From positions 4,945,754 to 5,009,753 of the forward strand of contig FN649736.1 of the NCBI GenBank assembly GCA_000310025.1: DNA of 64,000 nucleotides, written 5' to 3'. Below, piece by piece: positions 1-64,000 of the stretch (within the stretch, counting starts at the first letter, position 1; the number at the start of each line of letters is the position of its first letter). Source of the DNA: Ectocarpus siliculosus (Eukaryota; Sar; Phaeophyceae; Ectocarpales; Ectocarpaceae). The notes beneath the pieces were generated by a model. That model saw only the letters and a program-made list of their open reading frames with translations. It was not told where the DNA came from and searched no databases. The position numbers and the translations under genes are program-made.

Positions 1-404
1 CGGGGGGGGGGGGGGGGGGGTATGGTGAAGTAATGTTTTGTGACCTGTCTGGAGTTGGAGGTTGACGAGCGTACAGCAGTATATGCATGGGGAGTATATT
101 TTGTCATATGAGCAAGGCGTTCGTGTTATGTGTACTGCAAAGGCGTGGATAGAGTGTCACGATACTGCTGCTGCTGCTGTGTTGGCTGAAATGATTGTTC
201 TTGACCTTGGCTCGCTGCCTCCATCATACCCGCTCTGCATGTTTTCTGTATTGCGAAGGCATGCATAGATTTTCACGACATGAATCGCTGCTGCTGTGTG
301 TTCGCATATTAAAGAATTGTTCTTCGTCCGAGCTCCCTACCTCCACCATACCCGCACTGCTTCCACGGAAAGAGGCAAAAAAAGGCGACCATCCGAATCC
401 AAAG

Positions 405-466
405 ACAAATTCAACTGACGTATTTTCATTGGTCAGCCGGTTAGCGCGGTCGATGCTGACATCAAA

Positions 467-508
<42 letters not shown>

Positions 509-620
509 CTGCCCCCTCACGGGGTCCCAGTTCATGGCAGATATAAGTGTTTTGTGTTTTCAACCGCACTAAGACTGACGTTTTTTCATTGGTCAGCCAG
601 TTAGCGCGGTCGATGCTAAT
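405..620 (-). repeat. Dispersed repeat family R2, two adjacent copies
   Basis: Two copies of a unit containing ATTGGTCAGCCGGTTAGCGC lie at about 412-465 and 570-620, separated by a CA microsatellite and a segment with CACGGGGTCCCAGTTCATGG. The same arrangement occurs once more in reverse complement at 57590-57715. The 57.6 kb copy lies between the LINE fragment and the resumed segmental duplication. No coding capacity is visible, and the family identity is unknown. Confidence 0.6.
468..506. repeat. CA dinucleotide microsatellite
   Basis: An almost pure run of CA repeats, flanked by the two R2 copies. ORFs that run through it read as alternating Cys-Val or Thr-His and are not credible proteins. 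Confidence 0.9.
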
Positions 621-653
621 AATAATAATAAAAAAAAAAACACACACACACAC

Positions 654-3600
654 CTGAGCGATGGCGGGGTTGAGCTTGTCCATGAGGTCGAAGATTGCGT
701 CCAGCAATCCCGGCACATGGTCGAGCACAAGCTCCTCCTCCGCTGTACCGTAGGTCTCGAGAGTCAGCGTGTTCACCGCCTCGCACACCTCCGTCGCAGA
801 GCCGGAGCCAAGCGCTCTGGCCAGCTTCACCACAAACACACGGGGGGGGAGGGGGGGGAGACGCAACAGGAAGACGGGGGGGGGGCACTCATAGCCGGGC
901 ATGCCATAGTGGTCACGACACTCTTGTTGAGACCATGTGCGCGTGCGTGAGCAGGAAGCGGCAACGTCCCTCAGCTATAACGGCGATTAGAGCGGCGAAA
1001 AACTTAAGAAAAGGGGTTCGCTTCAACCAAGCTCCCGGGAACAACACGAGTGGCAACCAGGGGAAAATATGGAGGAAATAAAAAAGTTAGATGTAACGGA
1101 TCCTTTCATTGACAAGACAAAATCCAAACGTTTTCTTGCCCCGTCGACTCCTGCGGAGGGGAAGAGGGATGGGGGGACCAAGCGTGTGTACCCCCCGAGG
1201 TGACTGATTGACGCAGCCTGTTGCCTCACTGAACATATAAAAAAAAAAACACGTTCCGGACGAAACAAAGGGAAATAGTGGGCATCGTGGAGGATGACGA
1301 TACAAGGAATCTACGATCTACGTAGATCCCCGGGCTTGTGAAAAACGTGCTGAAATGACGACGCGCCATCGGATATCTTAACTCCGCACGGTTGGGGGTG
1401 TAAATGTCCATGAGCCAAGTCTGTACTCTTGTGGGAGTCAAACGTAGTAGTATGTACCAAGACTCACGTCTGCCCGCGGGATGGATGCAGAAACCCCGAC
1501 ACCGCCGCCGTGCAAGGGGCCCCGCGATCGGTAACTGTCATGTGACGGGTAGGCGCCTCCGCCTCTGGAGTAGCTGTCCCCGTGCCGGCCGCCGCCGCCG
1601 CCGCTGCTGCTGCTGAGGTAGCCACTCTGTTGCATCCGGTGATGATGTTGCTGCTGCTGCTGCTGCTGCTGAGCCTGGTATATCGCCTGCTGTCTGGCGT
1701 GCTGCTGCTGCGATATGTACTGCTGCTGATGGTGATGGGATTGCGGCTGCTTGAGCAGCATCTCTTGCTCAGCCTGCTGCTGCTGCTGCTGCTGCTGTTG
1801 CCGAATCATGAACCGCTGCTGCTGCTGCTGCTCCTGTAGCTTGCGCTGCTGCTGCTGCTCCAGCAGTTTGCGCTGGTGGTGCTCCTCCTGCTGGCTCATC
1901 TGCTCCATGTGACGCTGCTGCCTGCTCTGCTGCTCCTGCACCACGCATGAATACGCCAGCAGACAGGCACGAAATAACGAGAAAATAACGAAACGAGATC
2001 TACCCGAACAAAGGAGGAGGGGGATTACGCCCATCTATCCGCAGGCATACCGGATACATACATCTTCAATCCCTTTGCCTTTGGTAGTGCTGGTGTGTGG
2101 CAAAAATTATATTCTTTGAATTCTTCGTGACATGTACCAATCAGCTAAGAGAACCCTCAAGTTATATCAACCACACAACACTTTTCTCTCCAAGTATCCT
2201 CCTCCCCCTCCCACACGGTGCCTCACTTCGTTTTCAAGGCTATTTGTCTCTAACATTCATGGTTTTGCGGACCCTTCGGGTCCATTTTCTTTGAGTACAC
2301 CTTGTTTAGGGTAAGTTAGCCTGTGACCACGGGAATCGACGGCGTCAAGTGGTAGATCAGTACGGGCAGGCGATTGTACAGGGAAGAGAGATCAGTTTTT
2401 TTTTTAACGTGAAGACAACAGCAACAACAACAATGCTGCACCAACCTGCTGTTCCAGCTCCCTCTGCCTCATCTGCCGCTGGTAGTGCCCGTGCTGCTCG
2501 TACCGCTGCGTGCCCACGCCGGCGTGCTGGTGACACGGGACATAGAACAAAGGGTAGAGAGAAGCACAGCGGCCACGACAAGTGACACTTTGAGAAATAC
2601 CACGATAGTTGTAACCCCCCCCGCTTTAAAACCTTTATCCTGCTCCGCAACTTCACATGTCCACGCTTTCATATAAATTACGTTGGCGTGGTGGTCGAAA
2701 CGCGAAAAGATGCCCAGACTCCCCCGCCAGCGGAAGCACACGCTCCTGTCCACGCTAACCGTACATGACAGGAGCAGGCACAAGCATGTTTGTTTACGCA
2801 CGTAAAGACGCTTGCATCTTTCGCACGGAACAGGTTTGCATCTTTACAACATCTTTCCACGTGTATACCACCAGCAGCTCGTGATCAAGACGTAAAGAAC
2901 ATACAGAAAAAAAACTCAACCGGACTTACGATCGTACACAACATTAAGATGCCAAATACAGAACAATTCACAACAACACACAGCATACTGCTGTAACATC
3001 ATGGGGATCGTATTGTTCAGAATCAAGGGGGAAAAAAGAAAACACGATCCCTTGACCTTGGCACATCCATCTGCAGCTTCTTGTGTGCGAGGACCCCACA
3101 CCAAAATCTGCACAAAAACTCTAGAAAAAAAGTGTACAGAGCGGGATCTGGTCGCTCCTGTATCTCGACGGGACACAATCAGAATATGTCCCCCGCAAGA
3201 GTCATATAGCGCTCTCTCTTTAAGCGGGTACGGCATACTACAAATTTCGTCTTCCACCTGCAATTTGTTTTATCTTATCGAAGTACTTCGTATCACACAT
3301 CACACCTGATCTCGCCCCATTGGCGGCACGGCATCCTCTTGTTGCTGCTGTTGTTGCTGTTGCTGTTGTTGTTGTTGCTGCTGCTGCTGCTGCCCAGCGC
3401 TACTACTTGACGGGAAGTGCACCTGCTAGGACAACGGTCACGTGCGTCCGAGCGAGCCACGTGGGTTTGAGCGTGTCACACAGGAGTGAGTGTGTTCGGA
3501 ATTGTGCTTAGGAGGGGTTGGGGTTGTGGCGGAAACCACACGACACCCCCTTCACGACTGCAGCGACACCGGCATCAACCAACCACCACGAAAAACAACA

Positions 3601-6467
3601 TCATGGTTTACAGTACAGTTACGTCAGACTTTTTGCCAAATAGCAGCCCTGAATGAGGGCTTCCATATGGTGTATGGCTCGTTTCATCAAAGCCAGGAAA
3701 AGGGTGCAGTGCAGAACTGCACAACCACATCAATATCATCAACAACAAGGGCAACAACAAGACGACATGCTGTCGGTGCCGCCATCATCACCAAATCGCT
3801 ACCACAGCGCAGCAGCACCAGCCTAACCCTACACCTAACCCTTGCCTGTTCGAAACCGTAGAGGAAGTTTTTGTAGTGCACCGAAATCGTGAACAAGGTC
3901 TGCTGACCAGAATCCAGCCCAAGCTCCGACGTAACCTGTGATATAATCAAAGGGGGTGACGTGGATCACAACCACGGTACACACGAAACATAATCGAGCA
4001 CGCACACACCCGACGCATGGGAAGACACGCACACAAACGGGGATGGGGGGGGGGGGGGTACTCTTTATGTTTTGCGTGACTTAGCGGTTGGACGATTGAC
4101 CGTACATCAGCTGTTTCCAGACGGACTGCCATTCGTGTTCCTACTCTCTACTCCTGCATATCATGTATGTAGGACACCAAAGTTTTGGGCGCTCTTGCCA
4201 GCATTACTGCTGTACAGCGGGAAAATAATGTTAATTTTACTCCCGTGCTCGTTGGCCTTAATAGTGTCTCAGCAGAGAGAGAGACACACACAACTAAGAT
4301 AGCGGGGCAGATGCAACATTAAACATAGGACCGGTGTGACAGCTTGATACTTCCGCGGCGGAAACATCGTGAGATCCTAAACAACTGGCTTCCTGTGCGC
4401 CGGACAGGTCACAACCACCACCATACAATTTTTCTCTAATTTCGCAAAGTGGTTCCGTAAGAGTGTTTGCTGGTTGGACTGACCTCATCCCATAGGCCCT
4501 TGTCCTGTACCCGGCGTACACCCCCGCGCTTGGTAATAGTCTCCAGTAGCGCCACCAGGTCAAGCAGCTTGCCGTTCACCATAGGCACATCCCTGAGAAC
4601 CGCTCCCTGGAAAGGTCCGACCAAGAACAAAAACAAGACAATGCGATCAGTCGAAGGGGGGCCGATATCCGGCGATTATTTTCATCTGCTGTCACGTGGC
4701 TGGCTAGGAAGTGAGGCTTTGGGCGCCTACAACTGGTGTGAGTTCAGCAGGAAGGCAAAACAAATGCTGAAAGTCACAGAAGTCAAGGTGTTTTGTAGTT
4801 GCTGGTGGCGGGGCAAAACCTGATCGAGGGCAGGCTTGATGCCTCACACACACGAAGCATCCGAGGCAGAGCCGCGAAGGTCCTTGGTATTCACGGCAAG
4901 CAGAAATAATAAAGTAACTGCTGCGGCGACGCTGCTGTTTTACCCGTGACCACTCTATGCCTGCCTGTAGTCCATCTACAGCAGCAGTGCATCGCCACCC
5001 CTTGGCTGGTCTCTCTCTTCTAATTGCTGCTCTGTTGGTGTGCTCAGTCAAATCGGTGTTTCAATCCGTAGAGGGCGCTCTCCCCCAAACAGCTCCTGGC
5101 TGAAGCTCGATAGCGTATTGTACAAGTGGTAGGATGAAACTTGTATGATGTGCCCTTGGAGTCTTTGCTTGGCTACCGTAGTTTGTGTAAAGGGTGGGTC
5201 CAGCGCCCCTGGCTGGTCGCACGGAAGGCCCTTCTGAAAGGATTCCTAGAGCAAGACAACTGACAGAAAAGAAAGACCTCCATATGTACTCCCCAAACCC
5301 AAAAACAATTAATTAAACCAAACACCCCATATATGAATTTGATTCTTGAAAAGGGAAGATGCCCTCGTTGATTTAGTAGCCAAGTTTCTCAGTCAGGTGA
5401 CGACGCAATTTTGTCTGACTTGATTGATTTGCGAAGCGTTTTTTACCCCTGTCTTGTGTACCACCTGTAAAGTTGTTGTCACGTGTACTCCATCCTTCGC
5501 AATGAGCTTATTAGCGTTCAGATCTGGTGCAGCTTTAATTGGAACGTTCCTTTTTGCAAGTACTGGATTTGCCCACGAACCTCACCTCCCCCTCCCACTT
5601 CCAAATACTTCGAACACGCCTACAAACTGCCTGTATTCATGTTACGCCCCCCCCCGTTTTGGAAGTAATCGCTTCCCACAAACCAAAAACAATAATTAAT
5701 TAACACACCATTTACAACAATATTATGGCATCTCACCGAAGAATCAAGCAGGTGTCATATGTCATTGATAAATAGACTTGCAAGCAACGATAGATTCGTC
5801 GAATATGCGATCTATCTTGTAAATTTGAACCCTGCAGTCGGATCGGAAGGCGGTGGAAACAAGGCGGGACTGTCAGTTTCCCGACGTCTGAACACTCAGT
5901 GCCAAGTGCCAGTGCCAAGTGGTGTGCTGTTGTGAACATTTAAGTTTAACGACAGCGGCAACAGAGGACGCGCATCTCTGTGGCGACGACATCAGAGAAC
6001 GCCCACGGCTACCCTAGATCCCCAGATGGTATATCAATCAGCTCCTTTGAGACGTACTTTGCGGTCTAAAAATGTCATCACAGGATCACAGGATCACAGG
6101 ACACTCTGTCGGGGTGAAGCATGTGGCAATGCTAGCAGTCAAGCTTGTAGCAGCGGTTATATGTGCGAACCTGTTCAACCAAAGGCTTTACTCTGTCCTT
6201 CACCGGCAGCTGGGTATGAGGTAAAAGCTGTGTACCCGTATGCATATACTGTGATCCATGTTAGCTGCACAGCCAAAGTGGCAAATCGTCTGCACTGTCT
6301 GGGACAGCAGGATGCACTTGGTGTCGAACCTGTCCATTGCCTCGCAGAAACGCGAATATCTCTCGTGCTCGGACCAGCTCTCCGGCCTTAATCGGCCCTG
6401 AGTACAAGCTCTCCAGCGCCGCCACTGCCCTTTCGTCCATCCTGTCCAGTCCAGCCCTCTGTTCGGC
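654..6467 (-). CDS. ARID1: ARID1/BAF250-like SWI/SNF subunit, partial, seven exons
   Basis: This is probably the DNA-binding subunit of a BAF-type SWI/SNF chromatin remodeller acting in the nucleus. Exons in transcript order: 6467-6330, 4606-4484, 3935-3846, about 3389-3306, 2526-2446, 1935-1468 and 824-654, giving 385 codons. All exons begin and end in phase 0. The first three spell an ARID domain: REIFAFLRGNGQ, then VNGKLLDLVALLETITKRGG, then LGLDSGQQ and HYKNFLYGFEQ, matching the family's DL..L, GG and LY.FE positions. Exons four to six are Gln/His-rich. The last (TEVCEAVNTL to PGLLDAIFDLMDKL) resembles the ARID1 C-terminal helical-repeat domain. The donor after FEQ reads CAG|GCAAGG, a possible GC-AG intron. 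The 5' end was not found upstream of 6467, and the 3' end lies beyond base 1. The family assignment is secure; exact ends of the Q-rich exon near 3389 are not. Confidence 0.8.
1468..1935 (-). CDS. ARID1: Gln-rich exon of the ARID1-like gene
   Basis: This 468-base exon encodes 156 residues, dominated by glutamine runs of up to nine, then a His/Gln stretch and a Gly/Ser/Arg-rich end. The acceptor reads GTGGTGCAG|GAGCAG and the donor GCAGAC|GTGAGT on the minus strand, both in phase 0. The plus-strand shadow reads as leucine runs. It is a disordered linker between the ARID and C-terminal domains. The pure CAG/CTG tracts are expected to vary in length between strains. Confidence 0.75.
2250..2430 (+). 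repeat. Dispersed repeat family R1, copy 1
   Basis: The stretch carries GCCTGTGACCACGGGAATCG and a following GGCGTCAAGTGG, then a T run and CAACAACAAC. It is clearly related to 11300-11480 and 19490-19660, in the same orientation. It has no coding potential and resembles a short interspersed element or a fragment of a larger one. This copy lies in an intron of the ARID gene, antisense to it. Confidence 0.55.
4040..4092 (-). mobile_element. 5'-truncated LINE 3' end
   Basis: Read on the minus strand this ends in AACCGCTAAG, CGCAAAACATAA and then a run of C. That matches the last 50 bases of the LINE copy at 57470-57535, including the C-rich terminus. It is a remnant of an insertion truncated almost to its tail, within an intron of the ARID gene. 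Confidence 0.6.
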
Positions 6468-6635
6468 CTGTGGGCAGCCGTGACCGGAGCACACAACACA
6501 CTACACTTGACATGCTGCCATCGCGAAACACCCCCCCATCTCCAGCTCCATCTGCGGTACCCCCCCCCCGCCGCGTCAGTTGGCCGCGTCAAGACGGCCC
6601 AGCTCACACCTACACCGCTACCGCTCAACCAACCC

Positions 6636-9600
6636 ATGCCTGAACCGCAATTGAGGAGACGCCCTGTGGGCTCCGGAAGTAGAGGATCTGCTCCTCCGCG
6701 TCCTAATGTGGCAAACCAGAATCAAGCTGTCGCTCTGGCTGTCCTGTCAGAGCTGGGGGCCATGATGGAGCTGTTTTTCAAAGGACTCAGGTCAGTGCCC
6801 GCAACTCAGTCTTCTCTGGGTTGAACTACGTGTACACACGCAATGGGACGGTGTTGGTTCCCAGTAGTATGAGGCGTTGTGGATGTGTTGGGGATTAGGG
6901 AGCTCGTCTCTGGTACAGGCGGTTGAGATAGAACGGCTGTTATTTTACAATGAGCCCAACGACCGCTGCGGCCGAAGAGAGAGATGCGGCGTGGGGTGAA
7001 GGATATTATTCGCAGTCCATGCTCCGCACTCCGCACTTGTTGAAACTTGAATCAAAAGAGAAGAAGGCTTGCTCTCAAGGCTCCGTCAAAGCGGTTGCTA
7101 ATTCACAACAGTAGCACCAAAATGAATGCCTATTATTAACTTTGAAAGCTAGAGAGCCCATGTGAGAGCACGCATGCAAAAATAAAAATAGTACTCTGTA
7201 GATGACCTAATAGCGGGGAGCGCCCGCCCTTGGATTTTCGACGTGACCAATCACGCGACACACCGTGGCTCAGCTCTCACACCGTGCCGCTAGACTAATC
7301 CACTTGCTGCCCGCCTATCACGCCATACGCTCACAGGCTTAAGGAGATGAAAGGTTGGGGCGAGTTTTTCGCGCGGTTCAAGGCGCCACGAGCTTGGAAC
7401 ACCAAGGTCCTCGATGAGGTACGTGGCGGACTTACAGAGTAGGCGGAGAGTTAGGATTTAGGCGGGATTTAGACTTAATAGGCGGAGAGTTGGGAATGGT
7501 CGTGGCTTCACCGACCATCCTTATGGTACCGTACAGAGCGTGCCCGGAGATAAGAAACGTCAAAGTCGTATCAAGCCTCAATCTCTTTTTGGGCAGAAGG
7601 ACCAGCCGAAGCCGGCCAATTTCTTCTTGTAGATGTCACAATCGTCAACCCATGTGCAAATCGAAGCATCGTCGAGTCGATCCCAACACCAGGATCCGCC
7701 CTCGAAAGATCGAGCTGTAAGTAAGGCAAACCAGTATGCGGGAACTTTCGACCCGTCTAGATCTACCCTCGTTACTGCTGCTTTTTCAACGCATGGTGGT
7801 CTTGGCCAAGGCACTAATCGATTAATCGTAGCTATCGCCGACCACTTGGCCTACGAAGCATTTTGCGGGGAGAATTTCGACGATGAAGCAGGCTTGGTTC
7901 GACTGAAAGGCTTACCATACTGACATAATCCGGAGACGGTTTACCTTCGAGCTGGCTCGTGTTCTGTCGGTACGAACTTCTCATGTTTTCAAATGTCGTT
8001 GACTGCTGATCGATCAATTTCCACCACGGCTAATAGGTTGAGATTTCAGTAGTAGTTTTGGTGCAAAGCGACAACGATGGTATTGAGGTTAATTCTTTTG
8101 AGAGTGACGGAGATGAAGGAACTGGAAGAATGGAGGATGAAGGCGATGATGGAGGAGGAAACACGGCGTAGAAGAGAAAAAAGGGTTCGAGCCAGAGACC
8201 TTCATCACAACAAACGCCGCAGGATCGGAGAGGACCTGCGCAAAAGTAATGGGAATACTGTGTTTGTTCGTCCCATCTATTCTGGCGCCGGTTCAGTGAC
8301 GGCTAAAATTCCTCCCTACTCAAGCTTTGGGAATAGGAACAAACCATTTCACCGGTACTACCATGCTTCGCAGATCCTCGGGTCCTCTAGACTTTCCAGG
8401 TGTTACTCCTTGTGGTGGCACAGCAGCAGGGCCGCTGCGAGATCTCAAGCTGCTGTTTATGCACGCGAATTACGTACGAAACCGCTCTCGTGTGTAACCT
8501 CATCACAGCAGCCTCGACGGACTGCTGCTGCTACCTATAATCGGGAAAACCTGATACATTACCTTACAGCCGTGCGTCAACTCTTTTTGATTTCTTCGTC
8601 ATGGGAGTGGCTTTTGGCCACCCGTTCCCGTGCCCAAAGATTTGCAGTCCACACAATGCCCGGCCCGCCCGCCCGCCCGCCCCCCGTCCGAACCCCGTCA
8701 AAAATCCTTCCTGTCCAGCGGCTGACGACGAATTTCCTCCACTACCGAGGGAACTACAGCGTGGTTGCTGCCGGCTTGCTGGTCGTGGGCATGTGAGTCA
8801 AGAGGGGCCTGGCGACGACTGTGCTTGGACCTTGTCCCCCATAGCAATGTTTTGCCTGGAGTGTAGAACGCGGCACCTGGGGGGCGTACTCATGTTTTGC
8901 ATGCCTTGGCAGTTAGACCACGCGTCCTCGAGAGGACGGAAGCATTGTTCCCACAGGACAATCACCGATCGCCAAACGTGGGAAGGGCGAAGGGCGGGGG
9001 TAGCCACGTGGCCTCGACATTCAGTGTCTACTGTATGGGATCCATATCTAGCTGAGTAACGGTGAAGGTATAAGGTATGGGTGCCCACGGCGTTCGCCGT
9101 TCCGTACTTCGAGTATCTCGGACATCCTTTTTCCCCGAACCCCTTCGTGCTGCGTTAATAGTCTTCCCGTACATCTGCCTTCGCTTCGTGTGCTGCTGCT
9201 ACTGTAAATGACAGTATTTCGAACCCGTACGTGCTGCTGGCATTGCTCTGCTGCGCGCTGCTGCTGACGTTCCTGTTCCCCACTGGGGAACCACGGCGAG
9301 CGGTAAGGGTGGGCGACCGGACGCTGGAAAGGCAAGAGCGGCTGGCGGCGGCGGTCATCGGTGCGTACAGTACAACTGTAGTACCCCCCTTCAAATCTCA
9401 GCATTTGGCGCAACACCACGCTTGGGGGCATTCCCGCAGCCAGAGGGGGACACTTTAGTAATTGCCCAGGTGGGGTTGTAGAGAATCGGAGCAGCACAGC
9501 CATCCCAAGGGCAAAAGAGGAATTGTCTTTTGTGTTCGTGTTGGATGGGCACAGCTTCCCCGATGCTTCCACGAGTTGCGGATATCCTTGACTCCTCACA

Positions 9601-9839
9601 GCAATGCACCATACTCATCCCCGAAGCGCGCGCACTCTCGTGCTTTCCCGCTGGTGTTCCCCCTGGGGGTTTCAGGCGCGTCTTGCATCCTGGGGTTGAC
9701 GGGGGCCTGGTACATTCTCCTCTTTTACGGCGGGGCGGGCGTGCTTCTCTGCCTTCTGCACGGCGTGTTTCGGCCCCGATCAATAGGCAGCAAGACTAGC
9801 CGCGCGGCCGCGGAAGCCCAGGCCGGTTTCACCATCGAG
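6636..9839 (+). CDS. PRA1-family (prenylated Rab acceptor) membrane protein
   Basis: PRA1 proteins sit in ER/Golgi membranes and affect Rab and vesicle trafficking. Five exons join in frame: 6636-6790, 7337-7418, 8719-8792, 9215-9360 and 9676-9839 (about 207 codons). Acceptors (TCACAG, GTCCAG, GACAG, TTTCAG) and donors (GTCAGT, GTACGT, GTGAGT, GTGCGT) are canonical, and the phases fit throughout. Family marks: MKGWGEFFARFKAPRAW before the membrane part, then RLTTNFLHYRGNYSVV, the PRA1 signature Arg-x-x-x-Asn-Phe and Arg-x-Asn-Tyr. Two hydrophobic hairpins follow: AAGLLVVG plus PYVLLALLCCALLLTFLF, and ASCILGLTGAWYILLFYGG plus GVLLCLLHGVF. The ATG at 6636 is the first in frame. The last coding exon may read on to TAG at 9999-10001 or splice to a short terminal exon I could not place. 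Confidence 0.82.
7419..8718 (+). other. PRA1 intron 2 with unassigned ORF fragments
   Basis: This 1.3 kb intron holds an open stretch at 7633-7923 (96 codons) and another at 8077-8796. The start of the second is rich in charged residues (MKELEEWRMKAMMEEETRRR). Neither shows a recognisable domain or good splice boundaries. They may be relics of a transposon or simply open intronic DNA. The end of the longer ORF is open only because it runs into the true PRA1 exon 3. Confidence 0.35.
8880..8973 (-). mobile_element. 5'-truncated LINE 3' end
   Basis: On the minus strand this reads CGGTGATTGTCCTGTGGGAA, then CCGTCCTCTCGAGGACG, then GCATGCAAAACATGAGTACG and a C run. It aligns over about 95 bases with the terminal part of the LINE at 57430-57535. 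It lies in PRA1 intron 3. Confidence 0.7.
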
Positions 9840-10434
9840 GTGCGTGTGGTGCTCGCGACGGTCGGTTGTTGTACATATCGCCGGGGGGGCGTGTCGTGGA
9901 GTCCAAGTTTAGGCTCACAGCTTTTGTTGGGGATCCTTAGGCAGAACCACGCACAGCAGTCACATGCGACCCCATTTCCGGCGGTGCCCTGCCTCTTTTA
10001 GCGTTGGGGCGAACGGTAGAGATGAACGAGAAATCTCCAAGGCTGACGGTCAACTTTTGCTGTTCAGTTCAACCGCCCTCTTCTTTCCACATGCGACCAG
10101 GTTACAACGGCCTGTCGAGAGTAGTGTTTTTGCCCAGTCACGAGTATGTGTCGTTTTGAATCATCAGGCACCGCGCTTATTTGTTTTCACCCTCTTGTTG
10201 TGTGTGTCTGCGCATATTCAATTCGATGCTAACTCCCCTGTCTTTCGCCGCCCTTTCCGCCATGTCTCGCCTGTGATCTGCCCTTGTCTACCTGTCTACC
10301 TGCCCCCCCCGACATATTGACTACGGCACGGAAACTACCCACAATGCCGATGCTCCCACAAAGCAGAACGCACAGAACTTCGCGGAAAACATCTTCGGCA
10401 TAACCGGCTCGCGATCCCAATAGCGTCCCGAGCA

Positions 10435-10466
10435 CATCCATGTGGTGCGTTCTTACCACATGGATG
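10435..10466. repeat. Perfect 12-bp hairpin with 8-base loop
   Basis: CATCCATGTGGT and its exact reverse complement ACCACATGGATG flank the loop GCGTTCTT. There is no T run after it, and it is not next to a recognised gene end. Its function is unknown. Confidence 0.8.
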
Positions 10467-11299
10467 GCGTCTTTTTCTGCAAGGCTTCGTCGTTTCACAA
10501 GAGGCAGAGAAGGGGAGGACGTGAGGTCAGCTCTTCCTTTCCCGATAGGGGGACTTGCAAAAAAGAGCATATCCTCGGACGGCCAATCAGGAGCAGGCGG
10601 ATCGGAAGGTGGCTGGTAGGGCATCGTTGTGAGAATGGTGCTCTCGTTCACAATCGAGTTTTTTGCGGGATGAGGTTGAGAATGGTGCTCACTACCAGTC
10701 GACTGTCGCGGGATAAGGTTGATACCGTGGTGAATCCCGGCCGGGGGATGCTATGAAGCAGGATGCGTTCTGGTGGGGAGGGTGGCTTGCTGGTTGGGAC
10801 GGGGACGATATGGCGGAATCCGAGGATGTCAAGAAGAAAGTTTGGTTTTGCGTCACAACAAGCTTCTACGCTATTGTAGAAAAGTAGATATGTCTTCCCT
10901 GCCCGATATGGCGATCGATGCGTATTGGGAGTTGCGAAGGAAGGAGATGACCTGTTGTCCATACTCATGAGACATCGTGACACCCAGGGGACGGTGTGCG
11001 TCGAAAAGGTTTAGCTGGCCCGGTGCTGGTTCCGCCATGCCGCACTCTGCTCGTACGTACTTGGTGGTCGCGGAGACGGCGTTACTCCCCCCTTCGATCT
11101 GCAACCAAAATTTGAGGCCGAAAGCAGCTACATAGTTTGATATTAACAACGAAGCTCGTATTGAAGCACTTAGTTGCTGGTTGATCCCGTAAAGAGTTGC
11201 TCGCAGGTGACATGTTGTGTACGTATGTATCCGTGCGCATGTTTGCACATGTTGGCTTTTGTGATCTGCTACACTTGTATCGCGTTTGCGGAGTTTCTG

Positions 11300-11480
11300 G
11301 GTCCTTTTTTGTTTCCATTCTTTGAGTTCTAGAATTGTGTACCCTTTTTGGGTAGTTGGCCAGTGATCGTGAAAGGCGTCCGCGTCAATTGGACCAGTAC
11401 TATGGGTATTGACGGTAGTGAGTAGTGAGCAGAGGGAGATCGTTGTAACGGTTTTGACTGTGAAAAAAAATAAAGCAACG
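11300..11480 (+). repeat. Dispersed repeat family R1, copy 2
   Basis: Contains TTTTTGGGTAGTTGGCCAGT and GGCGTCCGCGTCAATTGGAC, then GAGATCGTTGTAACGG. It matches the copy at 19490-19660 (GGGATAGGTGGCTTGTGACC, TGCGCGTCAGTTGGACCAG) and more weakly the one at 2250-2430. It lies upstream of the dyskerin gene. Confidence 0.6.
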
Positions 11481-12050
11481 ATCAACAATAATTTTCTTGC
11501 CACGACCAGACGGCCAGCCATGGGTAAGAATTGCCGGTCTGGCTGTACCCCTTGTTGCCAAGGTACCTTTCCTCCGTGTGCGAGCACCGATGCCCACAAG
11601 GTGTGTCAACACCGCACAATTCCTGGCCCTGATGTTGAAACGACTCTTCTTGTCAACACCTGCCGCGCACCGACATCATTTCTCTCTGTCATCGAGGCGA
11701 AACGTCCACTCCTCTCTGGTTACACAAAGATACTGCTGTACCTCTAGTTCAGGCTTTTACATCTTCATGACTCAGGGGCATCGATCGATCGTTCGTGTTC
11801 CCTCCCACCAGATAGATAGAGCTGTAGTGTGGCCTCGTACGTCGTACATTACCCCACCCCTGGTAACACGAGGCAACGCTCCTTCGCATTGACGGTTTCA
11901 ACATGCGCCTGTTCTGTTGTAAAACCTCCAAAAACACATGCACCCCCCTCAGAAAACCAACCGTGGCCCCCCCGCTGAGCGGCAGCGGACACACGAACAA
12001 ACAAAAACGCTGGCTGCTGGCTGCTGTTGTGACCCTGCAAGAAGGAAATC

Positions 12051-15000
12051 ATGAGTAAGTGCCTCGAGATGCTTGGTGGTTGTGTCTGCTGTTAAATATG
12101 CTGCCTGTGACCTTGTGCTTTGAGAGGGAAGCAAGCGGCACCGGATGCAGTTACGGTATGGTAGTGTGTTGCCTCGAGGCCATTCCTGCTCGCTGGCACC
12201 GCATCCGAGCAGCAGCGTCTCAGACATTGGGGCTTGAGCCCTGGCATGGACGCCTTGCCGATAGGAACCACTTGTATGGTTGTTACACAAGCCTCGCTCG
12301 CTTGATGGGCTGTCTTCTAGGTGCCCATCTGGCGGCGGTGTGATGTAATTCACGGGTCGTATCCTTTCCGCGCCAGCAAGCCTTACAGCCAGCCACGGCG
12401 TTGAGATCGGAGCACCACCCCAGCAGCACAGCAGTCTAGACAACCAGGTGCTAGGTGCAGCTTGCCAACACGATACGCAGATGGCTCTCACGGTGACGGG
12501 ATGGACACGAAATAATGCAGTAGCCCAACACAGAGCTGATCAGAAAGGAACACCATGTTTACATCATCCCCCCACGACCCGCACATCGAAAACTTATGTT
12601 TTTTTTGGCGGAAGGCAAGAGGAGGAAACTGCTCAACAACTGCTGTTTTTAACACTCAAAGATACATGTCATCAGTGTATAGACGTAAAAAAAGACTCGA
12701 AATAAGTCCAGTAGACCCAGCCGGTTTTCCTCCACTCACTGAAAAGGCTCCACCACATCCCGCTCGACTGTGGTTATATCTCGAATGGGTAGTCTTTCTG
12801 TGTGTGTATATATTTCTTGGTACATGTGGCACCTAAGCTAAGCTTTCTCCCACGCGCGGGTTTTCTTCCCACCTCCTCTTATATCATCTTAATCACAGGC
12901 GACGTCAAGAAGAAGAAGAGCAAGAAGTCCAAGGGCGGTGATGAACAATATGGCGCCGGCGCCGCCTCCGCAGCAGCAGCCCCTCAGGCGGCCACGGAGT
13001 ACATGATCCGGCCGGAGACGACAAAACCGGCCCTCAACACGTCCCAGTGGCCGCTGCTGCTGCGCAACTACGACGACCTCGAGTGCAGGGCGGCGCACTA
13101 CACGCCCCTCCCGAGCGGTTGCTCCCCGTTGAAGCGCGAGCTCAAGGAGTACATCCGGTACGGCGTCATCAACCTTGACAAACCCGCCAACCCATCGTCT
13201 CACGAGGTAAGCACTCGTTTTTTTTTGCTTTTTTTTTGGGTGTAACACGACGAATCCATATCTGATGATGAGAGTCCCAGGATAAATTTGCAATTAATCC
13301 ATAGCGTTAGCGGAAGCACTACCAATGTTTCTACGGTTCCTCCAGCCAACGGTTACCGATCCACCCCCCAAACCAACATAAACCGACTGCTGCTGCTGCT
13401 GCCACAACAGGTGGTGGCGTGGATCAAGCGAATCCTCCGGGTGGACAAGACGGGCCACAGCGGAACGCTCGACCCCAAGGTTACCGGGTGCTTGATCGTG
13501 TGCATAGACCGAGCGACGAGGCTGGTGAAGGCGCAGCAGAGCGCGGGGAAGGAGTACGTGGGCCTCGCGAGGTTTCACAGGTGCGGCGGGATCTGTCTGG
13601 TATCTCCGTAGAATGATACAGCAGCACGAGTGAGGCCTCCGGAGTGGGCTCATGAGAGAACATCAAGGGGTGATGCAAGATGGCAAGCAGGCAGCAGGCC
13701 AATCAACCCACAGCTGGCTGTGGCTGCCCGTTGTGTCGTTTCCCAAGCTCAACACCTCACATAGCTGACGTGCTCTTTACTCCAAGAGCCCAGCGAACCT
13801 GAACGAACCAACAAAAGTAATATTTACAAGTCTGGGTATTCTTGTATACTCGTGTGTACATCTTTAGACGCCGGTGTCGGCTTGAGCGGACTGTTGGCGC
13901 GGCAGAGGGAGGACTATAGCTGCCGAAGTGGGGTGGGTGGGAGAGGAAGAAAGCAATAACTTGCCTCATTCACGTGCCTCCGATCGAGCTAGGCGATGAG
14001 AAAGCCGCAACGAGTTGGTGTTGCAGTCAACCTATCGACTATTTAGTGAACCCTTATCCGAACAACGAACGTCATTGCTGATTTGCTGTGGACCAAGCCG
14101 TTTGACAGAAATCAACGGTCTAAGCAAGCCAGCCCATCGAGTAATCCAAGCGGCAAATCGAGCCAGTCCACGGTTCAACCCGAACCGCCATCCGAATCAC
14201 TCGAGCAATCGTGGCAGTTACCCATGCACACCCACTCTCTTTAATTCTCTCTCTCTCTCTCTTACACACACACATTCCCTCTTCTTGGTTTTTTTATATA
14301 TATTTTTCTCTCTCACACGTACTCACACTCGCCCCCCCTCTCTCTCGGTCACACTGCCTTTCTCTATCTTCACGACAACAACGACAGTGCGGTGGACGGG
14401 AGCGCGGTAGAGGCGAGGATGAAGGTGGAGAAGGCGGTGGGATTGCTGACGGGTGCCCTCTTCCAACGGCCACCCTTGATCTCCGCCGTTAAGAGGCAGC
14501 TCCGGATCCGAACTATCTACGACAGCAAGCTCATCGAGTACGACAACGACCGTCATCTAGGTGACAAACAGGACAAACCGCATATTTTGGGAGACCCCGC
14601 AGTAGATTTTGGTTATTTTGCGGACCATCTCTTTTGTCTTTTGTACGGGGGGGTAAGCGTGGGAGAGCAACAACACGCGGAACGGGGGATGAGGTACTGA
14701 AACACACCGACACCATGATGAGTTAAGCGTCATCGTTGACGTGTTTTGCCCCGCTACAGTATTTTTCTTGGCTTACTCTTGTTTTTGGGGGTTGTTGCGT
14801 CATTTTCCAGGAATTTTCTGGGTGAGCTGCCAGGCGGGGACCTACGTGCGAACGCTGTGCGTCCACCTGGGCCTCATCGTCGGGACGGGGGGGCACATGC
14901 AGGAGCTCCGGCGGGTGCGGTCGGGGGTGTTGTCGGAGGAGGGTAACCTGGTGACGATGCACGACGTGCTGGACGCGCAGCACGTGTACGACACCAAGAA

Positions 15001-18000
15001 GGACGAGTCTTACCTCAGGAGGATCATCATGCCGCTCGAGGTGGGAGGAGGGGGGGGGGGGGGGGGGGTNNNNNNNNNNNNNNNNNNNNNNNNNNNNNNN
15101 NNNNNNNNNNNNNNNNNNNNNNNNNNNNNNNNNNNNNNNNNNNNNNNNNNNNNNNNNNNNNNNNNNNNNNNNNNNNNNNNNNNNNNNNNNNNNNNNNNNN
15201 NNNNNNNNNNNNNNNNNNNNNNNNNNNNNNNNNNNNNNNNNNNNNNNNNNNNNNNNNNNNNNNNNNNNNNNNNNNNNNNNNNNNNNNNNNNNNNNNNNNN
15301 NNNNNNNNNNNNNNNNNNNNNNNNNNNNNNNNNNNNNNNNNNNNNNNNNNNNNNNNNNNNNNNNNNNNNNNNNNNNNNNNNNNNNNNNNNNNNNNNNNNN
15401 NNNNNNNNNNNNNNNNNNNNNNNNNNNNNNNNNNNNNNNNNNNNNNNTCGTCGGGAGGGGGGGGCACATCCAGGAGTTCCGCCCGGCGCGGTGGGGGGTG
15501 TTTTGGGGGGAGGGTAACCTGGTGAAGATGCACGACGGCCTGGACGCCCAGCACGTTTTCGCCCCCAAGAAGGTCGGGTCTAACCTCAGCAGGGGACCAT
15601 CTACCCCCGAGGGGTGGGAGGAGGGGGGGGGGGGTTCGTCGACCGTGCACTGTTATTGGGTGTGTTCGATGGTTTCTTGGTGGAGGTTTCCACGTCATAT
15701 GCGTATGACACTGTACATTCTTCGATGTGTTTGTCTTGCTCGGCGCACTGCAAGGCAATTTCAACTGAGGGGCGCGCTGGCTTGATTTCGTAAAGTGGGT
15801 TTCGTTGAGACAGACAGATAGACAGCTTTTCCCTCCACTATTATAGGACGGTTATTCTTTGGTGACACGTGTTGTCTACGCGCTCTCTGGAGACATCACA
15901 TGGTGGAGGTAGACTCCATCTCCTTCCGCACCCTCGACGAACAATCGGGGTAAGCTAAGCTACATGCTTCACACCAGAAACTCTTGGAGAAGAAGTTGCC
16001 AGGTAGAAACGGCTAGATGCGAACGATCAAAATAGTCCTCCTTCAACCCTCCTATTTTAACACGCGGCCCGTCGAAAGAAATCGAATCGAGAGCGCCGAG
16101 CTCCTTGCCAGACAAAGACTCACTTGGCTTCAGTATGAAAAGGAGTGTCCCCAAAATACGTGGGGGCTTTTCATGCTCAACCCAAGCCAGCACATGTCTC
16201 GTGTACCAGGCTACGATGTGTACAGTTTTACCACTTGAGGGGACACGCGTCTTACCACTTAAGGGGACACGCGGCCTGGGAGATCGTGCGCAGCAAGTCA
16301 GAGGCCGAGGAGAGGTATCACACAGCATATCACACAGCGTACCACCTTCCCCAAGCATGGTAGACGAAGGGTTCTTGTCGCGTGGGTTTCCCTTAAAGGG
16401 GGGATGTTTGACCCGTGTCAAAGGAGAGGACTATTTGGAACGTTTGGTCTTGCGGTTTACCGGGCAATTTGCTTCCAGAGATTTTTCTCCCTACCATTCA
16501 CCAGAAATGCGATAGAACGCAAGGCGCAAGGCCGAATGGAGGTGGATACGTGGATATTTGCGCGAACAGCGGCTGCTGTTCACAGAGCGACCGGGTGTGA
16601 AAAACAAAATCCTTTGAAGCTGGTCACGATTCCGCAGGCCTGAGTAATTTTGTGAAAAATGTATCTTTAGTCATTTCAAAAGGAAGAGTACCTGTTCGAG
16701 ACACTACCCCGTTCAATGTGTTGATAACTTGTTTTGTTTTGCTATGGCGTCTTGCGGTGTAACGGTGCAACACAACCCGGCTCGCCACTGGATAGCGTGA
16801 AGGACCAGTATTGCTGGGTCTAAGGTTGTGCTTTTTCCGCATGTCCTACATACGTGTGCATGAAATCAACAGTCTCTAATTGGTCGCCGCCCCCAAGATT
16901 CGTGTGCAGCAGAGTCGTGACGCACGTACTACACGTGCATGGCGCCAAATGTGTCTTTCTGTGGGCGCCCCCCAAGTTTTTTGGCGAGGTGTATGTGGCA
17001 GAGTCAAGACTCAGAGTGTATTGCTATGTTTCGCCGGTGCAGGTGTTGCTGCTGACGTACAAGAGAGTGGTGGTGAAGGACAGCGCCGTTAACGCGGTCT
17101 GCTACGGCGCCAAGCTCATGATCCCGGGGCTCCTGCGGTTCGCGGCCGACATCGAGATCAACACCGAGGTAAGCGGTCCTTTTCCTTGAGAGAGCTCTTG
17201 TTGTCGTCGCTGTCGCTGTCCTCATGCTGTCAAAATACCGTGGGCAATCACCAACAGATGACGGTAGCGATGGATGCGATATATGTCAGGGCCTGTTATA
17301 ACGTCGAAGTTGCACCTAAATTGAACACCCACTTTGCATGATGACCCTGGTTGGGCATGTTGGTCATTGAGGGCTTGCGTCGTTGTTTTGCCACACCCTA
17401 ATGTGCCAGTGAGCAACCAACAAATCCCCCCGCACATACATGCATTGCCCGATCCATTGAACAGGTGGTGATGGTAACGACAAAGGGGGAGGCGATAGCG
17501 GTTGGCATAGCGCAGATGATTTCTCCCGTCATGGCAACGTGCGACCACGGCACGGTGGCGACGATCAAGAGGGTCATCATGGAGAGGGACACCTACCCGA
17601 GGCGGTGGGGGCTGGGCCATGTTGCCACGAAAAAGAAGGCCATGGTCAAGAGCGTGAGTACGAAAACTTACGGGACGGGGGGCGGGAGCTACTCATGTAA
17701 AGGCATGCCGTAGTCGTTAGACCATAGACCTCGCATCCCTATTTACCATCCTTTTTCGCTGGCCCAGACTACGTGTCACAAGTATGGACCGCGGGGGGAG
17801 GCGGGCGTACTCATGTTTTGCATGCCGTGGCGTTTAGACTATTGACAACGCATCCTCGAATCCTCGAGAGGATGGAGTATTGTTCCGACAGGATCGATCA
17901 CCGATTGCAAATCGTTCCTTCCTACTTTCCCATAAGGCAAAAAGGGGTGTTTCGGGCATGACGTTACTGACCGTGTTATCGACGTGCTTTGACATCGACC

Positions 18001-19190
18001 GGTTGGATTGCTTCAAGAGTGCCCTGCGTGTATGTTTTGCGACTGTCTTTCGCTCAAGTACCTCGACTATATTCTTTGACGTGTTTGTTGTGGATGTGTT
18101 GGAAGTCTGCTCAGTGAGAGATGAAAGACACCATCCCTCTGTATTGGTTTTGTTTCGCTGAAGTCGTTTTTCTTGCTGCTTGTTTATAGGGCCTTCTGGA
18201 CAAGCACGGTCGCGAGAACGCCTCCACTCCCAAGGACTGGAAAACCTCGTACCACGACCTCACCCCCAAGGCGATGAAGAAGGACGCGGGAGAGAGCGGC
18301 GACGCTGACGCTGGTGCCAGCGCAGGTGCTGCCCAGGAGGCCCCTGCTCCTGATGCGGCCGAAGGAGAGGAGAAGAAGAAGAAGAAGAAAAAGAAGGACA
18401 AGGACAAGGACAAGGTGTGTGCGTGTTTTTGTTTCGTTGCAAGCAGTAATTTACCGAGTTCACGGACGGACCGATGAAAAGACACACAGGGGTATGCACA
18501 AGAGCTTTAATTGTGGACCCCACCTGCTCTCCTGACAGGGTGGCAGGGGTGTGAGGAGACTGCCGTGTGTATGGTCATTTAGTTAGCATCGCGGCGGTAC
18601 CTAGCTGATGAGGCGGCGGGAGAGCAAAACGGCAGAGAAAAGTGTAACGCCTCCTTATCCGCAGACTGCTGCGTCGACAAGGGGCCGCTGCAACGCAAGG
18701 CTGGACAGTAATGCTATCAAGCCTCCGGATTCAGGGTACAAATGCTTAGGTTCAAGAACAACTCGTGGTTTTTCGTTTTTGTGCACAACGAGGTCCTTGA
18801 GGTGAGCAAGTGTGCTTAAACTATTCAGTCTGCGGGGCACCTTGCTTGTGAAAAAAATAATGTCCTTACGTGAAGCAGGGAGGTCTGTACTTGCAGAAGA
18901 AAACAGCGCAATGAGTTGGTCGTTCGTTCGCCGATACTCCCTCCTCCCTAGTTTTCTCACGTTTTTTTTTCTTTGCTTTTCGTCGCACACCAGCAGTCTT
19001 GTGTCTTGCGCACAAGTAAAACACTATAATAGTAACGGAAATCGTCTTCTTCTTGTTTGTTTTTGTTCCTTGCCAGCAGTCCAAGAAGCGTAGCGCGGAG
19101 GGGAGCGATGAGGACGCGGCGGGTAGCCCGAGTTCCGAAAAGAAGAAGAAGAAGAAGAAGAAGATCAAGACGGAGGCCGAGGCGGAGTAA
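12051..19190 (+). CDS. DKC1: Dyskerin, H/ACA snoRNP pseudouridine synthase
   Basis: Dyskerin is the catalytic subunit of H/ACA snoRNPs, pseudouridylating rRNA and snRNA in the nucleolus and Cajal bodies, and in animals also binding telomerase RNA. Nine exons join in frame to 511 residues (human 514): 12051-12054, 12899-13206, 13411-13580, 14388-14560, 14811-15040, 17043-17168, 17465-17653, 18190-18414 and 19080-19190 (TAA). Exon 1 is only ATG-A before GTAAGT; joined to exon 2 it gives [12 protein letters not shown]. Exon 3 has the TruB catalytic motif [11 protein letters not shown] with the active Asp; exon 5 has [13 protein letters not shown] and [12 protein letters not shown]. Exons 6 and 7 carry the PUA domain ([27 protein letters not shown]). 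Exons 8 and 9 encode a Lys/Glu-rich tail with lysine runs, the usual nuclear/nucleolar signal. Exon 9 could start three bases earlier (CAG). Intron 5 contains the assembly gap, but the coding sequence is intact. Confidence 0.95.
14235..14345. repeat. CT/CA-rich microsatellite in dyskerin intron 3
   Basis: Runs of CTCTCTCT and ACACACAC, with T tracts, lie just upstream of the exon 4 acceptor at 14387. They double as an extended pyrimidine tract. Confidence 0.7.
15070..15447. other. Assembly gap (378 N)
   Basis: A run of N inside dyskerin intron 5, immediately after a long G run. The sequence on its right, 15448-15640, is a degraded second copy of 14877-15060. The gap probably marks a G-rich stretch where read quality collapsed. 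Confidence 0.95.
15448..15640 (+). pseudogene. Degraded copy of dyskerin exon 5, probably an assembly artefact
   Basis: This repeats the last two thirds of exon 5, including GAGGGTAACCTGGTGA and CACGACG, and the G-rich start of intron 5. It has about a dozen substitutions and length changes, mostly at G runs, that break the frame (GTSGHMQEL becomes GRGGHIQEF). It carries the same intronic G tract at its end. Poor sequence at a contig end scaffolded across the gap explains it better than a real partial duplication, but the latter cannot be excluded. Confidence 0.6.
17676..17742 (-). mobile_element. 5'-truncated LINE 3' end, short
   Basis: G-rich start followed by GCTACTCATGTAAAGGCATG, GTAGTCGTTAGACCATAGAC and CTCGCATCC. 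This is a divergent minus-strand copy of the LINE terminus, about 60 bases before a second, better copy. Both are in dyskerin intron 7. Confidence 0.45.
17793..17946 (-). mobile_element. 5'-truncated LINE 3' end
   Basis: The minus strand reads AAAGTAGGAAGGAACGATTT, then CCTCTCGAGGATTCGAGG, then GCATGCAAAACATGAGTACG and a C-rich end. This matches the LINE at 57400-57535 from AAAGTAGGAAGGAACGATTG to the tail, so about 150 bases of the 3' end are kept. It lies in dyskerin intron 7, antisense to the gene. Confidence 0.75.
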
Positions 19191-19489
19191 CCCTCTCTGC
19201 AGAAGATTAGTTACCAACCTACATTTGACTATGCAGAAATAGTTATGCAACCTACATCCCCCATCGCAATGCCCCCCGATCGATGTGATGTTGTTGTTGT
19301 CGTCGTGATTCATTTGTTTGGTGTCGCGTTAGTAGTTACCTTCTTGATTGTTGCGGTGGACTGGAGCATTCGAGGGGGACCTGCTCATTTTCCTTTCTTT
19401 CATTCACCCTTTTGACCGGGGTCGATCGTATCCCGGTTAAGTTTTCTTTTTTCGATTGGGTAAGAAAGATGATGGCGTGTTGCAAGTTG

Positions 19490-19660
19490 GAGGACTTCTC
19501 TGGAGTCCATTTTTATTTGATTTCTAGAACGTTGTACCCCCTATTTTTGGGATAGGTGGCTTGTGACCACGGAAGGTTTGCGCGTCAGTTGGACCAGGAC
19601 GGACATTGGAAGGTACTTAGCGGAGATGGAACGGTGTTTGATCTGACGACAACAACAACT
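19490..19660 (+). repeat. Dispersed repeat family R1, copy 3
   Basis: Contains TTCTAGAACGTTGTACCCCC, GGTGGCTTGTGACCACGGAA and GCGCGTCAGTTGGACCAG. It is the closest relative of the 11300-11480 copy. It lies just downstream of dyskerin, so R1 copies sit on both sides of that gene. Confidence 0.6.
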
Positions 19661-19899
19661 AGGAACGAGTACCAGGTAACTCTCCTGACATTGTTCATTC
19701 TTTTCTGGTAAATTACGGGTGCCGACGTGTAAACTCCTCTGGCAAGGGGCCAGTCCCTACCGCTACGTAATGCAGTGATTGCTGTACCTCCCTCCTCCCT
19801 CCGAGCCCAAGGAAATTATATTCTGGGATGGAGACCAAAGCCACGGGAAATTGGTTCCCGGATTGGTGCCCAGAGACAAGAGAGGTAGAGAGCAGGAAA

Positions 19900-22800
19900 C
19901 GAGAGGGGGACTGACACAGATGACAACGCACCACAAGGACAGAGCAACAGAGAAGAGCGACAGCAAGATTTGTGAGTGAGCTTGAGTCCTTCTGTGCTCC
20001 GAGCGTTATTCAACTCCCCATCACGGCGCTGCTGCTGTGCAGTAGTCACTTGGACTGATGCAGATGCATACAAATAACTGCACATCTTTGCGTCTTTTTT
20101 TCTTCCCCAAAATTAGTTCCCGGCGTGGTTGAGCACACACCTTGACTGCGGGACGTCAACGACGGCCGGATTTTGTGTCTCAGACGTACAGCAGTACCAT
20201 CCTTCTTCAGGCCAAAACTGCTCTCATTTACCCACGCAAGAGCGCGCACCACCGAAGGCCTTTAGTGGTTTGCTCCCAAACAGCACTGCTGTGGCAGTAC
20301 GTGTAGATATGTAGACGACAGCAGGTACTGCTGTAGACGACTAGTACTTGAAGTACCCAAACATTTTTCAGTTTTTCTGTTTCGTTCCGACCTCATCCTT
20401 CTTCGTGTTCCAGAAACAAGCGCAGGAAAAATCTCGAGAGCGTGCATTGGTTTTGCGAGACGTGCATTGTAGGGAAAGCTCGGAAGAAGCTTGGTTGGGA
20501 GCACAGGTGAGATGTTGCGAGAGAACGATACTTACTGCTGTAGTGTGAGAGAAGATGCTCGAGGATGTATGTTCAAACGAAAACGGAAGCAAAATGAGAT
20601 CTTGTTCGCGGGGTGGTCGAAGATCCGAAGTACCTCCGTGTACACTGTACACATAATGAGGATGCGTATCTCACTTTACCCGCTGCCGCCGCTCCCCCGT
20701 GAGTTCCATGTTGTTCGTAAGAGGGTATTGGGAAGCAACCTACGCACATCATAGTGCCACTGACATCAAGGATGAGTCCTGGTGCGGCAACAAACCTACG
20801 TGGATCGATCGTGATGACCGGCGCACACAGCAGCAGCCACTGCTGTGTGGACAGCTCTCGATGGACAGTATATGTATTGCTGCGTGTACCAAGAATCGAT
20901 CGCCGGACCTCTTGCGCTCGGATCATCAGCCTTCCTATGCAGCAGAACAGCGAGATCCAGGCATCCCGTCACCCACACCGGCGTACATCTACAGTAGGGA
21001 AACCGGCAATAGGTATAACAACAGCAGTGCTGTTGTCTGTGGGTGGGTGCGTGGGTACGATGAAACCGCTCGCACGCTCACACGTGAAACTCTCGCAATG
21101 TCGGTTTTTGGTCCGCTTGGGCCGCAGTGGTTTTCTGCTGAGTACAGACAGCATCCGCAGCGTGTGCCATTCACCGACACTCCTTCGCTGTCTCCCACCG
21201 TAAAGAAGGTCCAGAACGCTTCTCCTGGTTGTCTTCACACTACGACAGTAGGACCTACACCTGCTAGACTTGAATACTGCTGTACATATTGAGACCCACA
21301 CAAATACCGTATTGACTATTGTAGGTTGCGTAAGATACCGCACCCCCTACCCCTACTCTGACGGTGTCGAGAAATTGGCGTCGTCGACCATCTCTCGAGG
21401 GTTTTCCGTTTGATACTGGCACCCTCCTCTTCGCGAAGAGAATCGAGATGCGAAAATCTGGGGGTTGTTATCTTATCAACACACACACGCAATTGCGAAC
21501 CTACAGTAGTATTTAGTTGCCCCCCCTCCCCGTCAGTTCCGTTCAGCGCAATGCGGGGTGGGGTGATTTAGTCTATTTGTAGTTTCCTTTTGTAGGCCCT
21601 TAGCGTGTTATCGTCTTCTTTTTCGGTTGGATATCGTTTGGGCTACACACTTCTTTTGTTTCCCCTCTCCTTGATTAAGTGGTGTTGGGAGGTCTGGTGC
21701 GTGCGAATGATCAGGGTGTTCAGTTGTCGCATCTCCCCTACATACAGTCATCATATTTACATGCATTAATAATACGCACACTCGAGGTTTGTTTCCTTTT
21801 GTTTCTACAGATAGTCTACAACTGTCACCGAATGGTGTGTGTTATTATAGTTTCTCCTATATTTATTCATGGCCGTATGTAGCACCGTTTGTCATCATAC
21901 AAGGAGTTAACACGCCGTCGTCAGATTGTTGTTGTTGTGCGACGCCATGCCTTCTTTTTGTGCGGCCTTCCTTATGTCGACTCTTCTTGTGCCTCCATCC
22001 AATACCAAGCACAATAAAAAAGGAAATCAATTGGGGAAGGAGCCGTGGGCTCACGGCAATCTGTACCTTATCAACTCACGAGGATGTGCTTTCCACCACC
22101 GGATCACGAGAGATTTACTTTCCAGAGAGACTCGAATCCGCGACCTACATAGAAAGAAACAGAAGACCACGACACGAGGCAGTATGTATGTATCTGAACC
22201 ACCCGGCGGGGCGACCGGTGCCCCCCACTCTCATTTCCCTGGGAAATTTTCGACGCTACTACTGTAGGAAGCGCTTAGTTTGCCCGACGGCAACAAAACA
22301 ACTGAAACACGGAAGCATACAGTCTTCCTTCTCGTAGGCAAGGCACGAGAAGAGAAGAACACAACAACAAAGAGTTCCTTCCCGCGTACCCATAGGAACA
22401 AGGAATGACCGATCGTGAATGAAGTTGTTGTTATGCATACCGCTCTCTCCACCTAGCCCGGAATCTATGTGGTTAAGCGTAGCCTTGGATGGTAGGAGAC
22501 ATGCCGGCTTCAACGTTTGAGCGGACGGCAAGCATTGCAGAGGATTCCTTCAGTGGAACCCCTCATCGGATCTATTTAGTTTACTATTTATTTTCGAGGA
22601 GGCATGAGTGCTGGGAACGTAGAACTACGACCGACCGTGATGAAGCGGATGGCAATAACAACATCGTTCCGCCGGTCACCACGTTGTCAAACCGGTGGCT
22701 CTGGTGATTGCGAAGTCGTTCTCGCCATTTCGAGTGTCAGAATCGGTATTCCTAGCTTTGTGTCTGGTAGACCAAATGCCTTTCGCACATCGCGGTTGAA

Positions 22801-25028
22801 TTGAACCCAGCGCTGGGAGCTGCGCGTCTCCTACATTCGCGTTGTTGGCGTATCTGCATCCCCGCTGGAAAGGCAGCATCGTTCCACGATGATGATGATT
22901 TGCTCGATGACGAGAAAGTGCCCGAGATCGAGGACTGGCTTGGGGTCCAACGCGACGGAGGCGCCGGTGTATCAGGCGGGCATGATGCTCCCTCCACTTT
23001 TTTGGTGCCACTAGTCCAGCCGTGGCCGCGGCCTTGGTAGCAGCTGCCTGCGCTGCCGCCGCTTGATCACGGCCTCCTGATGGGGGAGAGACTTCGGATC
23101 ACTATCGGGGATACTTGGGGGGCAGAGCAAGGCAATGCAACAGAAGTGCGCCGCCAGGGATGACACTCGCCGCCAACTGACTGCGTATGGCCCATCTGTT
23201 GGTGGGAGCGCCGCGACTTTTGGATCTTCAGCGGTAGGCCTCGGGCACAAGATTTCCCGATTTCCCGATAGCAGCAAGAATTGGCCGATATTTTCGAAAA
23301 CGTGTTTCCGGCCTTGCGGCGATGCTGAAAAATCGCATTACTGGCTGTAGCGCTCCACAGCGTGGAGCCACCGCGGCGGCCGGCCCCGTCACGGTCTCCT
23401 CGCCCCTGAGCGTGTTGCCGTGGGGGATGCGGGAGCTGTGAGATCGAAGCGGAAGGGAAAGGAGCCGTACCAACTCAACGCTAAATGCTGGCAATCTCCG
23501 CACAACATGGTTGTAAAGCCTTTCCGCGGGCAACGTGGGTCAGAAGCCGGGCCACAAAAGGAAAGTAGAATACTGATGGGTGCCGTCCAGGTCGATGGAT
23601 ACGGTCCTTCACCAACTGCACTCTTTTCCCGGCTAAAACGTCCTGGACTTCCAATCCAAGGGTCAGGAGACACGGCAGTTGTGGTGGACAACCTTGGTGC
23701 TCCCGCGTCCCGTAGCTTGGCCGTTGTAGTTAGACCTGCTTCCCGAGATACCCACCTGCGCTCCGTCTTCGGGGCCATTGTGGCCCATCGAGACGGCCAT
23801 GTTAGCCGCGCGATCCTCCTTCCGCCCGCAATTGCTTACAGCATCACGGACCCGACTTTGAAGCCGGCGCTCGCCGCCATCACCCGTGACGACGTTCATG
23901 CGTGATGATCAGACTTTGCGACGTGGGGTATTTCCATCTTTACCGTTCGTTTTGCTGCACCGTCCGAGGTTAGGGTTAGTTAGGGTCAGCGTTAGGCAGC
24001 GGGTGGGGCGTCGCCGGAGCTGTTACGAAGGCAGGGGCGATGGTCCGGGGAATAGATAGGGGTAAAGGCCTCACGTAACGTCCGAAATCACGGCAGAGAC
24101 GCCGCTTGGGTTTTCGACTACTCTTCTCTGGCGTCCGAGCGCATTTGTGGTTAGGCAACCTCTACAGCGTGCCGAGATCGACGACGTAGTGCCGGCTGTC
24201 GAAACAGGGGGCACACTAGAGGTGGTCCGAGAGAATACTTGCAGGAATTGGGATCAATCGTGAAGGAGTGAGGGCGTGAAATGTCAGTACGGTAACCCAG
24301 GCCTGTGGTGGGTGCAGGCCTGTTTGGCATGTTGACTCGTGTGTACCGACAATTTTTCGGGGAGGGATTCGTGTGATCCCCGGGTTCCACTCTTCTCCCT
24401 CCCCTCGGTATAAAGCGTACCGGTAGTTTGTTTTTTTGCCATCCCGCTTGTTCTGGACGTCGGTCTCAAATGTTTCAAAGTTGAAAAACATGAAGCTTCT
24501 TGTTCCAGGGATGCAGACGTGGTGGTGCGCAGAACTTGCGGTGAGACAGGTTACCCCGCCATGCGTACTTGCTGGCCTGCCCCAGATGAACAAGAACGAG
24601 CCTGTTTCTTCCCTCCCGGTCGATGGAAGAAGCATGGATGGGGTATGGAAAACCCTTAAACAACTACGGTACTCATATTAGCATACGTGCCCTGTTGGGA
24701 TTGGGGAGTTCGTTGTGGCACTTCCTCACGCACGGTCTGCTCCCATGGGCATACGTGGACGTCGATCGCGTCCATAGCTGTGTCACGCAAGCTACTTTAT
24801 TGGGAAGCACGGGATGCGTGGTTGTTTCGAATGTGAGGCAGAAAGGAACCGTCTCCATGCGAAAAGAAACCAACGCTGCTGTAGCCCGCTCCGGTGTGAA
24901 AAACTCTAACAGCTTGTCCACCCTCCCGCCGTCCCGCTCCTTCGCCGTTAACTTTTGCCAGCCTCTACCCGGACTGCGTGCATAGACCACAAGGGCTGTG
25001 ACGACCCGTGAATGGCGACGTTGTGGTA
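19900..25028. other. Non-genic upstream part of duplication copy A
   Basis: No gene could be supported. ORFs of 60-200 codons occur on both strands, but most are broken in copy B, as expected for non-coding or decayed DNA. Two stretches keep parallel reading in the copies. One is a minus-strand segment near 22750-22880 (YANNANVGD, PRCAKGIWST). The other is a plus-strand segment at about 24500-24900 (RTCGETGYPAM, GCFECEAERNRLHAK), interrupted by stops here and open in copy B. A short TTAGGG-like duplication lies near 23970-23995, in copy A only. Confidence 0.4.
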
Positions 25029-28000
25029 ATGATTCGTGCTTCCTCTCTCTGCCTCGGTCTGCTGGGGTCTGCCCTCATCATGTCCCCCGGCAGCAGCGGT
25101 ACCAGCAGCACAACCTGCGACTCGGGATCTTACGCTTTCTTTCAGGCGAATGGATATTGTGATAGCGCCCTAAACAACGCAGAATGCGGTAAGTGACATA
25201 TCGAGAATTAATATAACGTTCTAGGTTGGCGACGTGTGTCTACAAGCTACTGATGGTTTGGGTTCTCGGTCGCTCCCCTTCAGCGTCTCACACTCCCCAA
25301 AGGCCACCGGAGAGGATCGCGCACCAAAACGGTGTGCTCTTTGCTCTCGCGAGCAGATGGTTCACAGACCTTGGGAAGCATTCGCCATTTCCTCTCCTTC
25401 TTCAGTCGTACTGCGATAGACCAAGTCCTACATGCCCGAAATTCTCAACATGACAAACTCCCGGTGTGCGCCTTGGTTCGCGTGGTGGGCATAAAACACG
25501 GCAGGTGCCCTCTACTGTATGTACTATTGTGTACCCGCCAACTATTCTACCGTGGTGGCAGCTGTTGTTGTTGCTGTTGATGTTGCCGTTGATGTCATCG
25601 TCGTTGGTGTTTTGGTCTTCGTATGGATATCTAGAAAATACCTCCTCTTCCGTGCAGCTGAAGTCGATGGACGAGTGCTGAGAGGTTAGAAGCTGATCTA
25701 CGACAAGGCACAGAAGGACGAATGAGTCGGGGGAAAACAGCGAATACCCAACAAAGCTAACCACTTGCCGTGGGTAGACTAGCCCCTCAAACATACGGGA
25801 AAGATTCAGAAGTAAATCACACCTCGAGATGCGATCAAAACTCGTTCATGTCGGGAAACAAGTCCGTATGATACACAATTGGTGTGAGCGTTTTTCATTT
25901 TTCATTTCGTAGACTCATCTCAAGCTTTTTTCAGGTCGTCTCACACACCGAGAGTGGGCCTGGTCGTCGAAGATCTAGCGAGAGACAACCCCCGTTTTCG
26001 TGGGGGTGGGGCTGAACAATTCCACGTTGTTTCGTGGTGGCCCTCGGTGGTGTACTTTGCTGTTCCCTAAGCTCCCAAGCGTGACCAGCGTAACCTTCTG
26101 AGGCACCGTCCCTCGATTTCTGTCATTTTTGCTATTTGCTCGGGCTATCCAGGAAAACGCTTACTGCGGAGTACCTATGTCGGAATGGTTCGTAGGCATT
26201 CTAGGTATTTGGTAGTTTTGTAGCAGTGTTTCCTGTTTTGGGTGATATTTAGCGTGTATGTGACCTAGGTAATCTGAAGTGAACGTTGCCTTTTGGTTAA
26301 CGAATATAAGGTCCTGCGAAAAGGGTTTGCGCTGTTGCTTGTGAGGAAACATCAACAAAAACGGGTATGGACGAAGGGAAAAGCTCGCACTTCGCTGCGG
26401 TACCTTGATCAGGACCGAGCCGTGAGATAGTGAAGGTTGTCGGACAATTTACTGACCCACCCGGGAAGAAGTCGGCGTGCTCTAGTCGGTGCGTCTCCTC
26501 CTCGACGAAATGCAGTCAATTGTCATCGCTAGCGGTTTCAAGGGTGCCGGGGATCGACTAGAGGCGGTCTGATGTGGATATTTTTCCCTGTCCCTCAGGC
26601 TACGACGGCGGCGATTGCTGCGAGTGCACCTGTGTCGACGCCTCGTATCTCTGTGGCTACGTAGGCTTCGCCTGTATAGACCCGGCCGCGTCGTGTGTGG
26701 ACGACGACTACATCACCGCAGAAATTGCGGAGAGCTGTTACGATGGTGGCGGCTACGTTTCCGATGTTGGCAATGGCTACTGCAACGAATCAAACAACAT
26801 CGAAGAATGCGGTGAGTCCAAGCACGATTCTGGATTGGGATAGATTGCTGTACAGAGGAGCGGGGAAACCTTAATGATTACCTAAAAACATTACCTAGAA
26901 GAAATATGCCCGGGGGCGCCGGGGCACAACTAAATGTACCACTCTGCTACATAGTGGAACTTACACCGATAGGATAGAATAATGCAGTACTCATGCTTGC
27001 TTGCAATTTTGGCAGTTTGCGATATCCCACGTGGCACGTGGAGCCAGTGGACCACATGGATGCATGAGGAAAATAGCTGCTATAGCTGCTTTAACTTGGA
27101 CTAACGAAGCATTTTGGAAGTCACAATCTCCAAAAGAGGTATGGTTAGTGCCAATTGATGCAAGTACTTTGTGATTTGCGTTGGATCGCCTTGGACAATG
27201 GGTATCAAATAGCGAGGGGGCCAGAGGTGCATTTTGGTGGCATGCTTGCCGCCAACAAGACCTTTCTTTACAAAGTTCATTTTTCTCGTATAAGATGATA
27301 TGCTCTGCTCTCTCTCTGGACGTAACGCGTGCTTGCTTGCTTTCTCTTGTTGCTCATACTACAAAAGACAGGGTATGCCATCATTTAGTGTAGTATGTGA
27401 TAGAGAAAAAGCGAAGGCCACCCGCAATCCGAGGCCCGGGGGTACATCAGAGGTGTTGTCCTGACTATCCTCCCATGATTATCCTCCCATGCATGTTGAG
27501 CACTTGTTTCTCTTCTTTGCTGGTACTTTGTATGCCGTTTCGCAGATTACGATGGCGGCGACTGCTGCGAGTGCACGTGTGGGGATGAGTCTGGCGACCT
27601 TGACGACTTTTCCTGCACGGACTTCGCCTGCATTGACCCGAACGCACCGTGTGTTGACGACATCACCGACGGCATGTTCGAGGGCTGCTTCAACTTCGGC
27701 GATGGATTCTGCGACGACTACAACAACAATGAACAGTGCGGTGCGCCAGAAAATGACTACCCACTTTCAAAATTTCTATCCCTGAAGTCGATTGAACGCG
27801 GGAAGGAAAAGGCGAGGGGTAGTTCTCGGCGCTACAAGTCCGAGGCATCGGGTTGTACTTCATGGGACCTTTAACCCTGTAGATGTAGGGCAGTGTACCC
27901 TATAAATCCCGAATGACAGGCCAAATTTGTTCTGACGCCTTACATTTGTCAGGTTACTGCGTTAGGAACACAAGCAGTACAATCACCGCGCATTTGATTC

Positions 28001-29000
28001 GTATCGCTCAACCTTGACCTCGATCATTTCCTCAACTGATGCGTTCTAACTCTAGTCCAGCACGCGCGTATACTTCTCGCCCGTTCAACGGACACAAAGT
28101 GCGTGGCTACAGACAGACGTGATACCCGAAGATTGACTGCCCTTCGTTTCTGATGGTTGTTCCTTACCTGCTCCTCAGGCTATGACGGTGGGGACTGCTG
28201 CGAGTGTACCTGTGTGGTTAGCACTTTGTGGTCCACTGAGTCCAGCTGCACCGAGTTCGCCTGCATTGACCCAAGGGCTCCATGCGCTGACGACGACGAC
28301 ATTACGGCTGATGCCGTGGAAAGCTGCATCATAGACTATCTTGGCGACGGAATTTGCGATACTTCCAACAACATCGAGACATGCGGTGCGTTTTGCTAAA
28401 ATGTTGATTCTCACGTGGCGCTTATGTCTACTCTTCCCTCTTCCTTGTGTGGCTTGGGGTACCGCCGCCTCTGGTCATGGACGATATTTGGCAGTAGTCC
28501 AATTGGCGATCCTGCTGTCGATGCAACCCGTCCAAGGGCATGCCATCATCCCGAACGTCGAACCCTTGTCAACAATTCGGTCCTACGGGGGTGATACGGC
28601 ATAAGAAGCATTCGTTTTGTCTGTGCAGAAAGCTGTACGTTGACTTCGGCCCGTGCTTCGCCGTCCGTTCTATCATTTCACAGTATTTAGGGTTTCAGGG
28701 TAAGTCGGGCCAAGGGCTTTATTGAACCCCTCGATTTTGTTTGACTGCTGCCCCTTCTCTCTTTTTTCTGGTTGTCGATGTTCCCAACTCCTCAGGTTAT
28801 GATAGCGGCGACTGTTGCGAGTGCACGTGTGGATATGACTCTACAGATGTGCTTGATGGAAGCTGCTCGGATTTCGCGTGCGTTGACCCAATGGCGTCAT
28901 GTTTCGACGAAAGCATCACGGTCGACATGTTCGAGAACTGCGACGCGGAATTACTTGGCGACGGCTACTGCCAGGAGTCCAACAACAACGAGATATGCGG
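19900..29000. repeat. Segmental duplication, copy A
   Basis: From about 19900 this region parallels 52900-64000. Matching landmarks include the start (GCAAGATTTGTGAGTGAGCT), ACCGTAGGTTGCGTAAGATA-type sequence near 21310, the block from 22260 to 24990, and LNR gene exons and introns from 25029. Similarity is highest in LNR exons and patchier upstream. At 21490-22250 copy A has sequence not matched in copy B, and copy B has about 3.4 kb (54250-57720) absent here. The right boundary is unknown because copy B ends with the window. Confidence 0.8.
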
Positions 29001-30547
29001 TGCGTCGCCGTTGGTTGCTTGCAATGTCACATGCACGTCTACGTTTCCCCGGCCACATTTGGGTTCAGCGTTGGCGCCAGAAAATGTTTTCCTGCGGTTT
29101 GAAAAACGAGACATCTGTCGAGACGATGCGTCGGGGAATCCCTAAATATCCTAGACATGGATCATTCTTGTTGTGACCCAGCAGACCAACCCAGCACCCC
29201 CACTGCCCATCAAGATGCTGCATGCAGCGGTCACGCTCCTCGCCCACATGTTTCGTCGCTACACAGCGCAGGGCGGTATGGTCGCACTAACCCTTGCAGA
29301 AAGAACGGGTCCAGGAACGCGTGCAGGGTCAGGTAGAAGACCTAAGCATAATTCTGTCGCTTTCCCCTTTCTTTTGATGCTTCATTTATCCTATGATGGG
29401 GGTGACGTCTGACACTGGCTCTCATCCCGTCATCATTGAAAGCAGCAGAAAGCTTCCTTTCTTTCAACGCTGACCGCGAACCCTGCCAATGAGTCCGAGT
29501 ACGCAGGAATATTACGGTGGAACGCCGAACGTTTCTTCCCTCTTTCATGTATGTATCCGGCTGTCTGTATTTCGCCGTCCGTCAGACTACGACTTCGGCG
29601 ACTGCTGCGAGTCCACCTGTGGGGTTGACTTTTCCGAGTCGCTTGACGAGTTTGCTTGCTCAAGTTTCGCGTGTATCGACCCCCGGTTCGTGACACAATC
29701 ACCAACCCCGGCACCCCTCTCCTCGGAGTGCCCAGGAGGCCCCTCGTGCGAAGAAGGTATGCTAGAAAGTGCGACCAATCAAGGTTTAATTGTGGCAGGG
29801 ATTGTCACCGCCTTGAACCTATTCTACCTTACCTGTTGCCGAAAGGATGCAGGGGCCGATGAGGTCCATTGCTACCTGCTCTTGATGGCTTACGTGTTTG
29901 CCGTGGCCGAGGGCATGTGTGTGAGTTTGGTGGTGCCCAACTCGAAAGAGAATCTCAAGATTGGAGCGGTTTTTTTGTTTGGTGCTGTCAGTGCTCTGTC
30001 TGCCTTCCTCTTGCGCAAAGCCGGCCGTCACGTCACAGCCGCGATCGTGAACGCAGGTTTGGAAGGGTTGTTTGCCACCGTCGTGTTGTTGTATTTCGTG
30101 CAACTGTCCACGCGAAACATTTTCCTGTTCGGGGCTATAGCTGGAAACGAGGCCCTGGTTGGTTTCGCTATCGCTGCGCGTGTGGATAGTAGACCCAACA
30201 GCGACGAAAGCTCTTTCGAAACTTACTTCGAATTTGGTTTGCTTGTTGGGGAGGCAGTGGGCGACGTGATTTTCCCGTTGGTTGCAACACTGATTCAGTC
30301 TTTGTTTCACCGAGATAGTGCGTGGAGGTCGGACTTCGTTTTCACGTGGTGGTCGATTACCGGGTTCGCCCTCACCTCGGCGATTTGCATGTGTCTCGTA
30401 CCCCCCGTGAGTAGAGTTGCCTTCGGCGCAAAACTGGCGTGCCTGACCCAGTTCTTTTTCAGTTCATCTACGGGTGTCATGGCCTTTGTGATTCTTACCT
30501 TGACCGAGGTAAACATCGCAGATCCTCCGACGTTTGACATCGTCTAG
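25029..30547 (+). CDS. LNR (Notch-type) repeat protein with C-terminal multi-pass membrane domain
   Basis: Probably a surface or endomembrane protein; function unknown. Six exons join in frame to about 646 residues: 25029-25188, 26599-26811, 27546-27740, 28179-28385, 28796-28999 and 29586-30547 (stop). Exon 1 gives a signal peptide (MIRASSLCLGLLGSALIM). Five LNR-like modules of the form C...GDGxC...NN...C[GD]YDGGDCC lie at about residues 40-340, each followed by ECTC and FACIDPxAxC. All five introns are phase 1 and fall just after the fourth Cys of an LNR, so each internal exon is a symmetric 65-71-residue module. The last module is altered (ESTC instead of ECTC). Residues about 390-640 contain about eight hydrophobic helices, for example GLIVAGIVTALNLFYL and YLLLMAYVFAVAEGMCVSLV. 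LNRs in Notch bind calcium; here that is inferred. ATG 25029 was chosen because upstream starts are non-ATG. Confidence 0.85.
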
Positions 30548-31262
30548 AGTAGCGTGGTAGGGACGGTTGGTGTGCTAGGTGGGTGCAGTAGCTGGCTAGC
30601 CTTCAAAGATATTCAAGATATTCCTGACGGTCACAGCATCCAGGCTAGTGCGCCGGAATTACCCACCCAATGAGCGAGATCATTGATGTCTATCCACCCG
30701 CGGGATGGGGAGAGAGCGCAAGACAATGTACCTCCCGGCGCTTGTTCGTTCTTCTCTAGGTGTCCTTCTTTGAGAGTATAGGCGTTGCCTCAAACACGTA
30801 GTCTACAATGTTTGCAGTTGACACACATCTGCTCAATGCGAGCTCCCACGTTTCCCTGGCGTTTGTCCTTTTGGAGCTTGTCGCAAGCTCTACGGGTGTT
30901 TGTCTGGTTCGGAGTGCTGGTGCGTCGCCCGTGGTATTGGCCACCAGACTCTCCAATGTTGCACGTTCTTGTTTTCTTTCTTGTCTTGCCTCAACATGCT
31001 GGAAGTTAACGGTATAATAGTTGTTTGTGGGCCCTCTCGTGTTTGTAGAGTGCCGCAAGCTGCGGACCGGGTTTATGTTAGCAGGGTCACGCAGGTTGCA
31101 AAGCGTGTCGTTCTGGTTCTCTCTCACGTGAATCGTCGGAATATTTCTAGCATTCATGGGCGTATTGCCTCGCCCCTCCCTCAGTGTTCTTGTAAAATCA
31201 TTTGGCCCACTTACGCTATTTCAAGAGGACACTTTCACACAGGCCCTTCAAGAGGACACTGT

Positions 31263-31470
31263 TTACACACCCCAATCTGAACCCTTCTCTTGCTTGCGAG
31301 AGAACTGAGCTTCAAAGATTAGCGGGAACCTGATCTCCTGGCGGGAGTCTGTATACTTCTCCAGGGTCTTGGCTTCTGTCCCTTTTGACGCGACTACTGC
31401 ATTCGCCAGTGACATCGTCCGAAGCTCCTCAAGTTCACGTTCCATCTGAACCCGGTTGTACTGCCACCGA
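31263..31470 (-). CDS. Unassigned short ORF, possible exon or element remnant
   Basis: The minus-strand reading runs IRWQYNRVQMERELEELR, then AKTLEKYTDSRQEIRFPL, and ends at a stop at 31263. The first half is helical and charged, and composition is unlike the low-complexity ORFs around it. I do not recognise a family. No convincing partner exon was found, and the ORF could be a relic of a mobile element. Confidence 0.25.
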
Positions 31471-32929
31471 ATGCAGACATCTCAACACGAGTTCAATGTG
31501 AAAGAGAGAGCCATTCTTGACAGACTTATACCGCCTCATATCGCTGCGCCCCCGACAAAGGAGGCGCTGTCCATGTTGTTTTGTCCATGATACCCCCTTC
31601 CTTATCGGTGGGTCGATGGACTGGTCAGAACCTCTTGGGGCAAAGCGCTTGCCGCGGCGCGCACGCTTCTGCGTGTGCGCCCGGTCGAACCCGGCAAGCG
31701 TTTGTTACCGGAGCACTGGGGAATCTCGGCCCCCGTGAGCCCAATCATTGTTGAAATTTCGCCCCCGGGTGACGGCTTTTCGGCGAATGATCCTTCTTCC
31801 TCCAATGGTCATGGCCATGGCCCTCTGGATGTGTCGGCGGACACACCCGTGGACCACGTGACGCAGGTACTGCACATTTGCGTCCGCCGCTTTTCGCGCC
31901 GTCGCCGCTTCCCCGCCGCCGTTGTTGGCGGAACATGGCCAAGATTGGGTGAGCGATACCTCTACGGTGCGTGCGCGCGTGCACAGTCGTACCGGTGCAG
32001 TGTGTGCGGCGCCTAGGGTGGCCCTTTTGGACTCGGACTCACCGTCGTCCTTTACTAGTGGTGCTTTTCTTGAAGCCATGGAGGGGCATAGTCTACCCCC
32101 ACCCCCCTGATTTGCCCCGGATTCGACCAAGAGACAGACCTCTCACCACATCACCACAGAGTTCTCCCTCCATGATGGTCGGATCGTCACCAGAACTTGA
32201 AGGCTGTACGCACCACACCTGTAGGCGTCTTTGAACCTAGTGGTGGCTGCTGTGGGGTCTGTGTGTGCTGAGAAATGTCAATCCATGTGAGCAAAAGCAA
32301 TAATCCATCCGTATGGAGAATCCGTCGAGGATTCTATACGATAGTTTGGTGAACAGACATACAGAGTATCTCTGTGACCGTTTATTCTTCCCCTATAGTC
32401 TGGGATAAGACAGCGGCTTCACCTCCCGCTAGGTTGGTGAAGCCATCCGTCGAGAAAAGGAAGTGTCGATGAGTGTTCTCCTGTGTCTCTGCCACACTCA
32501 ATCGACACTCTCTGATCGCGACTGAATTATTGGAAAATAAACGTCACCTAGTAGTGTACTACCACTGAGGGTGGGTGGGTGGTACTTTAAACGTACTCTC
32601 TCTTTCCTCCTGTTTGCCGTGTCGGCACTTGGTTGCCCAAAGCAGTGGGGATGAGAGGCACCCCTGTGATACGTGTGCTTTCGTGTGCGAACGTTCCTGG
32701 AAAATGTTTGGAACATTTCCCGGACCGGTTTTCATAATACAAGCCCGTTCTTTTACCTGATACAACGTTCAAAAATCACAAGCACACTATGCTGTCTACG
32801 GTGTACATTCTGCTTACTATACCCTATAGTTCGAATTTGATGATGCGTCCCCACTTAATTTAGTGCACCCATTTCTCGAGGATGCCACAAACTAAAGTGC
32901 GTCACCTGAGTTGTGCTATGCTGATTTCG

Positions 32930-33400
32930 AGAGATCACAAACACTGGGGCCGAGGAACGTGACTCCCCTCAATACCAACAATATCACATGCATCTCTGTA
33001 GGATGACAAAACCATCCGTACTGTCTCCAAGTGATTCCCAACACACTGGAGTCAAGTGTTGACTCCCTTCACTGAAATCACATAAGACGCATCTCTGTGC
33101 GTTGACACTTCCCTCTGCATACTAACACATGACGCAGTAATCAATCAAGTGAAATTCCCTTCACACATACACCGGAATCAACCAACTTGAATGCCTTCAC
33201 TGAAACCAAGTCATGTGCATTTTTTGCAAGGCCCTCCCCGCTTCATACTGCCCATGCCGTACCCAACTGGTTTCACACACACTGGAATTACCGAACTTGA
33301 CTCCCCTTTACCGAAACCAACCAAAACACACGATGCCTGTACGTTGACACGCCTCCCTTGAGAACACTGTCCATATTGTGCCCAAGTGAAAAAAACACTT
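32930..33400 (+). repeat. Degenerate tandem repeat, about four units of 100-130 bases
   Basis: Successive units share CACACTGGA(A/G)T, then ACTTGACTCCC or TTGACTCCC, then TTCACTGAAA or TTACCGAAACC, then a GCATCTCTGTGCGTTGACA-like segment. Examples begin near 32940, 33045, 33170 and 33280. The units differ by many substitutions and indels, so the array is old. It ends about 80 bases from the last exon of the metallo-beta-lactamase-like gene. Confidence 0.6.
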
Positions 33401-33478
33401 GATTGACCCTACCCGTCGCTTTCCAGTAGCACCGTTTGTCTTTTAACAATCGCAGCGTCAGCGTCGCAAACTTCCTTA

Positions 33479-36400
33479 TCAGCCGAGGTTGAGGTAAACC
33501 ACCACCGAGTAGCACTGCAGGAGGGGAAAGAGCGAGCGAGCGAACGCGAAGGAAAGCGCCCGGTATTGTTGGGGGTTGGGTTGTTGGGGAACGCATGGCA
33601 CCATATGTGTAGCATACACAACAAACGACTCGTCAAAAGAGGCATGCGGCTCAAAATACTTGCTCCCGGACTCCCGGACATGAAACAAGACACTACAGGA
33701 GGGTGTAAACTAGCGGAAGGCGGCGGGGGCTGGAAATTGAGACGTCGGAAGTACAGGATTTTGTAGTAGGGAACGAACGATACCGCATATTCCACACACA
33801 CGCGCGCCCGCGTGCAAAATGCCAAATCAGACGTGATACAGCTCAGAGATCGCTTTAGACAAACAGGAGGGGCGGGGGGGGTACTCGCGATCATGCATGC
33901 CCTAGTCGGCAGACATTTGAGGGGGGAGGGGATACTATAGGCAAGCCTCGGGCATCCACGGGGTTTCGGGTTAAAGCCGGAGACGTTTAGGATGCATCCC
34001 CGAGTTCTCCAGCATTGTACTGTACGCTTCCCTGTGGGCCCACTATTATTCTATATATGTAGAACCTGCATGAAACCCAAAGTGTCGACGCCGGAGGGAG
34101 AGGGGGGGTACTGCTTCTTTTTTTCAGTCTATGGCTGAAATATTTCTTGAAAGCTTGAAAGCAAGCGGTTGCAGCACCGCCATACGGTGAAAAAAAACGA
34201 ACGCACCTGAGTGCGGAGTGTGAGGTCAACCCCGGCCACCTCGGCAAGCCAGTCTCGCCCGCGAGAGGCGGAGTCCAACACGTAAGCCGCGCACATGTCC
34301 GTTTGGCGCGCGATCAGCTCGGTGAAGAGAAGCCTGATTGGGGGTAGTGTCGAGTTGGGGTGGGTTATGTGTGTGAGGGGTGCACTTCACTAGTGCACAC
34401 TACAGTACACACCACAGTACAGGCCAAATACAACTGCTGTAAGAGCACAACAACAGTATTCAGGTTTCGCGAGCAGGGAGTGGTTTTCGTTTTGGTTTGC
34501 CGGTGTGGTACCGCGCCGACATCAAAGCGCAGGCAGCAGGCATCTAAAAAAAAGCACAATGCGGCGGAGCATAGACTGCCAACAGATGGCCGAGGTGGGG
34601 TGAAGTGATGGTCATCCGCGGCAGGGCCGAACAGGGGGGAAAGGAGACCACTCACTTCCCGCGCGGATGACGTGCGATTCTATCAACCCACACGAACATA
34701 CGCAAATAGGAGTACGCACGTTACGTTAGCTCGATGTGAAGAAAAAATACTCCTACCAGTGGACCAAACGGAAGTAAGACCGAAGGTCGCCTCTCCCCGA
34801 AATCGTACGCGGGCATTCTGTGGGCTGCCGTTGCGTGTCGTGAAAAGACTACGCAACACACAGCAAAACGCAACGCAACGCAACGCAGATTTAACACAAC
34901 ACAACAGCAGCGTGAGGATCCTTGTTGTTGTCGGGCTATTTATCTGGTTAGGTAGCGAACGGGCTAAATAAACCGCACTGCACTACATTGCTGCTGCTGT
35001 CGCCTAATGCAAGAACCAAACCACCCGTGAAAATGTAACCCGCTATTGTACGGGAACGCAAAAAATGTACACTGCGAGCAATATCTGTACTTACCAGACG
35101 TTTCCCGCGTTGGGATTTGTCGGGTCGGATACTGCTGTCCCGGCGCCGACGTCGGCCTGGGAGACGGCAGCGAACCCAGCCGTGGCTCCTTCCAGGATGT
35201 CCGCGAAGAGGTCCCGGTTGAGCTGCACGTCCGCTTTGGTCCCCATTCGAGTAAGGTGCCCAGCCATGAGCACGTCGAAATCGTAGCCTGTTTATCGGGT
35301 TTTATAAAGGGGTGAAGCGGTGGGGGTGGGGGGGTGGAAGGGAGGGGTGCGGGGGTGCGGGGGTGAGGTGGGCTCTTGTTAATGGTATCAGCGTTGTGCG
35401 AACTGCCGTAGAAGCAAGCCAGTGCTTTAGTAGTTTTGGTTTGGGAATTATATTTAGGCTGAAACCCACATGGCAGGGGCAGCCACACGCATAATTTAAC
35501 TGGATTGAGAACCTCAAGCTGCCGAAACAGAAGACAGTTATATTCCCGAGTATAATACATTCCCTGCCCGTATGCTACGCACCCAGGATAACGTCCATCG
35601 CTTCGTAGTAGCTGGCGACGTCTGGGTTCAGGTTCGTCGGGAAGAGAGGAATCCTGCGCAATGACAACAACAAGCAACGGCGCATTGCGCGCGAGCGCAC
35701 ACACACAGACAGACAGGCAGGCGGACACGCAAACAGACGGACACGCAGACACGCGAACACGTAGACAGGCGGCCAGCAGGTATAAGCTTAACGGGCACAG
35801 CAAGCATCGGGATGTTGGAGGAAGCCAACACCGCTAATCCGTCAATCCTGTGTCCGTCCGACCTGGACGCACACCACATATCGTGGTTTACAGTAGTACT
35901 GCACGCATGAATGTTAACAGCAGTTTCAGCGCCTGCCGTTAATAGTTTTCGACACGGGTACCGGCCTCTACGGGTCGTTGTGAGTAGCTACTAAATGAGA
36001 TTGGAAAGGAAGGTGCGTCGACGATCGATCGGGTGAAGACAGGCGGGGGTGGAGGTGAAGTGTTAATACGATGGGGTCCTTGATCGAACAAGGATATGTA
36101 GCACGGGACTAACACCCCCCCTTTCCCCCCGAGAAGCAGAACTCACCAGCCTGGGAAGACGGTGTCGACGACCATGAAGACGCTGGTGTCGATACCTGCA
36201 GCAAACAATCAACAATCTAGTTCAATAGGTGGGTACGATGTGTAGCCACGGTGCGGTCACTCGCCACATTGCTGCAGCAACGCAAGTAGACCACGCAAGG
36301 GCATCACTACGGTGATGGGGGGCCTAAATATGGGCACGATCGTTTTGAACAAACTTCCGAGATTTTTATGCAGAGCGAAGATTGCACACTTTATAGAAAG

Positions 36401-39400
36401 CAAACAGTACTACAAGTGCAAATGCGTTTACAGATAACGTGGCCTGAGGATAAACATACCACACAGCAGTAGATCGTCTACCTGGCACAGAATCAACGGC
36501 AAACATATCGGAACAACCCTTGCCGCTCCCTCTCGCCCTCCACCCTCGCCCCAATCTCCGCCCTCGTTGACGACGCACCTGCAGCGGCGTTCTCAGGGAC
36601 GCTCTTGTCGAGGAAAATGAACAAGTCCCCCGGCTGGTGGGCGTGTATCTTCTGCAGCTCGAACCGCAGGCCCCCCACCGAGAGCTCTCTGTACTCGGCC
36701 GCCTCGAGCTTCTCCGGGATGGGGACGCCGCGGTTGTTGCCGAAGACGCTCGTGGGGTCGCGGTCGTCCTTGCTCTTGAGGTCGTGCCGGATGCGCTTAG
36801 ATGCGATGATGGTGGGGTTGTTGTGCGCGAAGTGGTCGGAGACGAAGCCCGCCCCACCAATGTGGTCCTGGTTGTCGATTGCGGTTTCGGTTTCAGTATC
36901 CGTAGGGGCATTATTGTTGTTGTTGTTTTTGTTGTTGTTGTTGGTGGTGGTGGTGGTGGTGGTGATGGTAGTGGTATTGTTGTTGTTGAGCGAGACTGAG
37001 AAGAGTGCAATATGTACAGCAAACATACTAGAGCAGCCTCTTGTGGCAAGCTTGATTTACGACAGAGCTGGGGAATCCTCCCCTCCCCTGTAGAGCCACT
37101 GACGGTGAGTTTCTTCGTGTGCCAGTCACATCAGGGGAACACGTTGGTCCACCTCCTCACATCAGTCACCACTCACCCAACGGCTTGTGCGTGTAGACGA
37201 TGTACTTCAGCGTGGTGCCCGGGGTGAGGATGGCCTCGATCGAGTCGGAGAGCCACGTGCCCGTAGGAAAATCGGCTGCGCTGGAGACGAAGGAGCCTAT
37301 GATATTTGTAGTACATCATGGGCAATCACCAGCAAAGGCGGGGGAGGGGGTCACGCGGCGCGTGCGAGCACCCTCATGTACCGAAAACAATTCAATGAAA
37401 CGATTGATTCACACCCAACGACAAATCGGGTCGCCCCAAAAAACTACGCCGCACTGCTGCACCACGAATGCTGCAGACAAAGCCGCATCTCATTTGTTTG
37501 CCGGGCAAAGACCACAATCAAAAGTTTGTTGTGCGACGCCACACGACGCCAATCGTGTGTGATACCTGGTATCTAATATGCGTATGCGGCCTTGAGTTTT
37601 CATGACACTTTACCTTCGGGTGCATCGAAGAGAGCTGCCTCGCCGTCGCTCTCCGCAAGCATGCAAAAGTACGACGATCCCCCGAAAAGTGCGAACACGG
37701 CGCCCCCCCCGCCGGCGCTCGTCGTGCTCCTCTCGCCGGTAACAGCGTCAAAAGTCACGGGCTCGCCGGCGATCTGCTTGTAGAGGACTGGGTTGGCCGG
37801 GTCGGGGCTGCCGGGTAGCGGTAGAAACTCATCTTGGCCGTCGAAGACCTGTCATGATTGCCATCGTCATTTGTTTTTGTCGTCGTTATGTTGTGCGGTA
37901 CACACTAACAGCAAGTTACGAACGGAAAATTTCGGGAGAAAAAATAGAGTCAGTGGCAATCGCGTTCACGAGAGGAGTAAGAATACTATATACAATGGCA
38001 TACAGTAGCTGGCATACAGTAGTAGAAGTGGATACATGTATGTGTCAGCATCCGCACGCGTACGTCGTCATGACATTCTTCATCCAACGATAACGATCGA
38101 TGTGTTGTATGCTGTTGTCCAGCGTCGGTTCGCATCGGACGAAAAGTCAGTCGCGCAGCAGCAGCAGTAGCAGCAGCCGTAGCAGCAACAGGCACAAAAC
38201 TGCTGCTGTAGCTGTAACTGTCGCTGCCAATGGTGTGCCCTCACTAAAGTTACAGTAATGTTATGCGTGCGGCAAGCAGTGTCCGGCGTTGGTTTAATTT
38301 GCACTCGTCCTCTGTGCTGAGCGGGAGGGCTCCCTCACCTTAGTGTAAGTACCAAAAACTATTTAACAAAAAATACAGACCAAAAACTATTACACAATTG
38401 TTTTGATTGTATCTACCTCTACAGTATGTACTCATTTGCATGGAGAGACATATTTCGAAGTACACAATATATCAGTTCGTGATCACTACGTTACTGCTGT
38501 ACTCTGAACAACAATTTTTAAAACGCAACCTCGAATCTCGGCGTCAGGCTGAGTCTTACGGCGTGATTGTTTCGGAGATTTTTTGCTCTCGGTGGGGGTG
38601 GGGGTGGGGGGGGCGTACTCATTTGTTGCTTGCCGTAGTCATTTGACCATTGACCACGCGTCCCGTTCGAGACGGAGCACCGTTCCTACCCCTACTAGAG
38701 ACACCGCCAACATTTGGGAGCTCTTTACGTTTCTGCCACAAACTCCATAAAAATTTCTTGCACATCTTATCCCCGTCCTCTAGGGCCTCTTGTGCCCACC
38801 ATCTATCCCCAATTATCGCGATCGTTTTTTCGCTGTTGTCTAATTTTCCAAACTTGTCCATGTCACACCCTCTCTGTCTCATTTCCTCCTCGAGATCCTC
38901 TCCTTCCTTCCTGTACAACTCACACTCCCCAACTATGTGGGGTCTACTCTCCTCCGATTTGCCACATGGACATGTGTGTCTATCCTCCTCTTCCTCTCTC
39001 CTACGGCTGGTATACCTCTTCCTCCGTTCTGGCAAGTCCAGATCGCCTACTCGAAATTGCAATTTCAGCTTTTTCGCGTAGTCCATGGGGCCGTCCAAGT
39101 ACGTCTTCATCCCTATCCCTTCTTTCAACTTCCCGTATATCTCCAAGTGGTCTTCGCTTCGTACCTTCTTCCGAAGGGTTGCCTCCTCCCTACTCTCTAG
39201 CATCTCCTTGACTTTCGTCTTGAACCCCCCGAACCCTTCCGTGTCCAACGTCTCCTCCTCGTCTCCTATCTCCTTCCAAACCATCTCTACCACCTTGTCC
39301 CATCTGATTCCCATCTTCCCTGGAGTCGCTTTTCCCCAAGCTGCCTCGTCAACCATGGCTGGTAGTCTATCGTCCGACATTCTACTTACCTTGTACTGCC

Positions 39401-42400
39401 AATTCAACTTCTGCATGACTCTCTTTTGTTTTAAGAGAGTACATTCCCAATTCTGCTCTCAATACAGTGTTGCTCGTTGTACTTGAATATCCTAGTATTT
39501 TCTTGGCCGCTGCCATCTGCACCGTTTCCAGCTGCTTGACGGCCTTTTCTTTACCTTCCCATACCTCTCCTGCATACTCTAGTTTAGGTACAATCACATT
39601 CAAGAGAATACACCTTTTAATCCTAGTGTCTAGGTGTGGGTCCGTAAGGATCTCGTCCATCTTGCCTATCTGAGCTTTACCCTTCCCAATCAACTTCGCT
39701 ATGTGTGCGTCCCATGAGCACTCCTTCGAAATCTCTACTCCCAGGTACGTATACTTGTCTACTACCGGTAGTTCTTCCTCCCCCCATTTCCATTTGAATT
39801 CTACGGGATTTTTCTTATCTTCGTTACAGACCACTACTGCGCATTTTCCTACGTTCGCCGACAGTCTCCATTTTCGGGTGTATCCTACCGCCGCATCTAT
39901 TTGTTCTTGCAACCCTTCTGGTGTTTCGGATACCCCCACGAAATCATCTGCAAACATCAGTCCGGACACACTCTTTCCCCCTACTTGGACTCCCTGTCTT
40001 ACTGCTTCAACCCGCCCTTATCAAATCGTTCATGTAAATCTTAAAAAGAGTGGGTGACATCGTACAGCCCTGTGCGACTCCTTGGAGTATATCCACGTAC
40101 TTCGAAATTTCCCCATCCAACATCACCGCACTTCTTGTGCATTCTGTCATCTTTTCAACATCCTCCACATTTTCCCCCGGATCCCGATGTCCCACATATT
40201 TTTCCACAATCCATTGCGCCATACGGTGTCGTAGGCTTTTTGTACATCTAGGAAGAAACAGTATGTCGTACTCCCGGCGTCTTTCCTACCTTGGATGATT
40301 TTACTCAACGTATATACATGGTCTACACAACTACGATCTGGTCTAAATCCAGCTTGTCCTTCGCTGATCTTTTGTTTCCCCTCCAACATGTCTCCCATTC
40401 TATTGTCTATCATCTTGCCAAACAGTTTCCCCACTGTGCTCAGCAGGGTTATCCCTCTATAATTCCCCGGGTCAGTTTTATCCCCCTTTTTGAACAGGTT
40501 CACGACTACTCCTTCTCTCCATCTCTTCGGCGCGTACTCGTGTTTCCATATCCAGTTGAATATCCGGACCAACATGTTAATCATCCCCTCCCTCCCCTGT
40601 TTCAAAAGCTCATTCACAATTCCATCAGCCCCTGCCGCTTTTCTATTCTTGAGTTTCCCTACGCAGTCCTCTACCTCTTCTCGTGTGAACTCTCCCTGCA
40701 ACCCGTCTACATCACTACATTCCCTCCGAGATCTTTCAACGTTTTCCTCTGCCCACGAGTTGATTTCCTTCTCAAACTCCGAGTCGAAGTTGTCGTTGGT
40801 GGTGGGTGTCCCAAGTTTGCGGTAGTGCTCTACTAGTACTTCCCGCTTTCCTTTAGAACTGCTTACCATCTTACCCTCGGCAGATCTTAGTGTCGTTATT
40901 CCCGTGTCTCCCCCTCTTTTCTTGCCCACTATCCCTTGAATTCCTACCCACATTTGCTTCATCCCCCCCTCAAAATCTTCGTTAGTCTTTTGGACTACTT
41001 CCTCCCACAACCCTTTCTTCTTCTTCACGACCAACTCCTTCACCCTCTTTCTACTTTCAACATACTCCTTCCATGCTGCATCTGTTTTCCCTGCCGCATA
41101 CTTTGCGTGTGACTCTCTACGTACTCGAATTGCTTGCTTGATTTCTTCGTCCCACCACTTCACTGCTCTCCTACAAACTATCAACTTTCTACCTAGAACT
41201 CTACTTGCTGTTGTGTTTACCAGCTCTTCCCACCCTTCTATGATTCTAGACCCGGCCTGGTCCCGGCCTTCGGCATCCTTCGGTGTATCCATTGCCTCTA
41301 TCAACTCCGAGGGTTTCTTGTTGTTTATAGCCATCTCTTGTTGGAACTCTACCCTCGTTTCTTCTACTTCTAGCTTATCTATTCTCCATCTGTACATTTT
41401 CCTGCGTCGCCTACTCTGTATGACTCGTCTGTTGTAGAGCTGTCCACACCAACGCGTGGTCTGTAGTGCCTACATCCGTTGTGCATACTCGTACTTCCGT
41501 CTCTTTCCCCCCATTCTCTATGACTATGTAGTCAAGGATGGACTCGGTGGGGGGGGGGGGGGTCTGCAAGGGAAAAATTATCTGGATACAAACGACCTTC
41601 TTACGTTCCCTCGAGACAGATTTTTTTCTCAGGAGAAAAAAAGGGCCATGTCAAGTCTTTGTGGGTCACAACATGCTTCAGTTCACGGTTTTGGCTCGTG
41701 TGCGACCAACAAGACACCGAGTGCCCTGTTTTTGGGTCGCCTCCAGAGGGCATGTATATAATCGCACGCCAGTGACTGTAGTTTGTGGATGCCGTCGGCC
41801 AAAGGCCTCTCTCTGGCATGCGTTGTACACTGATCACACTCGACTCGGAGCAACCAGAAAAAAAAGGCAACGTTAAAAAAAGCCAACATCGCAACACACT
41901 TCGGTTCACGTTTACAGGCCGTGTGCAATCAAAATTGGACAATACGCTCTGCTTCCATGACGCGAGCAGAGCGATTATGTATGATCACACTCCATTGGCA
42001 GTAGTTTGTGGATGCCATCGGCCGAAAGCCTCTCTCTGGCATGTGTTGTGGACTGGTAGCGGGTGACACAAGGAGCAAATACGCGGCGGAACAAGAAAAA
42101 AAGTCCAAAAAGTCAACACCTCAACGCACTTACTTCGGTTCACGTTTACAGGCCGTGTGCAATCAAAACTGGACAATATGATCTTTTTCTGGGACGCGAG
42201 CAGAGGGTATGCATATGATCACACGCCACTGGCTGCAGTTTGTGGATGTCGACGGCGTAAAGCCTCTCTCTGGCGTGTGTTTTGACTGGTTACACATGCA
42301 GCAGGCACAAAAACGGCTCTTTTCGGCCCAAAGGCAAGAACGTCATCAGAGCAATGTGGCAGGGTTGACGTTATCGGCTCGTGTGCGGCCAACACGACGC

Positions 42401-43264
42401 AGAACGCCCTGAACTTTTGATACCTGCAGAGGGTTTGTGCATAGCCCAATGATACTGGCCTCCGTTTGGCCAGCAGACGATGTAGTTCCTCGTTCTGGCA
42501 CGATCGGGGTGTGACCAGGGGGTACCCCCCCCCAATTCCAAACTGGAAATTATCAGCCGATCCAGTTTGGAAAATGGGCCTATTTTCCAACGCGGCAGCT
42601 GGGATCCTAGGAAATATTCGGCGATTTGGAATTTGGGCGTTAGGAATTGGCCAAATTCCTCCGCGTAAGACGCTCAAATAATTAATTGGGCTGAGAAAAG
42701 GAGCCCCCCCCCAATAAAAATCCCGAAATAATCTCGGCCTGAACGAGCTTTTTCTTGCGAAAGGGAGTTTTTTCTCTCGCTCACGTACCTGTCAGTGGAA
42801 AGCGCTAGTCTTGTGTACACAAGAGAGAAGAACCGCCGAAGTCTTCTCGCGTTAAAAATCAATAGGCAAGCACCGCAGAAAGAGGGAGTGGGGGCCTCAG
42901 GGAGAGGAACCTTTTGTGTGACCACGGTTCAGATGTTCTAGCAAGATGCCCCACTCTTGAAATAAATGTGAAGACCAAAAAACCAAAAATCGCAAGCTGC
43001 TGCTGCTGCTGCTGCTGACTGTTGTTGTTGTCGTGTGGTGGGTGTCCTCCCCTCTATCTTGTGTCTTACCTGGGCCGGCACGGGAGTGAGGGCTTCGCAA
43101 GCCCAGTTGGCCTCTCCGAGGTCGCCCTCGCAAAGGCTGACCGGCTGGCCTTGCACACCTGCTGTAGAAAAAAGGAGGAGCAATGACGCCGTCGTAGCAG
43201 CAGATGCAGCCGCGGCAGCAGCGCTTGAGAAAACCCACGACGACGCCGAAGAAGTGCGACTCAT
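33479..43264 (-). CDS. Secreted metallo-beta-lactamase-fold protein, ten exons
   Basis: Metallo-beta-lactamase-fold hydrolases cleave varied esters, amides or thioesters; the substrate here is unknown. Exons: 43264-43070, 37848-37614, 37296-37177, 36867-36579, 36195-36147, about 35847-35793, 35653-35583, 35287-35095, 34333-34207 and 33514-33479 (TGA), about 455 codons. Exon 1 encodes a signal peptide (ASLLLLFSTAGVQG) and fits exon 2 in phase; this link over a 5.2 kb intron is inference. Fold marks: AALFDAPEG, YTHKPLDHIGGAGF, IHAHQPGDLFIF, VVDTVFPGW and YDFDVLMAGHLTRMGTKADV. The HxHxDH site reads HKPLDH, so the second metal-binding His is Pro. Two junctions do not splice cleanly: 37177/36867 is off by one base with GT-AG, and 35793/35653 leaves the wrong phase. 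These may be non-canonical introns, sequence errors or decay. A LINE lies in intron 1. Confidence 0.72.
33868..33932 (-). mobile_element. 5'-truncated LINE 3' end, divergent
   Basis: GGGGGGGGTACTCGCGATCA, then TGCATGCCCTAGTCGGCAGA, parallels the G-run plus GTACTCATGTTTTGCATGCC signature of other LINE termini in this window (minus orientation). The match is short and diverged. Confidence 0.4.
36910..36985. repeat. GTT/GGT trinucleotide microsatellite
   Basis: Runs of TTG/GTT and GGT repeats lie in the intron between exons 3 and 4 of the metallo-beta-lactamase-like gene, just upstream of the exon 4 acceptor on the minus strand. The Asn/Thr runs in overlapping ORFs come from it. Confidence 0.8.
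38619..39969 (-). pseudogene. LINE reverse transcriptase, palm/thumb and C-terminal part
   Basis: Two overlapping ORFs, 39969-39382 and 39416-38619, continue the element after two more frame breaks. The first carries the catalytic FADD box (LMFADDFVG) and the thumb region. The second ends with a CxC...H...C knuckle typical of LINE C-termini, then a short basic tail. The protein encoded at 56500-57512 is a close relative and confirms the reading frame. Confidence 0.8.
40147..41397 (-). pseudogene. LINE reverse transcriptase, N-terminal fragment
   Basis: This 416-codon ORF carries the finger and first palm motifs of a LINE reverse transcriptase: GNYRGITLLSTVGK, GQAGFRPDRSCVDHVYTL and FFLDVQKAYDTVW with the first catalytic Asp. 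It starts after a frameshift from the endonuclease remnant and stops before the FADD motif, which is in another frame at 39950. It cannot make a full enzyme. Confidence 0.8.
41690..42400 (+). repeat. Minisatellite, three units of about 225-235 bases
   Basis: The landmark GTAGTTTGTGGATGCC recurs at 41779, 42002 and (one change) 42236. Each is followed by AAAGCCTCTCTCTGGC or similar. Units also share TTCGGTTCACGTTTACAGGC and GATCACAC. The array lies beside the LINE 5' end, in intron 1 of the metallo-beta-lactamase-like gene. Confidence 0.75.
42530..42670 (+). other. A+T-richer stretch with GGAAT/ATTCC words
   Basis: A 140-base stretch rich in AATTCC, GGAAAT and TTTGGAA words, unlike the surrounding G+C-rich DNA. 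No gene or clear repeat period was found. It belongs to intron 1 of the metallo-beta-lactamase-like gene. Confidence 0.35.
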
Positions 43265-43469
43265 CGCGACAGTAGCTGTGCTTCAAGGCGGTGTGGGTGG
43301 GTGCGGGTGTGGGTGTGGGTGTGGGAGAGGTGTGGGAGAGGTGTGGGAGAGGTTCGCTCCTTGTTGTGTGCAAAGGGGGCGCGTGCAGCGGGTGGGTCCA
43401 GAACGCAAAAACTTCCCGGTCGATACTACTCGCAGTATGTCCCGCCGTATGTCCCGCCAAACGGGAGAT

Positions 43470-43990
43470 TGATGGGCTGGGGCTGGCCTTACTGCTGGAG
43501 GCCGCAAGGGGGGAGGTGGCCAGGCTGCTGCTGCTGCTGCTGGTACTGCTGGTACTGCGGGTGCTGCTTCTGCTGCTGCTGCATCCTGAGCTCCAGGTTG
43601 CCGAGTTGTTCGGTTTGCTCAGACATCTGCAGCAGTGGTAGCTGGACTGGGTTGATGGGGGGAGGTGGGCCTCTCAGCCCGGCTGGCGCGGCTCCGCCCG
43701 CGTTCTGGTCTCCTCCTGCTGCCGGGGGCTCGTTGTTAGTTCCCGTCGCCTGTTGGTTTCCCGCCGCCCCTGCTGGCTGGTTTCCCGCTGCTACTGCCTG
43801 TCCGCCACCATGGATGGGGAGCTGCCGCGGCTGCTCCTCCTCCGCCGCCGCAGCTCTGTTGTTGTTGGTTAGCTGCGGGCGGCGGTCCGTCGGGAGGCGG
43901 CGGTGGTGGCGGTGGAGATGGCGCTGGCTGCGCTGGCTGCGCTGGCTGCAGCTGCTGGGGGGGGCCCTGACCCTACTGCTGAAAGTTGTT
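43470..43990 (-). pseudogene. Gln/Pro-rich Gag-like ORF in inverted orientation
   Basis: A long open minus-strand reading runs from about 43960 to a TAA near 43495. It passes through SQRSQRSQRHLHRHH, LTNNNRAAAAEEEQPRQLP, GPPPPINPVQLPLLQ and MSEQTEQLGNLELRMQQQQ. Its make-up (LLQ, short helix, Gln runs) resembles the N-terminal third of the Gag-like ORF that starts 500 bases away on the other strand (LLQQLVTQGSRQQQQIRSLQ). It may be an inverted fragment of a related element. No start or domain is certain. Confidence 0.35.
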
Positions 43991-44460
43991 GCCGTTGTTC
44001 ATCACTCCGGCGTGTCTACGACAAGATTCGATCAAATTCGATCAAGTTCCAAACGAAAACTCTTTTCGCTCGCTGCTGCTTTGCTGTTTGCTGTACTCTG
44101 TGGCTCAGCTCTACAGTCCTGGCCAGGTTCCAGGTTCTCACAAAAGGTTCCCTTTCTGAACCCCTTTGTCTACTTAGAAGGTTCCTAGAACTTTATTTCT
44201 CGTCAAAGGGCGAACCACCGCTCGCTACAGGAGCTACAGAGCCCTACAGGCAAATTTCCACAGGCAAAACTACAAATAAACCAGTCAAATAAACGGTGTT
44301 TGCGAACGGGAAGATTCAGTACGTATGTGAATCTGTGGTTTGAGGAGGCGTGTTGGAATTCGGAAAAGCGGGGATCGAAGAAAAATAGAGACAGCCTCGG
44401 TGTCAGAAAGTTTTTGTGCTCTCGCTTTGGGGTGCCGCCTAGGATTTGATCGATTTCGGG

Positions 44461-46465
44461 ATGGACGGCAATGACGGGCAACCGAGGGCGAACGGCGCCG
44501 CGGGCGTCGCGGTGGCCAGTCAAGGCAATCCGGCGGACGGCAGTCCCCCAAGCTCGGCCGCCCGTGGCGGGAACGCCCAGAACAGGCAGCAGCAGCAGCA
44601 GCAGCAACAACAACAGGCAGCAGCAGGATCAGCAGCAGCAGCAGCAGGCCAGGCGCCGCAGCAGCAGCAGCAGCAGGATCTCCAGCATGGCCACCCGCAG
44701 CAACAAAACGGCGGTCCGGCGGCAGCAATTCCGCCGCCGCCGCCCATGATTCACGGGGCCCCCCAACCTCAGGCAGCAACAGCAGCAGCCCCAGCAACAG
44801 CCGCAGCAACAGCAGCAGGAGGGCAGTGGGAGTAATCCGAACCTCTTCGCGCTGCTACAACAGCTCGTGACCCAGGGCAGTCGCCAGCAACAACAGATTC
44901 GGTCTCTCCAGGAACAACAGCAACAGATTCGGTCTCTCCAGGATGTGGTCGTAAATTTGACCGGCAACCGGCAGCCCGCCCAGGGCGCCGCAGCCCACAA
45001 CAATGCCCGGGATGGCCCCGCCTACAACAATAGTCAGTCAGTAGTCCTCCCCCTGGTCCAACCGCCGCCGCCGCCGCCGCCGCCGCAGCAGCAGCAGCAG
45101 CAGCAACAACCTCAGCAGCAGCAGCAGCAGCACCGGCCGCAGTCGCAGCCGCAACCATTGCAACAACAGTATCAACACCAACAACTCCAGGCCTACCCCA
45201 ACCAGCACTACCTCCAGTCCTCGTCGGCCGCGCCCCAGGGATACCAACAGCTCGCGAGCATCCCGGGGGCCGCGCCTGTTTACAATGCCCATCGGCTGAA
45301 AGAAGCCCAAAAGCTAGAGGGCCGCACGTGGGAAAAAGACGGCCAAGCGGCCCTGTACCTAATGCGAGGTGCTACCTTCTCGCCCATTGTCATGACGGGG
45401 GGCGAATTCGACCACATCATTCGGGACGTGGCCCACCCGCAACCGGGCCTGCACGCGCTGCTTACCTTCGGCGCCATCGACATTGCGGCGTTCTCGCCGC
45501 CGCGTCCCCCGGGGGTAGCGGCGGTGACACGCACGTTCGACGTGCATCTCGACACCTTCGTTCGCGTCCTGGAAGTCTTCATCAAGGACGGCATGGCGGG
45601 CGCCTCGCCGGCCGGGGCCGACAGGGTTGGCCTGTCTTTCCGGGAACTCTTCAGGATCTCCGAGGACCTCCGCCACTACAATTCCCGCCACTGCGCTGAG
45701 TTCAGGGGCCGCGAGGCCGACGTCTTCGCCAGGTTCAAGCAAGACGCCAACCTCGATTGGGCCGATTTCATCAGTCGTCTGACCACCGAAGCTAGGGCGC
45801 TCCGGCAGCGCAACACCCTCTCCCCTCCACCCCCCAATACGGTGGGGGCGATCCAAGTCCCGCAGTTTTCACGAACGTTGATCCTGATTGCGGAGGGTAC
45901 GGCTTCTTCGATGGTGGGTCTCCTGCAGGGGGGTCTAGCCCGTCAGCAGCAGCCAAAATCGGCCGCCGCTAGCACCAAACGCAAAGCTACTTCACAGGGT
46001 CAACCTGCCCGCACCCCCTCCGCACCAGTCGCATACTCTTCCACGGCAGCCGCCAACGCGTTTGCACAGACCGTTGCCGCCTGGAACACTCCCGACAACG
46101 AGTGCTTCTACACGTGGTCGGGCACGTCCTGCACACGCCCGCGGTGCGAGAAGGGGCACACCCAGCGGCACCCGTCACTCTTGCCTGCTGTTTCCTCCCC
46201 CCCCCCCCCCCTCCGCCCGCTCCGCCCGCTCGTGCCCCCCCTGCCCCGAGAGCGACACAAGCACCAGTCGCGAGGTACAGTCATGGAGGCGGCCGGGGAG
46301 GAGGAGCAGCTGGAGGAGGAGGAGGTGGGGGGCGCGCGGGAGGAGGCCGTGGCGGTACCAATCCGTGACGGTGCGGGCCCCACTTCCACGAGGTGGGGCC
46401 GACAAGGGGGGGTGGCGAGCTTGGCACGGGAGCGAATGCCTTTGCGGACAGCAGAAGGACAGTAG
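44461..46465 (+). CDS. Gag-like ORF1 with CCCH zinc finger, one frameshift
   Basis: The ATG at 44461 opens a reading (MDGNDGQPRANGAAG) with Gln/Ala runs that stops at 44835. The next frame carries on from about 44765 (EGSGSNPNLFALLQQLV) to 46465. The shift falls at a run of six C near 44760, so an indel or sequencing error is likely. The middle is Gln/Pro-rich. A folded part follows (ATFSPIVMTGGEFDHIIRD, GLSFRELFRISEDLRHYN, DANLDWADFISRLTTEARAL). Near the C-terminus CFYTWSGTSCTRPRCEKGH fits a C-x8-C-x4-C-x3-H zinc finger, suited to nucleic-acid binding. ORF2 overlaps its end. Confidence 0.75.
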
Positions 46466-46524
46466 CGAGCGTGGGAGTTCCCCTTCCCGGGTCGGTGGCA
46501 CCCGCTGTGTTTTACGGTGAGAGC

Positions 46525-49500
46525 ATGAGTTGCGAACCTGCAATTTCCCATACTGTCAACTGTTTGGATTCGTTTTCACCCTGCATAGTGGCGGACACCA
46601 CTCACGCAAAAACGTCAAAAACAGTAGCTACGGGGGCGGACACCCCGGGCGCTAAGTACGGGTCATATAACACACAAGCGGAGGACACCGCACTGGTGAT
46701 AGATAAGTCACAACTATTGGCGGACACCAATTATGCGAATATTGACACACACCGGGCGGACACCCGGTGTGAACATGCATTAACCTCACTCCCGCAAACG
46801 GTGGACGCCGTTCCCGCGAAAAACACACTAACGGAAAACCTATTGGCGGACACCAATAGCGGGATCAATAACTGCTCTGCCTTGTACTCCACGAAGACTG
46901 TGGTGGACGCCACACGTGATGCACAATGCAATGCAGTCGCCTCGGGGGAGGACACCTCGGGCAAATATAATTGGCCCCGCGGCACGCAAGCGGTGGACGC
47001 CGCGAGCGTTGTCGGTAAACAAAAAATACTGGCGGACACCGGTAGGGTGCAGTGTGAACACGCATTTCCCTCACTCCCGCAAACGGTGGACGCCGTTCCC
47101 GCGGAAAACACACTAACGGAAAACCTATTGGCGGACACCAATAGCGGGATCAATAACTGCTCTGCCTTGTACACCACAAAGACTGTGGCGGACACCACAC
47201 GTGCTGAACAATGCAATGCAGTCGCCCCGGGGGAGGACACCCCGGGCGACCATTATTGGCACCGCGGCACGCAAGCGGTGGACGCCGCGAGCGTTGTCGG
47301 AAAACAGAAAATACTGGCGGACACCAGTAGTGTGCAGAAGGACATACACGGGGCGGACACCCTGCGTAAGAATTTGTCAGTCACACAGCCCCGATTGGCG
47401 GACACCATTCGCGGGAACGACACGGAATTGGCGGACACCATGACCGTGTCAAAAGCTACCCCGGGGGCGGACACCCCGGGGGATGCATCGTTGGCACGTA
47501 GGACACTAGCGGCGGACACTGCTAGGGCCGCTGACATCACAAAAGTAATGCGACAGGGTTGCGGGTCGAATTCAGCGATTTCTCACTTTGGGGCGGGGAA
47601 AGAACCTCCGGCCCTAGAGAGTCCAAAAAAGACAACCTTTTCGAGAAACTTAAAAACTCTGACGGATAGACTCGAGGCACAGAGAAGCATGCTCGCGTCA
47701 AGCCTACACTCACTAGACGAGAAACAACGTATCATTGGGAAGATGGCGGATATTGGTAGTGATTTGGTAAAGCTCCACGATGGAAGGCTGGGAGACGTCG
47801 CGAGGGGAATCGGCGGCACTTTGGTGTCACCGCCGTTGGACGTGAGCGACGTCAAGCAGTATTTCGGAGAGGAGAAGGTTTTCCCGGGTATCGATGACCT
47901 CATGGAGATAGTCGGTGAAGGAGCCCCTGCCCCCACTCTAGTCTCGCAGAAAAATCTCAAGAAATCCTTGGCATACGGCAACCACCGTAGCGTAGACGAT
48001 CACCAAACACAAGTGTGGGAAAAACTATGCGACGATGTCAAGCGTAATAGGTGTATCGTCCTGAGAAAGGCGAACGCATCGGACGTACGTGGGATTAGAG
48101 TAGCTCCGTTGGGAGCGGTCCCAGGAAAAAAAGTGAGGATCATCAACGACTTCTCTTTTGACCCAAGCACAAGCAAGGGGTCAAAAGGTGGACTCAACAA
48201 AGATACCATCATGTCTGAAGTGCCACGTTGCCTGTGCGGCGAAGCACTACCAGCTTTCCTCGAGGAGCTCACTAGCCTACGGGTAAGATGGCCTGACAAG
48301 AGAATTCTCGCAGCCAAGGCTGATGTCACCTCAGCGTTCAGAAATGTTAGGATTTCACCAGAGCATGCTCACAACTTTTGCTACGTGATAGGAGACGTGC
48401 TAGTAGCGGATCTACGGCTGACATTTGGCTGGGCAGCTTCACCAGGATTGTGGGGTGTGTTAGCCTCCGCTGCAGAGCACTCGCACCGCAACACGTCCCT
48501 CGCGAACGCCCGACTACTACCAGAGGGAATCGCAATGATGTCTCACGTCAAAATAAAACCCCCTTGGGAAAAGGGCACCCCAACCCCAATACCTTCCTCG
48601 GCAGGCGTACAACCGCATAGAGGCGGTGGCCCCGCGGACGATTTCTTGGCCAGGGTCTACGTTGACGATTTCTTGCTCACGAAGGTCCAGCATGACCCCA
48701 CCGACGAATCGGCACTCATTGCTTCCGCCTCATTAGCTTCGGACCATGTCCGACTGTTCGGCGAGGGAGAAGTCGGAGAAACCCCCATTCTTGCCCCGAA
48801 AAAGAGCACCGACTGGGACACGGTCATAGAGGCCCTGGGGTACACCATAGACACGCATGATGGCAGAATTGCAACTACTCCCGAACGGGTAAGCGCGATC
48901 CGGAACACCCTAGAGGTAGCTTGGCCCCACGATAGGAAGGCCAGTGTTCAAGAAGTCCTCAGCATTGCAGGAAAACTTTGGAACCTCACCTATGTCATCA
49001 GGGCTGGTAGATACTTTGTGTGGCAACTGCTCCGCCTATCGGGTCTGCATACCCAAGCCAGTCGACACACACGGTCACGACGTCTAGTGGACTTGGGTAG
49101 AGAGTTCCACGGCGATATCGCCTTCTGGAAGTGGGCCCTCAACCAGCCCCTGGCCCATCGAGGGGAGTCCCTCAGCGCATCGTTTTTACTCCACGTTAAA
49201 CGAGCACCATCACGTCTCTACCTCTCAGACGCTAGCTTCACAGCGATTGGCGGCTACTGCCCCGAACTAAAGACTTTCTGGAGATACACGATCGAACCCT
49301 CACTGTCCGCGGAGCTCAAGCGCAAGGCGCAGGCAAAGGAGACGTCAGACATAACGATCAATCTGTTAGAACTCACGGGCATGTTCATGACGGCGTGGGT
49401 AGTCCAAATGATCCTGAAAGACCGACCCGTAGAAGAAGGGCAGTCGGTGTTGATGCGCGGGGACAACGTGTCAGCCGTCAGCTGGACTAACAGGTGTGGG

Positions 49501-49812
49501 GGGTCGCGTGACAGGCGCGCTAGCCTCATAATGAGACTCATGGGTAGGATGGAGATTTCTTGCGGCTGGTGCCACGTGGCCAAACACATCCCTGGTCGAA
49601 AGAACACACTCGCGGACGGGATTTCACGTTGGGAAGAAAACGAGATCGCCGCCAACGTAAGAATGCTCACGAAAGACTCAGGGTGGACACAACAGGATAT
49701 CGGGGAAGGGGGACGAGCGTTGCTCAGCATTATTCTCCAGAAGAAATTACCGAAAGATAGTCTGGACGACTCGGTATGGGACATTATGGTCCAAGGAACA
49801 AGAAATATCTGA
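46525..49812 (+). CDS. Reverse transcriptase-RNase H ORF2 with ADT-repeat N-terminus
   Basis: This 1095-codon ORF copies element RNA into DNA. The frame is open from 46393, but the first ATG is 46525 (MSCEPAISHTV). Residues about 20-335 are a low-complexity region with LADT, GADT or VDA every 10-25 residues, encoded by the hairpin array described separately. A helical stretch follows (LKTLTDRLEAQRSMLASSL). RT motifs come next: RIINDFSFDPSTSKGSKGG, ADVTSAFRNVRISPEHAHN, LTFGWAASPGLWGV and the catalytic YVDDF at 48658-48672. RNase H shows LYLSDASFTAIGGYCPE, INLLELTGMFM, RGDNVSAVSWTNR and HIPGRKNTLADGISRW, the latter two typical of DIRS-type elements. The frame is intact for the whole length. Confidence 0.9.
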   Translation: MSCEPAISHTVNCLDSFSPCIVADTTHAKTSKTVATGADTPGAKYGSYNTQAEDTALVIDKSQLLADTNYANIDTHRADTRCEHALTSLPQTVDAVPAKNTLTENLLADTNSGINNCSALYSTKTVVDATRDAQCNAVASGEDTSGKYNWPRGTQAVDAASVVGKQKILADTGRVQCEHAFPSLPQTVDAVPAENTLTENLLADTNSGINNCSALYTTKTVADTTRAEQCNAVAPGEDTPGDHYWHRGTQAVDAASVVGKQKILADTSSVQKDIHGADTLRKNLSVTQPRLADTIRGNDTELADTMTVSKATPGADTPGDASLARRTLAADTARAADITKVMRQGCGSNSAISHFGAGKEPPALESPKKTTFSRNLKTLTDRLEAQRSMLASSLHSLDEKQRIIGKMADIGSDLVKLHDGRLGDVARGIGGTLVSPPLDVSDVKQYFGEEKVFPGIDDLMEIVGEGAPAPTLVSQKNLKKSLAYGNHRSVDDHQTQVWEKLCDDVKRNRCIVLRKANASDVRGIRVAPLGAVPGKKVRIINDFSFDPSTSKGSKGGLNKDTIMSEVPRCLCGEALPAFLEELTSLRVRWPDKRILAAKADVTSAFRNVRISPEHAHNFCYVIGDVLVADLRLTFGWAASPGLWGVLASAAEHSHRNTSLANARLLPEGIAMMSHVKIKPPWEKGTPTPIPSSAGVQPHRGGGPADDFLARVYVDDFLLTKVQHDPTDESALIASASLASDHVRLFGEGEVGETPILAPKKSTDWDTVIEALGYTIDTHDGRIATTPERVSAIRNTLEVAWPHDRKASVQEVLSIAGKLWNLTYVIRAGRYFVWQLLRLSGLHTQASRHTRSRRLVDLGREFHGDIAFWKWALNQPLAHRGESLSASFLLHVKRAPSRLYLSDASFTAIGGYCPELKTFWRYTIEPSLSAELKRKAQAKETSDITINLLELTGMFMTAWVVQMILKDRPVEEGQSVLMRGDNVSAVSWTNRCGGSRDRRASLIMRLMGRMEISCGWCHVAKHIPGRKNTLADGISRWEENEIAANVRMLTKDSGWTQQDIGEGGRALLSIILQKKLPKDSLDDSVWDIMVQGTRNI
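46587..47530 (+). promoter_or_regulatory. Array of about 20 short hairpins with a near-constant loop
   Basis: The core GG-NGGACR-CC (loop mostly CGGACA, also TGGACG or AGGACA) recurs about 20 times. It is flanked each time by different arms that are complementary: AGTGG/CCACT at 46587, ATTGG/CCAAT near 46717, CACACCGGG/CCCGGTGTG near 46748, AACGG/CCGTT near 46798, CTATTGG/CCAATAG near 46850, TGTGG/CCACA near 46909, TACTGG/CCAGTA near 47312, and CTAGCGG/CTGCTAG near 47507. Some stems have one G-T pair, tolerated in sense RNA. A 285-base unit is tandemly duplicated inside (about 46790 and 47076), and the copies swap G-T for Watson-Crick pairs. The array is inside an open ORF, so RNA structure would be an added constraint. 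Role unknown. Confidence 0.75.
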
Positions 49813-50106
49813 CACGGCAAAGAGATCGAAGGTAGGGCAGTAGGACACCGCTCCGCGTTTCTGGTCGATCAACGAATTATCAAAGGAATTGAGATAACGA
49901 GTAAGCTGGAGCGGCGGACACGCATCACACTCACGGTTTCATGACGCCTTGATAAAATGGATAGCCGGGGGAGGCAGAGTTGGTTTGGACGACCAATTTT
50001 GCTGATCTCCCCTCAAGCCAAGTTGGGGCTATCCCGGGTTCGGCATGAATTTGTCGTACCTTAAAACGGAACCTCGAAATGTACGTATTTCCTTACGCTG
50101 TGAAAA

Positions 50107-51184
50107 ACCGGTGATCGAATATCAGGAACACAGGGAAAAGATGGCCGGGGAGGCACGAGCGACGAGGGGGAGCGGTTGGTCAACGCACTCACCTTCGGGT
50201 CGTTGGGAAGTGGTACCAATAAGGTGTATCAACGGATGTGGAACACGTGGAAGGAGGCTCGAGCAGGGGCGGGTTCGGGCCCGTGGCTCAGCGAGAGCGA
50301 GGGGGTGGAAAGTGCGGTGCGTGAGTTGTCTGTGTTCATGGCTTGCCGGTGTTTCGGTCACAAGAACCAGAGTCAGACTATTCGCGGGTATCTGTCAGCC
50401 ATCAAGTACTTCCATAAGATGCACGCAGGATGGGAGTTGCCCACTTCGCATTTCCAGATCCTTGCCATGTTGAAGACCATTGATAGGGTCCACGCCAATA
50501 CGCAGACGAAGCCTAAGATTAGGAATCCACTTTCGTGTGACATGCTAGCAGCTGGAAAGAGCGTGGTCGAACATTCGGGAGAATCAGGGAAGTTGATCTG
50601 GTGTGGACTTGCCCTCTCGTACCTGCTGATGTGCCGAGCTTCAGAAATCTGGGCGGACGACTCGGGGCTCGTGCACTCAGATTTTTGCCTGACTAGAGGA
50701 GACCTCGGTTTCTTTTGCGGTCCGGTAAGTAAGGGTTGCATGTGCAGACAGAAGGCAGGCTAGCCGAGTGGAAGTCACGTTCAGAGCGTCAAAAGCAGAT
50801 CAAAAACGTTTGGGAGCAACCGTCACTAGATCAGGAGAGGCGTTGAAGGTGTTACTGGATCTGTTAGATCTGCACCCCGAGCTCGGGAGTCACGCGCCGT
50901 TGATGCAATTGTGGACACAAGACAGGTGGAAGATAATTTCGAGGGCAGAGGCATCGAGACACCTCAGGTTACTCGTGAGCGTGGCGGGTAGAGACCCGCA
51001 GAAGTATGCATTGCATTCAGGAAGGATCGGGGGGGCCACGCACCTAGCAAGTATGGGGGCGTCGGTAATCCAAATTCAGAGAGCCGGGAGGTGGAAGTCA
51101 TCGGCTTTTTTTATGGTGTACGTTAGGGCTGGGGGTGAAGGAGCGAAGTTCGTGCCTCAGGCCCTTACGGAACCCGAGGAATGA
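50107..51184 (+). CDS. Tyrosine recombinase ORF3, frameshifted
   Basis: This is the integration enzyme of the element. The first part is open from about 50107 with no ATG (the first non-canonical start is TTG at 50176) and ends with TAG at 50761: KVYQRMWNTWKEA, TIRGYLSAIKYFHKMHAGWE, LALSYLLMCRASEIWADD. The second part is in the next frame, from about 50768 to 51184: VTFRASKADQKRLGATVT, YALHSGRIGGATHLASMG and RAGRWKSSAFFMVYVR. Together they carry the family's catalytic set: Arg in LMCRASEIW, H-x-x-R in LHSGR, a Trp in GRWKS and the Tyr in FFMVY. One base gained or lost near 50750-50768 explains the break. Confidence 0.82.
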
Positions 51185-52890
51185 CCGGGGAGCGGTTTCG
51201 GAGGAGTAGGTCATCAAACATGCCTAATGGAGTAAGATATGTTTAGGCCAGAGGCCGAAACAATAGTAATGATAGGAGGGCAATCTTGGGAAGTTTGCAA
51301 CGGGTTAGTCCGATAAGAAAACGTTGGGAGCAAGACGGCATTTTACCTGCGCTCTCAATTTGTTTCATGTGTCTTGGTTTTTCTTTGGTTGCCTGCAGAA
51401 AAATAATCCAGAATTCTTGAGCAAACATAAACATCTGATTCTGGTCTTCTTGTCTTGGTCTTTTTTTTTTTTTTCATAATTTGACACAACGAAACCATCT
51501 CTATCATAGAAAATAGTCTGAGACAGATTAGCAATGGATTCATAGCGTCAGAAAGTACCTGTATGTCTACGATTTCCCAGACAGCATATAGGGACATCTC
51601 CCCTGCGGGTAACAGGCTCAACAAGACAGTTTGGTAGCTGTCTTGTGTGTCTCATATATGTTATGTTGGGAAGGTGCAGATGATATGTCCGATGGATCTT
51701 TAGGAATCTGGTCTTTATTAGACCCGAGAAAAGATGCTCCGAGTTTGTCTTGCTCAGTTTTGTCTTTGAACGAACAATTTTTCATTGGCCTACACACACA
51801 CCCCGAGATACTCCCGACGTCCTCCCGCCCTACAGACGCCGCACCATCCCATGAAGCTGCCGAAACACACACAACTCGGCCGTCATAGGCGACACCATGG
51901 CGAACCAACTACATACAGCAGTCAGACAAAGTCATGCACCGCAGACCCGATGCGCATTGCATGCTGCCGACATGGTGCAACTTTTGCGTTAGTTATCCTA
52001 GATGTATATGGGTGAACCGAAGCATGCCGCTCTACATCCATGCTCACAAGTGACACATCAAGCCGGCGTTGAGGAGGGTGAGGCGGTGAGGCGGGCGGCA
52101 TAGATCTCAGGAATGTGGCACAGGTGGAGGCGGAGGTGATTGATGGAGTTAGGGATGCTTCAAGCGGCGTGGGAGCGTGAGGAGCTGCAGCGCGTGGGTC
52201 CTGTGGACCGTGCTGCGGTGATTCGTTTGACGGGGAACGATCGACTCCGTCGACGACTGACTGCGATGTGTATCACAACTTGTTCGCGTGCTGAAGGGGT
52301 ACACACATGCATGCCTCAGCTGTTTGCGGCGCTACGCTTCCCATGCGCTCCCGGCAACTGAACTGGGCCAACCGCCTATTCGTGAGCGAGTACGTTGTTG
52401 TTGCTCCATCAGTATTCTCCATGACTACTTAGTTATAGTCAGCTGGGGGTGAGGGTTCAGTTAAAATAGAGTCGTGGTAGCCTTGTTGGGGTGGAGGCGG
52501 AAGGTCGGAAATAAATATGTTTCGTGTTCCGAGTCGGCCCAACCATCTGTCTGCCGCCGCCGGCAAAGGGGCTTCGTCGTATTGAACGCAATTTTCTTGG
52601 AAATTTCCGCGTGCTCAAGACCGAAAAAATCACACTCGAGTCTTCGCAAGCAGTTTTGAAACACAATTCCGGTCTTGGTTTTGGACTTGCTTCCGACTTC
52701 AAAGACCAAGACCTGAGATCAGTCCGCAAGCACCCTAATAACCTCCTCTGACGCTATGGATTCATTGCTAATCTATCTTAGACTCTCAGATAGAGATGGA
52801 TTCGTTAATTAAAAGATAATAACTTAATTCCGAATGGGAAAAAAATTGTTTCCCGGAATGGTTCTCGGAATCGCCCATTCTCTCCGGAGA
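51185..52890. other. Retroelement 3' flank with an inverted-repeat pair
   Basis: No gene is supported. A poly-T run lies at 51460-51474. About 55-base imperfect inverted repeats lie at 51495-51552 and 52747-52799. ORFs within (for example 51618-51908 minus and 52140-52361 plus) show no recognisable domain. The left side should include the 3' non-coding part of the retroelement. Confidence 0.4.
51495..52799. mobile_element. Possible inverted-repeat element (about 1.3 kb)
   Basis: The left end reads CCATCTCTATCATAG, then GACAGATTAGCAATGGATTC and ATAGCGTCAGA. The right end, reverse-complemented, reads CCATCTCTATCTGAG, then GATAGATTAGCAATGAATCC and ATAGCGTCAGA. Nothing inside resembles a transposase. 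It could be a non-autonomous DNA transposon or a chance relic of two insertions; no target-site duplication was established. Confidence 0.45.
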
Positions 52891-55063
52891 GAGAGAGAGA
52901 GGTCACGACAGGAGGACACAGATAACAGAGGAGCACCACAGGACAGAGCAACAGAGACGAGCAACAGCAAGATTTGTGAGTGAGCTTGAGTTCTTTTGTA
53001 CTCCGAGCGTTATTTGTGTTGTTATTTCAAGCACCCCCACACCGCGCTGATGATTTGCAGCTGATTCATCCGACAAATTGCACATGTTTTTTTCTCCCAC
53101 ATTTTGTTCCCAACGTGGTTGAAGCACAGCTTGACTGCGGGTGCCAGGAGAGGCGGCCGGATTGTGCCTCACATGTACCACCCTTCTTCTGGCCAAAACT
53201 GATCTCATTTACCCACGCAAAAACGCGCACAAACGAAGGCCGGTATAATAGTAGTGGTTTGCTTCCAAACAACACTCGGTAGCAGCACGTACACAGCAAG
53301 CAGTTAGTTAAATGTGCCGCTTCCCACATTTTTTCCAACAGTTTTTTCGTTCCTGTTCCAGAAGCAAGCGCAGGAACAACAAGGCTCGAGAGCGTGATTT
53401 GGGTTTGGGAGACTTGTGTTGTAATAAAAGGTCGGAAGAAGCTTTTGGTTGAGAGCACGGGTGAGATGTTGCAAGAGAACGATGCACTGCTGCTGTAGTG
53501 AGAGATATAATGCTCGAGGACGTTCAAACGAAAACGGATGCAAGAGACCTACAGCAGTGTGTTGTACCTTGTTTGTTTGCGGGGTGTTCAAGATCCGAAG
53601 AATGCGCCTGGTACACTTCTCAGGAAACAGAAAATCTCTCTCTGTACACATACATGCATCATGCATGCATGCGGAATTTATCCGCCGCCGCCCATAATCG
53701 CCGATGAGTTTCATGTTGTTCATAAGAGGGTCTTGCTTGGGAAGCAACCTACGCACATCATAGGTGCCACTGACATACGGATTAGTCCTGGTACGGCGAA
53801 TAGAAGCCTACCTGATGAGCCGATCGTGATGAGGGATGTACACAGCAGCAGCCACCGTCTCCAAATGAACAGCTCTCTTTGACCCTGTATTTTGCACCAT
53901 CACCGACACTTCTTCGCTGTTTCCCACGGAAAAGAGGACCCAGAACACCTCTCCTGGTTGTCTTCACACTACAGCAGCAGTAGGACCTACACCTGCTACT
54001 TAGTATGAATGAGTACGCTGTAGATTTGAGACCCACACAAAATACCGTAGGTTGCGTAAGATACCACACCCCCGACTAACTCTAAGCCCGAACACTCCAC
54101 AACGGGTGACGGTGTCGAGAAATTGACGTCGTTGGAACCATCTCTTCGACAGATTTCCATATAATACTGGCGGCCTCCTCCTCATCATGATGAAAATCGA
54201 GATGCAAAAAACCTGGGGTGGGTATGGTATCTCATGCAACATACGTACAACATACATATGCATACTAAAACAACATACATAATACGCTCATACTTGTTTA
54301 TTAATCTCTTGGAACAGCAGTGCTTGCTGTTGCCTTGCTCTCAAAGGTAGACTGAGCACAGAGGGGGAGGACATGCTCCCTCTAAAAGGGGCCACAAAGG
54401 TCCTGTCCCCTGTTTTATCCTTCCATCGGGAGTTACATCTCCCGCACTTTCCTCTGGGAATTACTCCGCAATAATACCGTTGGCACTGGCAACATTCAAA
54501 TCCCATAACACTAGCCCACCCTGGAGGTTCTCATACACAGATACTTGAAACCTAGGAACTTGACAAATAATTGTCGAATCCCAAAAAATGAAAGGATCGA
54601 GGATGTGGAGCTCCAAAATACCAAGAATCACCCTCCCACACCTCTCACACGATGAGGCGCAAGACCATCGTTTGACCAAACCAAAACATTCAAATCCCAT
54701 AACATCACCAAGCGCGAAGCGCCTTGAGGTATTCGGCGAGTCGCATGAAGGGTGCGCTGCATCTTGCGAAGGGTGTTCGGCATCTTGTGCTTACTTCCTT
54801 GCGTACGGATGACAGCTGCGTATGACTCAATTTGTTTTCTGGTGCTTTCATTTCCAAAGACAGTTAGAGCACTGTGGAACTGCCTTGAGGATGCTTGACC
54901 ATTTTAACACAACGTGGTGCGATCATCCCCCTTTGCGCGGAGTGAGGGCTCTCCACGCCGCACAACATGATATACTCGACCACCATTATGGTTACCGCCA
55001 AAAAAAAAAACAAAGGTAAAAAAAAAACGGTAACCTGGTTGCCGAGTTCACGAAGTGAATTGG

Positions 55064-55262
55064 CTTCTTTTACAACGTCGCTGCCAAGCGACGAAAACCC
55101 AATCCCGAAGGCAAACACCGAGGGGGGGGCTTGTTTTACAACGTCGTTGCCAAGCGGCGAAAACCCAACCCCGATGGCCAACACCGGGGGGGGCGGCTTG
55201 TTTTACAACGTCGTTGCCAAGCGACGAAAACCCAACCCCGATGGCAAACACCGGCGGGGATG
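55064..55262 (+). repeat. Tandem repeat, three units of about 66 bases, each with a hairpin
   Basis: Units start at 55064, 55130 and 55197 with CTT(C/G)TTTTACAACGTCG and end in a G run. Each holds a seven-pair stem with loop GCCA: CGTCGCT/AGCGACG, CGTCGTT/AGCGGCG and CGTCGTT/AGCGACG. The differences replace Watson-Crick by G-T pairs but keep the stem. Confidence 0.75.
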
Positions 55263-55689
55263 GGGGGAGGAGGGGGGAGGAATTCGAAAAGTTACCATGA
55301 ATCGTGGAAAAGATACCATGACTGATTATGGGGTATGACTATATATATATGAATAATTGCATAGCCATGAGGTTAGATGGATGGCAAACATGCCACGCTG
55401 TCGTTTCCCCTCCGTCTGCTCGTCGTCGGTGCCGGCCCACGCTCACCCAGCCGTGCTACAGGAACACACGGAAACAAGCAGCCTAGCTCGCGTGTAGCGC
55501 CTCATCTCTACGAAAGTAAAGTATCGACCAAAGCTCCAAATGAGCGAAACAACTCAGCTAACAACCCAATGATTTTGGAACAGGGCATTGACCAGGTTTC
55601 ACAATACATGTGTTGACAACCATCCATTGAACTAACCACTTGCCTTCCAAACTTGCCCTTGCCGCTTCTACCACTGCACAACAGGGAAC

Positions 55690-56160
55690 ATAGTCTTGCA
55701 ATCTACTCGTAGCCTTGGTCGTGTAGGGTTACGTTTGACTTGATCAATCTACCACGCTTACTCATGCGGACCCCTACGAGGTATCGTGCGTGTCTCGCTA
55801 CGTTTTCTGCGAGCCAGTCGCTTCTTGCGTTTTCCTTCCGCCTCCCCTGCCCGTCCTTCTTCCTCTTCTTGTTCTCCTTCTTCGTCGCCGTCGTCGTCGG
55901 TATCGTCATCGTGGTCGTTGTCGTCGTCGTCGTCGTCGTCGTCTTAGCCGCCTTGTTCCTCGTCCTGGTCCTCGTCCTCGTCCTCCTCCTCCTCCTCCTC
56001 CTCCTCCTCCTCCTCCTCCTCTTCCTCCTCGCCCATGTCTTCCAAGGACCGGGTGCCGGCCATCTTACGGCCAGATGCGCCGCCGTTCCCTTCCTTGTTC
56101 CCAAGTGTGCCAGTGGGGAGGACTTCGTTTCCCTGACCACGTCGGCGAGGCTTCCCGGCG
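55690..56160 (-). pseudogene. Acidic-run ORF of an unidentified element, broken
   Basis: The minus strand reads KMAGTRSLEDMGEEEE with a long Glu run and DEDEDQDEEQGG, then a TAA, then Asp and Glu runs in the same frame. Another frame continues to 55703 with WLAENVARHARYLVGVRMSK and GRLIKSNVTLHDQGYE. Much of this comes from CTC/GTC microsatellites, so length changes and frame shifts are expected. The C-terminal piece looks like real protein, but I do not recognise it. Confidence 0.3.
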
Positions 56161-56484
56161 AGTACCTTTGGCTTCCCGCCATTCACTTTGCTCTGACCAA
56201 TCGGCCACACGGGCGACTGGCGGGTTAGCGGCTGCTCCCAGATGCTCATGGGGGTAGTATATAGTATGCATGAGAAGATTGCGAAGATGTCCCTGTGGTG
56301 TGCGGGGTATCTGCCATCTCTCGGCGGTCTCCACAGCTCCACAGCGCCAGCAGCGCCAGCGGTGATGCACACAGCGAGAGCTGGACGACAAGCGCCGACG
56401 CCTCGGCGAAAAACTTGGGGATACATTGGTATCTGCCCCCGCCCCTCCCCCCCAAATTATCCCCCCCCCCGCCCACGACTGCTC

Positions 56485-57535
56485 GTGGAATGCATACATG
56501 TCCAAGGTAGCGGAAAAGGGCAAAGCACGAGCAGGGAAGCTACACCCAATACTCGCTAACCGGCACCTCGATACACGCATCAACGTGACGATTTTGAAGA
56601 GCGTAATCGTTACGCCGCTAGAGTACGCCGGAGAAGTATGTGAAGTAAGTAAGAAGGTAGTGAAAGAACTCGAGGCGGTGCAGATGAAAGCAGCGAAAAC
56701 CGTCCTAGGATGCTCCAAGCGCACAAGTAATGCAGCCGTCAGGGCAGAATTGGGGATCCAATCCCTACGGTCGGGAAGAGACGCAAGGGAGCTGACATGG
56801 CAGTATCGCAGCGGGATGGGAGAGGAGAGGTTGCCGAGAATAGTTTGGGAGGCGAAGTGGGCAAACAAAAAGAGGGGTAGACCACCCACGGAATGGGTCA
56901 AGGTTGTAGAGGACGTATGGAAGGGGTTCGAAATCGACGAAGATGAAATGCTGGAAACGGAGGGTCTACAGGGGTTCACGGACAAGGAGGGTCTAAAAAT
57001 GTACGGAATGTTGAAAGAAGGAATAGGGTTCAAGGAGTACCTACATGGGCCAATTGACCAAGCTTAAGGTCAAATTCAGGACCGGGGATATAGGCCTTCG
57101 AGAACGTCGACGAAGACATAGGACGGTAGACGACGAAGAAGACAAGTTCAAATGTGCTTGCGGCTTCGAATGCGAAGACCGTGTTCATGTAGTCGCGGAA
57201 TGTCAGTTATACGAAGAGGAGAGGGAAGTGTACATGACTGAGCAGGGAAAAATACTAGGGAGGTACAGGGAGATGTTTGAGGCATGGCATAGAGAGGAGA
57301 GGATGGTAGCTGTACTGGGGGGTAGGAAGTGGTTTGAAAAGGCGGGAAGGGATATCGTTAGGATAGACAGACTAGGGACGACATTTTTTAGCCACCGTTG
57401 GCAAAGTAGGAAGGAACGATTGGCCATCGGTGAGCGGTCCTGTGGGAACAATGCTCCGTCCTCTCGAGAACGTGTGGTCCATGGTCTAACCGCTAAGACA
57501 TGCAAAACATAAGAGTAAGCCCACCCCCCCCCCCC
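56485..57535 (+). mobile_element. 5'-truncated LINE copy with C-rich tail
   Basis: Starts within the RT thumb region (HLDTRINVTILKSVIVTPLE, YAGEVCEVSKKVVKELEAVQ) and reads to a stop near 57067. It continues in another frame from 57045 (KLKVKFRTGDIGLRERRRRH), with the C-terminal knuckle CACGFECEDRVHVVAEC, to a stop at 57510. The end is ACATGCAAAACATAAGAGTA then CCCACC and a C run. It is the same family as 38590-41547 and defines the 3' end used to spot the short copies. It lies inside copy B of the duplication and is missing from copy A. Confidence 0.85.
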
Positions 57536-57589
57536 GGCACGGACCCCGAATTTCGACTAGTAAGCCTATGTGTCTTGATTTTTTTCGGG

Positions 57590-57715
57590 TTGACCCTTGG
57601 CATCGACCGCGCTAACCGGCTGACCAATGAAAAGACGTCAGTGTCAGCGCGGTTGAAAACACGAAACACTTCTAAATGCCATTGACTGGGACCCCGTGAG
57701 AGGGCGGCATGGTGG
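57590..57715 (+). repeat. Dispersed repeat family R2, copy 3
   Basis: Reads GCATCGACCGCGCTAACCGG, CTGACCAATGAAAAGACGTC, then GCGCGGTTGAAAACACGAAA and ACTGGGACCCCGTGAGAGGG. This is the reverse complement of the copies at 405-620, including the spacer between them. It lies directly after the LINE tail and before duplication copy B resumes. Confidence 0.7.
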
Positions 57716-57719
57716 AGGC

Positions 57720-60382
57720 TAAGCTATTCTTCTCCGAATCATCGATACTGCTGTAGGAAACGCTTGCTTTGCCCGACGACAACAAAACAACGGAAACACG
57801 GAAGCATACAGTCGTCCTTCTCATAGGCAAGGCACGAGAGAAAAACACAACAACAAAGAGTTCCTTCCCGCGTACCCATAGGAACAAGTTATGACCGGTC
57901 GTGAATGAAGTTGTTGTTATGCATACCGCTCTCTCCACCTAGCCCGGAATCTATGTGGTTAAGCGTAGCCTTGGATGGTAGGAGACATGCCGGCTTCAAC
58001 GTTTGAGCGGGCAGCAAGCATTGCAGAGGATTCCTTCAGTGGAACCCCTCATCGGATCTATTCACACAGTAGTAGTCGTTTTCGAGGAGGCAGAGTGCTG
58101 GGAAGGTAGAACTGGGACCGACCTTCATGAAGCGGGTGACAATAACCCATCGTTCTGCCGGTCGCCACATTGCCAAGCCGGTGGCTCGGGTGATTACTCC
58201 CTATACCTGGTGGTGAGGTCGTACTCGTCATTTCGGTATTCCTAACATTTAATGTGGTAGACCAAATGCCTTTTGCACATCTCGGGTGTAATGAACCCAG
58301 CGTTGGGAGCTGCGGGTCTCCTACATTCGCGTTGTTGGCGTATTTGCATCCATCCACGCTGGAAGGGCTGCATCGCTCCGCGATGCTGATTTGCTCGATG
58401 ACGAGATAGTACCCGAGATCGAGGAGTGGCTTGGGGTCCAACGACGGAGGTGCCGGTGCATCAGGCGGGCATGATGCTCCCTCCACTTATTTTGGTGCCA
58501 CAGTCCATCCGTGGCCGCGGCCTTGGTAGCTGCTGCCCGCGCTGCAGCCGCGGCTTGATCGTCGCCTGCTGACGGGGGAGAGATTTCGGATCAATGTCGG
58601 GGATACGTTGGGGGCACAGCGAGGTAACGTAGCAGCAACCAGGGACGAGACTCGCCGGCAACTGGCTGCGTATGGCTCATTTGTTGGTGGGAGCACCGAG
58701 CGACGATGGGTCGTCAGTGGTAGACCGCGGGCACAAGGTTACCTGATAGCAGCAAGAATTGCCAATCTTTTCGAAAACGTTTTTCTGGCCTTGCGGCGAT
58801 GCTGGAAAATCGCATTGTTGTAGCGATCCGTAGCGTGGAGCCACCGCGGCCGCTCGCCCCTGAGCGTGTTGCCGTGGGGGACGCGGGAGCTATGAGATCG
58901 AAGCGGAAGGGTAAGGAGCCTTCCCAACACAATGCCAACTTCTGGCGAACTCCGCACAACATGGTGGTATAGCCTTTCCGCGGGCAACGTGGGTCAGAAG
59001 CCGGGCCATAAAAGGTAGGTTTGTAGAGTATATACTGATGGGCGTCGTCCAGGTCGATGGGCACGGTCCTTCACCAACTGCGCGCCTTTTCCGGCTAAAA
59101 CGTCCTGGACGTTCAACCCATAGGGTCGGGAGACACGGCAGTTGTGGAGGACAACCTTGATACTGAACTTCCCGAGAGCCCCACCGGTGCTCCGTCTTCG
59201 GGGCCATTGTGGCCCATCGAGACGGCCATGCTAGCCGCGCGATCCTCCTTCCGCCCGCAATTGCTTACAGCATCCTCACAGACCTGACTATGCGGCCGCG
59301 CTCGCCGCCATCGCCCACGACGACGTTCAGGCTTGATTATCAGACTTGGCAGCGTGGATCTTTACGTTTTCCCGTTCGCTGCACCGTCCGAGGTTAGGCA
59401 GCGGATGGGGCGTCGCCGGAACTGTTGCAAAGGCAGGGGCAATGATCCGGGGCATGGGGGTACCGGCCTCACGTAACGTCCAAAATCACGGCTGAGACGC
59501 CGTGTGGGTTTCGACTACTCTTCTCTCGCGTCCGAGCGCATTTTGGTTAGGCAACCTCTACAACGTGCCAAGATCGGGGACGTAGTGCCGGCTGTCGATG
59601 TAGGGGGCATGCTAGAGGTGTTTCGAGGGTATACTTCAAGGAATTGGGATCAATGGTGGAGGCAGCCACTTGTGTCGTGTGGGTAGGCAGGCCTGTTGGC
59701 ATGTTGACTCGTATGTGCTGACATTATTTCGGGGAGGGATTCGTGTGATCCCCGGGCTCCACTCGTCTCCCTCCCCTTGGTCAAAAGCGGTGGTTTGTTT
59801 GTTTGTCATCCCGCTTGTTCTAGACGTCAGTCTCAAATATTTCAAAGTTGCAAAAGAACAAGCCTCCAGGGACGCAGACGTGGTGGTGCGGAGAACTTGC
59901 GGTGAGACGGGTTACCCCGCCATGCGCACTTGCTGGCCTGCCCCAGATGAGCAAAAACGAACAACGTGTAACTTCCATGCCGGTCGATGGAATAAGCATG
60001 GATGGGGTATGGAAAACCCTCAAACAAATACGGCGCTCATATCAGCATACGTGCGCACTAATGAGATTGGGGAGTTCGTTGTGGCACTTCCTCACGGCCT
60101 GCTCACATGGTCATCCGTGGACGTCGATTGCGTCCATAACAGCCTCACAGTCATCATTGGGAAACACGGGATTCGAGGTTGTTTCGAATGTGAGGCAGAA
60201 AGAAACCGTCTCCATGCGAAAACAATCACGCTGCTGTAGCCCGCTCCGGTGTGTAAACCTCTAACAGCTCGTCCACCCTCCCGCCGTCCCGTTCCTTCGT
60301 TGTTAACTTTTTACAGCCTCTACCCGGACGCGTGCGTAGACCACAAGGGCTTTGACGACCCGTGAATAGGGACGTTGTGGTA
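57720..60382. other. Non-genic upstream part of duplication copy B
   Basis: Parallels 22250-25028. An ORF at 59670-60239 (189 codons) reads through RDADVVVRRTCGETGYPAMR, WPAPDEQKRTTCNFHAGRW, ISAYVRTNEIGEFVVALPHG and GIRGCFECEAERNRLHAK. The matching stretch in copy A has stops. No known domain was recognised. It may be a remnant of an older element carried along in the duplication. Confidence 0.4.
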
Positions 60383-63300
60383 ATGATTCGTACTTCCTCT
60401 CTCTGCCTCGGTCTCCTGGGGTCTGCTCTCATCATGTGTCCCGGCAGCAGCAGTACCAGCAGCACAACCTGCGACTCGGGATACTCGGGATATTACGATC
60501 CCTTTCAGGCGGATGGGTGGTGTGATTACGCCTTAAACAACGCAGAATGCGGTATGTGACATATCGAGAATTCATATGACGTTCTAGGTTAGCGACATGT
60601 GTCTAGAAGCTATTGATGGTTTGGGTTCTCGGTCGCTCCCCTTTAGCCTCTCACACTCCGCAAAGGCCACCGGAAAGGATGGCGCACCAAAACGGTGTGC
60701 TCTTTGCTCTCGTGAGCAGGTGGTTTCACAGTGCTTGGAACTATTCGCCGTTTGGTCTCCTTGTTCAGTCATACTGCGATAGACCAAGTCTTTCACGCCC
60801 GAAATTCTCAACATGAAATACTCCCGGTGTGCGACTTGGTTCACGTCGTGGGAAGAAAAAAACACGGCAAAGATGCTCCCTACTGTACAGTACCCGCAGC
60901 GAACCATTCTATGGTGGTAGCAGCTGTTGTTGCTGTTGTTGTTGCTGTTGATGTCATCCTGGTTGTTGTTTTCGTCTTCGTCCGTTCCTCTTACCTACAT
61001 CCAGACAGTACCTCCTCTTCCGTGCAGCTGGAGTCGATGAACGAAAGAATGTTGATTGGTTACAAGCTGATCCACACAGGGCACGGAAGGATGAAGAGTC
61101 GGAAAAAAACAGCGGGTGCCCAAATAAGCTGACCACTGCCGTGGGCACACTAGCCTCTCGAACATGCGGGAAAGAATTAGAAGTAAATTACACCTCGAGA
61201 TGCGATCATAAACTTGTTAAATTCGAAAACGGGTCCCTTTGTTACACGAATGGTGTGGGCCTTTTTCATTTTTTCATTTCGTAGGCTCATCTCAAGTTTT
61301 TTTCAGGTCGTCTCATGCTCCGAAAGTGGGCCTGGTCGGCGGAAATCTAGTGAGAGGCAACCCCCCTTTTCGTAGGGGTGGGACGGAACAATTCCAAGTT
61401 ATTTCGTGGTGGCCCTCGGTGGTGTACTTTGCTATTCCCTAAGCTCCCTAGCGCGACCAGCGCAGCCTTCTCCGGTACCGTTCCTCGATTTCTGTCATTT
61501 CTGCTATTTAGCTCGGACAATTCAAGAAAATGACTAACAAACTGTATTGGGTGATATTTAGCATATGACCTAGGAGGTCTGAATGCTGCCTTTTGGTTAA
61601 CGAAGATAAGGTCTTGCGAAAAGGGTTTGCGCTGTTGCTTGTGACGAGACGTCAACAGAAATGGACAAGAACGCAGGGAAAAGCTCGCACTTCGCTGCGG
61701 TACCTTGATCAGGACCGAGCCGTGAGATAGTGAAGGTTGTCGGACAATTTACTGACCCACCTGGGAAGAAGCCGGCATGCCCTAGTCGGTGCGTCTCCTC
61801 GTCGACGAAGTCCAGTCAATTATCATCGCTAGCGGTTTCAAGGGTGCCGGGGATCGACTAGAGGCGGTCTGACGTGGATATTTTTTCCTGTCCCTCAGGC
61901 TACGACGGCGGCGATTGCTGCGAGTGCACCTGTGTCGACGCCTCGTATCTCTGTGGCTACGTAGGCTTCGCCTGTATAGACCCGGCCGCGTCGTGTGTGG
62001 ACGACGACTACATCACCGCAGAAATTGTGGAGAGCTGTTACGATGGTGGCGGCTACGTTTCCGATGTTGGCAATGGCTACTGCAACGAATCAAACAACAT
62101 CGAAGAATGCGGTGAGTCCAAGCACGATTCTGGATTGGGATAGATTGCTACAGCGGAGAGGGAAGAACCTTGTGGCGATCCAAAAACAATACCTGGCGGC
62201 ACCGGGGCACTATTTAGTGTACCACTCTGCTACATAGTTCACCGAAGGATGGAAGTCACAATCTCCAAAAGAGTTACGGTTAGTGCCAGCTGATGCAGCT
62301 ACTTTTTGAGTTGCGTTGCATCGCCTTGGACAATGGGTATCAAATAGCGAGGGGGCCAGAGGTGCATTTTGGTGGCATGCTTACTGCCAACAAAACAGTT
62401 CTCCTTTTCAAAGTTGATTTTTCTCAACGTGGATGACGTGCACTGTGCACGTAAAGCGTGCTTGCTTGCTCTCTCTTGTTGCTCAAACTACAAGACAGGG
62501 TATGCCATCATTAGAAATAGGGAAGGCCACCCGTAATCCCGAGGCCCGGGGGTACATCAGAGAGGTGTTGTCCTGACTATCCTCCCATGATTATCCTCCC
62601 ATGCATGCTAAGGGCTTGTTTCTCTTTTTTGCTGGTACTTTGTATGCTGTTTCGCAGATTATGATGGCGGCGACTGCTGCGAGTGCACGTGTGGGGATGA
62701 GTCTGGCGACCTTGACGACTCTTCCTGCACGGACTTCGCCTGCATTGACCCGAACGCACCGTGTGTTGACGACATCACCGACGGCATGTTCGAGGACTGC
62801 TTCAACTTCGGCGATGGATTCTGCGACGACTATAACAACAACGAACAATGCGGTGCGCCAGAAAAAATATTTATATCCCTCAAGTCGATTTGAACGCGCG
62901 GAGGAAAAGGCGAGGGGTAGTTCTCGGCGCTACAAGTTCGAGGCATCGGGTCGTACTTCATGGGACCTTTGACGCAGTAGATGTAGGGCAGTGTACCCTA
63001 TAAACCCCGAATGACAGGCCAACATTGTTCTGACGCCTTTACATTTGTCAGGTTACTGCGTTGGGAACACAAGCAGTACAATCACCGCGCATTTGATTCG
63101 TATCGCTCAACCTTGACCTCGATCATTTCCTCAACTGTTGTTGCGTTCTACTTCTAGTCTAGTACGCGCGTGCACTTCTCGCCCATTCAACGGACACAAA
63201 GTGCGTGGCTACAGACAGACGTGATACACGAAGATTGACTGCCCTTCGTTTCTGATTGTTGTTCCTTACCTGCTCCTCAGGCTATGACGGTGGCGACTGC

Positions 63301-64000
63301 TGCGAGTGCACCTGTGTGGTTAGCACTTTGTGGTCCACTGAGTCCAGCTGCACCGAGTTCGCCTGCATTGACCCAACGGCTCCATGCGCTGACGACGACG
63401 ACATTACGGCTGATGCCGTGGAAAGCTGCATCATAGACTATCTTGGCGACGGAATTTGCGATACTTCCAACAACATCGAGACATGCGGTGCGTTTTGCTA
63501 AAATGTTGATTTCTCACGTGGCGCTTATGTCTACTCTTCCCTCTTCCTTGTGTGGCTTGGGGTACCGCCGCCTCTGGTCATGGACGATATTTGGCAGTAG
63601 TCCAATTGGCGATCCTACTGTCGATGCAACCCGTCCAAGGGCATGCCATCACTTCGAACGTCGAACCCTTGTCAACAATTCGGTCCTACGAGGGTGATAC
63701 GGCATAAGAAGCATTCGTTTTGTCTGTGCAGAAAGCTGTACGTTGACTTCGGCCCGTGCTTCGCCGTCCGTTCTATCATTTCACAGTATTTAGGGTTTCA
63801 GGGTACGTCGGGCCAAGGGCTTTATTGCACCCCTCGATTTTGTTTGACTGCTGTCCCTTCTCTCTTTTTTCTGGTTGTCGATGTTCCCAACTCCTCAGGC
63901 TATGATAGCGGCGACTGTTGCGAGTGCACGTGTGGATATGACTCTACAGATGTGCTTGATGGAAGCTGCTCGGATTTCGCGTGCGTTGACCCAACGGCGT
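60383..64000 (+). CDS. Second LNR repeat protein gene, 3' end beyond window
   Basis: This is the paralogue of the gene at 25029-30547, with the same exon plan: 60383-60551, 61899-62111, 62658-62852, 63281-63487 and 63899 to the window edge. Phases are identical (all phase 1). Exon 1 has a signal peptide (MIRTSSLCLGLLGSALIM) and is three codons longer (SGYSGYYDPFQADGWC). Exons 2 to 5 differ from copy A by only a few substitutions, for example EIVESC for EIAESC and MFEDCF for MFEGCF. The membrane-domain exon should lie to the right. No stop or frameshift is seen, so the gene may be functional. The start ATG corresponds exactly to that of copy A. Confidence 0.85.

Follow-up and report, generated by a model that had tools for sequence, protein, structure and literature searches.

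Ngaro elements follow the plan A1-[ORFs]-B1-A2-B2, as described in Cafeteria (PMC8547959, in excerpt), and are diverse in Ectocarpus, with 15 families (PMC12477816, in excerpt). Neither paper uses the word "hairpin" in its main text, and the open-licence literature yielded no fitting report of hairpin arrays in retrotransposons or of stem-loops in Ngaro elements; nor was the choice and packaging of RNA by YR retrotransposons found there as a studied question.

Other described systems come from viruses. STNV has dispersed RNA packaging signals (PMC3593212, in excerpt), and in HBV (-RGAG- loops) and enteroviruses (purine loops) such dispersed signals have a common loop motif (PMC7612645 and PMC7793301, in excerpt). 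In HIV-1, the GGAG loop of a psi hairpin is gripped by the zinc knuckles of NC (PMC7599994, in excerpt); the GACG hairpin pair of MLV is a further parallel, by title in the reference list of that source.

The locus considered here is an array of 22 short hairpins with a near-identical loop, written inside a retrotransposon reading frame of Ectocarpus siliculosus. It lies in a window of 64,000 nucleotides (assembly GCA_000310025.1, contig FN649736.1, positions 4,945,754 to 5,009,753), and all coordinates below are those of the window, on the plus strand unless stated.

Carrier Element

Judged from its sequence, the carrier is a Ngaro-type tyrosine-recombinase retrotransposon. The A1 part of its split direct repeat (44305..44426) matches, at 97.5%, the A2 position that follows the ORFs in another copy, C112, and B1 (51252..51431) has a second match further downstream in C112, at 100% over 180 nt. 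In that copy A2 comes directly after B1, with the second 180-nt B downstream, giving split direct repeats in the arrangement A1-[ORFs]-B1-A2-B2; in the window copy only A1 and B1 are seen.

ORF1 (44750..46465, stop to stop) would encode a Q/P-rich protein, putatively Gag-like by its position and its CCCH motif only: a finger of the form CX8CX4CX3H (46103..46159), read by eye from the translation. The ORF has no Pfam hit, and motifs similar to the finger occur in sister lineages B and C (see below). A single-sequence model of the ORF1 fold (mean pLDDT 32.9) was too poor to use.

ORF2 (46369..49812, stop to stop, 1147 codons) overlaps ORF1 by 97 nt, in the -1 frame, and comprises an N-terminal segment (46369..46521, with 16 invariant columns in five sequences from lineages A, B and C), the hairpin array, and a putative reverse transcriptase (RT) and RNase H region (47998..49809) with YVDD and RGDN motifs read by eye. 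The RT region of the window has no Pfam hit; it is 38% identical to an ORF at another locus, L046, which itself hits RVT_1 weakly (E 0.018, below cut-off). Downstream is a putative tyrosine recombinase frame (50104..51184) in two overlapping pieces in different frames (50104-50763 and 50729-51184), the second of which is hit by Phage_integrase at E 0.001 and 19.3 bits, below the curated cut-off of 27.1; the HxxR and Tyr of the recombinase were read by eye. Single-protein RT scans of viral and genome contigs, with a reach limited to close relatives, found no relatives outside this genome.

Hairpin Array

The array (46587..47525) is supported by core search, arm swaps, codon-preserving shuffles and covariation. 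Its 22 sites have the core GG-NGGACN-C (GGNGGACNC) and lie in one codon frame, the peptide encoded at the core being ADT, VDA or EDT. The initial annotation had noticed about 20 such sites with differing, complementary arms, and the arm pairs that it named are all present in the sequence. The form GGNGGACNCC, that of 21 of the 22 sites, matches 22 times in the 64 kb, counting both strands, where 2.70 would be expected, and 0 of 100 shuffles reach 22; its sole match outside the array is at 43041-43050, on the minus strand. When the 64 kb were searched for loops of 4-9 nt common to at least three different perfect 5-bp arms, this array alone was found, and among the perfect hairpins of at least 5 bp in the array stretch 13 of 16 have the core loop.

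From its 5' end, the array consists of hairpins 1 (AGTGG/CCACT, 46587..46602), 2 (CGGGG/CCCCG with a 7-nt loop, 46631..46647), 3 (GCGG/CCGC with loop AGGACA, 46678..46691), 4 (ATTGG/CCAAT, 46716..46731), 5 (CACACCGGG/CCCGGTGTG, 46748..46771), 6 (AACGG/CCGTT with loop TGGACG, 46797..46812, for which 57 of 200 shuffles fold as well), 7 (CTATTGG/CCAATAG, 46840..46859), 8 (TGTGG/CCACA with loop TGGACG, 46899..46914), 9 (CTCGGGG/CCTCGGG with G-U pairs and a 7-nt loop, 46941..46961), 10 (GCGG/CCGC with loop TGGACG, 46990..47003) and 11 (TACTGG/CCGGTA with one G-U, 47027..47044, where RNAfold favours another pairing in this copy). A tandem duplication of 285 bp within the array (46767..47336, two copies, 93% alike) means that six of the 22 sites are copies. 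Hairpins 12 (47082..47097), 13 (47125..47144) and 16 (47275..47288) are duplicates of 6, 7 and 10, and hairpin 14 (47184..47199) is a duplicate of 8 with the loop CGGACA, not TGGACG; hairpins 15 (CCCGGGG/CCCCGGG with a 7-nt loop, 47226..47246) and 17 (TACTGG/CCAGTA, 47312..47329) complete this stretch. In the remainder, hairpin 18 (CGGGG/CCCTG, 47349..47364) has one G-U followed by an A-C mismatch and further pairs, 19 (47389..47415) has TGG/CCA and outer helices with a T-T mismatch, 20 (47419..47450) has TGG/CCA, a 3x3 internal loop and then GACACGG/CCGTGTC, 21 (47459..47481) is CCCCGGGG/CCCCGGGG with a 7-nt loop, and 22 (47506..47525) is CTAGCGG/CTGCTAG with one G-U. The internal-loop site had been reported earlier at 47425-47463; it is real, and lies slightly upstream of that position.

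For the 19 distinct sites, pairs 1-5 comprise 82 Watson-Crick, 4 G-U, 0 A-C and 9 other cells. The initial annotation had noted a G-T pair in four stems and an A-C mismatch in at least one site; an A-C is present at pair 6 of site 47352. The loop of six bases has the ends C..A in 14 sites of the window, T..G in 5 and A..A in 3. Site 46902 has T..G, and its duplicate at 47187 has C..A: the arms are the same and both loop ends differ. Such switching of loop ends is seen too in other copies and relatives. Among 90 distinct rows, the ends C..G occur 0 times and T..A in 5. C-A and U-G can form similar wobble shapes; one suggestion is therefore a functional loop of GGAC whose stem is closed by a wobble.

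A search for the complement of the loop in 43000-53000 found TGTCCG 4 times and TGTCC 7 times, with no cluster. As for a known RNA family, the window has 0 Rfam matches at gathering score; two sub-threshold Rfam hits lie in, or adjoin, the Q-rich ORF1.

Complementarity and Folding of the Arms

Arm complementarity far exceeds chance, and from site to site the two arms covary. In a control in which 3' arms were exchanged among sites, keeping composition and codon phase, the 85 of 132 Watson-Crick arm cells of the 22 sites compare with 44.8 (sd 5.2; 0 of 20,000 swaps as good), and the 60 of 96 cells in the 16 sites left after removal of the second 285-bp copy compare with 31.5 (sd 4.5; 0 of 20,000). 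The summed folding energy is -195.6, against -138.4 (sd 10.3) for swapped arms (0 of 1000).

Covariation was assessed by five measures, two of which were unremarkable. In the 19 distinct sites 79.7% of 133 cells are paired, against 60.4% when shuffled, and sliding the partners by 1-3 columns, which preserves the relatedness of the sites, leaves at most 45.1% paired. Cells that differ on both sides from the commonest pair number 27 (9.5, sd 2.4, when shuffled; at most 13 when slid), and the covariation score between sites is 0.486 (0.153, sd 0.035, when shuffled, 0 of 500; at most 0.164 when slid). There was no excess of pairs changed on both sides (5 against 4.2 shuffled, 193 of 500) and no clear excess of further pair types (16 against 13.0, 42 of 500). 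Counting from the loop, pair 3 is formed at all 19 sites and occurs as U-A, G-C, C-G and both wobble types.

The array also folds better than its coding content predicts. None of 200 codon-preserving shuffles, the control suggested in the initial annotation, folds as well locally (z -4.1), nor does any of 200 dinucleotide shuffles (z -5.0); one stretch of gag and two of RT, taken from this element for comparison, show no folding excess (z -1.4 to 0.6). Folded whole, 46570-47540 gives z -6.16 (20 shuffles). Of 16 sites folded singly, 15 form the expected core hairpin, the exception being 47025-47046. Single hairpins are modest, with 0 to 57 of 200 shuffles folding as well, depending on the site.

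Conservation Among Copies

The genome assembly comprises 189 Mb in 492 contigs. Copies of the element were sought by RT, giving at least 68 matches (61 of 376 candidates scored), and 38 loci were fetched upstream of RT: an array (at least 12 sites) was found in 11 and not in the other 27, some of which are truncated or contain N (100 in L007, 1645 in L017), so that an array may have been missed in some of them. The 11 array loci and the window make up a 12-copy alignment that includes decayed copies; figures for nine copies omit L006, L020 and L030, which have fewer sites. For diversity, columns gapped in any copy were dropped, and arms were taken as pairs 1-5, paired or not.

In the nine close copies 13 of 204 arm positions are variable, 2 of 120 in the loops and 80 of 470 in the spacers. 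Third-position diversity is 0.0075 for arms and 0.0523 for spacers, an approximately seven-fold difference (1 of 5000 permutations), and at second positions 0.0073 and 0.0423 (19 of 5000); at first positions arms are not significantly below spacers (1040 of 5000). With all 12 copies the third-position figures are 0.0152 and 0.0699 (4 of 5000), and the second- and first-position comparisons give 126 and 762 of 5000; in this set loops vary no less than arms (9 of 78 and 16 of 133 positions variable).

Spacer diversity is flat across codon positions (0.049, 0.042, 0.052). This is unlike the neighbouring coding stretches, the start of RT (0.026, 0.007, 0.029; 14 variable sites only) and the N-terminal stretch of ORF2 (0.0085, 0.0084, 0.030; 9 variable sites only), and the peptide between the hairpins thus seems nearly free. 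Loops and arms are held at the nucleotide level. In four older relatives (L050-L053), compared pairwise only, arms are more alike than spacers in all five aligned stretches (identity 0.85-0.88 against 0.66-0.79), with loops at 0.74-0.91.

Changes within stems were counted in those with at least 70% pairing, a choice that biases diversity figures from that count and that the comparison of arms with spacers does not involve. Among 1282 stem cells in the 12 copies, 30 differ from the commonest pair: 10 keep the pair through a change on one side and 20 break it, some of the latter at pair 1 of seemingly lost sites, where they may be misaligned. Double compensatory changes number 0 among the 30, and since about half of random transitions keep a pair, 10 of 30 kept gives no support for compensation within copies. 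Arms that change without compensation in homologues had been named in the initial annotation as evidence against selected hairpins, and they are thus partly seen. In 22 of the 30 cells the change is confined to one copy. Some copies carry stop codons, and four of the eight close copies besides the window have array indels of 1-2 nt. One pair of hairpin 18 appears across copies as A-U, G-U and G-C.

Sister Lineages

In the loci that were read from elements with 53-65% RT identity, the array position is occupied by other repeats. In lineage B (L005 and relatives), that position is taken by a 120-nt repeat unit and an array of its own, made of perfect hairpins such as CCCCG-TTAC-CGGGG, CCAATA-CGTG-TATTGG and CTAGTG-GNAA-CACTAG, with an adjoining CCGGCG-TGAA-CGCTGG, sitting between nearly constant AGACC and GGAGA flanks. 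Local folding there is equalled by none of 200 codon-preserving shuffles (z -4.6, a figure inflated by tandem copies), and 27 of 45 distinct units fold better than 95% of their own shuffles, a count that is indicative in that the search pattern favoured CC...GG. What is constant in lineage B is the stem base and the flanks, not the loop; in lineage A, that of the window, it is the loop. One common ligand is accordingly not obvious. The SDT-rich repeats of lineage C (L008, L010) have no significant excess of hairpins (z -0.7 and -0.9). Hairpin arrays are therefore not found in all lineages, and those of A and B differ in their constant part. From 11 loci of other recombinase families, six of them with runs of N, use was made of L049, which has a lineage B array, and of the L046 RT frame.

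Possible Functions of the Array

The array very probably consists of nucleic-acid hairpins kept by selection, as far as sequence comparison can tell. The initial annotation had proposed selection for hairpins with a common loop, and covariation between sites, the shuffle control and the low third-position diversity of the arms all point that way; for its reading as sense RNA, as opposed to DNA or antisense, the strand signals given below are not decisive. As conjectural roles it named sites for the Gag-like CCCH finger in packaging, priming or translation of ORF2.

The leading possibility for the function is that the array is an RNA element written inside the Ngaro-type ORF2, in which each module would be a short hairpin presenting a near-identical loop, C/U/A-GGAC-A/G, and the loops would be repeated binding sites for one RNA-binding protein. 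Constant loops on covarying stems are the expected outcome of selection by an RNA-binding protein that reads the loop; under a protein that recognises double-stranded DNA, conserved arms would be expected. The ligand would most likely be the element's own Gag-like ORF1 protein with its CCCH finger: because this protein is encoded just upstream, its multivalent recruitment is the first-choice mechanism, the link to the hairpins being made by position and analogy. Many copies could gather on the full-length RNA, marking it for packaging into particles and keeping the reverse transcriptase with it. Duplication seems to be how modules multiply, after which their arms would change with pairing kept. 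Against a Gag-loop reading, replacement of the HIV-1 GGAG loop hardly affected packaging (PMC7599994, in excerpt). Taken as a whole, the mechanism of RNA docking sites bound by Gag is tentative and falls a little short of probable, and it is by inference that strand, ligand and packaging role are assigned.

A broader suggestion, which may be right but is rather doubtful, is that this fast-evolving region of Ngaro ORF2 is "RNA-first" coding filler: the peptide would be nearly free, the real product would be tandem protein-docking hairpins, and their grammars would differ between sister lineages as Gag changes. If the array is a packaging or assembly signal, it would offer a compact handle, with one loop motif and one candidate protein; it would also be a clear natural case of a translated stretch shaped mainly by its own RNA fold, and the duplicated modules would be built-in replicates of stem covariation.

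Another possibility is that the hairpins bind a host protein, or serve RNA export or stability in the manner of a constitutive transport element, without involvement of Gag. Repeated near-identical loops fit any single-ligand RNA-binding protein, and the sequence evidence is the same for both ligands; the lineage-specific grammars of A and B would better fit a fast-changing partner encoded by the element, and on this argument a host ligand seems unlikely.

The hairpins might instead act in single-stranded DNA or cDNA, in template switching, dimer or circle formation, or recombinase docking; Ngaro elements are thought to pass through a DNA circle. The strand signals bear on this directly. The energy gain from correct arms is the same in sense and antisense, with no strand preference, and the changed cells in copies show no clear bias of G-U over A-C (7 newly G-U, 6 newly A-C). 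The window sites have G-U to A-C ratios of 4:0 in pairs 1-5, which speaks against DNA, and 5:4 in pairs 1-7; in the 90 distinct, partly dependent rows, whose collection involved a filter slightly biased towards G-U, the ratios are 35:11 and 47:40. The preference of G-U over A-C is thus weak, and with signals of this size RNA is the natural reading and not a demonstrated one; we infer that sense-strand RNA is the acting molecule. Recombinase sites usually keep their arms and vary the spacer, the opposite of a constant loop with varied arms, and action in DNA appears quite unlikely.

It is also conceivable that the array acts as a brake on ribosomes, or has some other tuning effect on ORF2 expression past the overlap with ORF1: it lies inside ORF2, starting 122 nt past the ORF1 stop, and the two frames overlap in the -1 frame. 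It is, however, far from the overlap, with a conserved segment between, and a ribosome brake needs stable stems and no common loop, and among the nine close copies variation is lowest in the loops. We consider such a role decidedly unlikely.

Could the palindromes have arisen without function, as template-switching errors of RT at the core? A retroelement polymerase might use one arm as the template for the other, and the duplicates 46902 and 47187, with identical arms and differing loop ends, would fit such an event; an origin of this kind is nevertheless very unlikely given that arms are less diverse than spacers, that the core loop is in 13 of the 16 perfect hairpins and that the gag and RT stretches lack an excess. 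Selection on the protein repeat (ADT, VDA, EDT), with palindromes as a by-product, would account for the single frame and short common peptide of 22 of 22 sites, but is scarcely credible: as the initial annotation had recognised, the repeat does not demand complementary arms, their complementarity extending beyond the peptide and across codons of different residues; synonymous shuffling lowers folding, and spacer diversity is flat over codon positions.

Comparison with Known Systems

The carrier resembles the Ngaro group of DIRS in its Gag-like ORF1, the RT and RNase H motifs of its ORF2, its putative tyrosine recombinase ORF and, in the C112 copy, its split direct repeats.

Retroviral psi relies on a handful of hairpins within the 5' leader and on CCHC knuckles. 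The proposed docking of Gag on the array would be like it, so far as the excerpted account goes, in combining G-rich exposed loops with a zinc-finger Gag protein, and unlike it in having 22 sites within ORF2 and a CCCH finger.

With dispersed packaging signals, as excerpted above, the likeness is that a single RNA carries numerous stem-loops whose loop motif is common and whose stems differ. The Ectocarpus hairpins are unlike them in following one another within one coding stretch and one codon frame, and in having arms that covary among duplicated modules; several stem-loops with a common loop motif are present here as they are in packaging signal arrays.

The array hairpins at window positions 46902 and 47187, duplicates of one another, have identical arms and two differences at the loop ends (TGGACG vs. 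CGGACA), as if positions 1 and 6 of the loop had changed jointly. Compared with the window copy, an extra 57 nt is present inside the array at related loci elsewhere in the genome (L002, L003, L004, L019 and L031; 56 nt in L018), and the number of array modules seems to vary among copies, mostly in multiples of three.

Other tandem repeats occur in the window. A 66-67-bp unit in about three copies (55062-55259; 91-92% matches) is apparently unrelated to the hairpin array. A 14-bp tandem pair, TGACTATCCTCCCA, is identical at 27462-27491 and 62574-62603, 35 kb apart; these are possibly two copies of one element.

In sister lineage C (L008, L010), the gag-RT spacer holds an SDT/SP-rich repeat in the same place as the window's array, with 684 nt between recurring hairpins; no significant hairpin excess was found in this repeat. 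Lineage B has an in-frame hairpin array of its own, again in the same place (L005, reverse complement, 957-2400), with a 120-nt repeat unit and TTAC, CGTG and GNAA tetraloops, and also found in relatives of L005 (L007, L034, L021, L049, L054-L056).

In the window, ORF2, which carries the array, overlaps the Gag-like ORF1 in the -1 frame (46369-46465), an arrangement that suggests expression of ORF2 by frameshifting or reinitiation.
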